A program made the translations under genes and the position numbers. Below the pieces are notes generated by a model, which ran no database searches, was not told where the DNA came from, and saw nothing but the letters and a program-made list of their open reading frames with translations. A stretch of 64,000 nt of DNA from Ornithinimicrobium tianjinense (GTDB lineage Bacteria; Actinomycetota; Actinomycetes; Actinomycetales; Dermatophilaceae). How positions within the stretch are numbered: the stretch's first letter is position 1; the number at the start of each line of letters is the position of its first letter. Shown here one piece after another: positions 1 through 64,000 of the stretch. The stretch covers positions 816,136-880,135 of the forward strand of contig NZ_BMEM01000001.1 in NCBI RefSeq assembly GCF_014636495.1, read 5' to 3'.

Positions 1-2
1 AC

Positions 3-107
3 CTCGACGCCGACCGCGACTACCACCCCGCGACCCGACACCACATCGACGACACCCTGAGTCGCGACATCGACGACACCCCCGCGAACCCACAAAAAAA
101 GCCCTGA
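3..107 (+). CDS. C-terminal end of an upstream gene (partial, unknown)
   Basis: An open frame runs in from the left edge and stops with TGA at 105-107, giving about 34 residues ending in NPQKKP. The stretch is rich in Asp, Arg and His. The first two codon positions look protein-like, and the stop abuts the hairpin that follows. The other two forward frames give lower-complexity Thr/Pro or Arg runs. The piece is too short to assign a family, and it could be chance. Confidence 0.3.
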   Translation, partial: LDADRDYHPATRHHIDDTLSRDIDDTPANPQKKP

Positions 108-141
108 GCCGCGACACCGTGTCAACGGTGTCGCGACTCAG
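94..141 (-). terminator. Rho-independent terminator of tRNA-Gly
   Basis: A 17-bp stem (arms 104-120 and 125-141, one mismatch) has a four-base GTCA loop. Read on the minus strand, the hairpin is followed by seven T residues (A tract at 94-100). It lies six bases beyond the tRNA-Gly 3' end, so it should end that transcript. It is one of the few terminators here with a real T tract. Confidence 0.75.
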
Positions 142-146
142 GACAC

Positions 147-220
147 TGGAGCGGGTGACGGGAATCGAACCCGCGTAGCCAGTTTGGAAGACTGGGGCTC
201 TACCATTGAGCTACACCCGC
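147..220 (-). tRNA. tRNA-Gly (anticodon TCC)
   Basis: The minus strand folds as a complete cloverleaf. It has a GCGGGTG/CACCCGC acceptor stem, a D arm with AGCTCAATGGTAGAGC, anticodon loop CTTCCAA with TCC at the centre, and a T arm containing GGTTCGATTCC. The discriminator base is T and the CCA end is encoded. The TCC anticodon reads GGA (and possibly GGG) glycine codons. A T-tailed hairpin follows directly. Confidence 0.97.
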
Positions 221-315
221 ATGGACTGTCCCGGCCGCGCCCTCCGTGGTCCGGAGCAGCACGACCGAGCCGATAGTCTAGCCCTCTGGTCACCGTGCTC
301 CGGCACGCGTGCCCG

Positions 316-392
316 CGGGGTATGGCGCAGCTTGGTAGCGCGTCCGCTTTGGGAGCGGAAGGCCGCCGGTTCGAATCCGGCTACCCCGACCA
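316..392 (+). tRNA. tRNA-Pro (anticodon TGG)
   Basis: A full 77-base cloverleaf with CGGGGTA/TACCCCG acceptor stem, D arm GCGCAGCTTGGTAGCGC, anticodon stem CCGCT/AGCGG around TTTGGGA, and T arm GGTTCGAATCC. The anticodon is TGG (proline, CCA). The discriminator is A and CCA is encoded. A TAGTCT hexamer at 274-279 is a plausible -10 box. The trigger factor gene begins 81 bases downstream, with a hairpin between. Confidence 0.97.
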
Positions 393-416
393 CCTAGCAT
401 GGTGAAGCCGACCCGC

Positions 417-441
417 CGTGCCCTGGCCCCGCCAGGGCACG
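417..441 (+). terminator. Hairpin between tRNA-Pro and tig
   Basis: A perfect 11-bp inverted repeat (arms 417-427 and 431-441, loop CCC) lies 24 bases past the tRNA and about 30 before the tig start codon. There is no T tract. It probably ends or slows the tRNA transcript, though it could act as an attenuator in the tig leader. Confidence 0.4.
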
Positions 442-473
442 TCATACCCATCGACCATCCTGGAGCACCAGCA

Positions 474-1859
474 GTGAAGAGCGCTGTCGAGACCCTGACC
501 CCGACCCGGGTCAAGCTGACCGTCGAGGTCCCCGCCGCCGACCTCAAGCCCCGCCTGGACGCGGCCTACCGCACGATCGGCGCGCAGGTGCAGATCCCCG
601 GGTTCCGCAAGGGCAAGGTCCCGAACCGGATCATCGACCAGCGCTTCGGCCGCGGTGCCGTCGTGCAGGAGGCGATCAACGAGGCGCTGCCGGAGTACTA
701 CACGCAGGCCGTCGCCGAGCACGAGGTCCGCCCGCTGGGCCAGCCGGAGATCAACCTCACCTCGCTGCCGCTCGAGGACGGCCAGGACTTCGCCTTCGAG
801 GCCGAGGTCGACGTCGTCCCCGCCTTCGACCTCCCCGACTTCTCCGACATCGCCATCGAGGTGGAGCCCGCGGCCGCGTCGGAGGAGGACGTGCAGACGC
901 GCCTGGAGGCGCTGCGCGGTCGCTTCGCCACCCTCAAGCCGGTGAACCGCAAGGCCAAGACCGGCGACCACCTGACGATCGACCTGTCCGCCAAGATCGG
1001 CGACGAGGAGATCGACTCCGTCACCGGCGTCTCCTACGAGATCGGTGCGGGCAACATGCTCGAGGGGCTGGACAAGGCGCTGCGCGGCACGAAGTCCGGC
1101 GAGACCGTCGAGTTCGAGGCCCCGCTGGCCGGTGGTGACCGTGAGGGCGAGAAGGCGGACATCACCGTCACCGTCCAGTCCGTCAAGGCGCGCGAGCTGC
1201 CGGCTCTGGACGACGACTTCGCCCAGCTGGCGAGCCCGCACGACACGCTCGAGGAGCTGCAGGAGGACCTGAAGAAGCAGGCCGACCAGGCCGCGAGGTT
1301 CGGTCAGGGCATCGAGGCCCGCGACAAGGTCCTCGACGCGATGCTGGCCAAGGTCGACATCCCCGTCCCGGCCAACCTCGTGGAGGCCGAGGTGCACCGC
1401 CACCTGGAGGACGAGGGTCGCCTCGAGGACGACACCCACCGCACCGAGGTCACCGAGTCCACGACCAAGGCCATGAAGACCCAGTTCCTCCTCGACGCCC
1501 TCGTCGCGCGCGACGAGATCGGCGTGGACCAGGGCGAGCTGATCGAGTACATCATGATGACCGCCCAGCAGTACGGCATGAACCCGCAGGAGTTCGCCCA
1601 GCAGATCGACCAGGGTGGTCAGGTCCAGTCGATGGTGGCCGAGGTCGGCCGCCGCAAGGCGCTGGCCAACGTGCTGGAGATCGCCACGGTCACCGACACC
1701 GACGGCAACGTCGTCGACCTCGACGCCATCACCGGCGAGGACGAGCTGCTCGAGGATGATGAGCTGCTCGAGGACGAGGTCCTCGCGGAGGCCGACGCCG
1801 AGGCTGCCGAGGCCGAGGCTGCCGACGCCGACGCCGAGGCCGAGGCCGAGAAGGCCTGA
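474..1859 (+). CDS. tig: Trigger factor, ribosome-bound chaperone/peptidyl-prolyl isomerase
   Basis: A 461-residue protein with the three-part trigger factor layout. The N-terminal ribosome-binding domain carries GFRKGK, the loop that docks on ribosomal protein L23. An FKBP-like PPIase domain follows at about residues 155-240, then the helical chaperone domain. It cradles nascent chains leaving the ribosome. The GTG at 474 is chosen because the protein then starts with the normal VKSAVETL and a GGAG motif sits about 9 bases upstream; the frame is open further upstream into the tRNA. The C-terminal 45 residues are an acidic Glu/Ala/Asp tail, typical of actinobacterial versions. Upstream of clpP1P2-clpX, its usual partners in protein quality control. 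Confidence 0.97.
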   Translation: MKSAVETLTPTRVKLTVEVPAADLKPRLDAAYRTIGAQVQIPGFRKGKVPNRIIDQRFGRGAVVQEAINEALPEYYTQAVAEHEVRPLGQPEINLTSLPLEDGQDFAFEAEVDVVPAFDLPDFSDIAIEVEPAAASEEDVQTRLEALRGRFATLKPVNRKAKTGDHLTIDLSAKIGDEEIDSVTGVSYEIGAGNMLEGLDKALRGTKSGETVEFEAPLAGGDREGEKADITVTVQSVKARELPALDDDFAQLASPHDTLEELQEDLKKQADQAARFGQGIEARDKVLDAMLAKVDIPVPANLVEAEVHRHLEDEGRLEDDTHRTEVTESTTKAMKTQFLLDALVARDEIGVDQGELIEYIMMTAQQYGMNPQEFAQQIDQGGQVQSMVAEVGRRKALANVLEIATVTDTDGNVVDLDAITGEDELLEDDELLEDEVLAEADAEAAEAEAADADAEAEAEKA

Positions 1860-1875
1860 GCACCCCCGCACCACA

Positions 1876-1914
1876 CGAAGGCCCCCGACCTGCGCTGCAG
1901 GGCGGGGGCCTTCG
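1876..1914 (+). terminator. Terminator after tig
   Basis: A perfect 12-bp stem (arms 1876-1887 and 1903-1914) with a 15-base loop, 17 bases after the tig stop codon. There is no long T tract after the stem, as is common in this GC-rich window. Confidence 0.7.
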
Positions 1915-2085
1915 TCGCGCCTGGGGCCGGGCCGGTCCGGGAGTGGGCGGACTCTGCGCGGAGGCGTGCAGTCAGACCGGCACTATCGGATGTGCCGGCG
2001 TGCGGAGCCCATGACGGCGGGCCTTTCGGCACGGACGGGGAAAGTGCCGGTTCGACTGCACGCCGGTGAGCCCGATGAGGGGGCT

Positions 2086-2166
2086 GGCGAGGGCGACCCG
2101 GTCGTGGGCGAGCCGTCCGGGCGCTCGGGAGACCGGCGAGGCCGACCCGGTCGTGGGCGATCCGTC
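2086..2166. repeat. Direct repeat between tig and the EamA gene
   Basis: Two copies of a 32-base unit (2086-2117 and 2135-2166) differ at only three or four positions and share the core CGACCCGGTCGTGGGCGA. The second copy reaches the stop codon of the transporter gene on the other strand. The rest of the 250-base intergenic stretch has no gene that I can support. The repeat may be a local duplication of the transporter's 3' flank. Confidence 0.6.
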
Positions 2167-3127
2167 AGGCGTCGACGTCGGCCCGGTCGCGGCTGACCAC
2201 CGCGGGGGTGCTCGAGCGCTGCTCGTGCAGGGCCAGGGCGACGACGGTGACGAGCACGATCGCGATGCCCAGCCACTGCGTCGGCACGGGGCGCGTGCCG
2301 AAGACCACGACCCCGACGAGCGCGGCCGTGAGCGGGAACGCCAGCTCCGCCAGCGTGGCCCGAGAGGCGGGCGTGCGGCCGAGGGCCAGGTAGTAGAGGA
2401 CCATCGCCGCCAGCCCCGGCAGGAGCACGAGGAGCACGATGGGCAGGTATGCCGTGCGCGGCACCTGGAGCGGGGTCGAGGTCAGCGCGACCAGCAGACC
2501 GAGCGTGACCAGGCCGATCGTGAACCGCAGGGCCACCAGGTCCCGGAAGCGCAGCTCGGCGCTGGCGTAGCGGCCCAGCACCGTCCCCGCGGCCCACAGG
2601 GCGGCCGCGCCCACCGCGAGCAGCGCGGCCTGCGCGCTGGAGACACCGACGGCCAGCGGGTCGGGGAAGGCCAGCAGCCAGGCGCCGACGAGCGCAGGGA
2701 GGAGGAAGGCGGCATACCGGGGACGGAGCCGCTCGCCGAGGATCAGCGCGGCCAGGGCGACGGCGAAGAGCGGCTGCAGCTTCTGCAGGACCTGCGGGGT
2801 GATCGGGTCGCCCATCCGGAAGGCCGCCGTGAACAGGACCGTCGCCAGCGCCGACGAGCCGGCCCCGATCACCAGCACGGCCGCCACCGTGCCGGGCCGG
2901 GCCGCGCGCAGCCGCCGCAGCGCCGGCAGCAGCCACGGGCTCACGAGGATCACGAGGAGCACGTGCTCCCAGAAGACGATGGTCAGCGAGGGCAGCTCCC
3001 GCGCCAGCGGCCCGCGCCACAGGGCGGACAGGCCCCAGAGCGAGGCGGCCAGGGCCACCATCCAGGTGCGGTCGGTGCGGGCGGCGCGGGTCGCGGCTCT
3101 CGGCGCGGTGGGCAGGCTCGGGGTCAC
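2165..3127 (-). CDS. EamA/DMT-superfamily transporter
   Basis: A 320-residue, highly hydrophobic protein with about ten predicted membrane segments in two similar halves, the layout of drug/metabolite transporters of the EamA family. The first half holds [20 protein letters not shown], resembling the family's conserved end-of-repeat motif. Loops are rich in Arg on one face. Substrate cannot be told; relatives export amino acids or other metabolites. The start is a GTG at 3127. The gene is divergent from clpP1 and convergent with tig, so it appears to be transcribed alone. Confidence 0.85.
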
Positions 3128-3204
3128 GGGCGTCAGCGTAGGGCCCCGCTGCGCTCAGGGCGAACACGGGGGGAGTGCGGGAGTGCCGCGAGGAGGCCGG
3201 GCGT

Positions 3205-3210
3205 TAGGGT
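3205..3210 (+). promoter_or_regulatory. Candidate -10 box for clpP1P2
   Basis: TAGGGT lies 57 bases before the clpP1 start. The same hexamer occurs at well-placed positions before several other genes in this window. No clear -35 box is seen, so this is only a candidate for a vegetative sigma factor site. Confidence 0.3.
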
Positions 3211-3266
3211 CACTGACAAGGCACAGCCGCACTTGCACGGCATACCCGACAAAGCGAGGGAAGAGC

Positions 3267-3869
3267 ATGACGCAGGAGATCAGCATGGCCGAGCGCCCGG
3301 TCGCGGGCCTGGACGACCAGATCTACAACCGCCTCCTCAAGGAGCGGATCATCTTCCTCGGATCCGACGTGCGCGACGACAACGCCAACGCCATCTGCGC
3401 GCAGCTGCTGCTGCTGTCGGCGGAGGACCCGGAGTCCGACATCTGGCTCTACATCAACAGCCCTGGTGGCTCGGTCACCGCCGGGATGGCGATCTTCGAC
3501 ACCATGAAGTGGATCCCCAACGACGTGTGCACCGTGGCGATGGGCCTGGCCGCCTCGATGGGCCAGTTCCTGCTGTCGGCCGGCACCAGGGGCAAGCGCT
3601 ACGCCACGCCGCACGCCCGCGTGATGATGCACCAGCCCTCCGGCGGCATCGGCGGCACGGCCTCCGACATCAAGATCCAGGCCGAGCAGATGCTGCACAT
3701 CAAGAAGCAGATGGCCGAGCTGATCGCCGAGCACACCGGCCAGACGGTCGAGCAGATCGAGAAGGACTCCGACCGCGACCGCTGGTTCACCGCCGCGGAG
3801 GCCAAGGAGTACGGCTTCGTCGACCACGTCTACGAGCGCGCCGACGACGCGCCGAAGTCCGACGCCTGA
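3267..3869 (+). CDS. clpP1: ATP-dependent Clp protease proteolytic subunit 1
   Basis: A 200-residue ClpP serine peptidase. The catalytic triad is visible as Ser97 (in GLAASMGQ), His122 (MMHQPSGG) and Asp171 (DSDRDRW), the same numbers as in E. coli ClpP. It forms part of the barrel that degrades proteins unfolded by ClpX or ClpC. In actinobacteria ClpP1 and ClpP2 assemble as mixed heptameric rings. The ATG at 3267 is preceded by a GAGGGAAG ribosome-binding site; a second in-frame ATG lies six codons later. clpP2 begins 28 bases downstream in the same operon. Confidence 0.97.
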
Positions 3870-3897
3870 GCCACCCCGCGAGCGAGAGAGAGCTGAC

Positions 3898-4587
3898 ATG
3901 AACCAGCCCCTGAACCCCTACGCCGGCGCCGCCTGGGGCAGCGCCGCGCACGGCCGCCTGGCCGTTCCGGCCCCCGCGAGCCGCTACATCCTGCCGCAGT
4001 TCGAGGAGCGCACCTCCTACGGCATGAAGCGGCAGGACCCCTACACCAAGCTCTTCGAGGACCGGATCATCTTCCTCGGCGTGCAGGTGGACGACGCGTC
4101 GGCGGACGACATCATCGCCCAGCTGATCGTGCTCGAGTCCCAGGACCCGGACCGCGACATCCTCATGTACATCAACAGCCCCGGTGGGTCCTTCACCGCG
4201 CTGACCGCGATCTACGACACGATGCAGTACATCAAGCCGGACGTGCAGACGTTCGTCATCGGGCAGGCGGCCTCGGCGGCGGCCGTGCTGCTGGCCGCCG
4301 GTGCGCCGGGCAAGCGCTTCGCCCTGCCCAACGCCCGCGTGCTTATCCACCAGCCCGCGCTGATGGGCGGTGACTACGGCCAGGCGTCCGACATCGAGAT
4401 CCAGGCCAACGAGGTGCTGCGGATGCGCACCTGGCTCGAGGAGACCTGGGCCAAGCACTCCGGGCGCACCGTCGAGCAGGTGCAGCAGGACATCGAGCGC
4501 GACAAGATCCTCACGGCCGCCGAGGCCAAGGACTACGGCCTGGTCGACGAGGTGCTCGCCTCGCGCAAGGCCTCGCAGGACGACTGA
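3898..4587 (+). CDS. clpP2: ATP-dependent Clp protease proteolytic subunit 2
   Basis: A 229-residue ClpP paralogue with triad Ser126 (GQAASAAAV), His151 (LIHQPA) and Asp202 (DIERDK). Compared with ClpP1 it has an N-terminal extension of about 30 residues, as usual for actinobacterial ClpP2, where part of it is removed during maturation (family knowledge). A GAGAGAGAG purine run precedes the ATG. It is co-transcribed with clpP1 and followed by a strong hairpin, so clpX probably has its own promoter. Confidence 0.97.
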
Positions 4588-4601
4588 GCAACCGGGTGGT
4601 C

Positions 4602-4635
4602 CCGCTCAGGGCGCACGGCGTTGCGCCCTGAGCGG
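4602..4635 (+). terminator. Terminator after clpP2
   Basis: A perfect 14-bp stem (arms 4602-4615 and 4622-4635) with a six-base loop, 14 bases after the clpP2 stop. It separates clpP1P2 from clpX. Confidence 0.75.
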
Positions 4636-4747
4636 ACACCCTGCCCGGCACGACCCGCCCTCCGGACAAATGGCGGCGCGGCGGGGGTCCGGCAAGGTAC
4701 CGTCGTGAACGTACGACCAGCGCACGAGAGCACGAAGGGAAGTCCGC

Positions 4748-6022
4748 GTGGCACGCATGGGTGAGAGCAGCGACCTGCTCAAGTGCTCTTTCTGCGGGAA
4801 GAGCCAGAAGCAGGTCAAGAAGCTGATCGCCGGCCCCGGCGTGTACATCTGCGACGAGTGCATCGACCTGTGCAACGAGATCATCGAGGAGGAGCTCGCG
4901 GAGTCCTCCGAGCTCGGTCTGGGGCAGCTGCCCAAGCCGCGCGAGATCTTCGACTTCCTCGAGCAGTATGTCGTGGGCCAGGACCCGGCCAAGCGCGCCC
5001 TCGCCGTCGCGGTCTACAACCACTACAAGCGCATCCAGGCGGGCGAGAACCGGGTCGGCGACGACGCCGTCGAGATCGCCAAGTCCAACATCCTGCTCAT
5101 CGGCCCGACCGGCTGCGGCAAGACCTACCTCGCGCAGACGCTCGCCAAGATGCTCAACGTCCCCTTCGCGATCGCCGACGCCACGGCGCTGACCGAGGCC
5201 GGCTACGTCGGTGAGGACGTCGAGAACATCCTCCTCAAGCTCATCCAGGCCGCCGACTTCGACGTGAAGAAGGCCGAGACCGGGATCATCTACATCGACG
5301 AGATCGACAAGATCGCCCGCAAGAGCGAGAACCCGTCGATCACCCGCGACGTCTCCGGCGAGGGCGTGCAGCAGGCCCTGCTGAAGATCCTCGAGGGCAC
5401 CGTCGCCAGCGTCCCGCCGCAGGGCGGTCGCAAGCACCCGCACCAGGAGTTCATCCAGATCGACACGGGCAACGTGCTCTTCATCGTCGGCGGCGCCTTC
5501 GCCGGCATGGAGAAGATCATCGAGGCCCGCGCGGGCAAGCAGGGGCTCGGCTTCGGGGCCGAGCTGAAGACGGCCAAGGACGCGGGGGAGCACTTCGCCG
5601 ACGTGCTGCCCGAGGACCTGATGAAGTTCGGGCTGATCCCGGAGTTCATCGGTCGCCTCCCGGTCATCACCACCGTCGCCCCGCTGGACCGGGACGCGCT
5701 GGTCAACATCCTCACCGAGCCGCGCAACGCGCTCGTCAAGCAGTACCAGCGGATGTTCGAGATCGACGGCGTCGAGCTGGAGTTCGAGGACGAGTCGCTC
5801 GAGGCGATCGCCGAGCAGGCGCTCCTGCGCGGCACGGGTGCCCGCGGCCTGCGCGCGATCCTCGAGGAGGTGCTGCTGCCGGTGATGTTCGACGTGCCGT
5901 CCGACGACGAGATCGCCAAGGTGGTCATCACCCGCGAGGTGGTCCTCGAGAACGTCAACCCGACGATCGTCCGCCGGGACCTCCAGACCCGCAAGCGTCC
6001 CCAGCGCAAGGAGAGCGCCTGA
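4748..6022 (+). CDS. clpX: ATP-dependent Clp protease ATP-binding subunit ClpX
   Basis: A 424-residue AAA+ unfoldase. The N-terminal zinc-binding domain has four cysteines, Cys13, Cys16, Cys35 and Cys38. The Walker A motif GPTGCGKT is near residues 119-126 and Walker [10 protein letters not shown], near 180. The C-terminal half holds FIGRLPVI and the sensor-2 GARGLR motif. It feeds tagged or damaged proteins into ClpP1P2. The GTG start at 4748 has AAGGGA seven bases upstream; an ATG three codons later is possible. Length matches the family. Convergent with the MoxR cluster, whose last gene ends 40 bases away. Confidence 0.97.
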
Positions 6023-6062
6023 CCCTCGGGTCGCCCCGGGCGGCCGGCGCCGCGCACCTGCC

Positions 6063-6602
6063 TCAGCGGTCGGTCGGACGCCAGCGGACGTAGGCCGCGA
6101 GCAGGACCGCCAGCAACGTCAGCCCGACGATGCCGGGCAGCGGGCCGAGGCCCGTCGCGGGCCGCAGCGTGAGCAGGCCGGCCAGTCCCCAGACCAGGAC
6201 GGTCAGCGCGGCCACGAGTCCCGTCCTCTCGGCCCACCGCCGCACCACGGTGACCGGCACCGGTGCCTGCGCCGGGACCGATGCGCAGAGCGCGGCCGCG
6301 GTGTGCAGCACCAGGATGCCGAGCGCGGCCGGGAGCAGGGCCCAGTGCCAGGTCGCCTCGACGGTCGCCCACCAGGAGGCCACGGCATACCCGAGGAAGA
6401 GACCCGGCGCCAGGGTGTGCGGCTGGAGCACCACCGCCAGCCCGAGGGCGACCAGGCCGAGCCAGGCGATCACGTTGCCGCCGCCCGCCAACGCGTAGGC
6501 GAGCGCGAACAGCAGCGCCCCTCCGAGGATGCCCGCCCGGACCCGCAGGTGGGACCGGCTGGCCGAGCGCAGGTCGACCCACAGCTCCCGCAGCTCTCTC
6601 AT
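6063..6602 (-). CDS. Membrane protein at the end of the MoxR-DUF58 cluster
   Basis: A 179-residue protein with about four or five hydrophobic segments and a charged N-terminus ([12 protein letters not shown]). I do not recognise the family. Its ATG overlaps the DUF58 stop by four bases (ATGA), so the two are translationally coupled. It is the last gene of a five-gene minus-strand operon. In many actinobacteria this place is taken by a transglutaminase-like gene, but no cysteine protease signature is present here. Confidence 0.75.
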
Positions 6603-7993
6603 GCCGACCGCCCCTGCCCCCGGCCGCGCCCCCGGCGACCCAGCTCGCGCAGGACGACGTCCAGGCTGCCGGGGCCCAGCCACGGCACGACAGCCACGCC
6701 CTCGGCCGTGATCGCGCGCACCTCGCGCTCGCGCTCGAGCATCCGGATCCGCCAGGCGGTCCGGGCGAGCGGGTCCTTGTCGTCGCTCGCCACGACCTCG
6801 CCCTGGCGGGGGTCCACGAGGGCGTCGACGACGACCACCGACACGCCTCGGCCGGCGAGGGTGGCGGCCTGGGTGAGCGCGTCGGGGGAGACGAGGGCCG
6901 AGATCATGACGACGAGCGTCCCCGCTGAGATGCCGAGGTGGACGCGGCGGGCGTCGGTCTCCTCGGACACCGAGGGCACCACCCGGCTCAGGGTGTCGAG
7001 CACGCGGACGTGGTGCCGCCGGCCCGTGCCGACCGGCACCGTCAGCGGCGTCCTGGCCGACAGCACCCGCAGGCTCACCCGGTCGCCCTGCCGCAGGAAG
7101 TGCTCCGCGATCGAGGCGGCCGCCCGCACCGAGCGGTCGAGCGAGCTGGCGGCGCCGTCGACGCCGCCGGAGCGTCCGACGTCGTAGTGCGCGTCGAGGA
7201 GGACGGCGACGTGCGTGTCCTCGTCGGCGTAGCTGGAGGTGACGTAGAGCGTCCCGTCGCCGCGTGTCGAGCGTGGCCAGTGGATCCGCCGCAGCCGGTC
7301 GCCCGGCTGGAAGGGGCGCAGTGCCGCGAACTCGCTGCCCTGACCGGGGCGGACCGACCGGTGCGTGCCCACCAGGCCGCGCGGATGGGGTGCGGGTGCC
7401 GCGGAGTCGAACGCCACCGGCTGGGGGAGCGTGCGCAGCCCCAGCGGCTCCAGGCCCGTCGGGCCCCAGCGGAAGGAGCCCCACGGGCTCACGGCGGCGA
7501 CCTGCACGGGACCGATGCGGCGCACGCCCCAACGGGTGAGGCGGACGCCCACGGTGAGGCGGCGCGGGCCGTCGGCGAGCGGCGGTCCGCCCGCCTCCCC
7601 GGCGACCGCGTCCGCCACGACGCTGGTCGGCTTGACGTCGATCCCGTCGACGTCGGCCACCTCGCGGCGCCGCTCCAGCGGCACACCGCTCACGAACGGC
7701 GCCGGCGGCACCGCGGCCGCCATCACGTCGGCGTCCGGCACGGGCTCCACGTCGACGACCGCCAGCGCCTGCTCGCCCTCCCGGAGCAGGGCGTGCGAGA
7801 GGCTGAACCGGCGCTCGGGCACCTGGCTCGGGCGGGTCACCAGGCTCCACACGAGCACCATCGCCAGCGGGGCGACGAGCACCAGCAGGTCGGGGCGGCG
7901 CCACAGCAGGGCCACCGGCACGGTCAGCAGGACGACCGTGAGCAGCCGCACCAGGGCAGGTGTGGGCGCCCAGAGGTCGTTGCGACCGGTCAT
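6599..7993 (-). CDS. DUF58 domain protein
   Basis: A 464-residue protein that begins with two membrane helices (residues about 15-55). It contains the DUF58 core with [20 protein letters not shown] followed by IHWPRSTR. The core is related to von Willebrand A domains; DYDVGRS-like and SALVSPD-like segments in the C-terminal half fit that fold. DUF58 proteins are encoded beside MoxR AAA+ ATPases and are thought to be their membrane-associated partners (family knowledge; exact role unclear). The start at 7993 overlaps a 16-codon frame that links it to moxR. No transcription break is visible. Confidence 0.9.
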
Positions 7994-8040
7994 CCCTGCT
8001 CCGGCCGGAGGCTGCCGCGCAGCCTCGCGAGCGGCGTCAT
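7990..8040 (-). CDS. 16-codon linking reading frame between moxR and the DUF58 gene
   Basis: A short frame, [16 protein letters not shown], starts with an ATG overlapping the moxR stop by four bases. It ends with a TGA overlapping the DUF58 ATG by four bases. This double overlap would let ribosomes pass from moxR to the DUF58 gene. It may be only a coupling device or an accident of spacing. No RBS is needed if re-initiation operates. Confidence 0.25.
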   Translation of the reverse strand: MTPLARLRGSLRPEQG

Positions 8041-9047
8041 GCCTGCACCGCCGTCGAGGCGCCCGTGCGCGCCCCCGGCACCGGCACCTGCGTCAGCACC
8101 GCGTCCACCACGGCGGCCCCGCCCGTGTCGGACATCCACAGCTCCGGCCTGATCGAGATCCGGTGGTCCAGCACGGCGTGCGCCACCGCCTTGACGTCCT
8201 CGGGGGTGACGTAGTCGCGGCCCTGCACCACGGCATACGCACGGGAGGTCAGCATGAGCGCCAACGAGCCGCGCGGTGACGCACCGACGAGCACGGCGCG
8301 GTGGCGTCGCGTCGCGGCGGCCAGCTCGACGCAGTAGCGGGAGATGTCGTCCTCGACCGGCACCGTCTCGACCGCGTCCTGCATCGCCGAGAGGCCCTCG
8401 GCGTCGGTCACCGCCTCGAGGTGCTGGTCCTCGCGCTGCCGGGCGACGCGGCGGCGCAGCACGTCCCACTCCTCCTCGGCGGTCGGGTAGCCGAAGCTGA
8501 CCCGCATGAGGAAGCGGTCGAGCTGGGCCTCGGGGAGGGGGTAGGTGCCCTCGTACTCGACCGGGTTGGCGGTCGCGAGCACGTGGAAGGGCTGGGGGAG
8601 CGCGAAGGTCTGCCCCTCGACCGTCACCTGGTGCTCCTGCATCGCCTCCAGCAGCGCCGACTGCGTCTTGGGCGGCGTCCGGTTGATCTCGTCCGCCAGC
8701 AGCAGCCCGGTGAACAGCGGCCCTGGGCGGAAGGCGAACTCGCCGACGCGCTGGTCGTAGACGAACGACCCGGTCAGGTCCGAGGGGAGCAGGTCGGGGG
8801 TGAACTGCGCGCGCGTGAAGTCGAGGCCGAGGGTCTGGGCGAACGACCGGGCGGCGAGGGTCTTGCCGAGCCCTGGGAAGTCCTCGAGCAGGACGTGGCC
8901 GCGGGACAGGATCGCGGTGAGCACGAGCGTGAGCGCCGGGCGCTTGCCGACGACGGCCTGCTCCACCCGGTCGAGCACCTCGTGCGCGCGGCGCGTCACC
9001 TCCTCCAGCGGCAGGCGCGGCGCGTCGGGCGTGGGGGTCTGGGTCAC
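8037..9047 (-). CDS. MoxR-family AAA+ ATPase
   Basis: A 336-residue AAA_3/MoxR ATPase. Walker A is seen as EDFPGLGKTLAAR, Walker B as LLADEINRTPPKTQSALLEA, and sensor 1 as VLATANPVEYEGTYPLPEAQ; sensor 2 lies near GASPRGSLAL. MoxR proteins act as chaperone-like ATPases that mature or assemble partner complexes, often with VWA or DUF58 proteins. The GTG at 9047 is chosen because it overlaps the stop of the preceding gene (GTGA) and removes a low-complexity 29-residue extension that is really the end of that gene in another frame. Confidence 0.93.
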   Translation of the reverse strand: MTQTPTPDAPRLPLEEVTRRAHEVLDRVEQAVVGKRPALTLVLTAILSRGHVLLEDFPGLGKTLAARSFAQTLGLDFTRAQFTPDLLPSDLTGSFVYDQRVGEFAFRPGPLFTGLLLADEINRTPPKTQSALLEAMQEHQVTVEGQTFALPQPFHVLATANPVEYEGTYPLPEAQLDRFLMRVSFGYPTAEEEWDVLRRRVARQREDQHLEAVTDAEGLSAMQDAVETVPVEDDISRYCVELAAATRRHRAVLVGASPRGSLALMLTSRAYAVVQGRDYVTPEDVKAVAHAVLDHRISIRPELWMSDTGGAAVVDAVLTQVPVPGARTGASTAVQA

Positions 9048-9547
9048 AGCTTCTCGATCCCTTCGATGGCGGTCTGCAGCGCGCTGCGGCTGCGCTTGCG
9101 CGCGTCCGTGGGCGGGGTGGTCAGGTAGCGCCACAGCAGCGGGTCGACGACCCGCCGCGCGGCCTCGGGGTCGGCGTCGAGGTCGACGCCGTGGTGGGCC
9201 AGCAGCCGCTCGGCCGCGAGCTCACGCAGGAGCGGATGGACGAGGTCCTCGCGGTCGTCCCGCTCGACCGCGTCGCGCAGGTCGCGGCGGATCCGCACCA
9301 GCCGGTAGTCCATCGCCGCCGGCGGCACGGCCTCCTGGTGCAGCGTGGAGGCCCAGTAGGCGCGCTCGGCATACCGCCCCTCACGCGTGAGCGCGCCGAG
9401 CAGCAGCGGGGCGACGACCGACGCCACGACGACCAGCGCGGTCACGGCAGCCGGCCCGTGCGGCAGCGAGCCGACGTAGAACAGCAGCGCGCCGAGCAGC
9501 AGGGTCCCGACGGCCAGGGGGAGGGCGCTGCGCAGTCCTCTGCTCAC
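9044..9547 (-). CDS. Small membrane protein of the MoxR cluster
   Basis: A 167-residue protein with two N-terminal hydrophobic helices (about residues 8-50), then a charged, helical cytoplasmic part ending DARKRSRSALQTAIEGIEKL. It occupies the usual place of a hypothetical gene between the DUF4129 and moxR genes in actinobacteria. GTGA overlaps occur at both ends, so it is locked into the operon. Function unknown. Confidence 0.8.
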   Translation of the reverse strand: MSRGLRSALPLAVGTLLLGALLFYVGSLPHGPAAVTALVVVASVVAPLLLGALTREGRYAERAYWASTLHQEAVPPAAMDYRLVRIRRDLRDAVERDDREDLVHPLLRELAAERLLAHHGVDLDADPEAARRVVDPLLWRYLTTPPTDARKRSRSALQTAIEGIEKL

Positions 9548-10386
9548 CTCCGCCTCCGGCGCGTTCCGGTATGCCGCTCGCGCGTCCCTGCGAGGGCGCC
9601 CCTGCCGTGGGTGGTGTCCTCGGGGCCGTGGCTGTCCGCCGCGTCCTCGGCCGCGATGCGCTCGGCCTCGCGGGAGCGCTCCTCGGCGGCGCGGGCCTCC
9701 TCCTCGGCGGCGACGCGGCGGCGCAGGTCGGTGTGGATCCGCTCGAGGGCGGTGACGGCTCGTTCGCGCTGGGTCTCGGTGACGGGGTGGCGGGAGAAGC
9801 GGGCCTCGCGGTAGGCCTCGGACAGGTCGGTGATCGCTGTGGCGTCCACGTCGTAGCGCGCGAGGACGCGGGCGGTGAGCTCGGCGGCGGTCTCGGCGCG
9901 GTCCTGGTGCAGCCCGGCGCGCTGGACCGCCTGCTCGAGCGCGACCCAGCAGGCCACGACGCCGTTGCGGGGGTCGCCCTCGGCCAGCGCCTGCCAGCGC
10001 ACCTCGTCGCTGGTGGCCTCCAGAAGCGCGACGAGCTCGTCCTCCTCGAGCAGGGCCCGTCGCTCCTTCTCCTCCACGCGTTGCTGCGACATCCAGCGGA
10101 GCAGCAGCAGGATCGTCGTGAGGACGGCCATGAGGAAGAGGGCGGTGGCCAGGTCGATCGCCCACGTCGTGGTGCGGTCGGGCAGCTCCTCGCCGGGTCG
10201 GGTCGTGGCCCTGGCCGTCGCTGCGGTCGTGGGCACGTCAGCGGACTCGGCCCGGGGCTCGCCCCAGGTGCCCTGCGGGGCGGTGACGAGGGGATCCCCG
10301 CTGCTCGACCCCCAGACCAGGACCACGAGGGCGGCGAGGACAGCCAGCAGGGCGACGACCACCGTCGACCTCGTGCCCCAGCGCAT
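9544..10386 (-). CDS. DUF4129 domain membrane protein
   Basis: A 280-residue protein. A hydrophobic N-terminal helix (residues 8-27) is followed by a Thr/Ala-rich extracytoplasmic linker and a second helix near 75-97. Then comes the DUF4129 region with NGVVACWVALEQAVQRAG and RAETAAELTARVLARYDV. The tail is Glu/Arg-rich and low in complexity. DUF4129 is usually found at the C-terminus of transglutaminase-like TgpA proteins or alone beside MoxR-DUF58 pairs, and its role is unknown. First gene of the minus-strand operon, with a TAGGGT box six bases before the start codon, suggesting a leaderless message. Confidence 0.85.
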   Translation of the reverse strand: MRWGTRSTVVVALLAVLAALVVLVWGSSSGDPLVTAPQGTWGEPRAESADVPTTAATARATTRPGEELPDRTTTWAIDLATALFLMAVLTTILLLLRWMSQQRVEEKERRALLEEDELVALLEATSDEVRWQALAEGDPRNGVVACWVALEQAVQRAGLHQDRAETAAELTARVLARYDVDATAITDLSEAYREARFSRHPVTETQRERAVTALERIHTDLRRRVAAEEEARAAEERSREAERIAAEDAADSHGPEDTTHGRGALAGTRERHTGTRRRRR

Positions 10387-10392
10387 GGCATC

Positions 10393-10398
10393 ACCCTA
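10393..10398 (-). promoter_or_regulatory. Candidate -10 box for the DUF4129-MoxR operon
   Basis: TAGGGT on the minus strand ends six bases before the ATG at 10386. Transcription would begin at or next to the start codon, giving a leaderless mRNA. No ribosome-binding site is present in that gap. Confidence 0.45.
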
Positions 10399-10438
10399 TG
10401 CGCTGGGGTCCCACGAAGCGCCAGCCCGCCCTACCGGG

Positions 10439-13153
10439 TCAGACGGTGGAGTCCTCCAGCACCAGCTGGACGTCGCGCACCGCGAGCTCCTCGCCCTCCT
10501 CGGCGAAGGCGACCTCCCCGGTGACCTTGCCGGCGGCCGAGAGGTCGCCCAGGGCCGCGCGGACGCGGTCCAGGTCGGCGGCCGGACCGGCGACGGTGGC
10601 CGCCGAGATCTCGGTGCGCATCTTGACCTTGGCCTCGGACTTGGCCTTGCGCAGGCCGGTGAGGGCCTGACCCACGATGCCCAGCAGAGCCGCGTCCCCG
10701 CCGGCGGCGGCGCCGAGCTCCTCCACGGTCGGCCACGGCTGGACGTGGACCGAGGAGCCCTCCTCGTGCCACCAGCTCCAGACCTCCTCGGTGGCGAAGG
10801 ACAGCACCGGCGCGAGCAGGCGCAGCTGCACGGACAGCGCCAGTCGCAGTGCCGCGCGGGCCGAGACCGTGGCCTGCTCGGGCCCGGAGGGCACCTCGTC
10901 GCCGAAGCTCCCGCCGTAGGCGCGCTCCTTGACCAGCTCGAGGTAGTCGTCGCAGAAGGTCCAGAAGAAGGACTCGGTGACGTCGAGCGCGGTCGAGTAG
11001 TCCCACGCCTCGTAGGCGGCCGTCGCGCGCTCCACGACCTGGGCCAGGCCGGCCAGCATCGAGCGGTCGATCGGCTCGGTCACCAGGGCGGCGTCGTCGG
11101 CCGGCGAGCCGTCGGCACCCGCCGGCAGGTCGCCGAAGCTCAGGGCGAACTTGCTGGCGTTGACCAGCTTCATCGCCAGGCGGCGCCCGACCTTGACCTG
11201 GTTGGGGTCGTCGATGGTGTCCACGCCGGGACGGGCGGCCGCGGCCCAGTAGCGCACCGCGTCGGTGCCGTTGGCCTCGAGCATGTCGATCGGGGTCGTC
11301 GCGTTGCCCTTGGACTTGGACATCTTCTTGCGGTCCGGGTCGAGGATCCAGCCGTTGATGTAGGCGTCGCTCCAGGGCAGCGAGTCGTGCTCGTAGTGGG
11401 AGCGCACGACGGTCGCGAACAGCCAGGTCCGGATGATGTCGTGCCCCTGCGGGCGCATGTCGAAGGGGAAGATCTTGTCGAAGAGCGCGCTGTCGTTGCC
11501 CAGCTCTCCGTCGGGGCGGCCGGCCACCGGCCAGCCCGCGGCGATCTGCGGCGAGAGCGAGGAGGTCGCCCAGGTGTCCATGATGTCCGGGTCGCCGGTG
11601 AAGCCGCCCGGCTGGTCCCGCTGGTCCTCGGTGTAGCCCTCCGGCACCTCGGACATCGGGTCGATCGGCAGCCGGTCCGCGGAGGGCACGAGCACGGTGT
11701 CGTGGTCGACCTCGCCGTCGGCGTCCACGGCATACCAGACGGGGATCTGGACGCCGAAGAAGCGCTGCCGGCTGATCAGCCAGTCGCCGTTGAGCCCACC
11801 GACCCAGTTGCGGTAGCGGGTCTGCATGAAGGCGGGGTGGAAGTCGAGCTTCTCCCCCCGCGCGAGCAGGTCCTCGCGCACGGACTCGTCCTTGCCGCCG
11901 TTGCGGATGAACCACTGCCGGCTGGTGACGATCTCGAGCGGCTTGTCGCCCTTCTCGTAGAAGTTGGCCTTGCGCTGGGTCTTCTGCGGCTCGCCCTCGA
12001 GGTCGCCCGACTCGCGCAGGGCGGCGACGACGGCCTCGCGCGCGGAGTGGGTGGTCTTCCCGGCGAGCTGGCCGGCATACAGCTCCTCGCCGGGGCCGCC
12101 CGCGATCCACGACGGGGTCTCGGACTGGAGGCGGCCGTTGCGGGTGATGACCGAGCGGGTCGGCAGGGACAGCTCACGCCACCACTGCACGTCGGTCATG
12201 TCGCCGAAGGTGCAGCACATGACGATGCCGGAGCCCTTGTCCGGCTCGGCCAGCTCGTGCGCGAGGACCGGGACCTCGACCCCGAACAGCGGGGAGGTGA
12301 CGGTGGTCCCGAACAGCGGCTGGTAGCGCTCGTCGTCGGGATGGGCGATGAGGGCCACCACCGAGCAGATGAGCTCCGGGCGGGTCGTCTCGACGTAGAC
12401 CCGCTCGCCGGAGGGGCGGTGGTAGGCCACCCGGTGGTAGGCGCCCGGGTAGTCGCGCGCCTCGAGCTCGGCCTGGGCGACCGCGGTCTGGAAGGTGATG
12501 TCCCACAGGCCGGGGGCCTCGGCCTGGTAGGCCTCGCCGCGCGCGAGGTTGCGCAGGAAGGCCTGCTGGGCGACGGCGCGCGAGCGGTCGTCGATGGTGC
12601 GGTACTGGATGTTCCAGTCGATGGCCAGGCCGAGGCGGCGGAAGGTGTCCTCGAAGGCCTTCTCGTCGATGACCGTGAGCTCCTCGCAGAGCTCGATGAA
12701 GTTGGCGCGGCCCACGGGCACCTGGTCGGCGGCCTTGGCGCTCTTGCCCTCGCCACCCTGCTGCGGCGGGGTGAAGCCGGGGTCGTAGGGCAGGGTCGCG
12801 TCGCCGCGGACGCCGTAGTAGTTCTGGACGCGGCGCTCGGTGGGCAGGCCGTTGTCGTCCCAGCCGATCGGGTAGAAGACGTGCTTGCCGGTCATCCGGT
12901 GGTAGCGCGCCAGGCAGTCGGCCTGGGTGTAGCCGAAGACGTGGCCCAGGTGCAGCGAGCCGGACGCGGTCGGCGGCGGGGTGTCGACGGCGAAGATCTG
13001 GCTGCGGTCGGCCTGCAGCGCGGCCTCCCGGTCGAACGCGAAGACGTCACGGTCCTTCCAGACGGCTACCCACTTCTCCTCCAGGCCGTCGACGGTCGGG
13101 CGCTCGGGCAGGGTCGCCGGGCGTGCAGGATCGAGGTGGCGTGCAGACGTCAT
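10439..13153 (-). CDS. valS: Valine--tRNA ligase
   Basis: A 904-residue class Ia synthetase. The HIGH-type motif is HLGH at residues 68-71, followed by RRVQNYYGV, typical of actinobacterial ValRS. KMSKS is near residues 610-614 ([11 protein letters not shown]). The large insert between them is the editing domain that clears mischarged threonine. The anticodon-binding and short C-terminal arm follow. The ATG at 13153 is chosen over an in-frame upstream ATG because the 27 extra residues look non-coding and a GACAAT box sits seven bases before it. It charges tRNA-Val. Single gene, reading away from the secreted protein gene. Confidence 0.96.
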
Positions 13154-13160
13154 ACCCGGC

Positions 13161-13166
13161 ATTGTC
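13161..13166 (-). promoter_or_regulatory. Candidate -10 box for valS
   Basis: GACAAT on the minus strand ends seven bases before the valS ATG, with no Shine-Dalgarno sequence between. This fits a leaderless transcript. Confidence 0.35.
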
Positions 13167-13278
13167 CCAGACGCCATGGGTAGAACTGCCCATAGCGCGG
13201 AGGCCGCAGCGGGAAGACGCTGGGAGGTGCCCATCCCCTGGGCATCCCGTGAATCCTTGAGAGAGAAGATGGTTCTGC

Positions 13279-13815
13279 ATGCGTACCACCCGTGCCTCCA
13301 GCCTGCTGCTCGCCGGTGTCGCCGCGGTCAGCCTCGCCGCCGCGCCGGCGCTGGCCGAGGTCAACGTCAAGAGCGAGCCGGTCATCGCCTTCGCCGGCGA
13401 GTCCGCCACCATCCAGGGGGGCAACTTCAGCGGTCTGGGCAACATCCCCGTGTATGGCGTGCTCGTCGTCTCGGGCGTGGCCAACTACGACTGCCACAAC
13501 CTCGGCAACCCGGACAACATCGTGCCGGGCCAGAACCCCGTCCAGGCGGGTGCGGGCACGTCCGGCCCGGTGCTGCTGCCGACGAGCAAGAACGGCCGCG
13601 CGACCGTGCCGCCGATCACCGCCACCGTCCTGCCCCCGGCGACGCCCACCGTGGACGAGGTGGGCTGCGGCGGCAAGGGCGCGGTCAACAACTGGGCCGT
13701 CGAGCTGCGCTCGCTCGAGGCGACGGCCGCCACGTTCACCGTCACCCAGAGCGGCATGACGCTCTTCGTATGGGACTACGTGAAGGGCGGGTCGCCGACC
13801 GGCACCATGCGCTGA
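13279..13815 (+). CDS. Secreted protein of unknown function
   Basis: A 178-residue protein with a clear signal peptide: Arg-containing n-region, hydrophobic core, and an ALA-EV cleavage site after about residue 26. The mature part is rich in Gly, Thr, Val and Pro, has two cysteines (YDCHN and VGCGG) that could form a disulfide, and is probably all-beta. The N-terminus ([20 protein letters not shown]) resembles Ig-like or beta-sandwich exported proteins, but I do not recognise a family. A GAGAGAAG site lies about 12 bases upstream; an overlapping ATG at 13269 is in another frame. Transcribed alone, with a hairpin after the stop. Confidence 0.75.
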
Positions 13816-13830
13816 GCTCCTCGTCCGCCC

Positions 13831-13865
13831 GCTGCGGGTCTGCCTCGACGGGGCAGGCCCGCAGC
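13831..13865 (+). terminator. Terminator after the secreted protein gene
   Basis: A 14-bp stem (13831-13844 with 13852-13865, one G-T pair) and a seven-base loop, starting 15 bases after the stop codon. Confidence 0.65.
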
Positions 13866-13913
13866 CGGGTCGTCCACAGAGGTCACGGTTCGGTCACCGA
13901 TCGGGCGATGTGA

Positions 13914-13942
13914 TTGACGTCACTAGGAAATGCCCTCAGGCT
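13914..13942 (+). promoter_or_regulatory. Candidate promoter of the alanine/sodium symporter
   Basis: TTGACG at 13914-13919 is a good -35 box. With 17 bases of spacing, CAGGCT at 13937-13942 would be the -10 box. It lies 32 bases before the ATG at 13975. The -10 match is moderate. Confidence 0.35.
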
Positions 13943-13974
13943 GTAGGTTCATGACTGGATACAGAGCAGTACCC

Positions 13975-15894
13975 ATGTCCGCCGTCGAGGACCCTCAGTG
14001 GGTCACCGACCTGGAGACCACGGTCGACAGCGCCTTCACCAGCGTGACCTACTGGTCAGGTGAGATCATCTTCTTCACCCTGCCCGGCCTCCCGCAGATG
14101 CCGTTCGTGGTGATGTGGCTGATCGCCGCCGCGATCATCATCACCGTCTACCTCGGGTTCATCCAGTTCCGTGGCCTCAAGGTGGCGGCGGAGACCATCC
14201 GCGGGCGATACTCCTCGGCCGACGACCCCGGCGAGATCCCGCACTACCAGGCCCTCACCTCAGCGGTCTCCGGCACCGTCGGCCTCGGCAACATCGCCGG
14301 TGTCGGCGCCGCGGTCACCCTCGGCGGTCCCGGCGCCACCTTCTGGATGATTCTCGCCGGCCTGCTCGGGATGGCGACCAAGTTCGCCGAGTGCACGCTC
14401 GGCGTGAAGTACCGCAAGATCCACGAGGACGGCACCGTGGCAGGCGGTCCCTTCACCTACCTGCCGGTCGCCTTCACCAAGTTCCCGAAGTTCCTGTCCG
14501 TGTTCCTGACCGGCCTGTTCGCGGTCGCGATCCTCTTCTTCGGCGTGGGCGGCGGCAACATGTTCCAGGCCAACCAGACCTACGCCCAGGCGGTCACCGT
14601 GCTGGACCCCGATGGCTCGGGCTGGATCTCCTCGACGAGCGGCTCGCTGGTCTTCGGGCTGGTCCTGGCCGGCATCATCGGCGCCGTCATCATCGGGGGT
14701 ATGAAGTCGATCGGCCGGGTGACCTCCACCCTGGTGCCGGTCATGGGCGGCATCTACATCCTGGCCTGCATCGTGGTCATCCTCGGCAACCTGAACCACG
14801 TCGTGCCGGCCATCGGCGAGATCATCACCGGTGCCTTCTCGGCCGAGGGCGTGACCGGCGGCATCGTCGGCGCGCTGGTCGTCGGCCTGACCCGCTCGGC
14901 GTTCTCCAACGAGGCGGGCCTCGGCTCGGCCCCGATCGCCCACTCGACGGTCAAGACCCGAAGGCCGGTCTCCGAGGGCTTCGTCGCCCTCTTCGAGCCT
15001 TTCATCGACACCGTGGTGATCTGCACCATGACCGCGCTGACGATCGTCATCGCCGACACGACCTTCTACAACGACGCCCGCGCCTTCACCTTCGAGGACG
15101 GCGACCGCTACGACCCGGACTACGGGCTGTCCGGCGTCGAGGTCACCTCCAGCGCGTTCGGCGAGCACATCAGCTGGTTCCCGATCGTGCTGGCGTTCGC
15201 GGTGGCGCTGTTCGCCATCTCCACGCTCATCACCTGGTCCTACTACGGCCAGCGCGCCTGGAACCACCTCTTCGGCGACACCAAGACGTCGACGACCATC
15301 TACCGCTTCGTGTTCCTCTTCTTCACCGTCGCGGGCACGATGCTCACCTTCGGCCAGGTGCTCGCCTTCGCCGACAACTTCCTCTTCGTCTGCGCCTTCG
15401 TCAACCTGCTCGGCGTCTACATGCTGCTGCCGACGATCAAGCGCGAGATGAACGAGTACCTGAGGGATCGCGCGAGCGGCAAGCTGGCCCAGCTGGGCCT
15501 CCCGGACGCGGAGAAGACCGTCCCCGTCTCCGAGCTCGCCGGTGAGAACCAGCTCGTCGACGCGTCCGGACGCAACCGGGTCGCCGCCGGCGTCGCGGTC
15601 GAGGACCTGCGCGAGGGCTCCGGGTCGCGGATCGCCGAGGAGGGCGGTCGCTGGACCCACGAGGTCGACCCGGACGACGACGGCTTCGGCCGCGGCGGCA
15701 CCACCACCCCGATCCCGCCGCCGCACCGTCGTCACCCGCACGGCCGGCACGAGGAGGTCCTGGACCCGGACGACGACGGCTTCGGCCGCGGCGGCACGAC
15801 CACTCCCGCCGCGCCTCCGCACCGCCACCCGCACGGCCGTCACGAGGCGGACGGCGAGCCGGACGTCCCCCACGAGGAGGACCCGCGCGTCTGA
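13975..15894 (+). CDS. Alanine/glycine:cation symporter (AGCS family)
   Basis: A 639-residue sodium-coupled amino-acid carrier with about ten to eleven membrane helices. AGCS signatures are visible: [24 protein letters not shown], and [14 protein letters not shown]. It takes up alanine or glycine with sodium ions. ATG 13975 (MSAVEDPQW) is preferred; in-frame ATGs at 13930 and 13951 would add non-conserved residues and overlap the likely promoter. Unusual feature: beyond the carrier domain is a cytoplasmic tail of about 100 residues with two copies of a 32-residue Asp/Gly/His-rich repeat, not part of the family core. Flanked by hairpins, so monocistronic. Confidence 0.93.
15667..15850 (+). repeat. 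Tandem 96-base repeat in the symporter tail
   Basis: Two units starting at 15667 and 15763 encode [15 protein letters not shown] followed by a Pro/His-rich segment ([11 protein letters not shown]). They differ by a few substitutions and one missing codon. The Asp runs and His clusters could bind metal or mediate protein contacts. Confidence 0.8.
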
Positions 15895-15916
15895 CGTCCG
15901 CCCGGCAGCATCCACG

Positions 15917-15951
15917 ACCGACCCCCAGCGCTCTCAGCGCTGGGGGTCGGT
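15917..15951. terminator. Bidirectional terminator between symporter and GlcD-like genes
   Basis: A perfect 16-bp stem (15917-15932 with 15936-15951) and a three-base loop, placed between two convergent genes. It can serve both. Confidence 0.8.
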
Positions 15952-15967
15952 GCCGCTGCGGGGCCTC

Positions 15968-17338
15968 TCAGGCGATGCCGCGCCCCGGGTTCATGATGCC
16001 CAGCGGGTCGAACAGCGCCTTCACCGCGCGCTGGCGCGCGACCTCTGCCTCGCCCAGCTCCTCGGCGAGCCAGGGCACCTTCTGCTGGCCGACACCGTGC
16101 TCGCCGGTGACCGTGCCACCGAGCGTCCACGCCGCGCGCACGAGATCGTCGAAGGCAGCCCTGGCCGCCGCGGTGCTGGCCTCGTCGGCGTCGTCGTAGA
16201 AGAAGCACGGGTGCAGGTTGCCGTCGCCGGCGTGACCGCCGCAGGTGGCCTCGAGTCCATGACGACGGCCGATCGCGTGCACCTGGGTCACCAGCTCGCC
16301 GAGCCGCCCCACCGGCACGCAGACGTCCTCGATGAACCGAGGCCCGCGAACCTTCAGCGCAGGGTTGAGCACGCGCCGGCCCTCCAGGAGCAGGTCGGCC
16401 TCCGCCTGGTCGTCGGCCACGGCGACCTCGGTCGCGCCGGCGGCGGTGAGGGCGGTGGCGTACTCCTGCACGTCCTGGGCCGCGTGCCCGGGCCGGTCCG
16501 ACTGCACGAGCAGCACCCCGCCCGCGCCGCGCGGGAAGCCGTAGTCGCCGTAGTCCTGGATCGCCTCCAGGCTGGGTCCGTCGAGCAGCTCGACCAGGCT
16601 CGGGGTATGCCGTTGCGCCCGCATCGCAGCGACGCCCGCCATCGTGGCGGTCAGGGTGGGGAAGACGGCGAGCGCGGTCAGGGCCGGGTCGCCCAGCGGC
16701 ACCAGCCGGAGGACCGCCTCGGTCACGACGCCCAGGGTGCCCTCCGACCCGACGAACAGCCCGGTGAGGTCGTAGCCGGCGACGCCCTTGGCCGTGCGGC
16801 GGCCGGTGCGCATGACCTCGCCGCCGGGAAGGACCACCTCCAGGCCGCGGACGTAGTCGGCGGTGACGCCGTACTTCACGCAGCACAGGCCGCCCGCGTT
16901 GGTCGCGACGTTGCCGCCGATCGAGCACATCGAGGAGCTCGCGGGGTCGGGCGGGTAGGCCAGCCCGTGGGCGGCGGCGGCCGCCTTGAGGTGGGTGTTG
17001 ATGACGCCGGGGCCGACGACGGCGACCCGCTCCACCGGGTCGATCTCCACGCTGGTCATCGCGGCGGTGGACAGCACGATCGAGCCCGGCAGCGCGCAGG
17101 CCGCGCCGGTCGTGGCGGTGCGCGCTCCCTGGGGCACGACGGGGACCCGGTGCGTAGCGGCATACCGGAGGGTGGTGACGACGTCCTCGCGCGAGCGGGC
17201 GCGCACGACGGTGAACTCTTCGCCGGTCAGCGCCGCCGCCTGCGGGTAGGCGTCGGCCGCGAAACCGGCGGCGACCGACGGGTCCGTGACGACGCGGTCG
17301 CCGAGCAGCGCGCGGAGGGCGGCGGCATGGGAGGGCAT
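15968..17338 (-). CDS. FAD-binding oxidoreductase, GlcD/lactate dehydrogenase type
   Basis: A 456-residue flavoprotein of the PCMH-FAD family. The FAD-binding domain contains [31 protein letters not shown] and [20 protein letters not shown]. The C-terminal cap ends with GEHGVGQQK and [11 protein letters not shown], as in glycolate oxidase subunit GlcD and D-lactate dehydrogenases. It probably oxidises a 2-hydroxy acid to the keto acid. No GlcE/GlcF partners are adjacent, so it acts alone or with a distant electron acceptor. The ATG at 17338 is taken; a GTG three codons upstream is also possible. Reads away from the ileS T-box leader. Confidence 0.9.
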
Positions 17339-17389
17339 GGGGGTCACGGTATGCCACGAGCCTCGCGCAGCAAGGACGTCCCGCACGGC

Positions 17390-17650
17390 TACCATGGACC
17401 CACAGGCGTCCGAGCCGTCATCAGCGGCGAGCCTGCGGAAGAACAGCCCCGGCAGCCCGGCCGGAGGCCCACTAGACCCGCACGGGGCAGGCCCGTCACA
17501 GCCGCAGCGAGTGAGTGGCACGCCGTCAGCGTGCAAGCGAGGTGGTACCGCGGTGCCCCTGCCCGACCCGGCCACGGGAGAGGTGGGGCGTCGTCCTCGG
17601 TGAGAGACCGCATACCCCAGAAGAACGCACCACTCACGAGGAGCCGCCCC
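17390..17650 (+). promoter_or_regulatory. T-box riboswitch leader of ileS
   Basis: The leader holds the hallmark T-box core AGGTGGTACCGCGG at 17540-17553, preceded by the short antiterminator-side helix (GTGAGTGGCACG...CGTGCAAGCG). An ATC isoleucine codon at 17420-17422 sits in a purine-flanked loop and is the likely specifier. The layout matches the short actinobacterial ileS T-boxes, which bind uncharged tRNA-Ile and mostly control translation by freeing the ribosome-binding site (family knowledge). The site here, GAGGAG at 17638-17643, is seven bases before the ATG. CGTCCTC at about 17589-17595 could pair with it. No intrinsic terminator with a T tract is seen. Confidence 0.88.
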
Positions 17651-20600
17651 ATGGCCTATCCGCTCACCAGCACCTCCGGCAACGCGCTGACCAGCAGCCC
17701 GCGCTTCCCGGAGATCGAGGAGGCGGTGCTCGCCTACTGGCGCGAGCACGAGACCTTCGTCAAGAGCGTCGAGGCGCGCCCGGCCGGCGAGAACGGCGCC
17801 AACGAGTTCGTCTTCTACGACGGCCCGCCCTTCGCCAACGGGCTGCCGCACTACGGCCATCTGCTCACCGGCTACGTCAAGGACGTCGTGCCGCGCTACC
17901 AGACGATGCGCGGCAAGCGGGTCGAGCGTCGCTTCGGCTGGGACACCCACGGGCTGCCCGCCGAGCTGGAGGCGATGAGCCAGCTGGGCATCAAGACCAA
18001 GGACGAGATCCTCGAGATCGGCATCGAGGCGTTCAACGCCAAGTGCCGCGAGTCGGTGCTGAAGTACACCTCCGAGTGGGAGGACTACGTCACCCGCCAG
18101 GCCCGCTGGGTCGACTTCGAGGGCGACTACAAGACGCTCAACGTCACCTTCATGGAGTCGGTGCTCTGGGCGTTCAAGAGCCTCTACGACAAGGGCCTGG
18201 TCTACGAGGGCTTCCGCGTGCTGCCCTACTGCTGGAACGACCAGACGCCGCTGTCCAACCACGAGCTGCGGATGGACGACGAGGTCTACCAGGTGCGCCA
18301 GGACCCGGCGGTCACCGTCGGCGTGCGGCTGCTGCCGGGGGAGCAGCCGGACGAGCTGCTCGACGGGGCGCTCGCGCTCGTCTGGACCACGACGCCGTGG
18401 ACGCTGCCGGCCAACCTCGCGGTCATGGTCGGCGAGGACATCGAGTATGTCGTGGTGCGCGCCGCCCTCCCCGGCGCCGGTGAGGGTGCGGCCGACCAGC
18501 GCTACGTGCTCGCCAAGGAGCGGCTCACGGCATACCGGAACGAGCTGGGGGAGGAGCCGGAGGTCCTGGCGACGTACACCGGCGCGCAGCTGGCGGGGCG
18601 CTCCTACGTGCCGCCGTTCACCTACTACCAGGGCTGGGAGCGCGCGCACCGCGTCGTGGTCGCCGAGTTCGTGACGACCACGGACGGCACCGGTCTGGTC
18701 CACACCGCCGGCGCGTTCGGTGAGGACGACAAGGTGGTCACCGACCGGGAGGGCATCGAGCCGGTCATGCCGGTCGGGCCGGACGGCCTGTTCACGCACC
18801 CGGTCGCGGAGTATGCCGGCACGCTCGTCTTCGACGCGAACGCCCCGATCCAGGACCACCTCAAGGCGGCGACCCTCAACCAGCTGCCGCGCACGCAGGA
18901 GCACCCGGACCTGCTGGACCAGGGCTCGGTCAGCGAGGGCACGGTGCTGCTGCGCCGCGAGTCCTACGCGCACTCCTACCCGCACTGCTGGCGCTGCCGG
19001 CAGCCGCTCATCTACAAGGCCGTGTCCTCCTGGTTCGTCGAGGTGACGAGGATCAAGGACGACATGCTCCGGACCAACGAGGAGATCACCTGGGTCCCCG
19101 AGCACGTCAAGCACGGGCAGTTCGGCAAGTGGCTGGAGAACGCCCGCGACTGGTCGATCTCGCGCAACCGCTTCTGGGGCAGCCCGATCCCGGTGTGGCG
19201 CAGCGACAACCCGGAGTACCCCCGCATCGACGTCTACGGCTCGCTCGAGGAGATCGAGCGCGACTTCGGCACGCTGCCGCGCGACCGTGACGGCAACGTC
19301 GACCTGCACCGCCCGTTCGTCGACGAGCTGACCCGGCCCAACCCGGACGACCCCACGGGGCAGAGCACGATGCGCCGCGTCGAGGACGTGCTCGACGTGT
19401 GGTTCGACTCGGGCTCGATGAGCTACGCGCAGGTGCACTACCCGTTCGAGAACGCCGAGTGGTTCGAGCACCACTTCCCGGCGGACTTCATCGTCGAGTA
19501 CATCGGCCAGACCCGTGGCTGGTTCTACACGCTGCACATCCTCTCGACCGCGCTCTTCGACCGCCCGGCCTTCTCCACGTGCGTCTCGCACGGCATCGTC
19601 CTGGGCAACGACGGGCAGAAGATGTCGAAGTCGCTGAAGAACTACCCGGACGTGCGCGACGTCTTCGGACGCGACGGCGCGGACGCGATGCGCTGGTTCC
19701 TCATGTCCAGCCCGATCCTGCGCGGCGGCAACCTCGTCGTGACCGAGCAGGGCATCCGTGACGGCGTGCGCCAGACGATGATCCCGCTGTGGAACGCGTG
19801 GTACTTCTTCGGGCTCTACGCCAACGCCGCCGGCTACCAGGCGACGTGGTCCACGGCGTCCACCCACGAGCTGGACCGCTACCTCCTGGCCAAGACCCGG
19901 GAGTTCGTGGAGGCGGCGCAGGGGCACTACGACCACCACCAGATCGCGGCGGCCTGCGACACGATCCGCGAGTTCGTCGACGTGCTCACCAACTGGTACA
20001 TCCGGCGCTCCCGTGACCGCTTCTGGTCCGAGGACCACGCTGCCTTCGACACCCTCTACACCGTGCTCGAGGTCACCTGCCGCGTCGCCGCCCCGCTCCT
20101 CCCGCTCCTCACGGAGGAGGTATGGCGTGGTCTCACCGGCGGGGAGTCCGTCCACCTGACCGACTGGCCGGCGGCCGAGGACCTGCCCGCGGACGCCGAG
20201 CTGGTCGAGGCGATGGACACGGTCCGCGAGGTGTGCTCGGTGACGCTGGGGCTGCGCAAGGCCGAGCAGCTGCGGGTGCGTCTGCCGCTGTCCTCGCTCA
20301 CCTTGGTGACCCCGCACGCCGAGGGCCTGGCCGCCCACCCGGGGCTGTCCGACATCGTCCGCGACGAGGTCAACGTCCGCGAGGTGACGGTGCTCGACCT
20401 GGGCGACGCGGCCGCGGCGGACCACGGCGTCGAGCAGCGCCTCACCGTCAACGCCCGCGCCGCCGGCCCCCGGCTGGGCAAGGACGTGCAGACGGCGATC
20501 AAGGGCTCCAAGACGGGTGACTGGTGGGTGGCCGAGGACGGGACGGTGACCTCGGGCGGGCTGGCGCTGGTCGAGGGGGAGTACACCCTGGAGACCGTCG

Positions 20601-21058
20601 TCGCCGACGCCGCGGACGGTGCCGGCTCGCGCGCGACCGCGATGCTGCGCGGCCACGGCGGAGGGTTCGTCGTCCTGGACACCGAGGTGACCGAGGAGCT
20701 GGCCCGTGAGGGTCTGGCGCGCGACCTCGTCCGCGCGGTCCAGGGCGCCCGCAAGGACGCCGGCCTGGAGATCACCGACCGGATCAGCCTCACGGTCGTC
20801 GGCGACGACGACGTCTGGGACGCCGCCATGGCGCACCAGCAGCTCGTGATGGACGAGACCCTCGCGGTGCAGTTCGGTGCCGCAGGTGCCGGGACGCCCC
20901 TGCCGAAGCCCAAGCACCACGGCCTCGGTCCAACAGCGGACGACCCGGGCCCTAACTCGTCAGGCACCCAGCCCCGCCACACGGCATACACCACCGAGGC
21001 CGACCTCGGTGCGGGACGGAAGGTCGAGCTGATGATCGCCAAGGTGGAGACCCGATGA
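17651..21058 (+). CDS. ileS: Isoleucine--tRNA ligase
   Basis: A 1135-residue class Ia synthetase. HIGH motif HYGH at residues 67-70, KMSKS at about 657-661 ([10 protein letters not shown]). The editing insert lies between, and a long C-terminal region follows the anticodon domain. Its length and the KMSKSLKN context fit the eukaryote-like IleRS type found in many actinobacteria, a type known for low mupirocin sensitivity (family knowledge, not tested here). Near the C-terminus there is a Pro/Gly/Ser-rich insertion. The ATG at 17651 follows GAGGAG at seven bases and ends the T-box leader. The frame is open far upstream but those residues are not IleRS. Its stop overlaps folC by four bases. Confidence 0.97.
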
Positions 21059-22533
21059 GCGGGGAGTTCTTCGAGGGCAACGAGCTGCCCCTCGACAACG
21101 AGCTGCCCCTCGACCCCGGGGCGGCGGCGCCGGAGAGGCCAGGGCGCCCCGGTCGTCAGGCCGCCGCGCCGGTCGACCCCGCGCTCGCGGCACGGTATGC
21201 CGAGGTCGTCGAGGAGATCCTGGCCCGCACCCCGGAGCACATGCCCGAGCCGACGCTGCACCGCGTGCGGCGGGTGATGGCGCTCATGGGCGACCCGCAG
21301 CGGGCGTTCCCGATGATCCACCTCACCGGCACCAACGGGAAGACGTCCACGACCCGGATGGTCGAGCGCATCCTGCGCGAGATGGGCCTGCGCACCGGGC
21401 GGTTCACCAGCCCCCACCTGCACGACATGCGCGAGCGGATCAGCCTCGACGGCGAGCCGATCGGGATCGAGGCGTTCCTCGCGGCCTACGACGACGTCAT
21501 GCCGTTCGTCGAGATGGTCGACGGGGAGAGTCTGGCGCACGAGGACGAGCGACGGCGTGTGCGGATGACCTACTTCGAGGTCGTCGTGTGCCTGGCGTTC
21601 GCGGCGTTCGCGGACAGCCCGGTGGACGTGGCCGTCGTCGAGGTCGGGCTCGGCGGCGTGTGGGACGCGACCTCGGTCGCCGACGGCACGGTCGCTGTGG
21701 TCACGCCCATCTCCATCGACCACACCCGCCTGCTCGGCTCGACGGTGGAGGAGATCGCCACCGAGAAGGCCGGCATCATCAAGGAGGGCGCGATCGCGAT
21801 CGTCGGCGTGCAGGAGGCCGAGGCGATGGCCGTCCTGGTGGAGCGGTGCGACGAGGTCGGCGCCCGGCTGGAGGCGGAGGGAGTGACGATCGGCGTGCTC
21901 TCGCGGGAGGTGGCCGTCGGCGGCCAGCAGATCTCGGTGCGCGGCCTCGCGGGTGACTACACCGACCTGTTCCTGCCGCTCTTCGGCGAGCACCAGGCGC
22001 ACAACGCGGCGCTCGCGATCGCGGCGGTCGAGGCCTTCGTGGGCGGCGGTGAGCAGCACATCACCGACGAGGTGCTGCGGGGCGGGCTCGCCGGGGCGAC
22101 CTCGCCGGGGCGCCTGGAGATCGTGCGGCGCTCGCCCACGGTCATCGTCGACGCCGCCCACAACCCCGCCGGTGTCGAGGCGCTGGTCGAGGCGGTGCGG
22201 GAGTCGTTCACCTTCACCCGGCTCGTCGGGCTGCTGGCCGTGCTCGAGGACAAGGACGTCGAGCCGATGATCCGCTCGCTCGAGCCGATCCTCGACCACG
22301 TCGTGGTCAGCCGGACCACCTCGCCCCGGGCGATCCGGCCGGCCCGCCTGGGCGAGCTGGTCGCCGAGTACTTCGGCGAGGACCGCGTCACCGTCGTCGA
22401 CGCGCTGCCGGACGCGCTGGACGTCGCGGCCGGCCTGGCCGACGAGGGCGGCGTCGCCGGCGCGGTCCTGGCCACCGGCTCGGTCACCACGGCCGCCGAG
22501 GTGCGCGAGCTGCTGGGCGTCACCACCACCTGA
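21055..22533 (+). CDS. folC: Dihydrofolate synthase / folylpolyglutamate synthase
   Basis: A 492-residue Mur-ligase-family enzyme that adds glutamate to dihydropteroate and to folates. The ATP loop GTNGKTST is near residues 92-99; [26 protein letters not shown] and DAAHNP are the other folate-ligase motifs. The ATG overlaps the ileS stop (ATGA). Residues 9-20 are an exact duplication of NELPLD, from an 18-base tandem repeat at 21079-21114 in the non-conserved N-terminus. In related genomes the order folC, DUF4233, ndk is conserved; here the DUF3105-DUF305 pair is inserted between folC and the DUF4233 gene. Confidence 0.96.
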
Positions 22534-22634
22534 CCGACCCCCACCTGACCGACCGCCCACCTGACCGACCCACCCCCACCGAGCGCGTCAGGTGGTTGCT
22601 CCCAGCCCCACCGAGCGCGTCACGTGGTTGCTCC
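22527..22634. repeat. Short tandem repeats and hairpins after folC
   Basis: Three units of CACCTGACCGACC with 15-16 base spacing begin at 22527 and include the folC stop codon. Two 29-base copies follow at 22574-22602 and 22606-22634, one substitution apart, each containing CACCGAGCGCGTCA. CCACCTGAC in the first set can pair with GTCAGGTGG at 22587-22595, so the stretch can fold as a terminator for folC. Confidence 0.65.
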
Positions 22635-22635
22635 T

Positions 22636-22705
22636 CGTCCCGCAAGGATCGTCACGTGACTCTCGGGGACGTATCCGAGAATCACGTGACGATCCTTGCG
22701 GGACG
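22636..22705. repeat. 70-base palindromic element between convergent genes (copy 1)
   Basis: A perfect 24-bp inverted repeat (22636-22659 with 22682-22705) encloses a further six-bp stem (TCTCGG/CCGAGA) with an eight-base loop. It contains CACGTG in each arm. A related, less perfect copy is at 63224-63294. Both sit between convergent genes, so they can act as two-way terminators; their similarity suggests a dispersed repeat family. Confidence 0.85.
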
Positions 22706-22725
22706 CAGAGACCCGCGCCGGCGGC

Positions 22726-23481
22726 TCAGTGGCCGCCCGTGTGCTCCTCGTCGTCGTCCTCGTCGGTGCCGCCGGAGGAGTCCAGCTGCGCCAGCCAGGC
22801 GTCCACGTCCTCGCGCGGCTCCGCGTCGCGGTCCTGCAGCAGGTCCCGCATCAGCGTGACCTCGCCCTCCTGCGCGGTGACCATCCGGCCGGCCAGTGCG
22901 TGCACGCGCGGGTCGTCGGCCTGGTCCAGCGCGGCCTGCGCCATCTCCACGCCCGCCATGTGGTGCGTCGTCATCAGCTGCAGGAACAACACCTCCGCCT
23001 CGCGGCCGGTGGCGTCGGTGAGCGCCTGGATCTCGGTGGGTGACGCCATACCGGGCATCACGACACCCGCGGGCATCTCCATCGAGGAGTGGTCGCCCTC
23101 CATCCAGGCCATCCGCTCCTCGCCACGCGCGCGGGGCAGGCCCCAGTCCTCGAGCCAGGTTGCCATCACGCCGCGCTCGAAGTTCTGGTTGTTGTCGATG
23201 TCGACGGCCAGGCGGCGGATCTGCTCGTCCTCGGTGCGCTGCATGACCAGCTGCGACATCAGGATCGCCTGCGCGTGGTGCTCGCTCATGTCCCGCGCGA
23301 AGCCGGCGTCGGCGCTGGAGTCGTCCGGCGTGCGCGGCGCGAACGCCAGCCAGCCCAGCAGCACCCCCAGGCACAGGGCGGCCACGGTCACGGCGGCCAG
23401 GGCCGGGGCGCCGAAGGTGCGCCAGCGCTCACGGGCCGGGCGCAGCGCCGGGGCGGGGCCCGGGGCCTCCACGTCGCTCAC
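22726..23481 (-). CDS. DUF305 family protein
   Basis: A 251-residue protein with an N-terminal membrane anchor (about residues 22-45) and an exported DUF305 domain of paired four-helix type. Signature segments are FARDMSEHHAQAILMS and LMTTHHMAGVEMAQ, each with the HH pair of the ferritin-like fold. It has a Met/His-rich middle and an acidic Asp/Glu/His tail (DEDDDEEHTGGH). The family is often linked to metal, especially copper, handling, but its role is not settled. The GTG at 23481 overlaps the stop of the DUF3105 gene (GTGA), an association common in actinobacteria. Confidence 0.88.
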   Translation of the reverse strand: MSDVEAPGPAPALRPARERWRTFGAPALAAVTVAALCLGVLLGWLAFAPRTPDDSSADAGFARDMSEHHAQAILMSQLVMQRTEDEQIRRLAVDIDNNQNFERGVMATWLEDWGLPRARGEERMAWMEGDHSSMEMPAGVVMPGMASPTEIQALTDATGREAEVLFLQLMTTHHMAGVEMAQAALDQADDPRVHALAGRMVTAQEGEVTLMRDLLQDRDAEPREDVDAWLAQLDSSGGTDEDDDEEHTGGH

Positions 23482-24107
23482 GAGCGCTGCACCAGGTCGG
23501 TGGTGGTGCCGGACGTGCAGGCGGCGCCCAGCTCGGGGGTGTCCGGGCCCTGCTTGTACGCCCGGATGAACGCCTTCAGCGTCTTCTCGTCGGCCGTGTC
23601 GAGGGAGAGCTGGTGGTTCCACGAGCTCGCGACGACGGGGGAGGACTGGTCGGCCAGGGGGGAGACCAGCATGTAGTCCTCGCCCCCGAGCTCCTCCAGC
23701 AGCGCGATCTGGTCCGCGGGGAGCGAGGGCTGGTAGGTCAGCCACACCGCACCGTGCTCGAGGGAGTGCACCGCGTGCTCCTTGGGCACCTCCTGCTCGT
23801 AGACGCCGCAGTTCCACCAGGCGTCGTTGTGCTCGCCGCCCACGGGCGGGTTCTCGGCATAGGTCACCGCCGACGGCGTGTGCTGCGAGCCCTCGTACGC
23901 GTAGTCCTGGACTCCGGACAGGTCCGCCAGCGCCGGGCTGTCACGGACGATCGCGAAGACGACGGCCCCGACGATCGCGGCGAGCACCACGGCGGCGGTC
24001 ACCCAGATCAGGGCTCCGCGGCGGCGCTCCGCGGCCTGGGAGGCCTTCTGGATCTTCGCCACGCGCGCGGCGCGGTCGTTGGGGGCGGTGCGGTCGGGAC
24101 GGGGCAC
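23478..24107 (-). CDS. DUF3105 family membrane protein
   Basis: A 209-residue protein with a basic cytoplasmic N-terminus, one membrane helix (about residues 31-52) and an exported DUF3105 domain. The family motif is present as GGEHNDAWWNCGVYEQEV with AVHSLEHGAVWLTYQPSL. The conserved Cys, His and Glu suggest metal or ligand binding, with unknown function. The GTG at 24107 is preceded by AGGAG six bases upstream. First of a two-gene unit with the DUF305 gene. Confidence 0.88.
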   Translation of the reverse strand: MPRPDRTAPNDRAARVAKIQKASQAAERRRGALIWVTAAVVLAAIVGAVVFAIVRDSPALADLSGVQDYAYEGSQHTPSAVTYAENPPVGGEHNDAWWNCGVYEQEVPKEHAVHSLEHGAVWLTYQPSLPADQIALLEELGGEDYMLVSPLADQSSPVVASSWNHQLSLDTADEKTLKAFIRAYKQGPDTPELGAACTSGTTTDLVQRS

Positions 24108-24198
24108 GGCTGCTCCTGGGGCACGAGGGACGGTCCAGGCAAGGGTATGCGGTGTGGCTGGGTGGGTGCCCAGGTCGGGTCTGCGATGATCCCGTCCC

Positions 24199-24630
24199 GT
24201 GGACGACACCTCCGCGGCCTCCGCCGCTCCCCGGCCCCCCGGCAGGATGACCAGCCGCCTCGCCGCCGTCACGCTCGTGGCCCAGACGCTCGCGGTCTTC
24301 TTCGGGGCGCTCGTCGCCTGGCAGCTGGACCGCGCCCAGGGTGGGGACTCCGGGGTGCGCAACCTCGTGGTCGTGGGTGCGGTCGCGCTGCTGTGCCTGG
24401 TGACGGCCGGGCTGGTGCGCACCCGCGCCGGGCTGGTCCTCGGCTGGGCCTGCCAGGTGCTGACGCTGGCCAGCGCGCTCCTGCTGCCGGCGATGGCGGT
24501 GGTCGCGATCCTCTTCGGCGTCCTGTGGTGGGCGAGCCTGCGAGCCGGCCGCACGATCGACGCCGCGGCAAGCGGCGCGGGCGCGGCATACCCGGCCCCG
24601 ACCGACCCGACCCCGGACCAGGAGGACTGA
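24199..24630 (+). CDS. DUF4233 family membrane protein
   Basis: A 143-residue protein with four hydrophobic helices and a flexible Pro/Ala/Thr-rich C-terminus. The arrangement and the neighbourhood (folC upstream, ndk downstream) match the actinobacterial DUF4233 family. The GTG start at 24199 lacks a ribosome-binding site and has a GATGAT sequence just upstream, so it may be leaderless. Function unknown. The next gene, uppP, begins three bases after the stop. Confidence 0.78.
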   Translation: MDDTSAASAAPRPPGRMTSRLAAVTLVAQTLAVFFGALVAWQLDRAQGGDSGVRNLVVVGAVALLCLVTAGLVRTRAGLVLGWACQVLTLASALLLPAMAVVAILFGVLWWASLRAGRTIDAAASGAGAAYPAPTDPTPDQED

Positions 24631-24633
24631 CGC

Positions 24634-25464
24634 ATGGACCTGCTCACCGCAGCCCTGCTCGGGCTCGTCCAGGGACTCACCGAGTTCCTCCCGATCTCCT
24701 CCAGCGCCCACGTGTCGATCGTCGGGCGGCTGCTCGGCGAGGACGACCCGGGTGCCGCGTTCACGGCGATCACCCAGCTCGGCACCGAGGCGGCCGTCCT
24801 CCTCTACTTCTGGCGCGACATCGTGCGCATCGTGCGGGCGTGGGCGCTCTCGCTGGCGGGCCGGGTGCCGCGCGCGGACCCCGACGCGCTGATGGGCTGG
24901 TGGGTCATCCTCGGCACCATCCCGATCGGCGTGCTCGGCCTGACGCTGCAGGACTGGATCGAGACTGAGTTCCGCAGCCTGTGGATCACCGCGACGATGC
25001 TGCTCGTCTTCGCCCTGGTGATCATGGCCGCCGAGCGCGTCGGCCGGCAGCAGCGCACGCTCGACCAGCTCACCTGGCGGCACGGCCTCGCTTTCGGCCT
25101 CTGGCAGGCGCTGGCGCTCGTGCCGGGCGTCTCGCGCAGCGGCGGCACGATCGCCGGCGGTCTGTTCATGGGCTACACCCGCGAGGCCGCAGCGCGCTAC
25201 TCCTTCCTCCTGGCGATCCCGGCCGTGCTCGCGTCCGGAGGCCTGCAGGTCGTCAAGGTGCTGGGCGGCGACGCGATCGGCACCGGGACGGCGTGGGGGC
25301 CGATCTGGCTGGCCACCGCGATCGCCTTCCTCGTGGGGTATGCCGTGATCGCCTGGTTCATGCGCTACATCACCACGCACACCTTCACGCCGTTCATGGT
25401 CTACCGGATCGTCCTGGCCCTCCTGCTCTTCGGGCTGCTCGGGACCGGGGTGCTCCAGGCCTGA
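24634..25464 (+). CDS. uppP: Undecaprenyl-diphosphatase
   Basis: A 276-residue integral membrane enzyme of the UppP/BacA family. Both active-site motifs are present: [14 protein letters not shown] (from about residue 14) and PGVSRSGGT (about residues 164-172). It removes a phosphate from undecaprenyl diphosphate so the lipid carrier of peptidoglycan synthesis can be reused; overproduction of such enzymes gives bacitracin tolerance (family knowledge). AGGAGG is seven bases before the ATG. Probably co-transcribed with the DUF4233 gene. Confidence 0.95.
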
Positions 25465-25508
25465 GCGACGCACTCGCGCAACGGGTCCACGGTGCGCGAC
25501 ACTGGGCC

Positions 25509-26699
25509 ATGACCCTGCTGCGGGAGCACCGCCCCGTCGCACTCCTCGCGGCGCCGGCCCTCGCCGTCGTCCTGCTCGTCGTCCTCTCCCGCGTGGCCTC
25601 CGGACCGGTCGCGGGCACCCGGGCGCCGGCGGTGCTCGCCGCCGTGCTCACCGCCGTCGCGCTCGTCGTCGCAGCGGCCGTCGGGCAGGGCTCGGTGCGG
25701 TGGCGCGGAGCCCTGACCACGCTGGCGCTGCTGACGCTGGCCTACCCGGGGACCTGGGCGGTTGCGGTCCTCACCTCCGGGGCAGCCGCGGGCGGCTGGC
25801 CGGAGCGGGTGGCGGTCTCGGTCGCCACGGTCGCCCACCTGCCGCTGCTGGCCGCCTTCACCCTCGTGCCGGTCCTGGCCGTCTCCCACCTCGGGCCGGG
25901 GACCCGGACCAGAGTGGCGTGGGTCGTCGTCGGGCTCGGGGTGGCCGCCGCGCTCAGCCTCGTGCTGTTCCTCGCCGACGGCGAGCCGATCGGTCTGCCG
26001 GCGCTCGTGCCCTGGGGCCCGGGAGGGGTGCTCGGGCCCGTGGTCAACCTGGTCTTCCTCGTGGTCGCCGTCCTGGCGGGACCGGTTGTCGCCCTGCTGG
26101 CGGCGTGGCGGGCGCCCGGCCATGCGTCGCGCCGGCTGGCCCTGGTCGCGGCGGCCGCCCTCGGGGGCGCGGTGCTGGTGATGGTCTGCGGGGCGCTCGC
26201 GCCCGCCGGGACCGCCGGGGCGACGCTCGTGCTCGTGGCGATGGACGCCGCGCTGGTCACCGTCGCCCTCGGCTGCACCTACGCCTTGGTCGCACCGCAG
26301 CGGGAGCCATCGCCGGCGGACCGCGCCGCCTCCCCCCGGGAGGAGACGCAGCCCGGGCCGACATACCGCGACGTGGTCGGGGAGGACCTCCCCGCCCCGG
26401 ACCGGCTGCCCACCGCAGACGGCCAGCCCGCCCCCGACCACCTGCTCGGAGGGGACCACCACCCGGTCCTGACCCCGCGGGAGAGCGAGGTCGTGAGCCT
26501 GCTCGCGGAGGGGCTGTCGAACGCGGGCATCGCCGCCCGGCTCGTGCTCTCGCAGCGGACCGTCGACGCGCACCTGCGATCGGCGTTCGTCAAGCTCGAC
26601 CTGCCGGACGGCCCGGAGCACAACAGGAGGGTGCACGCCGCCGTCGCCTGGCGCAGCGACGTCGTCCCCGGTGCGGGAGCGGGCGCCCCGCACGCCTGA
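25509..26699 (+). CDS. Membrane-integrated LuxR-type transcription regulator
   Basis: A 396-residue protein with eight or so membrane helices in the first 270 residues, then a Pro/Asp-rich linker and a C-terminal LuxR helix-turn-helix at about residues 323-368 (LTPRESEVVSLLAEGLSNAG, QRTVDAHLRSAFVKLDL). No receiver domain is present, so a membrane signal is probably sensed directly. The ATG at 25509 has no ribosome-binding site and a GACACT box seven bases before it. The next gene, a small membrane protein, is separated by a dyad at 26717-26758, and may be its target. Confidence 0.82.
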   Translation: MTLLREHRPVALLAAPALAVVLLVVLSRVASGPVAGTRAPAVLAAVLTAVALVVAAAVGQGSVRWRGALTTLALLTLAYPGTWAVAVLTSGAAAGGWPERVAVSVATVAHLPLLAAFTLVPVLAVSHLGPGTRTRVAWVVVGLGVAAALSLVLFLADGEPIGLPALVPWGPGGVLGPVVNLVFLVVAVLAGPVVALLAAWRAPGHASRRLALVAAAALGGAVLVMVCGALAPAGTAGATLVLVAMDAALVTVALGCTYALVAPQREPSPADRAASPREETQPGPTYRDVVGEDLPAPDRLPTADGQPAPDHLLGGDHHPVLTPRESEVVSLLAEGLSNAGIAARLVLSQRTVDAHLRSAFVKLDLPDGPEHNRRVHAAVAWRSDVVPGAGAGAPHA

Positions 26700-26716
26700 C
26701 GCTGCGACGGGACGAT

Positions 26717-26758
26717 CTAGGCGAAAGGGCCGATGCGCGCGATCGGCCGCGTCCCTAG
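26717..26758 (+). promoter_or_regulatory. Candidate operator upstream of the small membrane protein gene
   Basis: An imperfect dyad with nested arms: outer CTAGG/CCTAG (26717-26721 with 26754-26758) and inner GGCCGAT/ATCGGCC (26728-26734 with 26742-26748). It lies 43 bases before the next start codon. It could be a binding site for the adjacent LuxR protein; the pairing is inference. Confidence 0.35.
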
Positions 26759-26800
26759 CGTCGGCGGTGACCCACCCCCCGCTCGAAAGGTCCGGTCGTC

Positions 26801-27295
26801 ATGCGCCGTCCACTCCTGCTCCTCGCCCTGGTCTGGGTGCCGTTCCTGTCCATCTTCCTCTTCGCCAGCCCGGTCCTCACGGGCGCCGTCGGTGACAGTT
26901 ACCCGCACGTCGCCTTCCACGTGGTGTCGCCCGCGATGCTCCTGGGCGCCGCCGCGGTGGCGCTGCGGTGGCGGCGCGCCCGGGATGGTGCCGCCCTCGT
27001 CCGGGCACTGCTGGCCCTGCTCGTGCTGGCACTCGCGGTCGCGGTGCTGGGCAACGGCGTCGAGCTGCTCTCCGCGCTCCGGCGCCTCGCCGAGGACGGC
27101 TGGGTGAGCCGCCTCACCCCTGACCTCTTCGAGGCCGGCTCCGGCCTGCACTCCCTCGGCGCCAGCCTAACGATCCCCGCCCACATGGGCGCCCTGGCGC
27201 TCAGCCTGGCGTTGGTGGGGGTCGAGGCGCTGCGGGCCCGGCGCGGCCGGGACCAGGGCGCCGCCGCGGACCGGGCGGCGGTGGCACGCCGGTAG
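26801..27295 (+). CDS. Four-helix membrane protein of unknown function
   Basis: A 164-residue protein with four hydrophobic segments, short loops and an Arg/Ala-rich C-terminus. I do not recognise a family. GAAAGG lies about 12 bases before the ATG. It follows the membrane LuxR regulator in the same direction with 101 bases between, and is a plausible target of it. Its stop codon overlaps the likely -10 box of ndk. Confidence 0.7.
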   Translation: MRRPLLLLALVWVPFLSIFLFASPVLTGAVGDSYPHVAFHVVSPAMLLGAAAVALRWRRARDGAALVRALLALLVLALAVAVLGNGVELLSALRRLAEDGWVSRLTPDLFEAGSGLHSLGASLTIPAHMGALALSLALVGVEALRARRGRDQGAAADRAAVARR

Positions 27296-27298
27296 GCT
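27293..27298 (+). promoter_or_regulatory. Candidate -10 box for ndk
   Basis: TAGGCT starts inside the stop codon of the upstream gene and ends seven bases before the ndk GTG. This predicts a leaderless ndk transcript. Confidence 0.4.
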
Positions 27299-27305
27299 GC
27301 CGCGC

Positions 27306-27743
27306 GTGACCGACACCACGCAGACCGAACGCTCCCTCGTCCTCGTCAAGCCCGACGGCTACCGCCGGGGTCTGACCGGTGAGGTGCTGCGCCGCATCGA
27401 GGCCAAGGGCTACACGCTGGCGGCGCTCGCCGTGCTGACCCCGACCCGTGAGCAGCTCGCGGCCCACTACGCCGAGCACGAGGGCAAGCCGTTCTACGAG
27501 CCGCTGCTGGAGTTCATGTCCTCCGGCCCGGTGACCGCCGCCGTCATCGAGGGCAACGGGTGCATCCCCGGCTTCCGCTCGCTCGCCGGTGCCACCGACC
27601 CGACCGCCGCCGCTCCCGGGACGATCCGGGGCGACCTCGGGCGGGACTGGGGCGTGAAGGTCCAGCAGAACATCGTGCACGGCTCGGACTCCCCGGAGTC
27701 GGCCGCGCGCGAGATCGCGATCTGGTTCCCGGGCCTGGGCTGA
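27306..27743 (+). CDS. ndk: Nucleoside diphosphate kinase
   Basis: A 145-residue NDK, the standard length. N-terminal SLVLVKPDGYRRGL, the substrate-binding YAEHEGKPFYEPLL, and the active-site histidine in NIVHGSDSPESA. It transfers the gamma phosphate from ATP to nucleoside diphosphates through a phosphohistidine. The usual ATDP motif before the active site is present as GATDPTAAAPGTIRGD. GTG start, no Shine-Dalgarno. Part of the actinobacterial folC-DUF4233-ndk neighbourhood. Confidence 0.97.
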   Translation: MTDTTQTERSLVLVKPDGYRRGLTGEVLRRIEAKGYTLAALAVLTPTREQLAAHYAEHEGKPFYEPLLEFMSSGPVTAAVIEGNGCIPGFRSLAGATDPTAAAPGTIRGDLGRDWGVKVQQNIVHGSDSPESAAREIAIWFPGLG

Positions 27744-27859
27744 CGGGCCAGCCACCACTCGGCGCGCTCGGTGAGGGGTGTATCTGGGACGTCGCCCCTG
27801 CCTCTAGGTGGGTGACCGGGACTACGCTTTTCCCCTAGGGCTGCGACGAAAGGGCCGAG

Positions 27860-29440
27860 ATGGCTGACGACGACGACCTCCTCGTGCTGGAGATCCCGCC
27901 CGAGGTGCTGCGTCGTCACGACGCCCGTCTCCTCGACCCGCAGACCGCGGCCCGCCCCGCCTCCACCGACCCGGGTGGGGCGCCCGCGGCACCCGGCCCC
28001 ACGGCATACCGCAGCAGCAGCCTGCTCGTGCGCGGCCTGCCCGGCCGCGGCGCGGCCGGCACCATCGACCGTCTCAGGTCCGCTGCGGAGCGGGCCGGGT
28101 ATGCCGTGCAGCTCGTCGTGGACGAGGCCGACCTGGCCCTCGAGCAGCGGCTCGGCGAGGCTGCCGCGGAGATCGACGCGCTCTACCAGACGCGGGTGAG
28201 CATCGTCGGTGCCGGTCGGCCCGTCGACGCCTGGGAGCTGCTGGTCGCGGCGCGCGCCGACGGGCCTGTCGACGCCGACCTCGAGCACCTGATGCTCGCT
28301 GCGGGCTACTACTCCACCGGCGGGCCGGGCCACTGGGAGGGCAACGGCGGGCCAGGGCACTGGGAGGGCAACGGCGGTCCGGGCCACTGGGAGGGCAACG
28401 GCGGCGGTGACACCCTGATGCGCACCAGCGTGAGCCTGGGCATCGCCTCGTTGACGACCACGGCCGCGCCCCCGGAGCGTGCGCCCGTCGTCGTCATCCC
28501 CGACACCGGGATCGGCGACCACCCGTGGTTCCGCGACGGGCTGTGCCACGTGCTCACCGAGCTCGACGGCATCCCCGTCGGGCCGGCGGGAGGTCTGGAC
28601 CCCGACCCCGAGGACCGGGGGGTGCGCAACGACCTCACCGGCGCCCTGGACCGGCTGTCCGGCCACGGCACGTTCATCGCCGGCGTGGTGCGGCAGGCCG
28701 CACCGGACGCGCGGCTCGTCGGTCTCCCGACGGTCGACTCCTCCGGCGCTGCCGCCGAGGGCGACGTGCACCGCACGCTCGTGGCGCTCTACCTCATGCA
28801 CGTCCGGGCGCAGGACGCCGGACGGACCGAGTTCGACGCGGACGACCTCACGGGCGGTTTCGCCGTCGACGTGCTCAACCTCTCGATCGGCTTCTACCAC
28901 CAGGACGGCACGCTCGCGGCGGGTCACCCGATGGAGGCCCTGCTCCGCGCCTTCGGCGACCGAGGGGTGCTCGTGGTCGCGGCCGCCGGCAACGACGCGA
29001 CCCGCGTGCCGCTCTACCCCGCCGGCTGGGCGGCGCACGCCGGCCCGCCTCCTGCGGACCGCTCGACCGTCCCGCTCGTCGGGGTCGGCGCGCTCAACCC
29101 CGACGGCCGCACCGTCGCCATGTTCAGCAACGCCGGCCCCTGGGTCACGACGCACGCGCCCGGTGTCAACGTCGTGAGCACGCTGCCGGTGAGCTTCCAG
29201 GGCTCGGCCAACCCGTCTCGCTCGACGCCGGGTGCCGGGGCGTTGCGCTCCACCGGCGACAGCGACGACCACAGCCAGGGCTTCGCCGCCTGGGGCGGCT
29301 CGAGCTTCGCCGCCCCCCGCGTCGCCGGCCTGGTCGCCGACCACCTGGCGACGGTCGCCCGAGAGCAGGGCCCGTCGGTCGACCCCGCGGAGATGACCGC
29401 CCGCGCCTGGTCCGGGCTGGAGCCGGTGGTGTGGCCATGA
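27860..29440 (+). CDS. Cytoplasmic subtilisin-like serine peptidase (S8)
   Basis: A 526-residue subtilase. The catalytic triad is visible: Asp215 (VVIPDTGIGDHPW), His269 (LSGHGTFIAGVV) and Ser482 (GGSSFAAPRVAG). NLSIGF and AAAGNDA mark the oxyanion-hole side. No signal peptide or membrane helix is present, so it acts inside the cell. The first 150 residues are a separate alpha/beta region unlike a classic inhibitor propeptide. A linker of three identical GGPGHWEGN units (residues about 154-180) joins it to the protease domain. GAAAGG precedes the ATG. Its stop overlaps the sigma factor start (ATGA). The pairing with a sigma factor and a CHAT protease suggests regulated proteolysis (inference). 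Confidence 0.92.
   Translation: MADDDDLLVLEIPPEVLRRHDARLLDPQTAARPASTDPGGAPAAPGPTAYRSSSLLVRGLPGRGAAGTIDRLRSAAERAGYAVQLVVDEADLALEQRLGEAAAEIDALYQTRVSIVGAGRPVDAWELLVAARADGPVDADLEHLMLAAGYYSTGGPGHWEGNGGPGHWEGNGGPGHWEGNGGGDTLMRTSVSLGIASLTTTAAPPERAPVVVIPDTGIGDHPWFRDGLCHVLTELDGIPVGPAGGLDPDPEDRGVRNDLTGALDRLSGHGTFIAGVVRQAAPDARLVGLPTVDSSGAAAEGDVHRTLVALYLMHVRAQDAGRTEFDADDLTGGFAVDVLNLSIGFYHQDGTLAAGHPMEALLRAFGDRGVLVVAAAGNDATRVPLYPAGWAAHAGPPPADRSTVPLVGVGALNPDGRTVAMFSNAGPWVTTHAPGVNVVSTLPVSFQGSANPSRSTPGAGALRSTGDSDDHSQGFAAWGGSSFAAPRVAGLVADHLATVAREQGPSVDPAEMTARAWSGLEPVVWP
28319..28399 (+). repeat. Three 27-base tandem repeats in the peptidase gene
   Basis: Units 28319-28345, 28346-28372 and 28373-28399 each encode GGPGHWEGN and differ only at two silent positions. 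Such in-frame repeats can vary in copy number between strains. Confidence 0.93.
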
Positions 29441-30048
29441 CGCCGGACAGCCTCCCCGGCCTCCCGGGCCACGGCACCAGCCAGCCGTCCCTGGCCGCGC
29501 GCTCGGGCGAGCACCTCACGGCATACCTCGAGGGGCGCCGCGAGGCGCTCGGCGAGCTGGTCGAGCTGCTCACGCCCCTGCTGTGGCAGGTCGCACGCAC
29601 CCACGGCTGCAGCCAGCACGCCGCGGAGGACGCCGTGCAGGAGACCTGGCTGCGCCTGGTCGACCACGTCCAGGACATCCGGGAGCCGCGCGCGGTGCTC
29701 GGGTGGCTGGTCGTCGCCGTCAAGCGCGAGGCCTGGCGCACCACCCGGGTCGCGCGCCGCGACACCTACGACGAGACCGGCACCGTCGACCCCGGCGACG
29801 TGCAGGAGGGGCCCGAGGCCCTGACCATCCTCACCGAGCGCCAGCGCACGCTGTGGGCGGCCGTCGGAGCGCTGCCCGAGCGCTGCCGCACGCTCCTGCG
29901 GGTCGTCGCGTTCGTCGACCGGCCCGACTACGACCAGGTCTCGACGGCACTGGGTATGCCGCGGGGCAGCATCGGCCCCACCAGGGGCCGGTGCCTGGAC
30001 AAGCTGCGGCGAGCACTCGTCGCCGACCCGAAGTGGGTGGACGCATGA
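29437..30048 (+). CDS. Sigma-70 family RNA polymerase sigma factor, ECF-like
   Basis: A 203-residue protein with region 2 (LTPLLWQVARTHGCSQHAAE, then VQETWLRLVDHVQDI; the QETWL core matches ECF sigma 2) and region 4 (ALPERCRTLLRVVAF...YDQVSTALGMPRGSIGPTRGRCLDKLR). There is no region 1 or 3. It would direct RNA polymerase to a small set of promoters. ATGA overlaps join it to the peptidase before it and the 161-residue protein after it. No classic anti-sigma gene with a zinc motif (HxxxCxxC) is next to it. The neighbouring small protein is the best candidate partner (inference). Confidence 0.9.
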   Translation: MTPDSLPGLPGHGTSQPSLAARSGEHLTAYLEGRREALGELVELLTPLLWQVARTHGCSQHAAEDAVQETWLRLVDHVQDIREPRAVLGWLVVAVKREAWRTTRVARRDTYDETGTVDPGDVQEGPEALTILTERQRTLWAAVGALPERCRTLLRVVAFVDRPDYDQVSTALGMPRGSIGPTRGRCLDKLRRALVADPKWVDA

Positions 30049-30530
30049 CCGGGACCGACACCGAGCTCGAGCCCTTCGACAGCACCGACGAGGGCATCCT
30101 GCGCGACCTGCGTGAGGTCGCGTCGCGGCTGGACCCCTGCCCTGCCGACCTGACCGAGCGGATCCTCTTCGCGCTGACCGTCCAGGCGCTGCAGGCCGAG
30201 GTGGCCGAGCTGACCTCGCAGACCGAGCTGGTCTCGCGGAGCATGGCGCCGGACCCCACCGAGGCCTCGACCGTGACCTTCAGCGCCGAGCACCTCAGCA
30301 TCATGGTCACCGTCGTCCGGGAGGACGCCCGGCACACGAGGATCGACGGATGGCTGACCTGCGGGTCGGCCGAGGTCGAGGTCGACCTGTCCGACGGGCG
30401 CGTGGAGACCGTGCTCGCCGACGCGGAGGGACGGTTCGTCGTGACCGGCCTGCCGCAGGGGAGCTCCGCGCGCCTCACGGTGCGCCCGGAGGAGGGACGT
30501 CCGGTCATCACGCCGCAGTTCAGCCTCTAG
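30045..30530 (+). CDS. Small protein between the sigma factor and CHAT genes
   Basis: A 161-residue soluble protein. The first 65 residues are predicted helical (GILRDLREVASRLDPCPADL, then LTERILFALTVQALQAEVAE). The rest is beta-rich and includes VETVLADAEGRFVVTGLPQG, which resembles a carboxypeptidase regulatory-like or prealbumin-type sandwich. No catalytic or zinc motif is seen. It starts in a four-base overlap with the sigma gene and ends 20 bases before the CHAT gene. It could be an anti-sigma factor or a protease substrate that holds the sigma factor; this is inference from position. Confidence 0.8.
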   Translation: MTGTDTELEPFDSTDEGILRDLREVASRLDPCPADLTERILFALTVQALQAEVAELTSQTELVSRSMAPDPTEASTVTFSAEHLSIMVTVVREDARHTRIDGWLTCGSAEVEVDLSDGRVETVLADAEGRFVVTGLPQGSSARLTVRPEEGRPVITPQFSL

Positions 30531-30550
30531 GACGGTGCAGGATCGGGGTC

Positions 30551-33205
30551 ATGCAGCCGTCTCAGCCCGTCACGCAGGAGGTCGCTGACCTCTTCGACCG
30601 TGGCCGGGCCGCCAACTCCGCGGGCCGGCCGGCCGAGGCGGAGCGGCTGCTGCGTCGCGCGCTGGCGCTGCTCTCCGCCCCCGCCCGGGACGGCGCTCCT
30701 GCCCGGGACGGCGCACCCACCCGGGACGGCGACGGCACGGACCACGGGGTGGACGCGTTCTCCTCGGTCGCCGGCGGGCCGGCCTCCCCGGCGGAGGCGC
30801 GGATCCGGCTGCTCGTCTCGTTGAGCTCGGCGCTGATCGAGCGACGGGGTGCGGGGGCAGCCCTGCGCACCGCCCACGAGGCACTGGCGGAGGCACAACG
30901 CACCGACGACCCCGTGCGGGTGCCGCTCGTGGCGATCTGCCACTCCCAGCTGGCGATGCTGCACGGCCGGTCCGGGCAGACGACCCAGGCCCTCGCCGAG
31001 CTGGAGCTGGCCGGCCACGGACTGGACAGCCTCGGCCCGAGGGAGCGCTTCGTCATCCTGCTCTCCCGCGGGATGCTGAGGCTCGACCTGCCCGACGTCG
31101 AGGCCGCGGCCCGCGACTTCTCCGCCGCCGCGGAGCTGGCCGCCGAGCACCACCTGGTGCGCCAGGAGTTCATGGCGCGGCACAACCTGGGGCTGGCCAC
31201 GGCGCTCGGCGGCGACCTGCCGCGGGCGCTGGCGATCATGCACGAGGCCGAGCGGCTGCCGGTCGACGTGTCCCTCGGCGTGGCCTGGCACGCCCGGGCC
31301 ACCGTCCTGCTCGACGCCGGCCTCATCTCCGAGGCGGTCGACCTGCTCGAACGTTCCGCCGCAGCCGCCGCCGAGGAAGGCCAGCGGCTGCAGGCGGGCC
31401 AGTCCCTCGTCGACCTCGCGCGCGGACGGCTGCTGCTCGGCGACGTGGAGGCGGCGCTGACCACGGCCCGCCGTGCGCAACGCACGCTCGGCACCCTCGC
31501 CCCGGCGCTGCGCCGACGCGCCACCCTGGTCCAGCAGCAGGCCAGGCTGCGGACCGACGGCACCGCGGCGAGCGTCGCCACCAGCTGTGTCCGGCTGGCC
31601 AGCGGGTTCGCGGCCGACGGTGACCACGTCGCCGCCGACCTCGCCCGCCTGCAGGCGGCCGAGGCACTCACGCGCCGGGCGCGGCATACCGAGGCGCTGG
31701 AGCTGCTCGACAGCTCCTCGGACCTGGCGCGCGTCGGGTCGCTCAGCAGCCGTCTGCGCACCCGGACCGTGCTCGCCGCCGCGGCGCGGGCCCGGGGCGA
31801 TCGCGACGAGGCGCGTCGTCTGGTCCGGGCCGCGCTGCGTGACCTGGCGACCGCCGTCCATGCGAGCGCGAGCATGGAGCTGCGCTCGGCGACGACCGTC
31901 CAGGCCCGCGCGCTGGCCCAGCTCGACCTGCAGCTCGCGGGGGAGCGGCCGGCCGCGCGCCTCGCGGCGGTCGAGCGGTGGGGCGAGGTGGTCTGGCGGG
32001 CACCGGCGGTCCGGCCGCCGGCCGACCCCGACCTCGCGCGCCGGACCACCGCGCTGCGCCACCTGCGCCAGCAGGTCAGCGAGGACCCGGGCCGCGCCGA
32101 CCGCCTGCGCGAGCGGATGCGCACCCTCGAGCGGCAGGTCGCGGCGGCCTCGTGGGCCTCCGCCGGCCGGGCAGGCACGCGTGGTGACGTCGTCAGCACC
32201 GCGCGGGCGCGCGAGCAGCTCGCCGCGCACGACGCCGTCGCGGTGAGCTACGTCGAGGAGGACGGCCGGCTGGGCGCGGCGGTGGTGGACGGTCGTCGGG
32301 TGCGGTGGGTGGACCTGGGGCCCGTGGAGGTCGTGCACGAGACGGCTCGCCGGTTCGCCGCCGACCTCGAGGCACGCACCCGCGTGGCCGGTGGACCGAT
32401 GGTGGGCGTCGTCGAGACGGCGCTGACCACCTCCGCCCGCCGGCTCGACGAGCTGCTGCTCGCCCCGCTGCGGCTGGGCGGGCGTCTCGTCGTCGTGCCG
32501 ACGCCCGACCTCGTGGGCGTCGCCTGGGGCATGCTGCCCTCGCGCGCCGGCCTGCCCACCACCGTCGCCCCGAGCCTGGGGACCTGGGTCCGGGGCGCTC
32601 GCCGGGTCTCCGCTCCGCGCGCCGTCGTCCTCCCTGGGCCGGGCCTGCCCGGCGCCCTGGCCGAGTGCGTGGCCCTGGCTCCGGTATGGCGTGCCGCGCC
32701 CCCCGAGTCCGTGGCCACCTCCGCCGACCTGGTCGCCGGGCTCGGTGGGGCGGACCTCGTCCACGTGGCTGCGCACGGCAGCCACCGCTCCGACAGCCCG
32801 CTGTTCTCCTCGGTCTGGCTCTCCGACGGGCCGATGTTCCTGGCCGACCTGGAGCGTGCGGAGCGGACGGCCTCGCACGTCGTGGTGTCGGCCTGCGACG
32901 CCGGCCGCGGCCAGGCCAGGGGAGGTGCTGCGACGCTCGGGCTGGCCAGCGGGCTTCTCTCGCTCGGGGTCGGCAGCGTCGTGGCCTCGCCGTGCCGGGT
33001 GCCTGACCTCACCGCGTCGGCCGTGATGCTGGCCTACCACCGTCTGCTCGCCGCCGGGCGGCCGGTCGACGAGGCGATGAGCGAGGCGGCCGCAGGCTGC
33101 GACCTGCCGCTGTCCGGCGCCTTCGTCGCGTGGGGCTCGCCGTGGGCGGTGGAGACGCCGGTAGCGGTTGCGGGTGGCCCTCGAGGTCAGGAGAGTGGGG
33201 CGTAG
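30551..33205 (+). CDS. TPR-CHAT protease (caspase-like, clan CD)
   Basis: An 884-residue protein. Residues about 10-480 form a long all-helical array rich in Ala/Leu/Arg with TPR character. A coiled linker follows near 500-560. The C-terminal CHAT domain has the catalytic His742 (HVAAHGSHRSDSPLFSSVWL) and Cys782 (VVVSACDAGRG), then GLASGLLSLGVGSVVAS, as in HetF/separase-like peptidases. An N-terminal low-complexity loop holds three RDG-type repeats. CHAT proteases are usually switched on by a sensor bound to the TPR part (family knowledge). Cassette position after a subtilisin, a sigma factor and a small protein suggests a signalling or conflict module. Confidence 0.9.
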   Translation: MQPSQPVTQEVADLFDRGRAANSAGRPAEAERLLRRALALLSAPARDGAPARDGAPTRDGDGTDHGVDAFSSVAGGPASPAEARIRLLVSLSSALIERRGAGAALRTAHEALAEAQRTDDPVRVPLVAICHSQLAMLHGRSGQTTQALAELELAGHGLDSLGPRERFVILLSRGMLRLDLPDVEAAARDFSAAAELAAEHHLVRQEFMARHNLGLATALGGDLPRALAIMHEAERLPVDVSLGVAWHARATVLLDAGLISEAVDLLERSAAAAAEEGQRLQAGQSLVDLARGRLLLGDVEAALTTARRAQRTLGTLAPALRRRATLVQQQARLRTDGTAASVATSCVRLASGFAADGDHVAADLARLQAAEALTRRARHTEALELLDSSSDLARVGSLSSRLRTRTVLAAAARARGDRDEARRLVRAALRDLATAVHASASMELRSATTVQARALAQLDLQLAGERPAARLAAVERWGEVVWRAPAVRPPADPDLARRTTALRHLRQQVSEDPGRADRLRERMRTLERQVAAASWASAGRAGTRGDVVSTARAREQLAAHDAVAVSYVEEDGRLGAAVVDGRRVRWVDLGPVEVVHETARRFAADLEARTRVAGGPMVGVVETALTTSARRLDELLLAPLRLGGRLVVVPTPDLVGVAWGMLPSRAGLPTTVAPSLGTWVRGARRVSAPRAVVLPGPGLPGALAECVALAPVWRAAPPESVATSADLVAGLGGADLVHVAAHGSHRSDSPLFSSVWLSDGPMFLADLERAERTASHVVVSACDAGRGQARGGAATLGLASGLLSLGVGSVVASPCRVPDLTASAVMLAYHRLLAAGRPVDEAMSEAAAGCDLPLSGAFVAWGSPWAVETPVAVAGGPRGQESGA

Positions 33206-33245
33206 ACCGCGCCGGTCGGCTCGGTCCCGACCCAGGAGGACACGC

Positions 33246-33554
33246 ATGAGCACCCAGGACGAGAACGCTGGTTTCGACGACTCCGAGCTGACCCCGGACA
33301 CCGTGGGAGACGCCTTCGCCGAGATGCCCGAGAGTGCTGCCGGCGCACCGCTCGACGGGGGCGCGGGGCACGACGGTGGCGCCGATGGCGGTGCTGACGG
33401 TGGCGCCGACGGTGGCGCCGACGGTGGCGCTGACGGTGGTGCAGATGGCGGTGCCGACGGTGGCGCGGATGGCGGGGCCGACGGTGGCGCTGACGGTGGT
33501 GCCGACGGTGGTGCAGATGGCGGTGCCGACGGCGGCGCCGAGCGCCTCGGGTGA
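33246..33554 (+). CDS. DGGA-repeat peptide, possible modified-peptide precursor
   Basis: A 102-residue protein in two parts. Residues 1-41 are a non-repetitive acidic segment (MSTQDENAGFDDSELTPDTV and on to AFAEMPESA). Residues 43-98 are 14 perfect DGGA units, and it ends ERLG. AGGA lies six bases before the ATG. Codons within the repeat vary at silent positions (GAC/GAT, GGT/GGC/GGG, all four Ala codons) while the protein unit never changes, so the peptide itself appears selected. It overlaps the oxygenase gene by four bases (GTGA). Leader-plus-repeated-core layout beside a JmjC-like enzyme suggests a modified peptide (inference); a simple low-complexity protein is the alternative. Confidence 0.75.
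   Translation: MSTQDENAGFDDSELTPDTVGDAFAEMPESAAGAPLDGGAGHDGGADGGADGGADGGADGGADGGADGGADGGADGGADGGADGGADGGADGGADGGAERLG
33372..33539 (+). repeat. Fourteen 12-base tandem repeats
   Basis: Fourteen in-frame units of the type GACGGTGGCGCC encode DGGA. Units are not identical in DNA; a larger pattern (GACGGTGGTGCAGATGGCGG) occurs twice, which shows expansion by blocks of two to three units. Confidence 0.95.
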
Positions 33555-34816
33555 CCGAGCACCCACCCGCCGGTGCGAGGGTGGCGCCCGCGGGCGCCAC
33601 CCTGGGCCGGCTGCTCGGGCGGACCGACCCGGACACCTTCGCGACGGCATACTGGGGCCGCCAGCTCCACCTCGCGACAGTGGAGGACCGGGGCGGCGAC
33701 GACTTCTCCGACCTGTTCGGGCTCGACGCGGTCGACGAGCTCGTCTCGGAGCGCGGGCTGCGCACCCCGTTCCTGCGCGTCGCGCGTGACGGGTCGACCC
33801 TGCCCGAGCGCGCCTACACCGCGGGCGGAGGCATCGGTGCCGGGGTCGCCGACCAGGTCAGCGACGACAAGCTCCTCCAGCTCTTCGCCGACGGCGCGAC
33901 GATCGTGCTGCAGGGGCTGCACCGCACCTGGGGGCCGGTCCGCGGGCTCGCGGCGGCGCTCGCGGCCGACCTCGGCCACCCGGTGCAGGTCAACGCCTAT
34001 GTCACGCCACCGCAGAACCAGGGCTTCGCCGACCACTACGACGTCCACGACGTCTTCGTCCTGCAGGTCCACGGGGAGAAGCGGTGGGCGCTGCGCGAGC
34101 CGGTCCACCGAGACCCGCTGCGCGACCAGCCCTGGACGGACCGCAGGGCGGCGGTCGAGGACCAGGCCCGTCGGGAGCCGGCGCTCGAGACCACCCTGCG
34201 CCCGGGCGACTGCCTCTACCTGCCGCGCGGCTGGGTCCACTCCGCCCGGGCCCTCGGAGGCGTGACGGTCCACCTGACCTTCGGCGTGCACCAGTGGACC
34301 CGGCACCACCTCGCCGAGGCGCTGCTGGACCGCGTCCGACCCCTGCTCGCCGAGCGCGACGACCTGCGCTCCTCCCTGGGGCTCGGGCTCGACCTCGCCG
34401 ACGCGGCGAGCGTCGAGGACGAGGTGGAGCGGGTGCGCGGTGAGCTGCTGGAGACGCTGGCTGCCGTCCCCACGGACGAGGTCGTGCGGGTCCTGCGGGG
34501 GCGGGCCAGGGCGGGTCAGCGTCCCGCGCCGGTCCGGCCGCTCGCCCAGCTCGCCGCGGCCGAGACCCTGCGTCCGAGCTCGCGGCTGCGCGTGCGCGAG
34601 CACCTCATGACGGACCTGATCGAGTCCTCCGGCCGGGAGGTCGTCGTCTCCTCGCGCGCCGGCCGCTTCTCGGTGCCGGCCGCGCAGGGCGACACCCTCC
34701 GCCACCTCCTGGAGGTCGGGGAGTCTACCGTCGTCGCGCTCGCCGAGGAGGCCGCGGACGCCCTCGACCTCGCACGGCTCCTCGTCCGGCAGGGGCTGGT
34801 CGTCGTGGAGCCGTGA
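33551..34816 (+). CDS. JmjC/cupin-4 family Fe(II)/2-oxoglutarate oxygenase
   Basis: A 421-residue protein of the ROXA/YcfD-like cupin family. The metal triad is His162-x-Asp164 (HYDVHDVFVLQ) and His230 (LPRGWVHSA). VNAYVTPPQNQGF and VHGEKRWALREP are family motifs before and after the first strand. C-terminal of the barrel are a helical dimerisation part and a winged-helix-like end. Known relatives hydroxylate ribosomal protein L16 or L27 side chains. Here the gene is coupled (GTGA) to the DGGA peptide gene, so that peptide is the obvious substrate candidate; Asp beta-hydroxylation is a guess. Confidence 0.88.
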   Translation: MTEHPPAGARVAPAGATLGRLLGRTDPDTFATAYWGRQLHLATVEDRGGDDFSDLFGLDAVDELVSERGLRTPFLRVARDGSTLPERAYTAGGGIGAGVADQVSDDKLLQLFADGATIVLQGLHRTWGPVRGLAAALAADLGHPVQVNAYVTPPQNQGFADHYDVHDVFVLQVHGEKRWALREPVHRDPLRDQPWTDRRAAVEDQARREPALETTLRPGDCLYLPRGWVHSARALGGVTVHLTFGVHQWTRHHLAEALLDRVRPLLAERDDLRSSLGLGLDLADAASVEDEVERVRGELLETLAAVPTDEVVRVLRGRARAGQRPAPVRPLAQLAAAETLRPSSRLRVREHLMTDLIESSGREVVVSSRAGRFSVPAAQGDTLRHLLEVGESTVVALAEEAADALDLARLLVRQGLVVVEP

Positions 34817-34874
34817 GCGCGGGAGCGGCGCGGGGGCCGAAGAGGGAGCGGGCCGGCGGTGCGAGGATGAGGGC

Positions 34875-35864
34875 GTGTCGGAGACCCTGAGCGCCGTGCC
34901 CTGCAGCGACGCCGCCCGCGAGCGGCAGGACCCGATGCTGGGGACCGCCCCGCCGCAGGCCCGGTTCCTCCTCGTCGAGGTCGAGGGCGGGTGGCGCTTC
35001 GGCGGGTTTGCCGACCTCGTCCTCCAGCAGGACGTCAAGGACGAGGTGGTCGCGCGGGCGGAGGCGGTCGGGGCCCGGGTGATGCTGATCCGTCGCCCCG
35101 GGCGGCAGACCTCCTCGGTCTGCTACCTGCGGGCGTGGTGCGCCGTCGACCTGACCGCGACCCCCGGGAGCAGGGTCACCTGGGGCACCTGGGCCTACCC
35201 CTCCGAGCTGCTCAGCGGCATCGAGCGCCTCGAGGAGCTCGCGAGCGGTGCCGGGACCGCCGACCCCCTGGCCGAGGCGGCCAGCCGTGACGCGGCGGAC
35301 CTGGAGGAGCCCGCTCGGACAAGTGACGACGTGCTGATCCTCGTGTGCACCCACGGCAAGAAGGACCCGTGCTGCGCCGTGCGCGGGCGCCCCGTGGCGC
35401 AGGCGCTCGCGCGACGCTGGCCGGAGCAGACGTGGGAGTGTTCGCACACGGGAGGTGACCGCTTCGCCGCCAACGTGCTGCTCCTCCCGGACGGGGCGAC
35501 CTACGGCGGTCTCGACCCCGACACCGCGCTCGAGGCCGTGGAGGGGCACCTCCAGGGGGCACCGGCCACGGCGCACCTGCGCGGGCTGGCCGGCCAGCCG
35601 CGCCCGGTCCAGGCCGCGATGGTGGCGGCCCACGACGAGCTCGGCCCCCTGGCCTGGGGAGACCTCACCCCGGTCGTGATCTCGCCGCGCGAGCCGGAGG
35701 GCTCCGACGTCGCGGCGTGGACGGTCACCCTGGCGGTCGCGGACGGGCGTCGGGCCGAGGTCGACGTCACCGAGCACCGGCGCCCGGCCGCCCAGCTGAC
35801 CTGCCGCACCGCCGACGCGAAAGTCTCGCAGGTGCCGGTCGCGGGTCCGGTCCGGCTCGTCTGA
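34875..35864 (+). CDS. Sucrase/ferredoxin-like family protein
   Basis: A 329-residue protein with the thioredoxin-like [2Fe-2S] ferredoxin fold of the Suc_Fer-like family. The cluster-type motif CTHGKKDPCCAVRGRPVAQA has Cys158, Cys166 and Cys167, and WECSHTGGDRFAAN supplies a further Cys and the family's conserved HTGGDRFA. An N-terminal CSDAARERQDPMLGTAP segment is also typical. It could bind an Fe-S cluster and act in electron transfer. It begins 58 bases after the oxygenase gene, with GAGGAT seven bases before the GTG that could be its own -10 box. It may supply electrons to the neighbouring system (inference). Confidence 0.85.
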   Translation: MSETLSAVPCSDAARERQDPMLGTAPPQARFLLVEVEGGWRFGGFADLVLQQDVKDEVVARAEAVGARVMLIRRPGRQTSSVCYLRAWCAVDLTATPGSRVTWGTWAYPSELLSGIERLEELASGAGTADPLAEAASRDAADLEEPARTSDDVLILVCTHGKKDPCCAVRGRPVAQALARRWPEQTWECSHTGGDRFAANVLLLPDGATYGGLDPDTALEAVEGHLQGAPATAHLRGLAGQPRPVQAAMVAAHDELGPLAWGDLTPVVISPREPEGSDVAAWTVTLAVADGRRAEVDVTEHRRPAAQLTCRTADAKVSQVPVAGPVRLV

Positions 35865-35866
35865 CT

Positions 35867-35872
35867 ACGATC
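35867..35872 (+). promoter_or_regulatory. Candidate -10 box for mreB
   Basis: TACGAT ends five bases before the mreB GTG and immediately follows the stop codon of the previous gene. No ribosome-binding site lies in the gap, so a leaderless mreB mRNA is likely. Confidence 0.4.
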
Positions 35873-35877
35873 GCCGG

Positions 35878-36930
35878 GTGACGACGCCTACGGAGAGGAC
35901 CGGCCGCGGCGGCTGGGCGCCCCTGGGGCGGGACCTCGCGATCGACCTCGGCACCGCCACCACGCAGGTCCACGTCCGCGGTCGCGGCGTCGTCCTCGAC
36001 GAGCCCACCCTCGTCTCGGTCAGCACCACCGACGGTCGCCTGGTCGCCGCCGGCGCGGCGGCGCACGCGATGCTCGGCCGCACCCCGGAGCGCGTGCTCT
36101 CGCTCCGTCCGCTCTCCGACGGCGTGATCACCGACCCGGACGTGACCGAGCAGATGCTGCGCCACTTCGTCGGACGCGTCCGTCCCTCGAGGCTCCTCCG
36201 CCCACGGGTCGTCGCCTGCGTGCCCAGCGGCGTGACCGCCGTCGAGCGTCGCGCCCTCGAGGACGCCGCCATCCGCTGCGGCGCACGGGCGGTCTACGTG
36301 CTCGAGGAGGCGATGGCCGCCGCGATCGGCGCCGGGCTGCCCGTCCACGGCGCGACGGCCTCGATGGTCGTCGACATCGGCGGGGGCACCACGGACGTCG
36401 CCGTGATCTCCCTCGGCGGCGTCGTCAACGCGCGCAGCGTGCGCGTCGGCGGCGACGAGGTGGACGAGGCGATCGTCCGCGGGGTCAAGGCCGAGCACGA
36501 CCTGCTCCTCGGCGAGCTCTCCGCCGAGGACATCAAGCACCGGGTCGGTGCGGTCTGGCCGCTCGCCGAGACGCTCACCACGCGCGTCCGGGGCCGCGAC
36601 CTGACCACGGGCCTGCCGCGCACGGTCGAGATCAGCAGCGACGAGGTGCGCAGGCATGTCGAGCCGGTGACCGCGCAGGTCGTCGAGGCGGTCCGTCTCG
36701 TCCTCGACATCTGCCCGCCCGAGCTGTCCGGCGACCTGCTCGACAACGGCATCGTCCTCACCGGCGGTGGCGCGCTGCTGCGCGGCTGGACCGAGCGCCT
36801 CCGGCACGAGCTCGGCATACCCGTCCGCCTGGCCGACGACCCGCAGCACGCGGTGATCCGCGGGGCCGGGGTCTGCGTCGACGACTTCGCCTCGCTCCGG
36901 CGGGTGCTGGCCGGCTCGTCCCTGCGCTGA
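35878..36930 (+). CDS. mreB: Rod shape-determining protein MreB
   Basis: A 350-residue actin-fold ATPase. Phosphate-1 motif AIDLGTATTQVHVRGRG (about residues 21-37), PSGVTAVERRAL, phosphate-2 motif MVVDIGGGTTDVAVISLGG, and the adenosine motif IVLTGGGALLRG. It forms membrane-bound filaments that guide lateral wall synthesis. The N-terminus is slightly longer than usual (MTTPTERTGRGGWAPLGRD). GTG start. First of the mreB-mreC-mreD-PBP2 block. An MreB gene in a Micrococcales-like genome suggests a cell able to elongate along its side wall, or a remnant of that system. Confidence 0.94.
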   Translation: MTTPTERTGRGGWAPLGRDLAIDLGTATTQVHVRGRGVVLDEPTLVSVSTTDGRLVAAGAAAHAMLGRTPERVLSLRPLSDGVITDPDVTEQMLRHFVGRVRPSRLLRPRVVACVPSGVTAVERRALEDAAIRCGARAVYVLEEAMAAAIGAGLPVHGATASMVVDIGGGTTDVAVISLGGVVNARSVRVGGDEVDEAIVRGVKAEHDLLLGELSAEDIKHRVGAVWPLAETLTTRVRGRDLTTGLPRTVEISSDEVRRHVEPVTAQVVEAVRLVLDICPPELSGDLLDNGIVLTGGGALLRGWTERLRHELGIPVRLADDPQHAVIRGAGVCVDDFASLRRVLAGSSLR

Positions 36931-36938
36931 GGTCTGGT

Positions 36939-37748
36939 ATGCCGCGTCCCCGCCGAGCCCTCCACGTCACCGCCGCGGTCCTCCTCGCCCTGACCGCCGG
37001 CGCGACGGTCGCCGACCTCGCGCGGCCGGGCCTCGCCGACCCGCTGCGCGGCGCCGTGGCGCAGGTGACCACCCCGGTGCAGTCGGTGCTCTCCGGGTGG
37101 GACGACGCCCGCGTCGCCCGGCTGACGCAGGAGCGCAACGCCCTGGCCGCGGAGGTCACCCGCCTCGAGGAGCAGCTCCGCCGGCAGCGGCAGCTCGAGG
37201 ACCTCGACCGCGCCACGAGCTGGGGCGACCACCGGCTCCTGCCGGCGCGGGTGGTGGCCTACGCGCCGGGCACCTCGCCCGTCGGCGGCAGGACCGTGAC
37301 GCTCGACGTCGGCAGCGAGGACGGCGTCGCCGAGGACCAGACGGTCGTCTCCGTCGACGGGCTGGTCGGCCGGGTGGTCCGCGTGGCGGCGCGCAGCAGC
37401 GACGTGCTCCTTCTGGGTGACCCGGGCGTGGTCGTCGGCGTGCGCTTCGGTCCCGAGGGCGGTCTCGGCAGCGTCGGCGCGGTCCCGACGCCCGGCCTGC
37501 CACCGCGTGAGCACGGCGAGCTCACCCTGACCGTCGCGGGGGACACCCCGGTGGCCGTCGGCGACGACGTGACGACGCTAGGCAGCCCCGACGACCGTCC
37601 CTACGTCGCCCGCGTGCCGCTCGGCACCGTGACCTCCGTCGACCCTGACCGGGGGCAGTTGGGCCGCACCGCGGTCGTGCGCCCGCACGTCGACCCTGAC
37701 GTCCTCGACCTCGTCGCGGTGGTCTTCGTGGACCGGGGCCGGCGGTGA
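36939..37748 (+). CDS. mreC: Cell shape protein MreC
   Basis: A 269-residue protein with an N-terminal membrane helix (about residues 10-27), a short coiled coil (RLTQERNALAAEVTRLEEQL) and the beta-barrel MreC domain with GRTVTLDVGSEDGV and VVSVDGLVGRVVRV. It links MreB filaments to the wall synthases outside the membrane. It begins eight bases after mreB and its stop overlaps mreD (GTGA). Confidence 0.94.
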   Translation: MPRPRRALHVTAAVLLALTAGATVADLARPGLADPLRGAVAQVTTPVQSVLSGWDDARVARLTQERNALAAEVTRLEEQLRRQRQLEDLDRATSWGDHRLLPARVVAYAPGTSPVGGRTVTLDVGSEDGVAEDQTVVSVDGLVGRVVRVAARSSDVLLLGDPGVVVGVRFGPEGGLGSVGAVPTPGLPPREHGELTLTVAGDTPVAVGDDVTTLGSPDDRPYVARVPLGTVTSVDPDRGQLGRTAVVRPHVDPDVLDLVAVVFVDRGRR

Positions 37749-38230
37749 GCGCCCTGCCGGGGGCGGCCGTGCGCGCGCTGCTGCTGGTCGCCGCGGTGCT
37801 GCTCCCGAGCGCGTGGCCCGCAGGACTTCCGCGCGCCGACCTCGTCGTGCTCGTCGTCGCTGCGGCCGCGCTCATGCGCGGTCCGACCACCGGGCTGCTC
37901 GTCGGCCTGGCCGGCGGCTGGCTGCTCGACCTCGTCCCGCCCGGCGCGGAGCCGCTCGGGGCGACCGCGCTCGCCTACGCCCTCGTCGGCGTCCTGCTCG
38001 GGCTGGCCCGTCGGTATGCCGCAGCCTCCCCCCTCCTGCCCTGGCTCGCGACCGGCGCGGCGTCCGCGCTGCTGCTGGGCGTCCGCGGGGTCGTGGCGGC
38101 CGCCGGCGTGGGGCGGGTCGCCCCGGCCGAGCTGCTGTGGTCGTGGGTGGCCACCCTGCTGGTCTCGGTCGTCGCGCTGCCGCTGCTGCTCCTCGTCGAG
38201 CGCCGGCTCGTCGAGCGGCGGTGGGCATGA
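37745..38230 (+). CDS. mreD: Rod shape-determining membrane protein MreD
   Basis: A 161-residue protein with five or six membrane helices, containing DLVVLVVAAAALMRGPTTGL and GWLLDLVPPGAEPLGATALA, as in MreD. It is the integral-membrane partner of MreC and PBP2. GTGA overlap with mreC and ATGA overlap with the PBP gene show strong coupling. Confidence 0.9.
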   Translation: MSALPGAAVRALLLVAAVLLPSAWPAGLPRADLVVLVVAAAALMRGPTTGLLVGLAGGWLLDLVPPGAEPLGATALAYALVGVLLGLARRYAAASPLLPWLATGAASALLLGVRGVVAAAGVGRVAPAELLWSWVATLLVSVVALPLLLLVERRLVERRWA

Positions 38231-40323
38231 GTCCCCGCGAGAGCGGTCGTGGGAGGGCCGCGGGACCCGGGTCCCCGTCCCGGCGCCGACCGGTCGTCAG
38301 CGTCGTGCGCCCCCAGGTCACCCCGCCCCGGGTCGGGCGCCGGCTGCCGACGCGGCCGCTCTGGGGACTGGTCGCCGCGGTCCTGGTGCTGGGCGCCCTG
38401 CTCGTCGGCCGCCTCACGGACCTCCAGCTCCTCAGCCATCAGGAGCTGGCGGTCGAGGCGGCCGAGGTGAGCACCCGCGAGGTCGTCACCCCCGCGGTCC
38501 GCGGCCGGATCCTCGCCGCGGACGGCACGCCGCTCGCCGCCAACGCCCCCTCGACCGTGGTCACGGTGGATCCCGAGACCCTCCTCGAGTCCGAGGACGA
38601 GGGGAGGGCTCTGGTCACCCAGGTCGCGCACGCGCTCGGCCTGCCGGTGGAGGAGCTCTGGGGCCGGACGCGGCTGTGCGGCACCCCGGAGGCCCCGCCG
38701 GCACCCGCCTGCTTCTCCGGCTCGCCCTTCCAACCGGTGCCGCTGGCCTACGGGGTGGACCCCGTCGCGGCGCTGGGGGTGCTCGAGCGGCCGGAGGACT
38801 TCCCCGGGGTCGGCGTCAGCACCCTCGCGGTGCGCGACCACCCCGCTCCGGTGGGGGTGAACGCCGCGCACGTGCTGGGCTACCTGGGCCGCCCCACCCA
38901 GGAGGAGGTGGAGGGCTCCGGCGGGTCCCTGCACCCCGAGGACCGGCTGGGCCGCGCGGGTCTGGAGCAGATCTACGACGAGGCGCTGCGCGGCGAGGCC
39001 GGACGGACCACCGTCACCGTCGACCCCCGCGGGCTCGTGACGGGCCGTCTGGGGTCCAGCGACCCGGTGCCCGGTGCGGACCTGCTCACGCACCTGGACG
39101 TCGAGGTCCAGGCCGCCGCCGAGGAGGCCGTCCGGGACGCTGTGCGCAGGGCCCGGGCGGACGACGCACCGGCCGACTCGGCCGCGGCCGTGGTGCTCCG
39201 ACCGGACGACGGCGCGGTCGTGGCCGCCGCCAGCTGGCCCACCTACGACCCGGGCGTCTGGACGCGCGGCCTGTCCCAGGACGAGTACTCCCGCCTGCTG
39301 GACCCGGAGCGCGGCCAGCCCCTGCTCAACCGGGTCGTGTCCAGCACCTTCCCCCCGGCCTCCACGTTCAAGGTGGTCTCGCTCCCGGCGGCGCTGCAGA
39401 CCGGGATCGACCCGGACGCGAGGTACCCCTGCCCGGGGTCTGTCTCCATCGCGGGGCAGCGGTTCGCCAACCACGAGTCGGAGGCCTACGGGCGCATCGA
39501 CCTGCGACGGATCGTGGAGGTCTCCTGCGACACGGCCTTCTACCGGTGGGCCTACGACGAGTGGCGCTCGCTGGGCGGGCTGGCGCAGACGTCGGACGCG
39601 GGGGACCGGTATGTCGCTCTCGCCCGGGGTTTCGGCCTCGGGCAGCCCACCGGCGTCGACCTCACCGCGGAGGCCGCCGGCCTCGTCCCCTCGCGCGAGT
39701 GGAAGCGCGAGTCGTGGGAGTCGACCCGCGAGCAGTCCTGCGCGCGCGCCGAGGACGGCTACCCCGAGGTCGAGGACCGGAAGCGGCGGCGCTACCTGGA
39801 GCAGCTGGCGCGGGAGAACTGCGCGGACGGCTGGCAGTGGCGCCCCGGCGACGCCGCGAACTTCTCGATCGGCCAGGGTGACCTGCAGGTGACCCCGCTC
39901 CAGCTGGCCTCGGTGTATGCCGCGGTCGCCAACGGAGGTGCGCTCTGGCGCCCGCAGGTCGGGGCCGGTCTGCAGCGGCAGGACGGCACGGTGGTGGAGC
40001 GCTTCGAGCCGGAGCGGACCGGCACGGTCGTGCTCGACGACGAGGCCTGGGACGTCGTCCGTGAGGGCCTGGCGCGCGTCAACACCGTCGGCACCGCGTC
40101 CGGCGCGTTCCAGGGGTGGCCGCACACGGCATACCCGCTGGCGGGCAAGACCGGCTCGGCCGAGTCGTTCGGGCGGACCTCGACCGGCTGGTACGCCTCC
40201 TACGGGCCGGTCACGGACCCGGAGTACGTGGTCGTGGTCGTGGTCGAGCAGGGCGGGCTCGGCGGTGACGTCGCGGCCCCGGCGGCGCGCGCGATCTGGG
40301 AGGTGCTCCGCAGCAAGGGTTAG
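38227..40323 (+). CDS. mrdA: Penicillin-binding protein 2 (class B transpeptidase)
   Basis: A 698-residue class B PBP. A cytoplasmic Arg/Pro-rich tail leads to one membrane helix (about residues 43-60). Then come the dimerisation domain (RGRILAADGTPLAANAPSTV) and the transpeptidase domain with Ser379 in STFK, SCDTAF as the SxN-equivalent (Asp in place of Asn) and KTGSAE with Lys641. It cross-links peptidoglycan during elongation. A Cys/Glu-rich insert near residues 495-540 (EDGYPEVEDRKRRR) is common in actinobacterial forms. The usual rodA gene does not follow; ppc does. Confidence 0.93.
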   Translation: MSPRESGRGRAAGPGSPSRRRPVVSVVRPQVTPPRVGRRLPTRPLWGLVAAVLVLGALLVGRLTDLQLLSHQELAVEAAEVSTREVVTPAVRGRILAADGTPLAANAPSTVVTVDPETLLESEDEGRALVTQVAHALGLPVEELWGRTRLCGTPEAPPAPACFSGSPFQPVPLAYGVDPVAALGVLERPEDFPGVGVSTLAVRDHPAPVGVNAAHVLGYLGRPTQEEVEGSGGSLHPEDRLGRAGLEQIYDEALRGEAGRTTVTVDPRGLVTGRLGSSDPVPGADLLTHLDVEVQAAAEEAVRDAVRRARADDAPADSAAAVVLRPDDGAVVAAASWPTYDPGVWTRGLSQDEYSRLLDPERGQPLLNRVVSSTFPPASTFKVVSLPAALQTGIDPDARYPCPGSVSIAGQRFANHESEAYGRIDLRRIVEVSCDTAFYRWAYDEWRSLGGLAQTSDAGDRYVALARGFGLGQPTGVDLTAEAAGLVPSREWKRESWESTREQSCARAEDGYPEVEDRKRRRYLEQLARENCADGWQWRPGDAANFSIGQGDLQVTPLQLASVYAAVANGGALWRPQVGAGLQRQDGTVVERFEPERTGTVVLDDEAWDVVREGLARVNTVGTASGAFQGWPHTAYPLAGKTGSAESFGRTSTGWYASYGPVTDPEYVVVVVVEQGGLGGDVAAPAARAIWEVLRSKG

Positions 40324-40389
40324 GGCCACCGCCCGACCCCGAACCCACCGGGCTTCCCGACCGCTCCCTGACGTAGCGTCACCGGTCGG

Positions 40390-40395
40390 TAGGGT
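40390..40395 (+). promoter_or_regulatory. Candidate promoter of ppc
   Basis: TAGGGT ends eight bases before the ppc GTG; CTGACG at 40368-40373 is a plausible -35 box with 16-base spacing. No Shine-Dalgarno sequence is present, suggesting a leaderless or near-leaderless message. Confidence 0.45.
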
Positions 40396-40403
40396 AGGGC
40401 AGC

Positions 40404-43175
40404 GTGAGCGAGACCAGCCCCACCGGCCCCCGCCCGGACGACCCCATCAGCCCCGAGCTGCGCGCCGACGTGCGCCGGGTCTCGACGATGCTCGGGCAGT
40501 CCCTGGTACGGCACCACGGCCAGGACCTCCTCGATGCCGTCGAGCAGGTCCGGCTGACCACCAAGGCCAGCAAGGAGGGGGACGCGGGTGCTGCGGACGC
40601 CGTCCGCGGCGTGCTCGCGAGCCTGCCCCTGGACCGGGCGACCGAGCTGGTCCGGGCGTTCGCGGCCTACTTCCACCTCGCCAACGCCGCCGAGCAGGTG
40701 CACCGCGTCCGCACCCTCACCGCGCGGGAGGAGGCGGACGGCTGGTTGACCGCAGCCGTGCGCGACATCGTCGCGACGGGCGGCCCGGAGCTGCTGGCGT
40801 CCACCGTCGCCGAGCTCGACGTGCGTCCCGTCTTCACCGCCCACCCGACCGAGGCGTCCCGGCGCAGCGTGCTGACCAAGATCAGGCACCTGTCGGACGT
40901 GCTCGCCGCCCCGACCGAGCCGGACTCCCAGGCCCGGCGGCGCCAGGACCGCGAGCTCGCCGAGCTCGTCGACCTCATCTGGCAGACCGACGAGCTGCGG
41001 CACACGCGACCCACCCCGCTGGACGAGGCGCGCAACGCCATGTACTACCTCGACGAGGTGCTGACCCGCACGGTCCCCGAGCTGTTCGGCGACCTGGCCG
41101 ACCTGCTCGCCGAGCACGGCGTGGCCACCGACGTCATGCGGCCGCCGGTGCGGTTCGGCTCCTGGATCGGTGGTGACCGGGACGGCAACCCGTTCGTGAC
41201 CCCCGAGGTCACCCGTGAGGTGCTGCTCCTGCAGGGCCGGCACGCGATCGGTGTCGCGCTGTCCCTGGTCGACGTGCTGATCTCGCAGGTCTCGTCCTCC
41301 ACCCTGGTGGTCGGGGTGGCGCCGGAGCTCGAGGAGTCGCTGCGCCGTGACCTGGCCAACCTGCCCCGGCTGGACCGGCGCGTCCTCGAGCTCAACGCGC
41401 AGGAGCCCTACCGGCTGAAGCTGACCTGCGTGCGCGCCAAGCTGCTCAACACCCTCGACCGCATGACCTCGGGCACCGCCCACGAGCCCGGCCGGGACTA
41501 CGCGGACGTGCGCGAGGTCCTCGGCGACCTCGAGCTCGTCGCCGGCTCGTTGCGGGCGCACGGTGGTCAGCTCGTGGCCGACGGTCGTGTCGCGCGGGCG
41601 GCCCAGACCATCGCCGGCACGGGGCTGCACCTCGCCACCCTCGACGTGCGCGAGCACTCCGAGAAGCACCACGAGGCTCTCGCGCCGCTGCTGGACGCCC
41701 TCGACCCCGACGGCCCTGGGTATGCCGTGCTCGACCGCCCCGCGCGCACCCGGCTGCTGGGTGAGGAGCTCGCCTCGCGGCGACCGCTGCTGACGAGGGC
41801 CGCGCCCCGGGTGCAGACGCTGGCCGTCTTCGACGAGATCCGGGAGGCGCTGGACACCTACGGACCGGACGCCGTCGAGACCTACATCATCTCGATGACC
41901 CAGGGCCCCGACGACGTGCTCGCGGCGGCCGTGCTCGCCCGGGAGGCGGGGCTGGTCGACCTGCACGGCACCGACGGGGGTGAGGGCGCGTTCGCGCGGG
42001 TCGGCTTCGCGCCGCTGCTGGAGACGATCGACGAGCTGCGGGGCGCGGCGGCGCTCGTGGACACGCTGCTGTCGACGCCGGCCTACCGCGAGCTCGTGCG
42101 GCTGCGCGGGGACCTGCAGGAGGTGATGCTGGGCTACTCCGACTCCAACAAGCAGGCCGGCGTGCTCACCAGCCAGTGGGGGATCCACCAGGCGCAGCGG
42201 GCCCTTCGGGACGTCGCGGCACGCCACGGGGTGCGCCTGCGGCTCTTCCACGGCCGCGGCGGCTCGGTCGGTCGCGGCGGCGGCCCGACCTACGACGCGA
42301 TCCTGGCGCAGCCCAACGGGGTGCTCGAGGGCGAGATCAAGTACACCGAGCAGGGCGAGGTCATCTCGGACAAGTACTCCCTCCCGGCCCTGGCCAAGGA
42401 GAACCTCGAGCTCGCCGTGGCCGCCGTGATGCGGGCCACGGCGCTCCACCGCGACCCGCGGACGACGGCCGACGAGCGCGAGCGCTTCGGCGCGGTGATG
42501 GACGTCGCGTCCGAGGCGGCGTACACGGCATACCGGAGCCTCATCGACGACCCGGACCTGCCCGCGTACTTCGTCGCCGCGACGCCGGTCGACCAGCTCG
42601 GTGCGCTCAACATCGGGTCGCGGCCCAGCAAGCGACCCGACACCGGCAAGGGTCTGGACGGCCTGCGCGCGATCCCGTGGGTGTTCGGCTGGACGCAGAC
42701 ACGGCAGATAGTGCCGGGGTGGTTCGGTGTCGGGTCCGGCCTGCGCGCCGCGCGGGAGGCCGGGCACGAGGACACGCTGCGCGAGATGCTCGACCGCTGG
42801 CACTTCTTCCAGGCCGTGGTCTCCAACGTGGAGATGACGGTGGCCAAGACCGACCTGGGGATCGCGGCGCACTACGTCAGCACGCTGGTGCCGGAGGAGC
42901 TGCGGCACGTCTTCGACGTCGTCGTGGCGGAGTACGACCTGACGGTCGCGGAGCTCAAGCGGCTGACGGGGGAGGAGGACCTCCTCGACGACCAGCCGAT
43001 GCTCAAGCGCACGTTCGCGGTGCGGGACAACTACCTCGACCCGATCTCCTACCTGCAGGTGGAGCTGCTCCGGCGGCTGCGGCAGGAGCCCGGGTCGGCC
43101 GACGAGCCCGAGCTGCAGCGCGCCCTGCTCGCCACCGTCAACGGCGTCGCCGCCGGGCTCCGCAACACCGGCTGA
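40404..43175 (+). CDS. ppc: Phosphoenolpyruvate carboxylase
   Basis: A 923-residue enzyme that adds bicarbonate to PEP to give oxaloacetate, refilling the citric acid cycle. Motifs present: [17 protein letters not shown] with the catalytic His, [42 protein letters not shown], and the C-terminal RNTG that forms part of the allosteric aspartate site. Length is standard. GTG start with only a few bases after a TAGGGT box. Single gene followed by a large hairpin. Confidence 0.97.
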
Positions 43176-43201
43176 GCCGGGCTGTCCCTCAGCATGGAGC
43201 G

Positions 43202-43281
43202 TGACACGTCATACAGAGTTATTCGGTGGGTGAGCGCCTTGTTCAGCGCTCCTTGACCGAATAACTCTGTGTGTCGTGTCA
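43202..43281 (+). terminator. Large hairpin after ppc
   Basis: A 26-bp inverted repeat (43202-43227 with 43256-43281, two mismatches) encloses an inner GAGCGC/GCGCTC stem. The arms include ACAGAGTTATTCGGT, unusually A+T-rich for this window. It lies 26 bases after the ppc stop and about 95 before the next gene. It probably ends ppc transcription, though the base composition suggests a mobile or imported origin. The next 95 bases contain no other feature I can support. Confidence 0.7.
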
Positions 43282-43375
43282 ACGACCCGAGCGGCTCGCG
43301 GCCGCCGGGATGTGCGGCCCGTCGCCCTGTGGACGACGGGGCGTGCGGCACGGTCGGGTCGGTGAGGATGCAGCC

Positions 43376-44377
43376 ATGACCACGCCCCACGTCCAGAGCT
43401 GTGTGTCGACCCTTCTTGCCGCCCAGCACCATGTCGTCACCTCGGATCAGCTGCACGGCGCGGGGCTGACGTACGAGAACGTCGTCCGGCTGGTCGACGA
43501 GGGATGTCTGCTGCGGCTGCGCCGCAGTGTCTATGTGGACAGGGACTGGTGGGCCTCCAGCGCGCCGTGGGACCGGCACGCCGTCCGGGCGCGTGGCTAC
43601 GCGATGGCGCTCGGTGCGACGGCGGCTGCGGCGGCGGAGGAGACTGCCGATGCTGTCGACGCCCGCCGGGCCCCGGGTCGGCTGGCGCTGAGCCATCACA
43701 GCGCGCTCGCGCTGCAGGGCGCCGGGCTCTACGGGGTCGACGATCTCGTCCACCTGTGCCGCATCGACGGCGGCAGGGGTCATCGCAGCTCCGGGCTGAT
43801 GATGCACGCTCCGGTCAGGCCCGAGCACACCGTCGTCGTGGACGGGCTGCGCGTCGTCATGCCGGCCCTGGCCTGCCTGCAGGTGGCGGTCCTCGCGGGT
43901 GCGGAAGCGGGGCTGGTCGCGGCCGACTCCCTCCTGCGTGACGGCGTCGTGACCCGCGAGGCCCTGACCGACGCGCGGCCGCACCTGAAGGCCCGGGCGG
44001 CCGGGCCGGTGGTGGACCTGGTCCTGGCCCTCGCGGACGGGCGCCGCGAGTCGGCGGGGGAGTCGAGGACGGCCTGGCTCGCCCACCAGCTCGGTCTGCC
44101 GCCGCTCGTGCCCCAGGTGGTGATCAGCGAGGACGACGGCTCCTTCGTCGCCCGCGTCGACTTCGTGGTCGAGGGCACGAGGGTGGTGGTCGAGTTCGAC
44201 GGGATGATGAAGTACACCGACCCAGGCACGCTGGCCGCCGAGAAGCTGCGGGAGGACCGGCTGCGCGAGCTGGGCTACGAGGTGGTGCGGATCACCTGGG
44301 CCGACCTGGCCCGCCCGGAGACGGTCCGCCGCCGGATCCAGGCGGCGCTCGACCGCGCCGCTGCACGCGCGGCGTGA
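43376..44377 (+). CDS. AbiEi-like N-terminal / DUF559 endonuclease-like protein
   Basis: A 333-residue protein. The first 55 residues (LLAAQHHVVTSDQLHGAGLT...LVDEGCLLRLRRSVYV) match the winged-helix AbiEi antitoxin domain. The C-terminal 100 residues form a DUF559/Vsr-like nuclease fold: RVDFVVEGTRVVVEFDGMMK with the Asp and Glu expected at a metal site, then LREDRLRELGYEVVRITWAD. No toxin gene is adjacent. Such fusions are frequent and often multicopy in actinobacteria, function unknown. The ATG at 43376 is chosen because the frame upstream is hairpin and non-coding. Confidence 0.8.
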   Translation: MTTPHVQSCVSTLLAAQHHVVTSDQLHGAGLTYENVVRLVDEGCLLRLRRSVYVDRDWWASSAPWDRHAVRARGYAMALGATAAAAAEETADAVDARRAPGRLALSHHSALALQGAGLYGVDDLVHLCRIDGGRGHRSSGLMMHAPVRPEHTVVVDGLRVVMPALACLQVAVLAGAEAGLVAADSLLRDGVVTREALTDARPHLKARAAGPVVDLVLALADGRRESAGESRTAWLAHQLGLPPLVPQVVISEDDGSFVARVDFVVEGTRVVVEFDGMMKYTDPGTLAAEKLREDRLRELGYEVVRITWADLARPETVRRRIQAALDRAAARAA

Positions 44378-44441
44378 CCCGCTCGACCCGCGGGACCACG
44401 CGATGCCGAGGTGACGCGGCCGACCTGAGACGATCGAGGGC

Positions 44442-45284
44442 ATGCCCGAGGGACACACGCTGCACCGGCTGGCCGGCGCGCTCGACACCGCGTTCGGCGG
44501 CACGACCCCTGACGTGAGCAGCCCGCAGGGGCGCTTCGCGGAGGGCGCCGCGCTGCTGGACGGCACCGTCCTCGAGCAGGCCTGGGCGCACGGCAAGCTG
44601 CTGTTCGTCGACTTCGCGGACGGACGCACCCTCTATGTCCACCTCGGCCTCATCGGCAAGTGGTTCGTGCTGCCGGTCCCGCCCGAGCACGTCGAGCTCG
44701 GACCGCCGGTCTTGGGGGAGGTGCGGCTGCGGATCGCGGACGAGCGGCACGTCGCCGACCTGCGCGGCCCGATGGCCTGCCAGGTCGTGGACCAGGAGGA
44801 GGTGCTGCGGCTGGTGGGGCGTCAGGGTCCGGACCCGCTGCAGCCGGTGGACGAGCGCAACGACCCGGACACGGCATACCGCACGATCGCGCGGTCGGGC
44901 AGGACGGTCGCCGAGCTGCTCATGGACCAGACCGTGCTGGCCGGCGTCGGCAACATCTACCGCTGCGAGGTGCTGTGGCGACACCGCCTGCACCCGCTGA
45001 AGCCGGGCCGCTCGCTCAAGCGCTCCTCGTGGCAGCTGATCTGGGACGACCTCGTCCACCTCATGCCGTGGGGCGTGCGGACCGGCTCGATCATCACCCT
45101 CGACGACGTCCTCGCCGACACCGCGGCGGCGTGGGAGCGCGGGGAGCGGCCGCAGGTGCCGCGCGAGTTCGCGGTCTACCAGCGCGACGGTATGCCGTGC
45201 CTGCGCTGCGGGGCGACCGTGCGCCACAAGGTCGTGGCCGGACGCAACCTGTTCTGGTGCGGCGGCTGCCAGCGCCGGACGTGA
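44442..45284 (+). CDS. Formamidopyrimidine-DNA glycosylase/endonuclease VIII family protein (Nei-like)
   Basis: A 280-residue Fpg/Nei glycosylase. It begins MPEGHTLHRLA, so the catalytic Pro2 and Glu3 are in place; the H of PEGH marks the Nei2 group rather than Fpg. The helix-two-turn-helix holds VLAGVGNIYRCEVLWR. The C-terminal zinc finger has CLRCG and CGGC cysteine pairs. It removes oxidised bases, mainly pyrimidines, and nicks the strand. It ends 12 bases from the convergent deacetylase gene. Confidence 0.94.
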   Translation: MPEGHTLHRLAGALDTAFGGTTPDVSSPQGRFAEGAALLDGTVLEQAWAHGKLLFVDFADGRTLYVHLGLIGKWFVLPVPPEHVELGPPVLGEVRLRIADERHVADLRGPMACQVVDQEEVLRLVGRQGPDPLQPVDERNDPDTAYRTIARSGRTVAELLMDQTVLAGVGNIYRCEVLWRHRLHPLKPGRSLKRSSWQLIWDDLVHLMPWGVRTGSIITLDDVLADTAAAWERGERPQVPREFAVYQRDGMPCLRCGATVRHKVVAGRNLFWCGGCQRRT

Positions 45285-45296
45285 CCTGGACGCCCG

Positions 45297-46031
45297 TCAG
45301 CGCGTGATGAGGTCGACGGTCCACCGGTAGCGGCTGGGGGTCCCGTCCTCGCCCCGGCTCTCGGGGTCGCCGAGGATGAAGCTCAGCAGCTCGCGCGGCG
45401 CCGGGAAGGTCTCCGGCAGGGCCGCGTTGTACTCCGCGTGCGCCTGGAGCGAGCGCACCGCCGCCTCGAAGTGCTCGGTGACGTCCACCTCGTGGGTGGG
45501 GGTCGTGCCCGCCCAGCCGAGGTAGCGCACGCCGCCCCAGGGCGCGTGTCCCTGCTCCACCAGCTCGGGGAAGATCCAGCGGTTGCCGGCGGCGGCCACG
45601 GCGTCGAGCACCTCCAGACCGACGACGCGGTGGTCGGCCTGGTTGACCATGCCGCCGGCGAAGCGCGCGTCGTAGGTGGTGGTGATGACGACGTCCGGCC
45701 GCCGGATCCGGATGGCCCGGGCGAGCGCCCGGCGCAGCTCGAGGCTGTGCTCCAGCACCCCGTCGTGGAAGCCCTCGAGGAAGTCCACCACCTCGACGCC
45801 GACCTCGCGCGCCCCGGCGCGCTCCTCCTGCTCGCGCACGGTCGCCGCCCGCGCCGGCTCCATGGTGTCGATGCCGGCCTCGCCGCGGGTCACGAGGAGG
45901 TAGGTGACCTCCTTCCCGGCCGCGGTCCAGGAGGCGACGGCCGCCGCGGTGCCGTACTCGATGTCGTCGGGGTGGGCCACGATGCACAGGGCGCTCTGCC
46001 AGTCGGTGGGGAAGGCCTCGAGAGTGGACAT
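45297..46031 (-). CDS. PIG-L family deacetylase
   Basis: A 244-residue zinc-dependent N-acetylglucosamine deacetylase-type protein. AHPDDIEYGTAA holds the zinc-binding HPDD, and the second ligand is in NQADHRVVG. The family includes MshB and Mca of mycothiol metabolism, but this sequence has no feature that fixes its substrate. A CAGGAT box ends six bases before the ATG, suggesting a leaderless message. Divergent from rpsO. Confidence 0.88.
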   Translation of the reverse strand: MSTLEAFPTDWQSALCIVAHPDDIEYGTAAAVASWTAAGKEVTYLLVTRGEAGIDTMEPARAATVREQEERAGAREVGVEVVDFLEGFHDGVLEHSLELRRALARAIRIRRPDVVITTTYDARFAGGMVNQADHRVVGLEVLDAVAAAGNRWIFPELVEQGHAPWGGVRYLGWAGTTPTHEVDVTEHFEAAVRSLQAHAEYNAALPETFPAPRELLSFILGDPESRGEDGTPSRYRWTVDLITR

Positions 46032-46037
46032 GAGAGC

Positions 46038-46043
46038 ATCCTG
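46038..46043 (-). promoter_or_regulatory. Candidate -10 box for the PIG-L gene
   Basis: CAGGAT on the minus strand, six bases before the start codon; no ribosome-binding site in the gap. Confidence 0.35.
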
Positions 46044-46073
46044 GCAGGGTCGGGGGCCGGCCGCCGCTCGGGA

Positions 46074-46103
46074 TTAGGGCAGGTGGGGAGGCGCTGATAT
46101 TCT
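46074..46103 (+). promoter_or_regulatory. Promoter of rpsO
   Basis: TTAGGG (46074-46079) and TATTCT (46098-46103) are 18 bases apart. TATTCT is one of the most A+T-rich hexamers in the window. Transcription would start near 46110, leaving a leader of about 85 bases before rpsO, long enough for the S15 feedback site known in other bacteria. Confidence 0.5.
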
Positions 46104-46193
46104 GGACGACGCCGTCTGAACGGCCGCGGATCCAGAGTGCCCCGGTGGACATGCCCGGGATGCGCCGCGCAACGAGAGAGAAGGAGTCGCCCT

Positions 46194-46463
46194 ATGGCGA
46201 TGGACACTGCCGCCAAGCAGGAGATCATCAAGGAGTACGCCACGGCCGAGGGCGACACCGGTTCGCCGGAGGTCCAGGTCGCGCTGCTCACCGCCCGCAT
46301 CAAGGAGCTCACCGAGCACGCCCGCGAGCACAAGCACGACCACCACAGCCGCCGCGGCCTGCTTCTCCTCGTCGGCAAGCGCAAGCGCCTGCTCCGCTAC
46401 CTCGAGCAGACCGACATCGAGCGCTACCGGTCGCTGATCAAGCGCCTCGGCCTGCGTCGCTGA
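46194..46463 (+). CDS. rpsO: 30S ribosomal protein S15
   Basis: An 89-residue S15 of standard length ([56 protein letters not shown]). It binds 16S rRNA at the central domain junction. GAAGGAG is seven bases before ATG 46194; a second ATG two codons later is possible. Followed by a terminator and then pnp, the usual rpsO-pnp pair. Confidence 0.97.
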
Positions 46464-46473
46464 GACTCGCAGG

Positions 46474-46510
46474 GGAGCGGTTCCCGACCAGATCGGGGGC
46501 CGCTCCTTTG
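46474..46510 (+). terminator. Terminator after rpsO
   Basis: A 14-bp stem including two G-T pairs (46474-46487 with 46493-46506), five-base loop, followed by TTTG. It starts 11 bases after the rpsO stop and probably allows some read-through into pnp. Confidence 0.75.
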
Positions 46511-46635
46511 CGTATGGCGGGCCCGCACCAGTCGGGTGCGCCAGGGAGACTGCCGGGACGGCATACTCCCCAAGGAAGGACCAGCCGGGCACAACGACGA
46601 TGCCCCGCGCTGAGAGCAACAGAAAAGGAGGGCCC

Positions 46636-49164
46636 ATGGAGGGTCCAGAGATCACGTTCGCCGAAGCCACGATCGACAACGGCAGCTTCGGCACCCGCAC
46701 CGTCCGGTTCGAGACCGGGCGTCTGGCCAAGCAGGCCGGCGGTTCCGTCACCGCCTACCTCGACGACGACACCATGCTCCTGTCGACCACGACCGCGAGC
46801 AAGCACCCCAAGGACCACTTCGACTTCTTCCCGCTGACGGTGGACGTCGAGGAGCGCATGTACGCCGCCGGCAAGATCCCCGGCAGCTTCTTCCGGCGTG
46901 AGGGCCGCCCGTCGACCGACGCCATCCTCACCTGCCGCCTGATCGACCGCCCGCTGCGCCCGACCTTCGCCAAGGGCCTGCGCAACGAGGTCCAGGTCGT
47001 CATCACTGTGCTGTCGCTCAACCCCGACCACCAGTACGACGTGCTGGCGATCAACGCCGCGTCCGCCTCCACCCAGATCTCCGGCCTGCCCTTCAGCGGC
47101 CCGATCGGTGGCGTGCGCGTGTCCCTCATCGACGGCCAGTGGGTCGCCTTCCCCAACTTCTCCGACATCGAGCGCTCGACCTTCGACATGGTCGTGGCCG
47201 GTCGGGTCGTCGGGGACGACGTCGCGATCATGATGGTCGAGGCCGAGTCCACCGAGTCCACCTGGAACCTCGTCAAGGACGAGGGCAAGCAGGCGCCGAC
47301 CGAGGAGGTCGTGGCCCAGGGCCTCGAGGCCTCGAAGGTGTTCATCAAGGCGCTGTGCGAGGCCCAGGCCGAGCTCGCCTCGAAGACCGCCAAGGAGGTC
47401 CAGGAGTTCCCGCGCTTCCTCGACTACGAGGACGACGCCTACGCCGCGGTCGAGGAGGCCACCTCCGCCGACCTGGCCCAGGCGCTGCAGATCGCGGGCA
47501 AGCAGGAGCGCGAGGGCCGGATCGACGAGATCAAGGTCGCCATGAAGGCCAAGCTCCTCGGTCTGCACTGGGACGCCGCCGGCGACAGCGACACGACCAG
47601 CGACGCCCCGTTCGCCGGGCGCGACAAGGAGCTGGACGCGGCCTACCGCTCCGTGCAGAAGAAGCTCATCCGTGAGCGCATCCTGCGCGACCAGGTCCGC
47701 ATCGACGGCCGTGGCCTCAAGGACATCCGCGCCCTCTCCGCCGAGGTCGAGGTCATCCCGCGCGCGCACGGCTCGGCGATCTTCGAGCGTGGCGAGACCC
47801 AGATCATGGGTGTCACCACCCTCAACATGCTGCGCATGGAGCAGCAGCTGGACACCCTCTCCCCGGTGACCCGCAAGCGCTACATGCACAACTACAACTT
47901 CCCGCCCTACAGCACCGGTGAGACCGGCCGCGTCGGCTCCCCGAAGCGCCGCGAGATCGGCCACGGCGCGCTCGCCGAGCGTGCCCTGATGCCGGTGCTG
48001 CCGACCCGCGAGGAGTTCCCCTACGCGATCCGGCAGGTGTCCGAGGCTCTCGGCTCCAACGGCTCGACCTCGATGGGCTCGGTCTGCGCGTCCACGATGT
48101 CGCTGCTCAACGCTGGTGTGCCGCTGCGCGCGCCCGTCGCGGGCATCGCGATGGGCCTCGTGTCCGCGGAGGTGGACGGTCAGACGCAGTATGCCGCGCT
48201 GACCGACATCCTGGGTGCCGAGGACGCCTTCGGTGACATGGACTTCAAGGTCGCCGGCACGCGGGAGTTCGTCACCGCGATCCAGCTGGACACCAAGCTC
48301 GACGGCATCCCCGCCGACGTGCTGGCCGGCGCGCTGACCCAGGCCCGCGAGGCCCGGATGCACATCCTCGACGTGATGAACGAGGCCATCGACGCTCCGG
48401 ACGAGATGAGCCCCTTCGCCCCCCGCGTCATCACGGTGAAGGTCCCGGTCGACAAGATCGGCGAGGTCATCGGCCCGAAGGGCAAGATGATCAACCAGAT
48501 CCAGGAGGACACCGGCGCAGACATCTCGATCGAGGACGACGGCACCGTCTACATCGGCGCCACCGACGGCCCCTCGGCCGAGGCGGCCCGCGCCGCGGTC
48601 AACGCGATCGCCAACCCCCAGATGCCGGAGATCGGCGAGCGCTTCCTCGGCACCGTGGTGAAGACGACGACCTTCGGGGCGTTCATCTCGCTGCTGCCGG
48701 GCAAGGACGGCCTGCTGCACATCTCCGAGATCCGCAAGCTCGTGGGCGGCAAGCGCATCGACGCGGTCGAGGACGTGCTCGCAGTGGGCCAGAAGGTCCA
48801 GGTCGAGCTCAAGGAGATCGACCCGCGCGGCAAGCTGTCGCTGGGTGCCGTCGTCGAGGGCGGCTCGGCGGGTGACGCCGGCGCTGCCGGTGCCGCCGCC
48901 GACGCTCCTGCCGACGCGCCCGCCGCCGCTGCCGGTGCCGAGGCGCCGCAGCTGCCGGGCGTGGACGCGACCGCCCCGGTCGCCGACGCAGCGCCGGAGG
49001 CTCCTGCCGACGAGGACGCTGACGCGGGTGCCGAGGACGGCGAGGCTGCCGGTGAGGGCTCCGAGCGTCCCCGCCGCCAGCGTCGCCGCCGTGGCGGCCG
49101 CGGTCGTGGCACCAACGCCGGCGCGGGCGACGAGTCCGGCGCCGACGCGGGTGACGACGCCTGA
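46636..49164 (+). CDS. pnp: Polyribonucleotide nucleotidyltransferase (PNPase)
   Basis: An 842-residue PNPase: two RNase PH domains, a KH domain ([20 protein letters not shown]) and an S1 domain ([20 protein letters not shown]). The second PH core holds [20 protein letters not shown] and [13 protein letters not shown]. It degrades RNA from the 3' end with phosphate and can add tails; in actinobacteria it also makes ppGpp-sensitive complexes (family knowledge). The C-terminal 90 residues are an Ala/Asp/Glu stretch and then a basic [13 protein letters not shown] patch, likely RNA-binding. AAAAGGAGG is five bases before the ATG at 46636; the in-frame ATG at 46600 has no such site. Confidence 0.97.
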
Positions 49165-49185
49165 CGGCTGAGTCTGCGACACACT

Positions 49186-49220
49186 GCGAGGGCGGTCCCA
49201 GGCGATGGGGCCGCCCTCGC
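49186..49220 (+). terminator. Terminator after pnp
   Basis: A 14-bp stem including one G-T pair (arms 49186-49199 and 49207-49220), seven-base loop, 21 bases after the pnp stop. Confidence 0.7.
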
Positions 49221-49292
49221 GGCGTGCGTGGTGCGTCTCCACGGGGTCGTCGAGGCGTCAGAGCCAAGGCCCCGCCCCAGGTGGCGCAAGCG

Positions 49293-49329
49293 GAAGGGCG
49301 CGATCCGGAGTGTCCGGATCGCGCCCTTC
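49293..49329 (-). terminator. Terminator of the 46-residue gene
   Basis: A perfect 17-bp stem (49293-49309 with 49313-49329) and a GTG loop. It lies 28 bases past the stop of the small minus-strand gene and convergently faces pnp. Confidence 0.7.
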
Positions 49330-49357
49330 GGCGTCTGCGGGTCGTGCTCTGTGCTGA

Positions 49358-49498
49358 TCAGCCCTGCGTGACGTGGGGGCTGTCCCCGACGTGCCAGCGC
49401 ATCTCCATGATCGGGCGCCCCCAGACGTCGTGCCCGGGGACCCAGGCGATCTCGACGCGGCGACGCGTCGTCTCGGGCTCGTGGACACGGGTGTCCAT
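49358..49498 (-). CDS. 46-residue protein of unknown function
   Basis: A short gene easily missed by length cut-offs: M-D-T-R-V-H-E-P-E-T then TRRRVEIAWVPGHDVWGRPI and ending HVTQG. It has a near-perfect ribosome-binding site (AGGAGGTGG, seven bases before the ATG), a promoter-like and operator-like region upstream, and a perfect terminator downstream, so it is a complete unit. Composition is charged, with three Trp and three His, no signal peptide and no Cys. I do not recognise a family. Confidence 0.75.
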   Translation of the reverse strand: MDTRVHEPETTRRRVEIAWVPGHDVWGRPIMEMRWHVGDSPHVTQG

Positions 49499-49523
49499 GC
49501 ATCCACCTCCTGTTCGCTCGATC

Positions 49524-49583
49524 GTTCATCTTCTGTTCATCTAGCCTAGTCGATGACCTGGCAAAAGTGAACAGAAAGTGAAC
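49524..49583 (-). promoter_or_regulatory. Promoter/operator of the 46-residue gene
   Basis: Two 17-base sites in opposite orientation: GTTCATCTTCTGTTCAT at 49524-49540 and GTGAACAGAAAGTGAAC at 49567-49583. Each is itself a repeat of TGAAC spaced by six or seven bases, and they match each other at 14 of 17 positions after inversion. Between them is TAGGCT (minus strand, about 49542-49547), a good -10 box. The layout suggests that a regulator binding direct repeats, such as a MerR/BldC-like protein, controls the promoter. Confidence 0.6.
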
Positions 49584-49606
49584 AGCGGGTCGGTGTGGCC
49601 CTCCGC

Positions 49607-50785
49607 TCAGCGGTGCGGGCCGCGCCCGGGCACGAGCCGCACAACCTCGCTGACGAGCTGCTCCAGCGGACCGCGGCGGCCTGCGGCCACGACGGCTGCG
49701 CCGACCCCCAGGGCGACGAGGGTGTGCACCAGCAGAGCCGCCTCACCGCGCGCGCCGAGCGGCGAGGAGAGCACGAGCGCGTGCAGGCTGTAGAGCGTCA
49801 ACGTCATCGCCCCCGCACCTCCGAGGAGCCGCCACGGCAGCGCGGGGAGCAGCCGCACCGCCGTGAGCGCCAGGCCCAGGACGAGCACGGCCGTCCCGGT
49901 GGTGTGGGCAAGGTCGACGATGCTGCCGCTGTGCGGTGCCCAGACCCCCAGCCACCACGAGGTCTCGGTGGGGTGCGTCCCGAACAGCCCGTGCCGGAGC
50001 TGGGTGTCCAGCTCGGCCCAGTCCGCGACCGGCTGCCGCGGGTCGGCGACCAGGGCGGCGCGCGCCGTGGGCCGCGAGCGCACCAGACCGGAGACCGCGA
50101 GCGCCAGCGCGGCGAGCCAGGCGCCCACGAGCGCCAGCCGCGGCCCGACCGGGGCGCGCCGCAGGTCGAGCCGACCGAGCGCCATACCCGCGAACAGGTA
50201 GGTCGCCCAGGTGAGCACGGGGTAGTAGCCGGTGAGCAGGAGCTCCTGGGCGAGGCGCAGCGGCTCGGCGAGGTGGACGAAGGTGGGGACGATCGTGGGG
50301 CCGGCGTCCACCCGGTCGCGCAGCACCAGGCTGACGACGGGGGAGAGCAGCCCCCAGGCGACCGCGAGGACGGCCAGGGACCGGGCACGCCAGTGCAGCA
50401 CCGGCAGTGCGCAGCAGAAGAGGACGCCGTAGAAGGTGAGGATGATCGCCAGGCCCGAGGGGAAGGCGCCCAGCCACAGCCCCAGGAAGGCGATGCAGCC
50501 GGCCCTCGTCAGCAGCCGTGCTCGCGCACCCCACGGGTCGGTGCCGGCGTCGCGGCTCGACAGGGCGATCCCGACCCCGGCGAGCAGTGCGAAGAGTGCC
50601 GAGGAGCGGCCGGCGACGAGCTGGAAGAGCGGGTCGACCCCGCCGGGCGCCCCCGGGTCGTCAGGACTGACGAGGTGGGCGGCGAAAATCCCCAGCAGGG
50701 CGACCGCCCGGGCCAGGTCGACGCCCACCAGGCGTGCCGACGCGGTGCGGGCCCTGCCCGCGCGAGCCGCGCCGACCAGCTCCAC
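49607..50785 (-). CDS. DUF418/acyltransferase-like membrane protein
   Basis: A 392-residue protein with about ten membrane helices. It begins with RLVGVDLARAVALLGIFAAH, the start motif of heparan-alpha-glucosaminide N-acetyltransferase-like and DUF418 proteins, and ends with TLTLYSLHALVLSS. These proteins are thought to move acyl groups across or at the membrane, but no substrate can be given. It starts three bases after azlD and is the last gene of a four-gene minus-strand operon. Confidence 0.82.
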   Translation of the reverse strand: MELVGAARAGRARTASARLVGVDLARAVALLGIFAAHLVSPDDPGAPGGVDPLFQLVAGRSSALFALLAGVGIALSSRDAGTDPWGARARLLTRAGCIAFLGLWLGAFPSGLAIILTFYGVLFCCALPVLHWRARSLAVLAVAWGLLSPVVSLVLRDRVDAGPTIVPTFVHLAEPLRLAQELLLTGYYPVLTWATYLFAGMALGRLDLRRAPVGPRLALVGAWLAALALAVSGLVRSRPTARAALVADPRQPVADWAELDTQLRHGLFGTHPTETSWWLGVWAPHSGSIVDLAHTTGTAVLVLGLALTAVRLLPALPWRLLGGAGAMTLTLYSLHALVLSSPLGARGEAALLVHTLVALGVGAAVVAAGRRGPLEQLVSEVVRLVPGRGPHR

Positions 50786-50788
50786 GGG

Positions 50789-51097
50789 TCAGGTCCAGAG
50801 GCGCAGCAGCGCGGCCGTCAGGGCCGCCAGGGCGACGACCACGATGAAGGGTGCCCGCAGGAGCAGCAGCACGACGGCCACGCCGATCCCGGCCGCTCGC
50901 GGGTCCAGCGTCGGCAGGCCGTCGGTGTCGAGGAAGCCCTGCGTGACGACGAGGGCCGACAGCAGGGCGACCGTCAGGAGCGGCACGACCCGCTCCACCC
51001 ACGGCACCTCGAGCAGGTGCTCGGGGACGAGGTGGCCGGCGAACTTGGTGGCCAGGCTGAGCAGGCTGGCGGCGATCACCGCGATCCACAGCGTCAT
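50789..51097 (-). CDS. azlD: Branched-chain amino acid exporter small subunit AzlD
   Basis: A 102-residue protein with three to four membrane helices (FAGHLVPEHLLEVPWVERVV), the AzlD family layout. It works with AzlC as a two-part exporter of branched-chain or other amino acids. The ATG overlaps the azlC stop by four bases. Confidence 0.9.
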   Translation of the reverse strand: MTLWIAVIAASLLSLATKFAGHLVPEHLLEVPWVERVVPLLTVALLSALVVTQGFLDTDGLPTLDPRAAGIGVAVVLLLLRAPFIVVVALAALTAALLRLWT

Positions 51098-51846
51098 GCC
51101 GTCGCCTCCGTGGGCTCCGTCGGCTCCGTGGCGGCAGCGTCGGGCCGCCCGCGGTCCCGCAGTCCCACGACCAGGGCCGCGGTCGCCCCGACCAGCACCT
51201 CGACGCCGGTGGGGGTGAACGGTGCCGACACGAGCGTGAGGATCATCGCCAGCGCGGCCGTGGCTATCGGGCCGGTCCGTCCGTGCGCGCCACGGCCGAA
51301 CAGCCGCGGCCACACCAGGGCGACGAAGGCCGCCGCCGCCGCGGCGTCGAGCCCGTAGGCGCGCGGGTCACCCATGGCCTCACCGGCCAGGGCGCCGACG
51401 AGGGTGGTGCTGTTCCAGACGACGAACAGCATGACGCCGGTGACGTAGAACCCGATCCGCGAGCGCTGCGGCGTCTCCTGCGCGAGGGCGACGGCGGTGG
51501 TCTCGTCGATCGTCAGGTGCGCCGCCACCGGGCGCAGCCACCCCTTCGGCTCGAGCAGCCGCGACAGCTGCAGCCCGTAGAAGCCGTTGCGCAGGCCGAG
51601 CAGCGTCGAGGTCGCGACCGCGGCGAGCGGGTTGCCGCCCGTGCCGATCACTCCGTAGAACGCGAACTGCGAGCCCCCGCTGAAGAGCAGCAGCGAGGTG
51701 AGCATGGTCTGGGCCACCGACAGGCCCGCGGCCACGCCGAGCGCGCCGGCGCTCACGCCGTAGAGGCCGACCAGGCCCACCGCGAGGCCCTCTCGGGCGG
51801 CGGGGGTCTTCCACCACTGCCGCGGGTATGCCGTTGCCCCCGTCAC
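51094..51846 (-). CDS. azlC: Branched-chain amino acid exporter large subunit AzlC
   Basis: A 250-residue membrane protein containing MLTSLLLFSGGSQFAFYGVI, LLGLRNGFYGLQLSRLL and HLTIDETTAVALAQE, which are AzlC/LIV-E family signatures. It is the main channel of the AzlCD exporter. The GTG at 51846 overlaps the GNAT stop (GTGA); residues further upstream in this frame are antisense noise. Confidence 0.92.
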   Translation of the reverse strand: MTGATAYPRQWWKTPAAREGLAVGLVGLYGVSAGALGVAAGLSVAQTMLTSLLLFSGGSQFAFYGVIGTGGNPLAAVATSTLLGLRNGFYGLQLSRLLEPKGWLRPVAAHLTIDETTAVALAQETPQRSRIGFYVTGVMLFVVWNSTTLVGALAGEAMGDPRAYGLDAAAAAAFVALVWPRLFGRGAHGRTGPIATAALAMILTLVSAPFTPTGVEVLVGATAALVVGLRDRGRPDAAATEPTEPTEATA

Positions 51847-52442
51847 AGGGCGACCACCAGGCGGACCTCCCGTGCGGTGCGGCCGTCCTCGTCGACGACG
51901 CGGTCTCGCCAGGCGCCGTCGGGCTCGAAGCCGGCCTGCTGCAGGAAGGCGCGGGTGTCCTCGGCGGCGGCCAGGACCCACGTGGCCACGGCGACCGGCT
52001 CGGTGCCGGTGCTCCCGTCCGCGCGGAGCGTGTCGACCGCGGCGTTGAGCAGCCGGGAGCCGTGGCCGGCCCGCCGTCCTTCGGGGTGGACGCCGCCGTC
52101 GTAGATCATCCCCGTGCGACCGGGCTCCAGCCCGGGCTCGTCGCCGGCCGGGCCGATCGAGACGTAGCCGACGACCTGCGGGCCCGCGGTCGCGACGAGC
52201 AACCGGTGGCGCGGCGTGGGCGGGGTCTCGAGGCTGCGCCGCCAGGCGTTGCCGAAGGCGGGACCCGTGAACTGGTCGAGGACCTCCTGGCCCAGCACAC
52301 CGGCATACGCGTCCTGCCAGACGAACGCCTGCACGAGGCCCACGGCGGGGGCGTCGGACGGGCGACCGGTCCGCACTGCGGCGTCGGCCAGCGGGCCCGT
52401 GGTCGGGGTGTGCGGGTGGTCGTGCGGGTGGTCGTGCGTCAC
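51843..52442 (-). CDS. GNAT family N-acetyltransferase
   Basis: A 199-residue acetyltransferase with the acetyl-CoA loop in [20 protein letters not shown] (R-R-A-G-H-G) and a closing [15 protein letters not shown] strand. The N-terminus begins with an unusual [10 protein letters not shown] stretch, possibly metal binding or simply an overcalled start: a TAGGGC box lies only one base before the GTG at 52442, so translation may begin later, for example at an internal GTG before RTGRPSD. First gene of the azlCD operon, divergent from paaA. Confidence 0.85.
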
Positions 52443-52468
52443 CGCCCTAGTCTCCCACCTGTCCTTTG

Positions 52469-52504
52469 TGACACCTCAGCGGTCAGACGACGGCGAAAGT
52501 GTCA
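52469..52504. promoter_or_regulatory. Inverted repeat between GNAT and paaA
   Basis: TGACAC at 52469-52474 and GTGTCA at 52499-52504 form a spaced dyad in the 94-base divergent region. It lies just upstream of the likely paaA -10 box, in position to bind a repressor of the paa operon. Half-site length is short. Confidence 0.3.
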
Positions 52505-52523
52505 TAGAGCCACCGGTCTCTGG

Positions 52524-52529
52524 CAGACT
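52524..52529 (+). promoter_or_regulatory. Candidate -10 box for the paa operon
   Basis: CAGACT ends seven bases before the paaA ATG, and there is no ribosome-binding site in the gap. A leaderless start is likely. Confidence 0.4.
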
Positions 52530-52536
52530 GGCCCTC

Positions 52537-53556
52537 ATGTACGGCAACGACTTCGGGCCCCGCGACGACGCGCCCCTGAACGCCGCGGAGACCCAGGACT
52601 ACACGCAGGCCCTGGAGGACTACTTCAACGGCCTCATCGACGAGGACTCGCGCATCGAGCCCAGGGACGCCATGCCCGACGGCTATCGCCAGACCCTGAT
52701 CCGCCAGATCGCCCAGCACGCGCACTCCGAGATCATCGGCATGCAGCCCGAGGGCAACTGGCTCACCCGCGCCCCCAGCCTGCGCCGCAAGGCGATCCTG
52801 CTGGCCAAGGTCCAGGACGAGGCCGGCCACGGGCTCTACCTCTACTCCGCGGCCGAGACGCTCGGCGTGGACCGCGAGGAGCTGCTCGACAAGCTGCACG
52901 CCGGCAAGCAGAAGTACTCCTCGATCTTCAACTACCCGACGCTGACCTGGGCCGACGCGGGTGCGATCGGCTGGCTGGTCGACGGCGCGGCGATCATGAA
53001 CCAGGTGCCGCTGTGCCGCTGCTCCTACGGGCCCTACGCCCGCGCCATGATCCGGGTGTGCAAGGAGGAGTCGTTCCACCAGCGTCAGGGCTTCGAGATC
53101 CTGTGGACGCTGTCGCAGGGCACGGACGCCCAGAAGGCCATGCTCCAGGACGCCGCCAACCGCTGGTGGTGGCCGGCGCTGATGATGTTCGGTCCGCCGG
53201 ACTCGGGGGAGAAGGCCGCCGACGGCCACACCGCCCAGAACATGGCGTGGGGCATCAAGCGGTTCACCAACGACGACCTGCGCCAGAAGTTCGTCGACAT
53301 GACCGTGCCGCAGGCGATCAAGCTCGGCATCACGCTGCCCGACCCGGACCTGCGCTGGAACGAGGAGCGCGGGCACTGGGACTTCGGCGAGATCGACTGG
53401 GACGAGTTCTGGCGGGTGCTCAAGGGCGACGGCCCCTGCAACGCCGAGCGCATCGCGACCCGCGTCGCGGCGCACGAGGAGGGCGCGTGGGTGCGCGAGG
53501 CGGCGGTGGCGTATGCCGCGAAGGTGGCAGAGCGCGAGCAGGGAGCGGTGGCATGA
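52537..53556 (+). CDS. paaA: 1,2-phenylacetyl-CoA epoxidase subunit PaaA
   Basis: A 339-residue catalytic subunit of the phenylacetyl-CoA ring epoxidase. It is a ferritin-like di-iron protein: [19 protein letters not shown] supplies Glu and His ligands and [17 protein letters not shown] the second pair; [15 protein letters not shown] is also conserved. With PaaC it forms the core of the monooxygenase that turns phenylacetyl-CoA into the 1,2-epoxide. The ATG at 52537 gives the standard MYGNDF-type start; the longer open frame upstream is non-coding. Overlaps paaB by four bases. Confidence 0.97.
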
Positions 53557-53840
53557 GCAACGACAACTGGCCCCTCTACGAGGTCTTCGTCCGCGCCAAG
53601 CGCGGGCTGAACCACGTCCACGCCGGGTCCCTCCACGCGCCCGACGCCCAGATGGCGCTGCGCAACGCGCGCGACCTCTACACCCGCCGGCAGGAGGGCG
53701 TCTCGATCTGGGTCGTGGCCTCCGACGACATCACGGCCTCCAGCCCGGACGAGAAGGACAGCTTCTTCGACCCGGCCGCCGACAAGGTCTACCGCCACCC
53801 GACGTTCTACGACGTCCCCGAGGACGTGGAGTACCTGTGA
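53553..53840 (+). CDS. paaB: 1,2-phenylacetyl-CoA epoxidase subunit PaaB
   Basis: A 95-residue subunit of standard length, with [20 protein letters not shown] and [20 protein letters not shown]. It bridges the PaaA-PaaC heterodimers. ATGA overlap with paaA, GTGA overlap with paaC. Confidence 0.96.
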
Positions 53841-54664
53841 GCACCAAGGGCTCTGAGTTCGCCGGCGTCCGGATCGCCGGCCCCCGGCCCGGGGGCGACC
53901 TGGGGGACGGCGCCTCCCAGGCGACGGCATACCTCCTCAGCCTGGGCGACGACGCCCTGGTCTATGCGCAGCGCCTGGCCGAGTGGCTCACCCATGCGCC
54001 GCAGATCGAGGAGGACATGGCCCTCGGCAACATCGGGCTGGACCTGCTCGGGCAGGCCCGCTCGTTGCTGACCCGCGCGGGCGAGGTCGAGGGAGCCGGC
54101 CGCGACGAGGACGCGCTGGCCATGCTGCGCGACGAGCGGGAGTTCCGCAACGTCCACCTGGTGGAGCAGGAGCGTGGCGACTTCGCCCACGAGATGGCCC
54201 GCATGCTGTGGTTCTCCAGCTACCAGGTCGAGCTCTACTCCCGCCTGGTCGGGTCCGCGGACGAGACCCTCGCCGGCATCGCGCAGAAGGCGGTCAAGGA
54301 GGTCGAGTACCACCGTGACCACGCGACGCAGTGGGTCCTCCGCCTCGGCGACGGCACCGAGGTCAGCCACGAGCGGATGCAGGCCGGGCTGGTCGCCGTC
54401 CACCCCTACGTCCGCGAGCTGGGCGAGGACTATCCCGCGGCGCGGTGGGCGGCGGCGGAGGGCGTCGGCGTGCTGCCCTCGACCCTGGCCGGTCCGGTCA
54501 ACGACTACGTCTCCGGGGTGCTGGACCGCGCCACGCTGGCGATGCCCGACGCGCCGCGCTGGCACGCGCGGGGCGGTCGTGACGGCATCCACTCCCGGCC
54601 GATGGGCTACCTCCTGGCCGAGATGCAGCACATCGCGCGCAGCCACCCCGGCGCCACCTGGTGA
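53837..54664 (+). CDS. paaC: 1,2-phenylacetyl-CoA epoxidase subunit PaaC
   Basis: A 275-residue structural ferritin-like partner of PaaA. AYLLSLGDDALVYAQRLAEW, then ALGNIGLDLLGQARSLL and VKEVEYHRDHATQWVLRLGD are family motifs. It holds the complex together and lacks the full di-iron ligand set. Start GTG at 53837 in a GTGA overlap; the first 25 residues are a variable Gly-rich segment. Confidence 0.95.
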   Translation: MSTKGSEFAGVRIAGPRPGGDLGDGASQATAYLLSLGDDALVYAQRLAEWLTHAPQIEEDMALGNIGLDLLGQARSLLTRAGEVEGAGRDEDALAMLRDEREFRNVHLVEQERGDFAHEMARMLWFSSYQVELYSRLVGSADETLAGIAQKAVKEVEYHRDHATQWVLRLGDGTEVSHERMQAGLVAVHPYVRELGEDYPAARWAAAEGVGVLPSTLAGPVNDYVSGVLDRATLAMPDAPRWHARGGRDGIHSRPMGYLLAEMQHIARSHPGATW

Positions 54665-55206
54665 GCCGGGCAGGGGCCCTGGGTATGGCGTCGCGCACCT
54701 CCCCGGCGGAGCTCACCTCGCTCCTGGAGCAGGTCGAGCGGGAGCTCCGCGCCGTCCCGGACCCCGAGATCCCGGTGATCTCCCTCGACGACCTCGGCGT
54801 GGTGCGAGCGGTCGAGCGGGTCGGTGACGGGCTCCGGGTGACGATGACGCCGACCTACTCCGGGTGCCCCGCCATGCGGGCGATGGAGGAGGCGGTGGTC
54901 GCCGTCGGCGTCCGGCACGGTGTGCCGGTCGAGGTCGTCACCCAGCTCTCACCCGCGTGGACCACCGACTGGATGAGCACCCAGGGCCGGGAGTCCCTGC
55001 GCCGCTTCGGGATCGCCCCGCCCACGGGCCAACGAGCGCACGACGCCGGTGCCGTCCACCTGACGCTCCAGAAGCGACGGGTGACCTGCCCGCTGTGCGG
55101 GTCGCTCGAGACCGAGGAGATCGCCCGCTTCGGGTCCACCGCGTGCAAGGCCCTGCGCCGCTGCCTGGCCTGCCGCGAACCCTTCGACGAGTTCAAGACC
55201 ATCTAG
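54661..55206 (+). CDS. paaD: Phenylacetate degradation protein PaaD (iron-sulfur/MIP18-like)
   Basis: A 181-residue protein with a DUF59/MIP18-type domain (VPDPEIPVISLDDLGVVRAV, YSGCPAMRAME) and a C-terminal zinc-ribbon-like part (CPLCGS and CLACREPFDEFK). PaaD is needed for epoxidase activity and probably helps install the iron centre. GTG at 54661 overlaps the paaC stop; a likely alternative start is the ATG at residue 9. Confidence 0.93.
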   Translation: MSRAGALGMASRTSPAELTSLLEQVERELRAVPDPEIPVISLDDLGVVRAVERVGDGLRVTMTPTYSGCPAMRAMEEAVVAVGVRHGVPVEVVTQLSPAWTTDWMSTQGRESLRRFGIAPPTGQRAHDAGAVHLTLQKRRVTCPLCGSLETEEIARFGSTACKALRRCLACREPFDEFKTI

Positions 55207-55213
55207 GAGTCCT

Positions 55214-56332
55214 GTGTCCCTGATCCAGCAGCCGACCCGGCACCGGGCGCACTTCCACGAGCTCACCGTGAGCAGCGTCGACCGTCTCACCGACGACGCG
55301 GTCGCCGTCACCTTCGCCGTCCCCGAGGAGCTGCGCGAGACCTTCGCGTTCGAGCCCGGCCAGCACCTGACCGTGCGCGCGACCATCGACGGCCAGGACG
55401 TGCGTCGCTCCTACTCCTGCTGCATCTCCCGCGCGGAGTCGCGGCGTCGTGGGCAGGTGCGGGTCGCGTCAGCGCGCGTGCCGTCGGGCGTCATGTCGAC
55501 CTGGATGAACACCCAGGTCCGTCCCGGCGACGTGCTGCGGGTCATGGAGCCGCTCGGTTCGTTCGTCTGCCCGGTGGACCCGACCGCCACCAAGCACCAC
55601 GTCGGCATCGCGGCGGGCTCGGGGATCACGCCCGTCCTGTCCATCCTCTCGACCGTGCTGGAGGAGGAGCCCGGGTCGCGGGTCACGCTCGTCTACGGCA
55701 ACCGGCGCACCGACTCGATCATGTTCCTCGAGGAGCTGATGGACCTCAAGAACCGCTTCCCGGGGCGGTTCACCCTGCTCAACGTGCTCTCCCGTGAGGC
55801 CCAGGAGATCGAGCTGCTCAACGGCCGCATCGACCGGGAGAAGGTCGAGGAGCTGCTGGCGACCTTCGTCCCGGAGGACGAGGTGGACGAGTGGTACCTC
55901 TGCGGACCCTTCGGGATGGTCGAGACGGTGCAGAGCGTCCTGTCCGAGCGTGGCGTGGACGCCCAGCACGTCCACCACGAGATCTTCCACGTCGACGACG
56001 CGGGCGCCCCGGTCGCGGCGGCGCCGACGGAGGTCGACCTCAGTGCTCCGCCGGAGGCGGTGGCCACCGTGACGCTCGACGGTCGCACGACCCGCGTGCC
56101 GATGCCGTCCAAGGCCGAGACCATCCTCAACGCGACGCTGCGGGAGAGGCCCGACGCGCCATACTCCTGCACCGGCGGGGTCTGCGGCACCTGCCGCGCC
56201 AAGGTGGTCTCGGGCGAGGTGCGGATGGACCGCAACTACGCCCTCGAGGAGGACGAGGTCGCACGCGGCTACCGGCTGATGTGCCAGTCCCACCCCGTCA
56301 CCGACGAGGTCGAGATCGACTACGACGCCTGA
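55214..56332 (+). CDS. paaE: 1,2-phenylacetyl-CoA epoxidase reductase PaaE
   Basis: A 372-residue reductase: FAD-binding domain (FEPGQHLTVRATIDGQDVRR, SYSCC), NAD(P)H-binding domain (GIAAGSGITPVLSIL, YGNRRTDS, WYLCGPFGMV) and a C-terminal plant-type [2Fe-2S] ferredoxin with cysteines in YSCTGGVCGTCRAKV and LMCQSHP. It passes electrons from NAD(P)H to PaaA. AGGAG precedes the GTG. It is the last paa gene here; no paaG, paaZ or paaK follows, so later pathway steps are encoded elsewhere. Confidence 0.96.
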   Translation: MSLIQQPTRHRAHFHELTVSSVDRLTDDAVAVTFAVPEELRETFAFEPGQHLTVRATIDGQDVRRSYSCCISRAESRRRGQVRVASARVPSGVMSTWMNTQVRPGDVLRVMEPLGSFVCPVDPTATKHHVGIAAGSGITPVLSILSTVLEEEPGSRVTLVYGNRRTDSIMFLEELMDLKNRFPGRFTLLNVLSREAQEIELLNGRIDREKVEELLATFVPEDEVDEWYLCGPFGMVETVQSVLSERGVDAQHVHHEIFHVDDAGAPVAAAPTEVDLSAPPEAVATVTLDGRTTRVPMPSKAETILNATLRERPDAPYSCTGGVCGTCRAKVVSGEVRMDRNYALEEDEVARGYRLMCQSHPVTDEVEIDYDA

Positions 56333-56334
56333 GC

Positions 56335-56557
56335 GACCGGACAGGCGTTCCTGCCGCACCGACCGGACAGGCGTTCCTGCCGCACCAACCGGACAGGCGT
56401 TCCTGCCGCACCGACCGGACAGGCGTTCCTGCCGCACCAGCGGCAGGAACGCCTGTCCGGTTGTGTGGTGGTGGGTCTGACGCTCGCGGGTTTCCTGCCG
56501 CGTCGGCGGCAGGAACGCCTGTCCGGTCGGGGCGTGGGTCAGACGCTCGCGGTGCCG
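56335..56557. repeat. Tandem and inverted repeat array between paaE and the D-amino-acid dehydrogenase gene
   Basis: Four 26-base direct copies (56335-56360, 56361-56386, 56387-56412, 56413-56438; one substitution in copy 3) of a unit containing CCGGACAGGCGTTCCTGCCG are followed by two inverted copies at 56440-56461 and 56506-56527. A 20-base sequence after each inverted copy is also repeated and overlaps the end of the next gene. Copy 4 and the first inverted copy form a strong hairpin. It can act as a two-way terminator. Confidence 0.92.
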
Positions 56558-57873
56558 CGACGCAGGCGCGTGGGGGCCCAGGTGGGCGTGCGCAGCGGGT
56601 CGAACGGGGTCAGCGCGGTCGGCACCCGGCCCGTGGTGATCTGCTCGGCGAGCAGCTGACCGGTGGCAGGGCCGAGGGTGATGCCCCACATGCCGTGGCC
56701 GCCGGCGACGAAGACCCGCTCCGAGCTCGTCCGGCCGATGAGCGGCAGACCGTCCGCGGTGACCGGGCGGGACCCGACCCACTCGTCCTGACGGTGGTCC
56801 AGGTCCACGCCGCGGAGCAGCCTGCGCGCCGGGTCGACGAGCGCCTTGATGCGGCGGGGGTCCAGCGCCGCGTCGGGGCGGCGGAACTCCATCATCCCGG
56901 CCACCCGCAGGCGGTCCCCGAGCGGCGTCAGCGCGAGGCGCGCGACCGGGAAGTAGATCGGGCTGGCGGGCATGTGCTCGGTCTCGACGCTGAAGGAGTA
57001 GCCGCGCCCGGCCTGGACGACGTGCCGCACGCCGAACGGGGAGACCAGGTCACCCAGCCAGGCCCCGGTGGCCACGACGACTGCGTCGTAGGTCCCTCCG
57101 CCGGCACCGCTGGTCTCAACCCGCACCCCGGCGCTGCCCAGGTCGTCCAGCTGCAGCACCTCGGTGCCGGTGACGATCTCGGTGCCCTGGGCGCGGACCG
57201 CGGCGGCGAGGGACTCGACATACCTCACGGGGTTGATGTAGCGCTGCCCGTGGATGACGATCGCGGCCTGCACCGCGTCGGAGAGGGCGGGCTCGCGCCG
57301 ACGGGCCTCGTCGGCGCCGATGAGCTCGTGCTCGACCTTGCCGCCGGCGTGCTCGATGTGCGTGAACTCATCGAGCAGGACCTGCACGTCACCGGCCCGG
57401 TCGTAGGCGGCGATGAAGGGGTCCGCGTCGCGGACCGGCTCGTCGACACCGTGCGCACCGAGGTGGTCGAAGGCGGCGAGCGAGAGGTCGTTGATCGGGA
57501 TGAGGGACTGCATCGCCCGCTCCCACCGGCTGTTGGTGCTGTGGCGCACGAAGCCGGCGGCGAAGCGCACCAGGCGCGGGTCGGCGCTCGGCGGCACGTA
57601 GACGGGGGAGTTGGGCGAGACGAGCGCCTTGATGCCGTAGCGCAGCACCGCCGGCTCCGGCAGCGGCGTCGCGATCGCCGGGGTCAGCCACCCCGCGTTG
57701 CCCCACGAGGCGCCCGCAGCCACGCCCTCACGGTCGAGGACGGTGACTTCGACGCCTCGCTCGCGGAGGAACCAGGCCGTCGCCAGCCCGACCATCCCCG
57801 CACCGACCACCGCGACCCTGCGCGCACCGCCTACCACCACGACCTCCTCGTCGAACCACGTGTGCGCGGCCAT
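56539..57873 (-). CDS. FAD-dependent oxidoreductase, D-amino-acid dehydrogenase-like
   Basis: A 444-residue DAO-family flavoprotein. The N-terminal dinucleotide fold is RVAVVGAGMVGLATAWFLRE, then ASWGNAGWLTPAIATPLPEP as in DadA, and near the end SRPVTADGLPLIGRTSSERV with AGGHGMWGITLGPATGQLLA. It would oxidise a D-amino acid or a related secondary amine to an imino acid. The ATG at 57873 is chosen; frame continues upstream into a region with strong hairpin structure. Divergent from the MFS gene. Confidence 0.9.
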   Translation of the reverse strand: MAAHTWFDEEVVVVGGARRVAVVGAGMVGLATAWFLRERGVEVTVLDREGVAAGASWGNAGWLTPAIATPLPEPAVLRYGIKALVSPNSPVYVPPSADPRLVRFAAGFVRHSTNSRWERAMQSLIPINDLSLAAFDHLGAHGVDEPVRDADPFIAAYDRAGDVQVLLDEFTHIEHAGGKVEHELIGADEARRREPALSDAVQAAIVIHGQRYINPVRYVESLAAAVRAQGTEIVTGTEVLQLDDLGSAGVRVETSGAGGGTYDAVVVATGAWLGDLVSPFGVRHVVQAGRGYSFSVETEHMPASPIYFPVARLALTPLGDRLRVAGMMEFRRPDAALDPRRIKALVDPARRLLRGVDLDHRQDEWVGSRPVTADGLPLIGRTSSERVFVAGGHGMWGITLGPATGQLLAEQITTGRVPTALTPFDPLRTPTWAPTRLRRGTASV

Positions 57874-58000
57874 CGTCTCACCCGCGTGGGGCGTCACTGA
57901 GCCGGGGGCAGGGCAAGGTCCGGTATGCCGCGCGCGCCTGGCGTAGCCCCGCGATGGCTGACGGCGGAGGTGAGAGACGAGGTGGTCCGGCGGTGCGGAA

Positions 58001-58045
58001 CGGTCGTCGGCCAGGTCCGTCACGGGCGGCCCTGGCCGACGACCG
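58001..58045. other. Perfect 15-bp hairpin in the divergent 354-base intergenic region
   Basis: Arms 58001-58015 and 58031-58045 pair perfectly around a 15-base loop. The region 57874-58227 separates the divergent oxidoreductase and transporter genes. A CGGTATGCCG site is at about 57920. Short frames here look non-coding. The hairpin may belong to a long mRNA leader of the transporter or be a regulatory site; nothing else is clear. Confidence 0.5.
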
Positions 58046-58227
58046 CGCCACCCCCTCCGGGGCGGCGCCGCGGCAGCGACCCCTGCTGCGCGGCGCGCCC
58101 GTGCCGGCGGCCCCCGAGCCGCCGGTGCCAGGAACGGTGTCGCGATGACTCAGAGCCCGCGCGGGAGCCGCAGATACATCCTCATCGGAGGGCACACGGT
58201 GCTGCAGCCTCCTGCCGACGGACGGTG

Positions 58228-59487
58228 ATGTCGCAAACCCGCCAGCGAGCCGGGGCCGGCCCTCGCAGACTTCTGCCCGTGATGATCCTGCGTGAGTCCT
58301 GGCGCTCCCTGCGCTCCTTGCCCTCCGACGTCCGCCTCGTCCTGGTCGCCGCCGGCGTCAACCAGCTCGGGGCGGTCCTGGAGGGCTTCCTCCTCGTCTA
58401 CCTGGTCCACGCCGGGCTGCCGGCGCGCGACGCCGCCCTGGCGGTGGGCGGGTTCGCCGTGGGCACCCTGCTCGGGGCTCCCGTCGGAGCGGCGGCGACG
58501 TCCCGCCTCGGGCCGAGGACGGCGATGGCCGGCGCGCTGGGGACGACCGGAGTGCTCATCGCGACCGTCCCGCTGGCCGCCTCGACGGCGTCGGTGCTCC
58601 TGGTGGCCGCGCTCGCCCTGGTGGTCGGCGTGTCCACGCAGGCGTTCCGTCCCGCCTCCTCGGAGGCGCTCAGCCGCGCGGCCGACGAGGACAGCTCGGT
58701 CTTCGTCTTCTCCGCCTTCCGCGTCGCGATGAACGCCGGCGCACTGGTCGCGCCCGTGCTGGCCGCGGCGGCGATCGCCGCTGACCGGTGGGTGCTGCTC
58801 TTCGTGCTGGACGGCGTCACCTCCCTCCTCGCGGCCGGCGTCGTCGCCCGCACCTCCGCGGGCCGCAGTGCCGGCGCCGCGCCCGCCCCGGAGAGGGCGA
58901 CGGCCGGCGGCAGGTGGTCGACGCTGCTCACCCGCCGGCGCGTGCTCTACGCCGTGGCCATGCTGACCAGCGGGGTGGTCTACGCGCAGACCTTCTCCAC
59001 GCTGCCGCTGCAGCTGTCCGCGGTCGGGCACGGCCCGTCCCTGTATGCCGCGATCCTGAGCCTGGGCGCCGTCACCCTGGTCGTCCTCGAGCTCCCGGTC
59101 ACCACCGCGACGCGCAGCTGGCCGGTGCCGGCCGCCGTGCTGGTCGGCACCGTGGTCTTCGGCCTCAGCTTCGCCCTCTACGGCCTCGCTCCGCACGTCG
59201 CCGCGCTGGTGCTGCTGTCGGCCGTGCTGGCGGTCGCGGGCACCACCGTCAGCGCGCCGCGGCTCTGGTCCTTCCCGTCCGGTGAGCCCGAGGCCCTGCG
59301 ACCCGCGATGTTCGCCGTCTCGCAGGCGGCGTTCGGGGTGGGTATGGCGCTCGGGCCGGTCGTCGGGGTGAGCGCGTGGCGGGCGGTCGGCGAGGGCTGG
59401 TGGGCGGCGGTGGCCCTGGTCGGCGTGGTCTCCGCGCTTGCCGGTGCCTACGGGACCAGCGTCGCGCCGGTGCGCCAGGGGGCGTGA
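58228..59487 (+). CDS. MFS transporter
   Basis: A 419-residue major facilitator protein with about twelve membrane helices. The loop after helix 2 (TSRLGPRTAMAGAL) resembles the conserved GxxxDRxGRR motif in weakened form, and the central loop (TSAGRSAGAAPAPERATAGG) divides two halves. Relatives include drug or sugar exporters, substrate unknown. The start is uncertain: the ATG at 58228 has no clear ribosome-binding site; the ATG at 58282 (MILRESWRSLR) is as likely. Confidence 0.85.
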   Translation: MSQTRQRAGAGPRRLLPVMILRESWRSLRSLPSDVRLVLVAAGVNQLGAVLEGFLLVYLVHAGLPARDAALAVGGFAVGTLLGAPVGAAATSRLGPRTAMAGALGTTGVLIATVPLAASTASVLLVAALALVVGVSTQAFRPASSEALSRAADEDSSVFVFSAFRVAMNAGALVAPVLAAAAIAADRWVLLFVLDGVTSLLAAGVVARTSAGRSAGAAPAPERATAGGRWSTLLTRRRVLYAVAMLTSGVVYAQTFSTLPLQLSAVGHGPSLYAAILSLGAVTLVVLELPVTTATRSWPVPAAVLVGTVVFGLSFALYGLAPHVAALVLLSAVLAVAGTTVSAPRLWSFPSGEPEALRPAMFAVSQAAFGVGMALGPVVGVSAWRAVGEGWWAAVALVGVVSALAGAYGTSVAPVRQGA

Positions 59488-59497
59488 CCCGCCGCCG

Positions 59498-60121
59498 TCA
59501 GCCGCGCAGCTCGTGCCAGGCCACGCCGGCCTCGAGGAGGAGCTCGCGCAGCAGCGGCAGGCTCACCCCGACGACCGCGTGGTAGTCACCCTCGACGGAG
59601 GTGACGTAGGGCCCGCCGAGGCCGTCGACGGTGAAGGCCCCCGCCACGTGCAGCGGCTCCCCGGTCGCGACGTAGGCCGCGATCTCCTCGTCGGACAGGT
59701 CGGCGAAGTGCACCACCGTGGACGCGGTCGCGCCCAGCGTCGCACCGCTGCCGTCCTCGCGGTTGTCGACGACCCAGTGCCCGGTATGCAGCGTGCCGCT
59801 CCGCCCGCGCATGCGCAGCCAGCGCTCCGCGGCCTGGGTCGCGTCCCCAGGCTTGCCGTGGATCTGGCCGTCGAGCTCAAGCACCGAGTCGCACCCCAGG
59901 ACGAGCGCGTCGGGGTCCTCATCGCTCACCACCGCCTCGCACTTGACCCGGGCGAGGGTCAGCGCGACGTCGGCGGGGGCGAGCACGCCATACCTCTCCT
60001 GGGCCCGGGCGAGCGCGGCGTCCTCGTCGACGCCGGAGACGACGACCTCGGGCTCGACCCCGGCCGAGCGCAGGGTGGACAGGCGGGCGGGGGAGGCCGA
60101 GGCCAGCACGAAGGGGATCAC
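59498..60121 (-). CDS. maf: Maf family nucleotide pyrophosphatase
   Basis: A 207-residue Maf/HAM1-like protein: PFVLASASPARLSTLRSAGV at the start, then LGCDSVLELDGQIHGKPGDA, and VDGLGGPYVTSVEGDYHAVV. It hydrolyses non-canonical or methylated nucleoside triphosphates and is linked to septum control in some bacteria. The GTG at 60121 overlaps the GNAT stop. Last gene of a three-gene minus-strand operon; in many actinobacteria maf lies near the acyl-CoA carboxylase genes, as here. Confidence 0.94.
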   Translation of the reverse strand: MIPFVLASASPARLSTLRSAGVEPEVVVSGVDEDAALARAQERYGVLAPADVALTLARVKCEAVVSDEDPDALVLGCDSVLELDGQIHGKPGDATQAAERWLRMRGRSGTLHTGHWVVDNREDGSGATLGATASTVVHFADLSDEEIAAYVATGEPLHVAGAFTVDGLGGPYVTSVEGDYHAVVGVSLPLLRELLLEAGVAWHELRG

Positions 60122-60711
60122 GGGCGCCAGGGTATGCCGTCGCGCGCGGTGGTCGCGGCCCACTCGTCCTGGGTGAGCGCGTGGAAGAGGTGGGCGACGA
60201 GCTCGGGGTAGGCGTCGGCGTCCACGCGCGGGTGGTCGAAGTCGCGCGTCGGGTCCGGCCGCAGCCCGATCTTCTCCATGACGCGCAGCGACGCGGTGTT
60301 GCCCCTCGCGGTGAAGGAGACGATCTCGGGGAGACCGACCTGCTCGAAGCCGAACCGGAGCGCGGCGCGGGCGGCCTCCGGCGCATACCCCCGGCCCCAG
60401 GCGTGGGCGGCCAGGCGCCAGCCCACCTCCACGCCCGGACCCGAGGGGAGGAAGTCGGCGGGCCAGAGGCCGGTGTAGCCCAGGAACGTGCCGGACTCGC
60501 GGTGCTCCAGCGCCCACAGCCCCCAGCCGCGCTCGGCCCAGCAGGCGGCGATGCGGTCGACGAAGGCGTCCGAGCGCTCGCGGGTCAGCGTGCCCTGGAG
60601 GTGCCGCGTCACCAGCGGGTCGGCGTTGAGCGCCGCGAAGGGGTCGCGGTCGGCGTCCCGGAAGCCGCGGAGGAGCAGCCGCTCCGTCCGCAGCTCCGGG
60701 ACCTCGCCCAT
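60118..60711 (-). CDS. RimJ/RimL-type GNAT acetyltransferase
   Basis: A 197-residue protein beginning PELRTERLLLRGFRDADRDP, the typical RimJ-like start, with the acetyl-CoA site in WRLAAHAWGRGYAPEAARA and RVMEKIGLRPD at the end. It may acetylate a protein N-terminus or a small amine. It starts 17 bases after the DUF885 gene and overlaps maf. Confidence 0.92.
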   Translation of the reverse strand: MGEVPELRTERLLLRGFRDADRDPFAALNADPLVTRHLQGTLTRERSDAFVDRIAACWAERGWGLWALEHRESGTFLGYTGLWPADFLPSGPGVEVGWRLAAHAWGRGYAPEAARAALRFGFEQVGLPEIVSFTARGNTASLRVMEKIGLRPDPTRDFDHPRVDADAYPELVAHLFHALTQDEWAATTARDGIPWRP

Positions 60712-60728
60712 CGTGCGCAGCGCCGAGG

Positions 60729-62411
60729 TCAGAGCTCGCCCAGGACCGCGGCGCGCAGGGTGTCCAGCCCCACGCCGCCGATGTCGAGCGCCCGGCGGTG
60801 GAAGGCCTTGAGGTCGAAATCCTCGCCCTCCCGACGCCTGGCCTCGTCGCGCAGCTCGAGCCAGAGGCGCTCGCCGATCTTGTAGGCGGGCGCCTGGCCC
60901 GGCCAGCCGAGGTAGCGGTCCAGCTCGAAGCGGACGAAGCCCTCGTCCATGTTCACGTGGTTGTTGAGGAACTCCCAGGCCTTGTCGTAGGTCCACTCAC
61001 CGCCACCGACCTCCTCCGGCGCCTCGAAGCCGCAGTGGACACCGATGTCGATGACGACGCGGGCGGCGCGCAGCGACTGCCCGTCCAGCAGGCCCATCCG
61101 GTTGCCCGGGTCGTCCATGTAGCCCAGGTCCGCCATGAGCCACTCGCTGTAGAGGGCCCAGCCCTCGCCGTGGCCGGAGGTCCAGGAGGCCAGGCGACGC
61201 CACCGGTTGAGCAGCTCGGAGCGGTAGACCGTCTGCCCGATCTGCAGGTGGTGCCCGGGCACACCCTCGTGGTAGACGGTCGTCAGCTCGCGCCAGGTCG
61301 AGAACGTCGTCACGCCCTTGGGGACGGACCACCACATGCGACCCGGGCGGGAGAAGTCCTCCGAGGGGCCGGTGTAGTAGATGCCGCCGGTCTGGCTCGG
61401 CGCGATCATGCACTCGATGGTGCGGATCGGCTCCGGGATGTCGAAGTGGGTGTCGGCGAGGTTGGCGACGGCCTCGTCGGCCTTGACCTGCATCCACTCC
61501 CTGAGCGCGTCGGTGCCGTCCAGCTGGTAGGCCGGGTCCGCGTCGAGGAGGGCCACAGCCTCCTTGACGGTGGCGCCGGGCCGGATCTGCTCGGCCGTCT
61601 CCTCCATCATCCGGGTGATCCGGGCCAGCTCCTCCTGCCCCCAGCGGTAGGTCTCCTCGAGGTCGATCTCGGCGCCGAGGAAGGAGCGGGAGCGCAGGCG
61701 GTAGAGCTCCTGGCCGGCGGCGTCGGACTCCGGGGCCTGGGCGGCGAGCTCGTCGAGGAAGGTCGCCAGGGCGCCGAAGGCCGACTTGGCCGAGGTGATC
61801 GCGGCGGCCAGCAGGCCGCGGACCTCCTCGGGCTGCCCCTCGGCCTCGGTGGTCAGCGCGTCGAAACTGCTGGCCTCGTCGCCGGCCTGGTCGCGGCACT
61901 GCTCGGCGACGGCGGTCACCTGGCGACGCGGCACGACCTGGCCGCGCTCGGCGGACCAGGTGAGGGCGTCGGCATACTGCTGGAGCGCGGCGGGGACGGC
62001 GTCGAGGCGGGCGGCGATGGTGCGCCAGTGCTCCTCGGTGTCCTTGGCCATGATGTCGAAGACGTCCCGCACCGCCTGCGGCGCGGACGCGATGACGTTG
62101 AGGTCGACGGGGGCGCGGCCCTCGAGGACGAGGTCGAGCTGCTCGACCTCGAGGCCGAGGCGCTCGCGCAGCGCGGCAGCGGTCACCTTGTCGACGTCGT
62201 CGACGGCCTCGGTGCGGGCCAGCTCCTCGAGCGTGGCGGCGGCCTGGTCACGGTGGGCGCGCAGCCCCTCGATCGACAGGTCGTCCAGCTTGTCGTCCTG
62301 GCCGGGGACGCCGAGGTAGGTCGCCTCCAGCGGGCTGAGCGCCACCATGGCGTCCAGGTGGGCCTCGGCGAGGCGGTCGATGTCGGTCTGCGGGCGGCTC
62401 TGCTCGGTCAC
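60729..62411 (-). CDS. DUF885 family protein, probable metallopeptidase
   Basis: A 560-residue mostly helical protein with a zinc-peptidase-like motif HEGVPGHHLQIG and a downstream GHGEGWALYSEWL segment that can supply the third ligand. This is the DUF885 pattern, related to gluzincin peptidases, with no signal peptide. Substrate unknown. GTG start at 62411 with TAGGTT six bases before it, consistent with a leaderless transcript. First gene of the operon with the GNAT and maf. Confidence 0.9.
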   Translation of the reverse strand: MTEQSRPQTDIDRLAEAHLDAMVALSPLEATYLGVPGQDDKLDDLSIEGLRAHRDQAAATLEELARTEAVDDVDKVTAAALRERLGLEVEQLDLVLEGRAPVDLNVIASAPQAVRDVFDIMAKDTEEHWRTIAARLDAVPAALQQYADALTWSAERGQVVPRRQVTAVAEQCRDQAGDEASSFDALTTEAEGQPEEVRGLLAAAITSAKSAFGALATFLDELAAQAPESDAAGQELYRLRSRSFLGAEIDLEETYRWGQEELARITRMMEETAEQIRPGATVKEAVALLDADPAYQLDGTDALREWMQVKADEAVANLADTHFDIPEPIRTIECMIAPSQTGGIYYTGPSEDFSRPGRMWWSVPKGVTTFSTWRELTTVYHEGVPGHHLQIGQTVYRSELLNRWRRLASWTSGHGEGWALYSEWLMADLGYMDDPGNRMGLLDGQSLRAARVVIDIGVHCGFEAPEEVGGGEWTYDKAWEFLNNHVNMDEGFVRFELDRYLGWPGQAPAYKIGERLWLELRDEARRREGEDFDLKAFHRRALDIGGVGLDTLRAAVLGEL

Positions 62412-62417
62412 CGTGGC

Positions 62418-62423
62418 AACCTA
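62418..62423 (-). promoter_or_regulatory. Candidate -10 box for the DUF885-GNAT-maf operon
   Basis: TAGGTT on the minus strand ends six bases before the GTG; no ribosome-binding site in between. Confidence 0.45.
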
Positions 62424-62507
62424 CCCCGCGGTCGCGTCGAGGTCGAACGGGTATGGCGCTCCCGCGCCCGTCGCCGGGGAGCGCAGGGCCGCAGCGTCGC
62501 GGCTCTG

Positions 62508-62513
62508 TAGGGT
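62508..62513 (+). promoter_or_regulatory. Candidate -10 box for the MOSC gene
   Basis: TAGGGT ends six bases before the GTG at 62520, again without a Shine-Dalgarno sequence. Confidence 0.45.
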
Positions 62514-62519
62514 GGGTCG

Positions 62520-63179
62520 GTGACCCCGCACGTCCGCTCCGTGAACCTCGCCCGGCCCAAGCCGGAACCGGGCGGCAAGGGCTATCGGACCGGGATCGAC
62601 AAGCGGCCCGTGGGGTCGATCGAGGTGTTCGAGCCGGGACCGAGGTATGGCGACGGGCCGGGGGTCGTGGGCGACCATGTCGGGGACGTCGACCACCACG
62701 GAGGGGCGCACAAGGCGGTCTACGCCTTCGCGCGGGAGGAGCTCGACCGGTGGGAGGCCGAGCTGCAGCGCGGCCTGCCTGACGGCGGCTTCGGGGAGAA
62801 CCTCACGACCGAGGGCATCGACCTCGAGGCGTTGCTGATCAACCAGCGGCTGCGGGTGGGGGAGGAGGTCGTGCTGGAGGTCTCGGTGCCACGCACTCCC
62901 TGCGCGACGTTCGCGGGGCACATGGGTGAGAAGGGCTGGGTCCGAAGATTTGCCGAGCGAGGCCGGTGCGGGGTCTATCTCCGTGTGGCGGTGCCCGGCA
63001 CGGTGCACTCCGGGGACACCCTGGAGCTCCTCGAACCGCCCGCTCACGACGTGGACATGCTGACCGCCTTTGCGGCGGCGATGGGTGACGACGAGGCAGC
63101 CAGGCGGGTCGTCGACGCCCGCTGCCTGCCGACGATGTACCACGAGCGGCTGGTCCGCCGGCTCACCGCCCGGCCCTGA
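62520..63179 (+). CDS. MOSC domain protein (YiiM-like)
   Basis: A 219-residue MOSC-fold protein. VGDHVGDVDHHGGAHKAVYA and GGFGENLTTEGID are the YiiM signatures, and Cys in VPRTPCATFAGHM is the conserved molybdenum-cofactor ligand. It may act in molybdenum-dependent detoxification or sulfur transfer. GTG start, probably leaderless. It separates the acyl-CoA carboxylase genes from the DUF885 operon. Confidence 0.92.
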   Translation: MTPHVRSVNLARPKPEPGGKGYRTGIDKRPVGSIEVFEPGPRYGDGPGVVGDHVGDVDHHGGAHKAVYAFAREELDRWEAELQRGLPDGGFGENLTTEGIDLEALLINQRLRVGEEVVLEVSVPRTPCATFAGHMGEKGWVRRFAERGRCGVYLRVAVPGTVHSGDTLELLEPPAHDVDMLTAFAAAMGDDEAARRVVDARCLPTMYHERLVRRLTARP

Positions 63180-63223
63180 GCGGAGGGGGCGCGAGGGGCA
63201 GGCGGGGCAGAAGCGTCGCGCAC

Positions 63224-63294
63224 CGTCCCGTGAGAGACCGTCACGTGGAAGTCGGAGACGGTCCCGAGAATCGCGTGACGATCTTCACGGGACG
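63224..63294. repeat. 71-base palindromic element between convergent genes (copy 2)
   Basis: Outer 10-bp arms (CGTCCCGTGA with TCACGGGACG), an inner GTCACG/CGTGAC stem with one bulge, and a central TCGG/CCGA stem give the same layout as 22636-22705. The right half shares CGAGAATC, CGTGACGATC and GGGACG with that copy. It lies between the convergent MOSC and accE genes. Confidence 0.75.
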
Positions 63295-63342
63295 GGCTCT
63301 GGCCTGCCCGCGACCGGTGCGGAGCGCGCTCCCGGTCGGGTG

Positions 63343-63600
63343 TCAGCGGGGCAGCGCGGAGGCTCGCCAGCCGCCGGGCCCGACGGCCGGGCGGGGGCGG
63401 GCGAAGCGCGAGCGGGCGGTCCACAGGGTGCGCCGTGAGCCAGCCGAGCCGTCGCCCGCGCTGCCGGCGCTCCCGCCCGAGGCGGCGGTGAGCACCACGG
63501 TCAGGGCCGCGAGCTGCTCGGGGGTCGGGTTGCCGCGCTCGATCCGGATCACCGGCGGCTCCGGCTGCGCCACGTCGCCCGTGGTCTCCTCGGTGCTCAC
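63343..63600 (-). CDS. Acyl-CoA carboxylase epsilon subunit
   Basis: An 85-residue protein. [24 protein letters not shown] is the AccE signature, and [28 protein letters not shown]-type end matches the conserved C-terminus. The epsilon subunit tightens binding of alpha and beta subunits in actinobacterial acetyl/propionyl-CoA carboxylases. The GTG at 63600 overlaps the beta-subunit stop (GTGA). Confidence 0.92.
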
Positions 63601-64000
63601 AGCGGGATGTTCCCGTGCTTGCGGGGAGCCCGGTTGGAGCGCTTGGACCGCAGGTGGCGCAGCGCGCGGGCGACCTCGACGCGGGTGTGCGACGGCTCGA
63701 TGACGGCGTCGACGTAGCCGCGCTCGGCGGCGATGTAGGGGTTGGCCAGGGTGTTCTCGTACTCCTGGATGCGGCGCGCGCGCTCGGCCTCCACATCACC
63801 GCCCTCCGCGGCGACGGCCGCGAGCTCGCGGCGGTAGAGGATGTTGGCCGCACCCTGGGCGCCCATCACCGCGATCTGCGCCGTGGGCCAGGCGAGGTTG
63901 ATGTCGGCCCCGAGGTGCTTGGAGCCCATGACGTCGTAGGCGCCGCCGTAGGCCTTGCGGGTGATGATCGTCACGAGCGGCACGGTGGCCTCGGCGTAGG
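63597..64000 (-). CDS. Acyl-CoA carboxylase carboxyltransferase (beta) subunit, partial
   Basis: The C-terminal 134 residues of a beta subunit; the gene continues past the right edge. [40 protein letters not shown] and the end [15 protein letters not shown] are characteristic of AccD/PccB. It transfers carboxyl from biotin to acetyl- or propionyl-CoA for fatty-acid synthesis. Upstream of accE in the same operon. Confidence 0.95.

Follow-up and report, generated by a model that had tools for sequence, protein, structure and literature searches.

Asp-rich peptides are paired with JmjC oxygenases across Actinomycetota in a probable multi-site peptide-modification cassette

Introduction

In the window, the 64,000-nucleotide stretch of Ornithinimicrobium tianjinense DNA analysed here, a gene for a short peptide with an array of DGGA repeats overlaps the gene for a JmjC-type oxygenase. 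The locus raises the question of whether the peptide is the substrate of the oxygenase, and which of its residues is then modified. The original prediction likened the combination of leader, repeated core, and adjacent tailoring enzyme to the layout of multi-core modified peptides and proposed hydroxylation of the repeated Asp. We assign a probability of roughly 0.6 to the reading as a whole, according to which the locus represents a phylum-wide actinobacterial peptide-modification cassette with a RiPP-like precursor modified at multiple Asp residues. The first gene would encode a short acidic peptide in which a leader-like N-terminus precedes a low-complexity region that is dense in Asp and in most cases repetitive. 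The second gene, the start of which overlaps or lies near the end of the first, would provide a JmjC oxygenase with the ribosomal-oxygenase fold of NO66, MINA53, and YcfD. Many sites of the peptide would be hydroxylated by the oxygenase, the likeliest being the beta-carbon of the recurring Asp. Where a third gene is present, its Suc_Fer-like protein may be a source of electrons or iron, or may itself act on the modified peptide.

Results

The peptide gene and its DGGA array

The peptide has 102 residues, and its non-repetitive N-terminal part is followed by 14 exact DGGA units, as originally described (Table 1). An extra single DGGA is located outside the array, at 33354-33365. The array was found independently by Tandem Repeats Finder, with a period of 12, 14.2 copies, and a score of 188. 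The 14 units comprise nine distinct 12-mers that differ solely at third codon positions. A minimum spanning tree of the units contains nine substitutions, and all nine are third-position changes, which bears out the silent-site variation reported before; the chance of this outcome is approximately 5e-5, assuming that one third of random changes hit third positions. The four-base overlap with the oxygenase gene was also found again, and reads GTGA because the oxygenase reading frame starts with GTG at 33551. The window peptide has no match in Pfam. Three weak NCBIfam matches of the peptides to the adhesins SdrC, SdrD, and ClfB (E 0.09 to 0.19) were judged to be low-complexity noise, and kinship with these proteins was rejected.

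Table 1. Features of the peptide-oxygenase locus in the window
Feature	Position	Strand	Basis and remarks
Shine-Dalgarno AGGAGGA of the peptide gene	33234..33240	+	Sequence; 5 bp 5' of the ATG
Asp/Gly/Ala repeat peptide, 102 aa, proposed multi-site precursor/substrate	33246..33554	+	Open reading frame and equivalents in relatives
Leader-like non-repetitive N-terminal part, residues 1-36	33246..33353	+	Similar N-terminus in L005, L006, L007
Contiguous DGGA units, x14	33372..33539	+	Repeat analysis
Predicted JmjC_2 Fe(II)/2-oxoglutarate oxygenase, 421 aa	33551..34816	+	Pfam, alignments, model; start overlaps peptide stop by 4 bp
HxD of the iron-binding triad, His162 and Asp164	34034..34042	+	Invariant in alignments
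Distal triad residue His230	34238..34240	+	Invariant in alignments
Suc_Fer-like protein (PF06999), conserved downstream partner	34875..35864	+	Pfam E 6.5e-18; co-occurrence

The JmjC oxygenase resembles ribosomal oxygenases

The oxygenase matches the JmjC_2 family of Pfam (PF08007, E 1.7e-27) with 95.9 bits against a gathering score of 22, and two distant members also exceed this score, with 97.5 and 94.6 bits. It is the only JmjC_2 match in the host genome. The HxD...H triad is intact, as previously noted: none of H162, D164, and H230 varies in either of two ortholog alignments, which contain 20 and 46 sequences, and the HxD motif is present in all 52 fetched phylum loci outside the nine peptide-less ones described below. 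Among plasmid records, 135 match the query, none over more than 80% of it, and the identity is 30 to 36% among the 30 matches listed.

The AlphaFold model of the oxygenase, built on 46 sequences, has a mean pLDDT of 92.7; a model made without an alignment reached a pLDDT of 36.8 and was unusable. The closest PDB structure is NO66, with a TM score of 0.70 and a Foldseek E of 1.1e-25. The top solved-structure matches are NO66, MINA53, and YcfD, and the sequence profile agrees for NO66 and MINA53. In the C-terminal region of the model, three strands are followed by helices 377-389, 394-397, and 401-413. Judged by the order of these elements alone, the modelled region is compatible with an RRE-like domain; the whole-length matches to ribosomal oxygenases suggest that it is the usual C-terminal region of those enzymes.

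Asp-rich peptides accompany JmjC genes in the genus, the family, and named genomes

The JmjC gene was detected in 18 of 31 genomes of the genus, with no match in the other 13, and in 122 of 186 genomes of the family (E up to 1e-20). Loci were fetched from 17 genus and 40 further family genomes, and the DNA 5' of the JmjC gene was read. In most of them, the JmjC start lies no more than a few tens of bases from the end of a D/G/A-rich peptide. A degenerate DNA pattern for DGGADGGA occurs in all 18 JmjC-positive genomes of the genus versus 1 of the other 13. Among the 186 family genomes, 109 contain both JmjC and the pattern, 13 JmjC only, 2 the pattern only, and 62 neither (Fisher p 1e-33 for genome sets entered by hand from the match tables and uncorrected for relatedness). 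A pattern search of viral contigs gave 13 matches, with no relative among them. Seven of the 13 JmjC-only genomes, those other than G035, G039, G046, G088, G101, and G151, were read for other types of peptide. Asp repeats of another kind are present in G038 and G165, acidic peptides with no evident repeat in G036 and G037, and no such peptide in G031 and G083; the bases 5' of the gene are masked in G132.

The 80 named loci, the best 80 of at least 588 relatives, come from Ornithinimicrobium, Serinicoccus, Terrabacter, Streptomyces, Arthrobacter, Nocardioides, Blastococcus, Geodermatophilus, Modestobacter, and others. A filter for Asp-rich peptides is passed by 74 of these 80. Among the loci that fail it, two have a peptide recognisable by eye (L100, L143), three are contig starts (L092, L098, L128), and L118 has no peptide.

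The pairing extends across the phylum

To cover Actinomycetota, 396 genomes were drawn evenly, and JmjC was found in 58 of them, with 62 matches in total (E up to 1e-20). All 61 matches besides that of the window were fetched as loci; 48 pass the filter, and L186 does so at a slightly relaxed hydrophobic limit. Including the window, 50 of the 62 matches have a peptide and 59 are readable, with L181, L201, and L228 situated at contig ends. The original prediction was to be given up if the oxygenase never stood next to a repeat peptide in relatives, which is not the case: among the 51 best-scoring phylum matches, an Asp-rich peptide immediately precedes the JmjC gene in 49, and the other two are at contig ends. 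The 11 weakest matches comprise one with a peptide (L222), one contig end (L228), and nine without a peptide (L219, L220, L221, L223-L227, L229).

These nine loci also lack a Suc_Fer neighbour. The four of the nine proteins that were checked still belong to PF08007. In a quick tree with long branches, the peptide label requires four changes, and several of the peptide-less proteins are located on long branches. The peptide-less L227 is placed beside the peptide-linked L216, so the nine do not form one clade, and we claim clustering rather than a clean clade. From their low scores and long branches, we read the nine as probable paralogues.

The recurrence was also counted in a wider set of 158 loci from partly redundant genomes (17 genus, 40 family, 80 named, 20 phylum, and the window). 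An Asp-rich, hydrophobic-poor reading frame ends near the start of 141 of the 158 JmjC genes, as opposed to 5 of the 1,385 other genes of the same loci. The predicted layout of leader, repeated core, and adjacent oxygenase is thus a recurring one. Seven of the 17 misses are at contig ends (L021, L029, L059, L092, L098, L128, L181), four have a peptide recognisable by eye (L022, L100, L143, L186), L031 has an interrupted-looking array, and L085 contains masked bases. The remaining JmjC orthologs, L067, L088, L074, and L118, have no peptide; L074 and L118 apparently represent a single locus. The pairing of Asp-rich peptides with JmjC oxygenases across Actinomycetota is real. Because the pair recurs in this way, the Asp-rich protein is likely to be a multi-site substrate.

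A separate observation concerns L074 and L118, in which a different reading frame, spanning the region of the JmjC start, contains a DVDHRDVDHRDVDNRD run. In L022, which is the L005 locus, two peptides precede one JmjC gene, one with a DPTGDGGADGGA repeat and the other acidic and repeat-less.

Repeat units are diverse and the leader is variable

The Asp-rich peptides are mostly repetitive, and their units vary, for example DGGADGGA, GPADGGAAGTPGVHDGGADGGA, and DGDATDGTDGDA. Units in the genus and family include pure DGGA arrays, DGHAGPGGDGGADGGA, DPTGDGGADGGA, and DSGADGGSDSG, and the Streptomyces form consists of EGPADGGAAGTPGVHDGGADGGA and its variants repeated two to five times. Phylum peptides outside the class of the window are often denser in Asp, as in DGDATDGTDGDA or DADAADADASDADA. 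The last 60 residues show significant periodicity relative to shuffled sequences in 39 of 49 phylum peptides and in 128 of 141 from the wider set. The other 10 and 13, respectively, are Asp-rich with no regular unit; acidic peptides with no evident repeat include L191 and L083. L184 contains a divergent array of ADGTDQGV...GTYGPRDA units, carried by a 366-codon stop-to-stop frame.

Comparison of neighbouring in-phase units in 129 loci gave 1993 synonymous and 695 nonsynonymous codon differences, while a single-base change made at random in a DGGA unit would be synonymous in 27.8% of cases; the requirement that units start with D and finish in a small residue biases these two positions towards synonymy. 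As judged from sequence, the comparison shows codon-level constraint on the repeat.

Comparison with relatives had been proposed as a check on the repeat length and on the conservation of the N-terminal part. The length and unit of the repeat do vary, with Asp retained, and the N-terminal part is common to a few genus relatives only: the window peptide shares DS.L..D.[VL]..AF..M with L005, L006, and L007. An L[ST]DEDIET-type motif is located near the start of 41 of 49 phylum peptides, as counted with a regular expression written after reading the sequences, and its simple form in 35 of 141 peptides of the wider set; it is not evident in the window peptide. No leader common to all peptides was found among the 141. 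Recognition through the Asp-rich region may count as much as the leader.

Asp is the probable target residue

Among the C-terminal 40-residue stretches of 171 peptides, all 171 contain Asp, a count partly built in because the filter requires at least 12% Asp, and Gly and Ala are present in 170 each. Histidine occurs in 96 and arginine in 43 of these stretches, so neither can be a universal target, and both were rejected in this role. Within DGGA-type arrays, however, Ala is more constant than Asp, being kept in 452 of 461 flanked units versus 402 for Asp, which is replaced mostly by Glu (47 of 59). Asp is probably the modified residue. The reaction is probably, with somewhat less assurance, beta-hydroxylation, by analogy with characterised relatives: NO66 and MINA53 hydroxylate C-3 of His, YcfD hydroxylates C-3 of Arg, and FIH also accepts Asp, according to the portion of a 2015 review available to us (PMC4543633).

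The peptide could be the substrate of a different chemistry, for example desaturation, formation of aminomalonate, alpha-hydroxylation with backbone cleavage, or oxidation of Ala or Gly. RiPP oxygenases of other classes provide precedents, with Asp beta-hydroxylation leading to aminomalonic acid and with oxidative backbone cleavage (excerpts of PMC13097080 and PMC12636437), and in DGGA arrays the constancy of Ala and Gly is similar to that of Asp. We consider these chemistries unlikely, since the characterised relatives closest in fold, with NO66 as the best match, hydroxylate at C-3 (PMC4543633, in part), and Gly and Ala are each missing from one of the 171 stretches versus none for Asp, which is itself in the filter.

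The peptide is very likely the substrate

Alternatively, the peptide may remain unmodified and serve the oxygenase as an acidic disordered partner, such as an iron donor, inhibitor, or tether, while the enzyme acts elsewhere, for example on a ribosomal protein. The ribosomal-oxygenase fold and the status of the enzyme as the sole JmjC_2 protein of its genome would suit such a role, and acidic repeats alone could bind iron. A housekeeping ribosome modifier is not expected to be unmatched in 13 of 31 genomes of a genus; this patchy occurrence (18 of 31) argues against a ribosomal Arg or His target and disfavours housekeeping ribosome modification. Furthermore, the wide variation in length and unit among the Asp-rich regions is compatible with a multi-site substrate, and an unmodified peptide is improbable. 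The recurrent pairing points instead to the peptide being, very likely, the substrate of the JmjC oxygenase.

Any role of the modified peptide, for example metal binding, is tentative. It is conceivable, but doubtful, that the system makes a ribosomal poly-beta-hydroxyaspartate, in which the oxygenase would hydroxylate short-spaced Asp residues and the partner would be an iron-sulfur protein, the product being a metal-binding or metal-buffering biopolymer widespread in actinobacteria. Equally speculatively, many spacings of such a polymer would have evolved, with D at every 2, 3, or 4 residues and longer.

A Suc_Fer-like gene belongs to the unit

The gene following the oxygenase, which was not part of the earlier description, encodes a Suc_Fer-like protein and belongs to the unit. 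Clustering of neighbours identified it in 89 of the 158 loci, always on the same strand (89 of 89), and its start is at most 1,500 nt from the JmjC alignment start in 88 of the 89. It follows JmjC in 43 of the 52 fetched phylum loci that are not among the nine peptide-less ones. In the genus, it is present in all 18 JmjC-positive genomes versus 2 of the 13 JmjC-negative ones; in G009 it is a contig-end fragment, and in G027 it is approximately 1.3 kb away. Of the 89 proteins, 87 or 88 retain each of the residues Cys10, Cys158, Cys166, Cys167, His191, and Cys310, which are possible metal ligands, as judged from their conservation. The Suc_Fer family is known for [2Fe-2S] clusters. Two genus genomes, G001 and G014, have a Suc_Fer-like gene and no JmjC match; these genes are possibly remnants of a lost cassette.

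The next commonest neighbour clusters occur in at most 23 of the 158 loci, and Suc_Fer is the sole other cluster above that. Gene calling in the neighbourhoods relied on a home-made GC3 rule, which recovered JmjC in 149 of the 158 loci. Among the unannotated clusters in the 3-7 kb flanks of the 158 loci, neither a protease nor an exporter was found to adjoin the cassette in the majority of cases. A dedicated protease or exporter nearby is not required of all RiPPs.

The peptide might belong to the subtilase-sigma-CHAT module located directly 5' of it in the window, rather than to the oxygenase, but within fetched flanks of 6-7 kb upstream, or less at contig ends, these genes were seen in just 3 or 4 of the 17 genus loci and in none of the 40 others from the family, whereas Suc_Fer is present at 16 of 17 and 18 of 40, so that the module genes were rejected as partners and their ownership of the peptide is hardly credible. 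That the repeat is a chance product of high-GC DNA, in which tandem repeats are common (the window has 25 tandem-repeat rows), is just as remote in view of the exclusively third-position substitutions of the array, the Shine-Dalgarno sequence at the start, and a phylum-wide association that involves different DNA and peptide units and is nearly absent from other genes (5 of 1,385).

The upstream module is headed by the subtilase at 27860-29440, which contains three copies of GGPGHWEGN at 28318-28404, and further includes a sigma factor, a carboxypeptidase-regulatory-like protein, and a CHAT-TPR protein.

Relation to known systems

The window enzyme shares the JmjC_2 domain (PF08007), the HxD...H triad, and the overall fold with the ribosomal oxygenases YcfD, MINA53, and NO66. 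The targets of these relatives are Arg or His residues in ribosomal proteins, as stated in the accessible part of the review (PMC4543633), whereas the window enzyme adjoins an Asp-rich peptide of a family in which Arg and His are often missing from the last 40 residues. The biphenomycin cluster similarly places a JmjC-domain enzyme, BipG, in a RiPP context, where it is named an Fe(II)/2OG ornithine hydroxylase; the cluster differs in its radical SAM, MNIO, and transporter genes, and an Asp repeat is not described in the available sections of the report (PMC12707348). Corallotide, a graspetide with repeated KxxxD, also has a large repeat precursor, five repeats of which are modified by a 2-oxoglutarate oxygenase. 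In that system, however, a graspetide synthetase is needed, Lys is hydroxylated, the oxygenase belongs to PF13640, and the distribution is restricted to Corallococcus, as far as the accessible text goes (PMC13097080). Asp beta-hydroxylation in a ribosomal peptide is established for RiPPs made by MNIO enzymes, such as the nitrilobacillins, in which one Asp is modified by this other enzyme class (PMC13060819, excerpt).

RRE-like domains fused to PF08007 JmjC have been reported in fish- and alga-derived proteins (mSystems 2025, PMC12710340) and have this domain in common with the window enzyme. Their closest bacterial homologues are approximately 30% identical and lie in RiPP-like contexts, and the portion of that paper at hand does not describe an Asp-repeat peptide (PMC12710340). 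Because of this paper and BipG, both available in part, a RiPP-like precursor with a 2OG oxygenase is already known as a kind. Within that kind, the Asp-rich peptide family with its Suc_Fer partner appears to be new. In the openly licensed literature, we recognised no paper describing this peptide family. Xia et al. 2025 reportedly deals with 2OG macrocyclisation in RiPPs, which may overlap with the Asp-rich peptide system.

If the cassette reading is true, a phylum that is intensively mined for natural products contains a class of modified peptides that is large and apparently undescribed; the class has perhaps been overlooked because its precursors are of low complexity and contain few Cys or aromatic residues. 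The cassette would also supply a substrate hypothesis for a bacterial JmjC clade known by its domain only, and a simple repeat substrate for studies of multi-site hydroxylation.

Finally, L219 and L225, which encode divergent JmjC_2 proteins and come from the same class, have a different short reading frame ending in SDGND just 5' of the JmjC gene, perhaps a second pairing of JmjC with a peptide.
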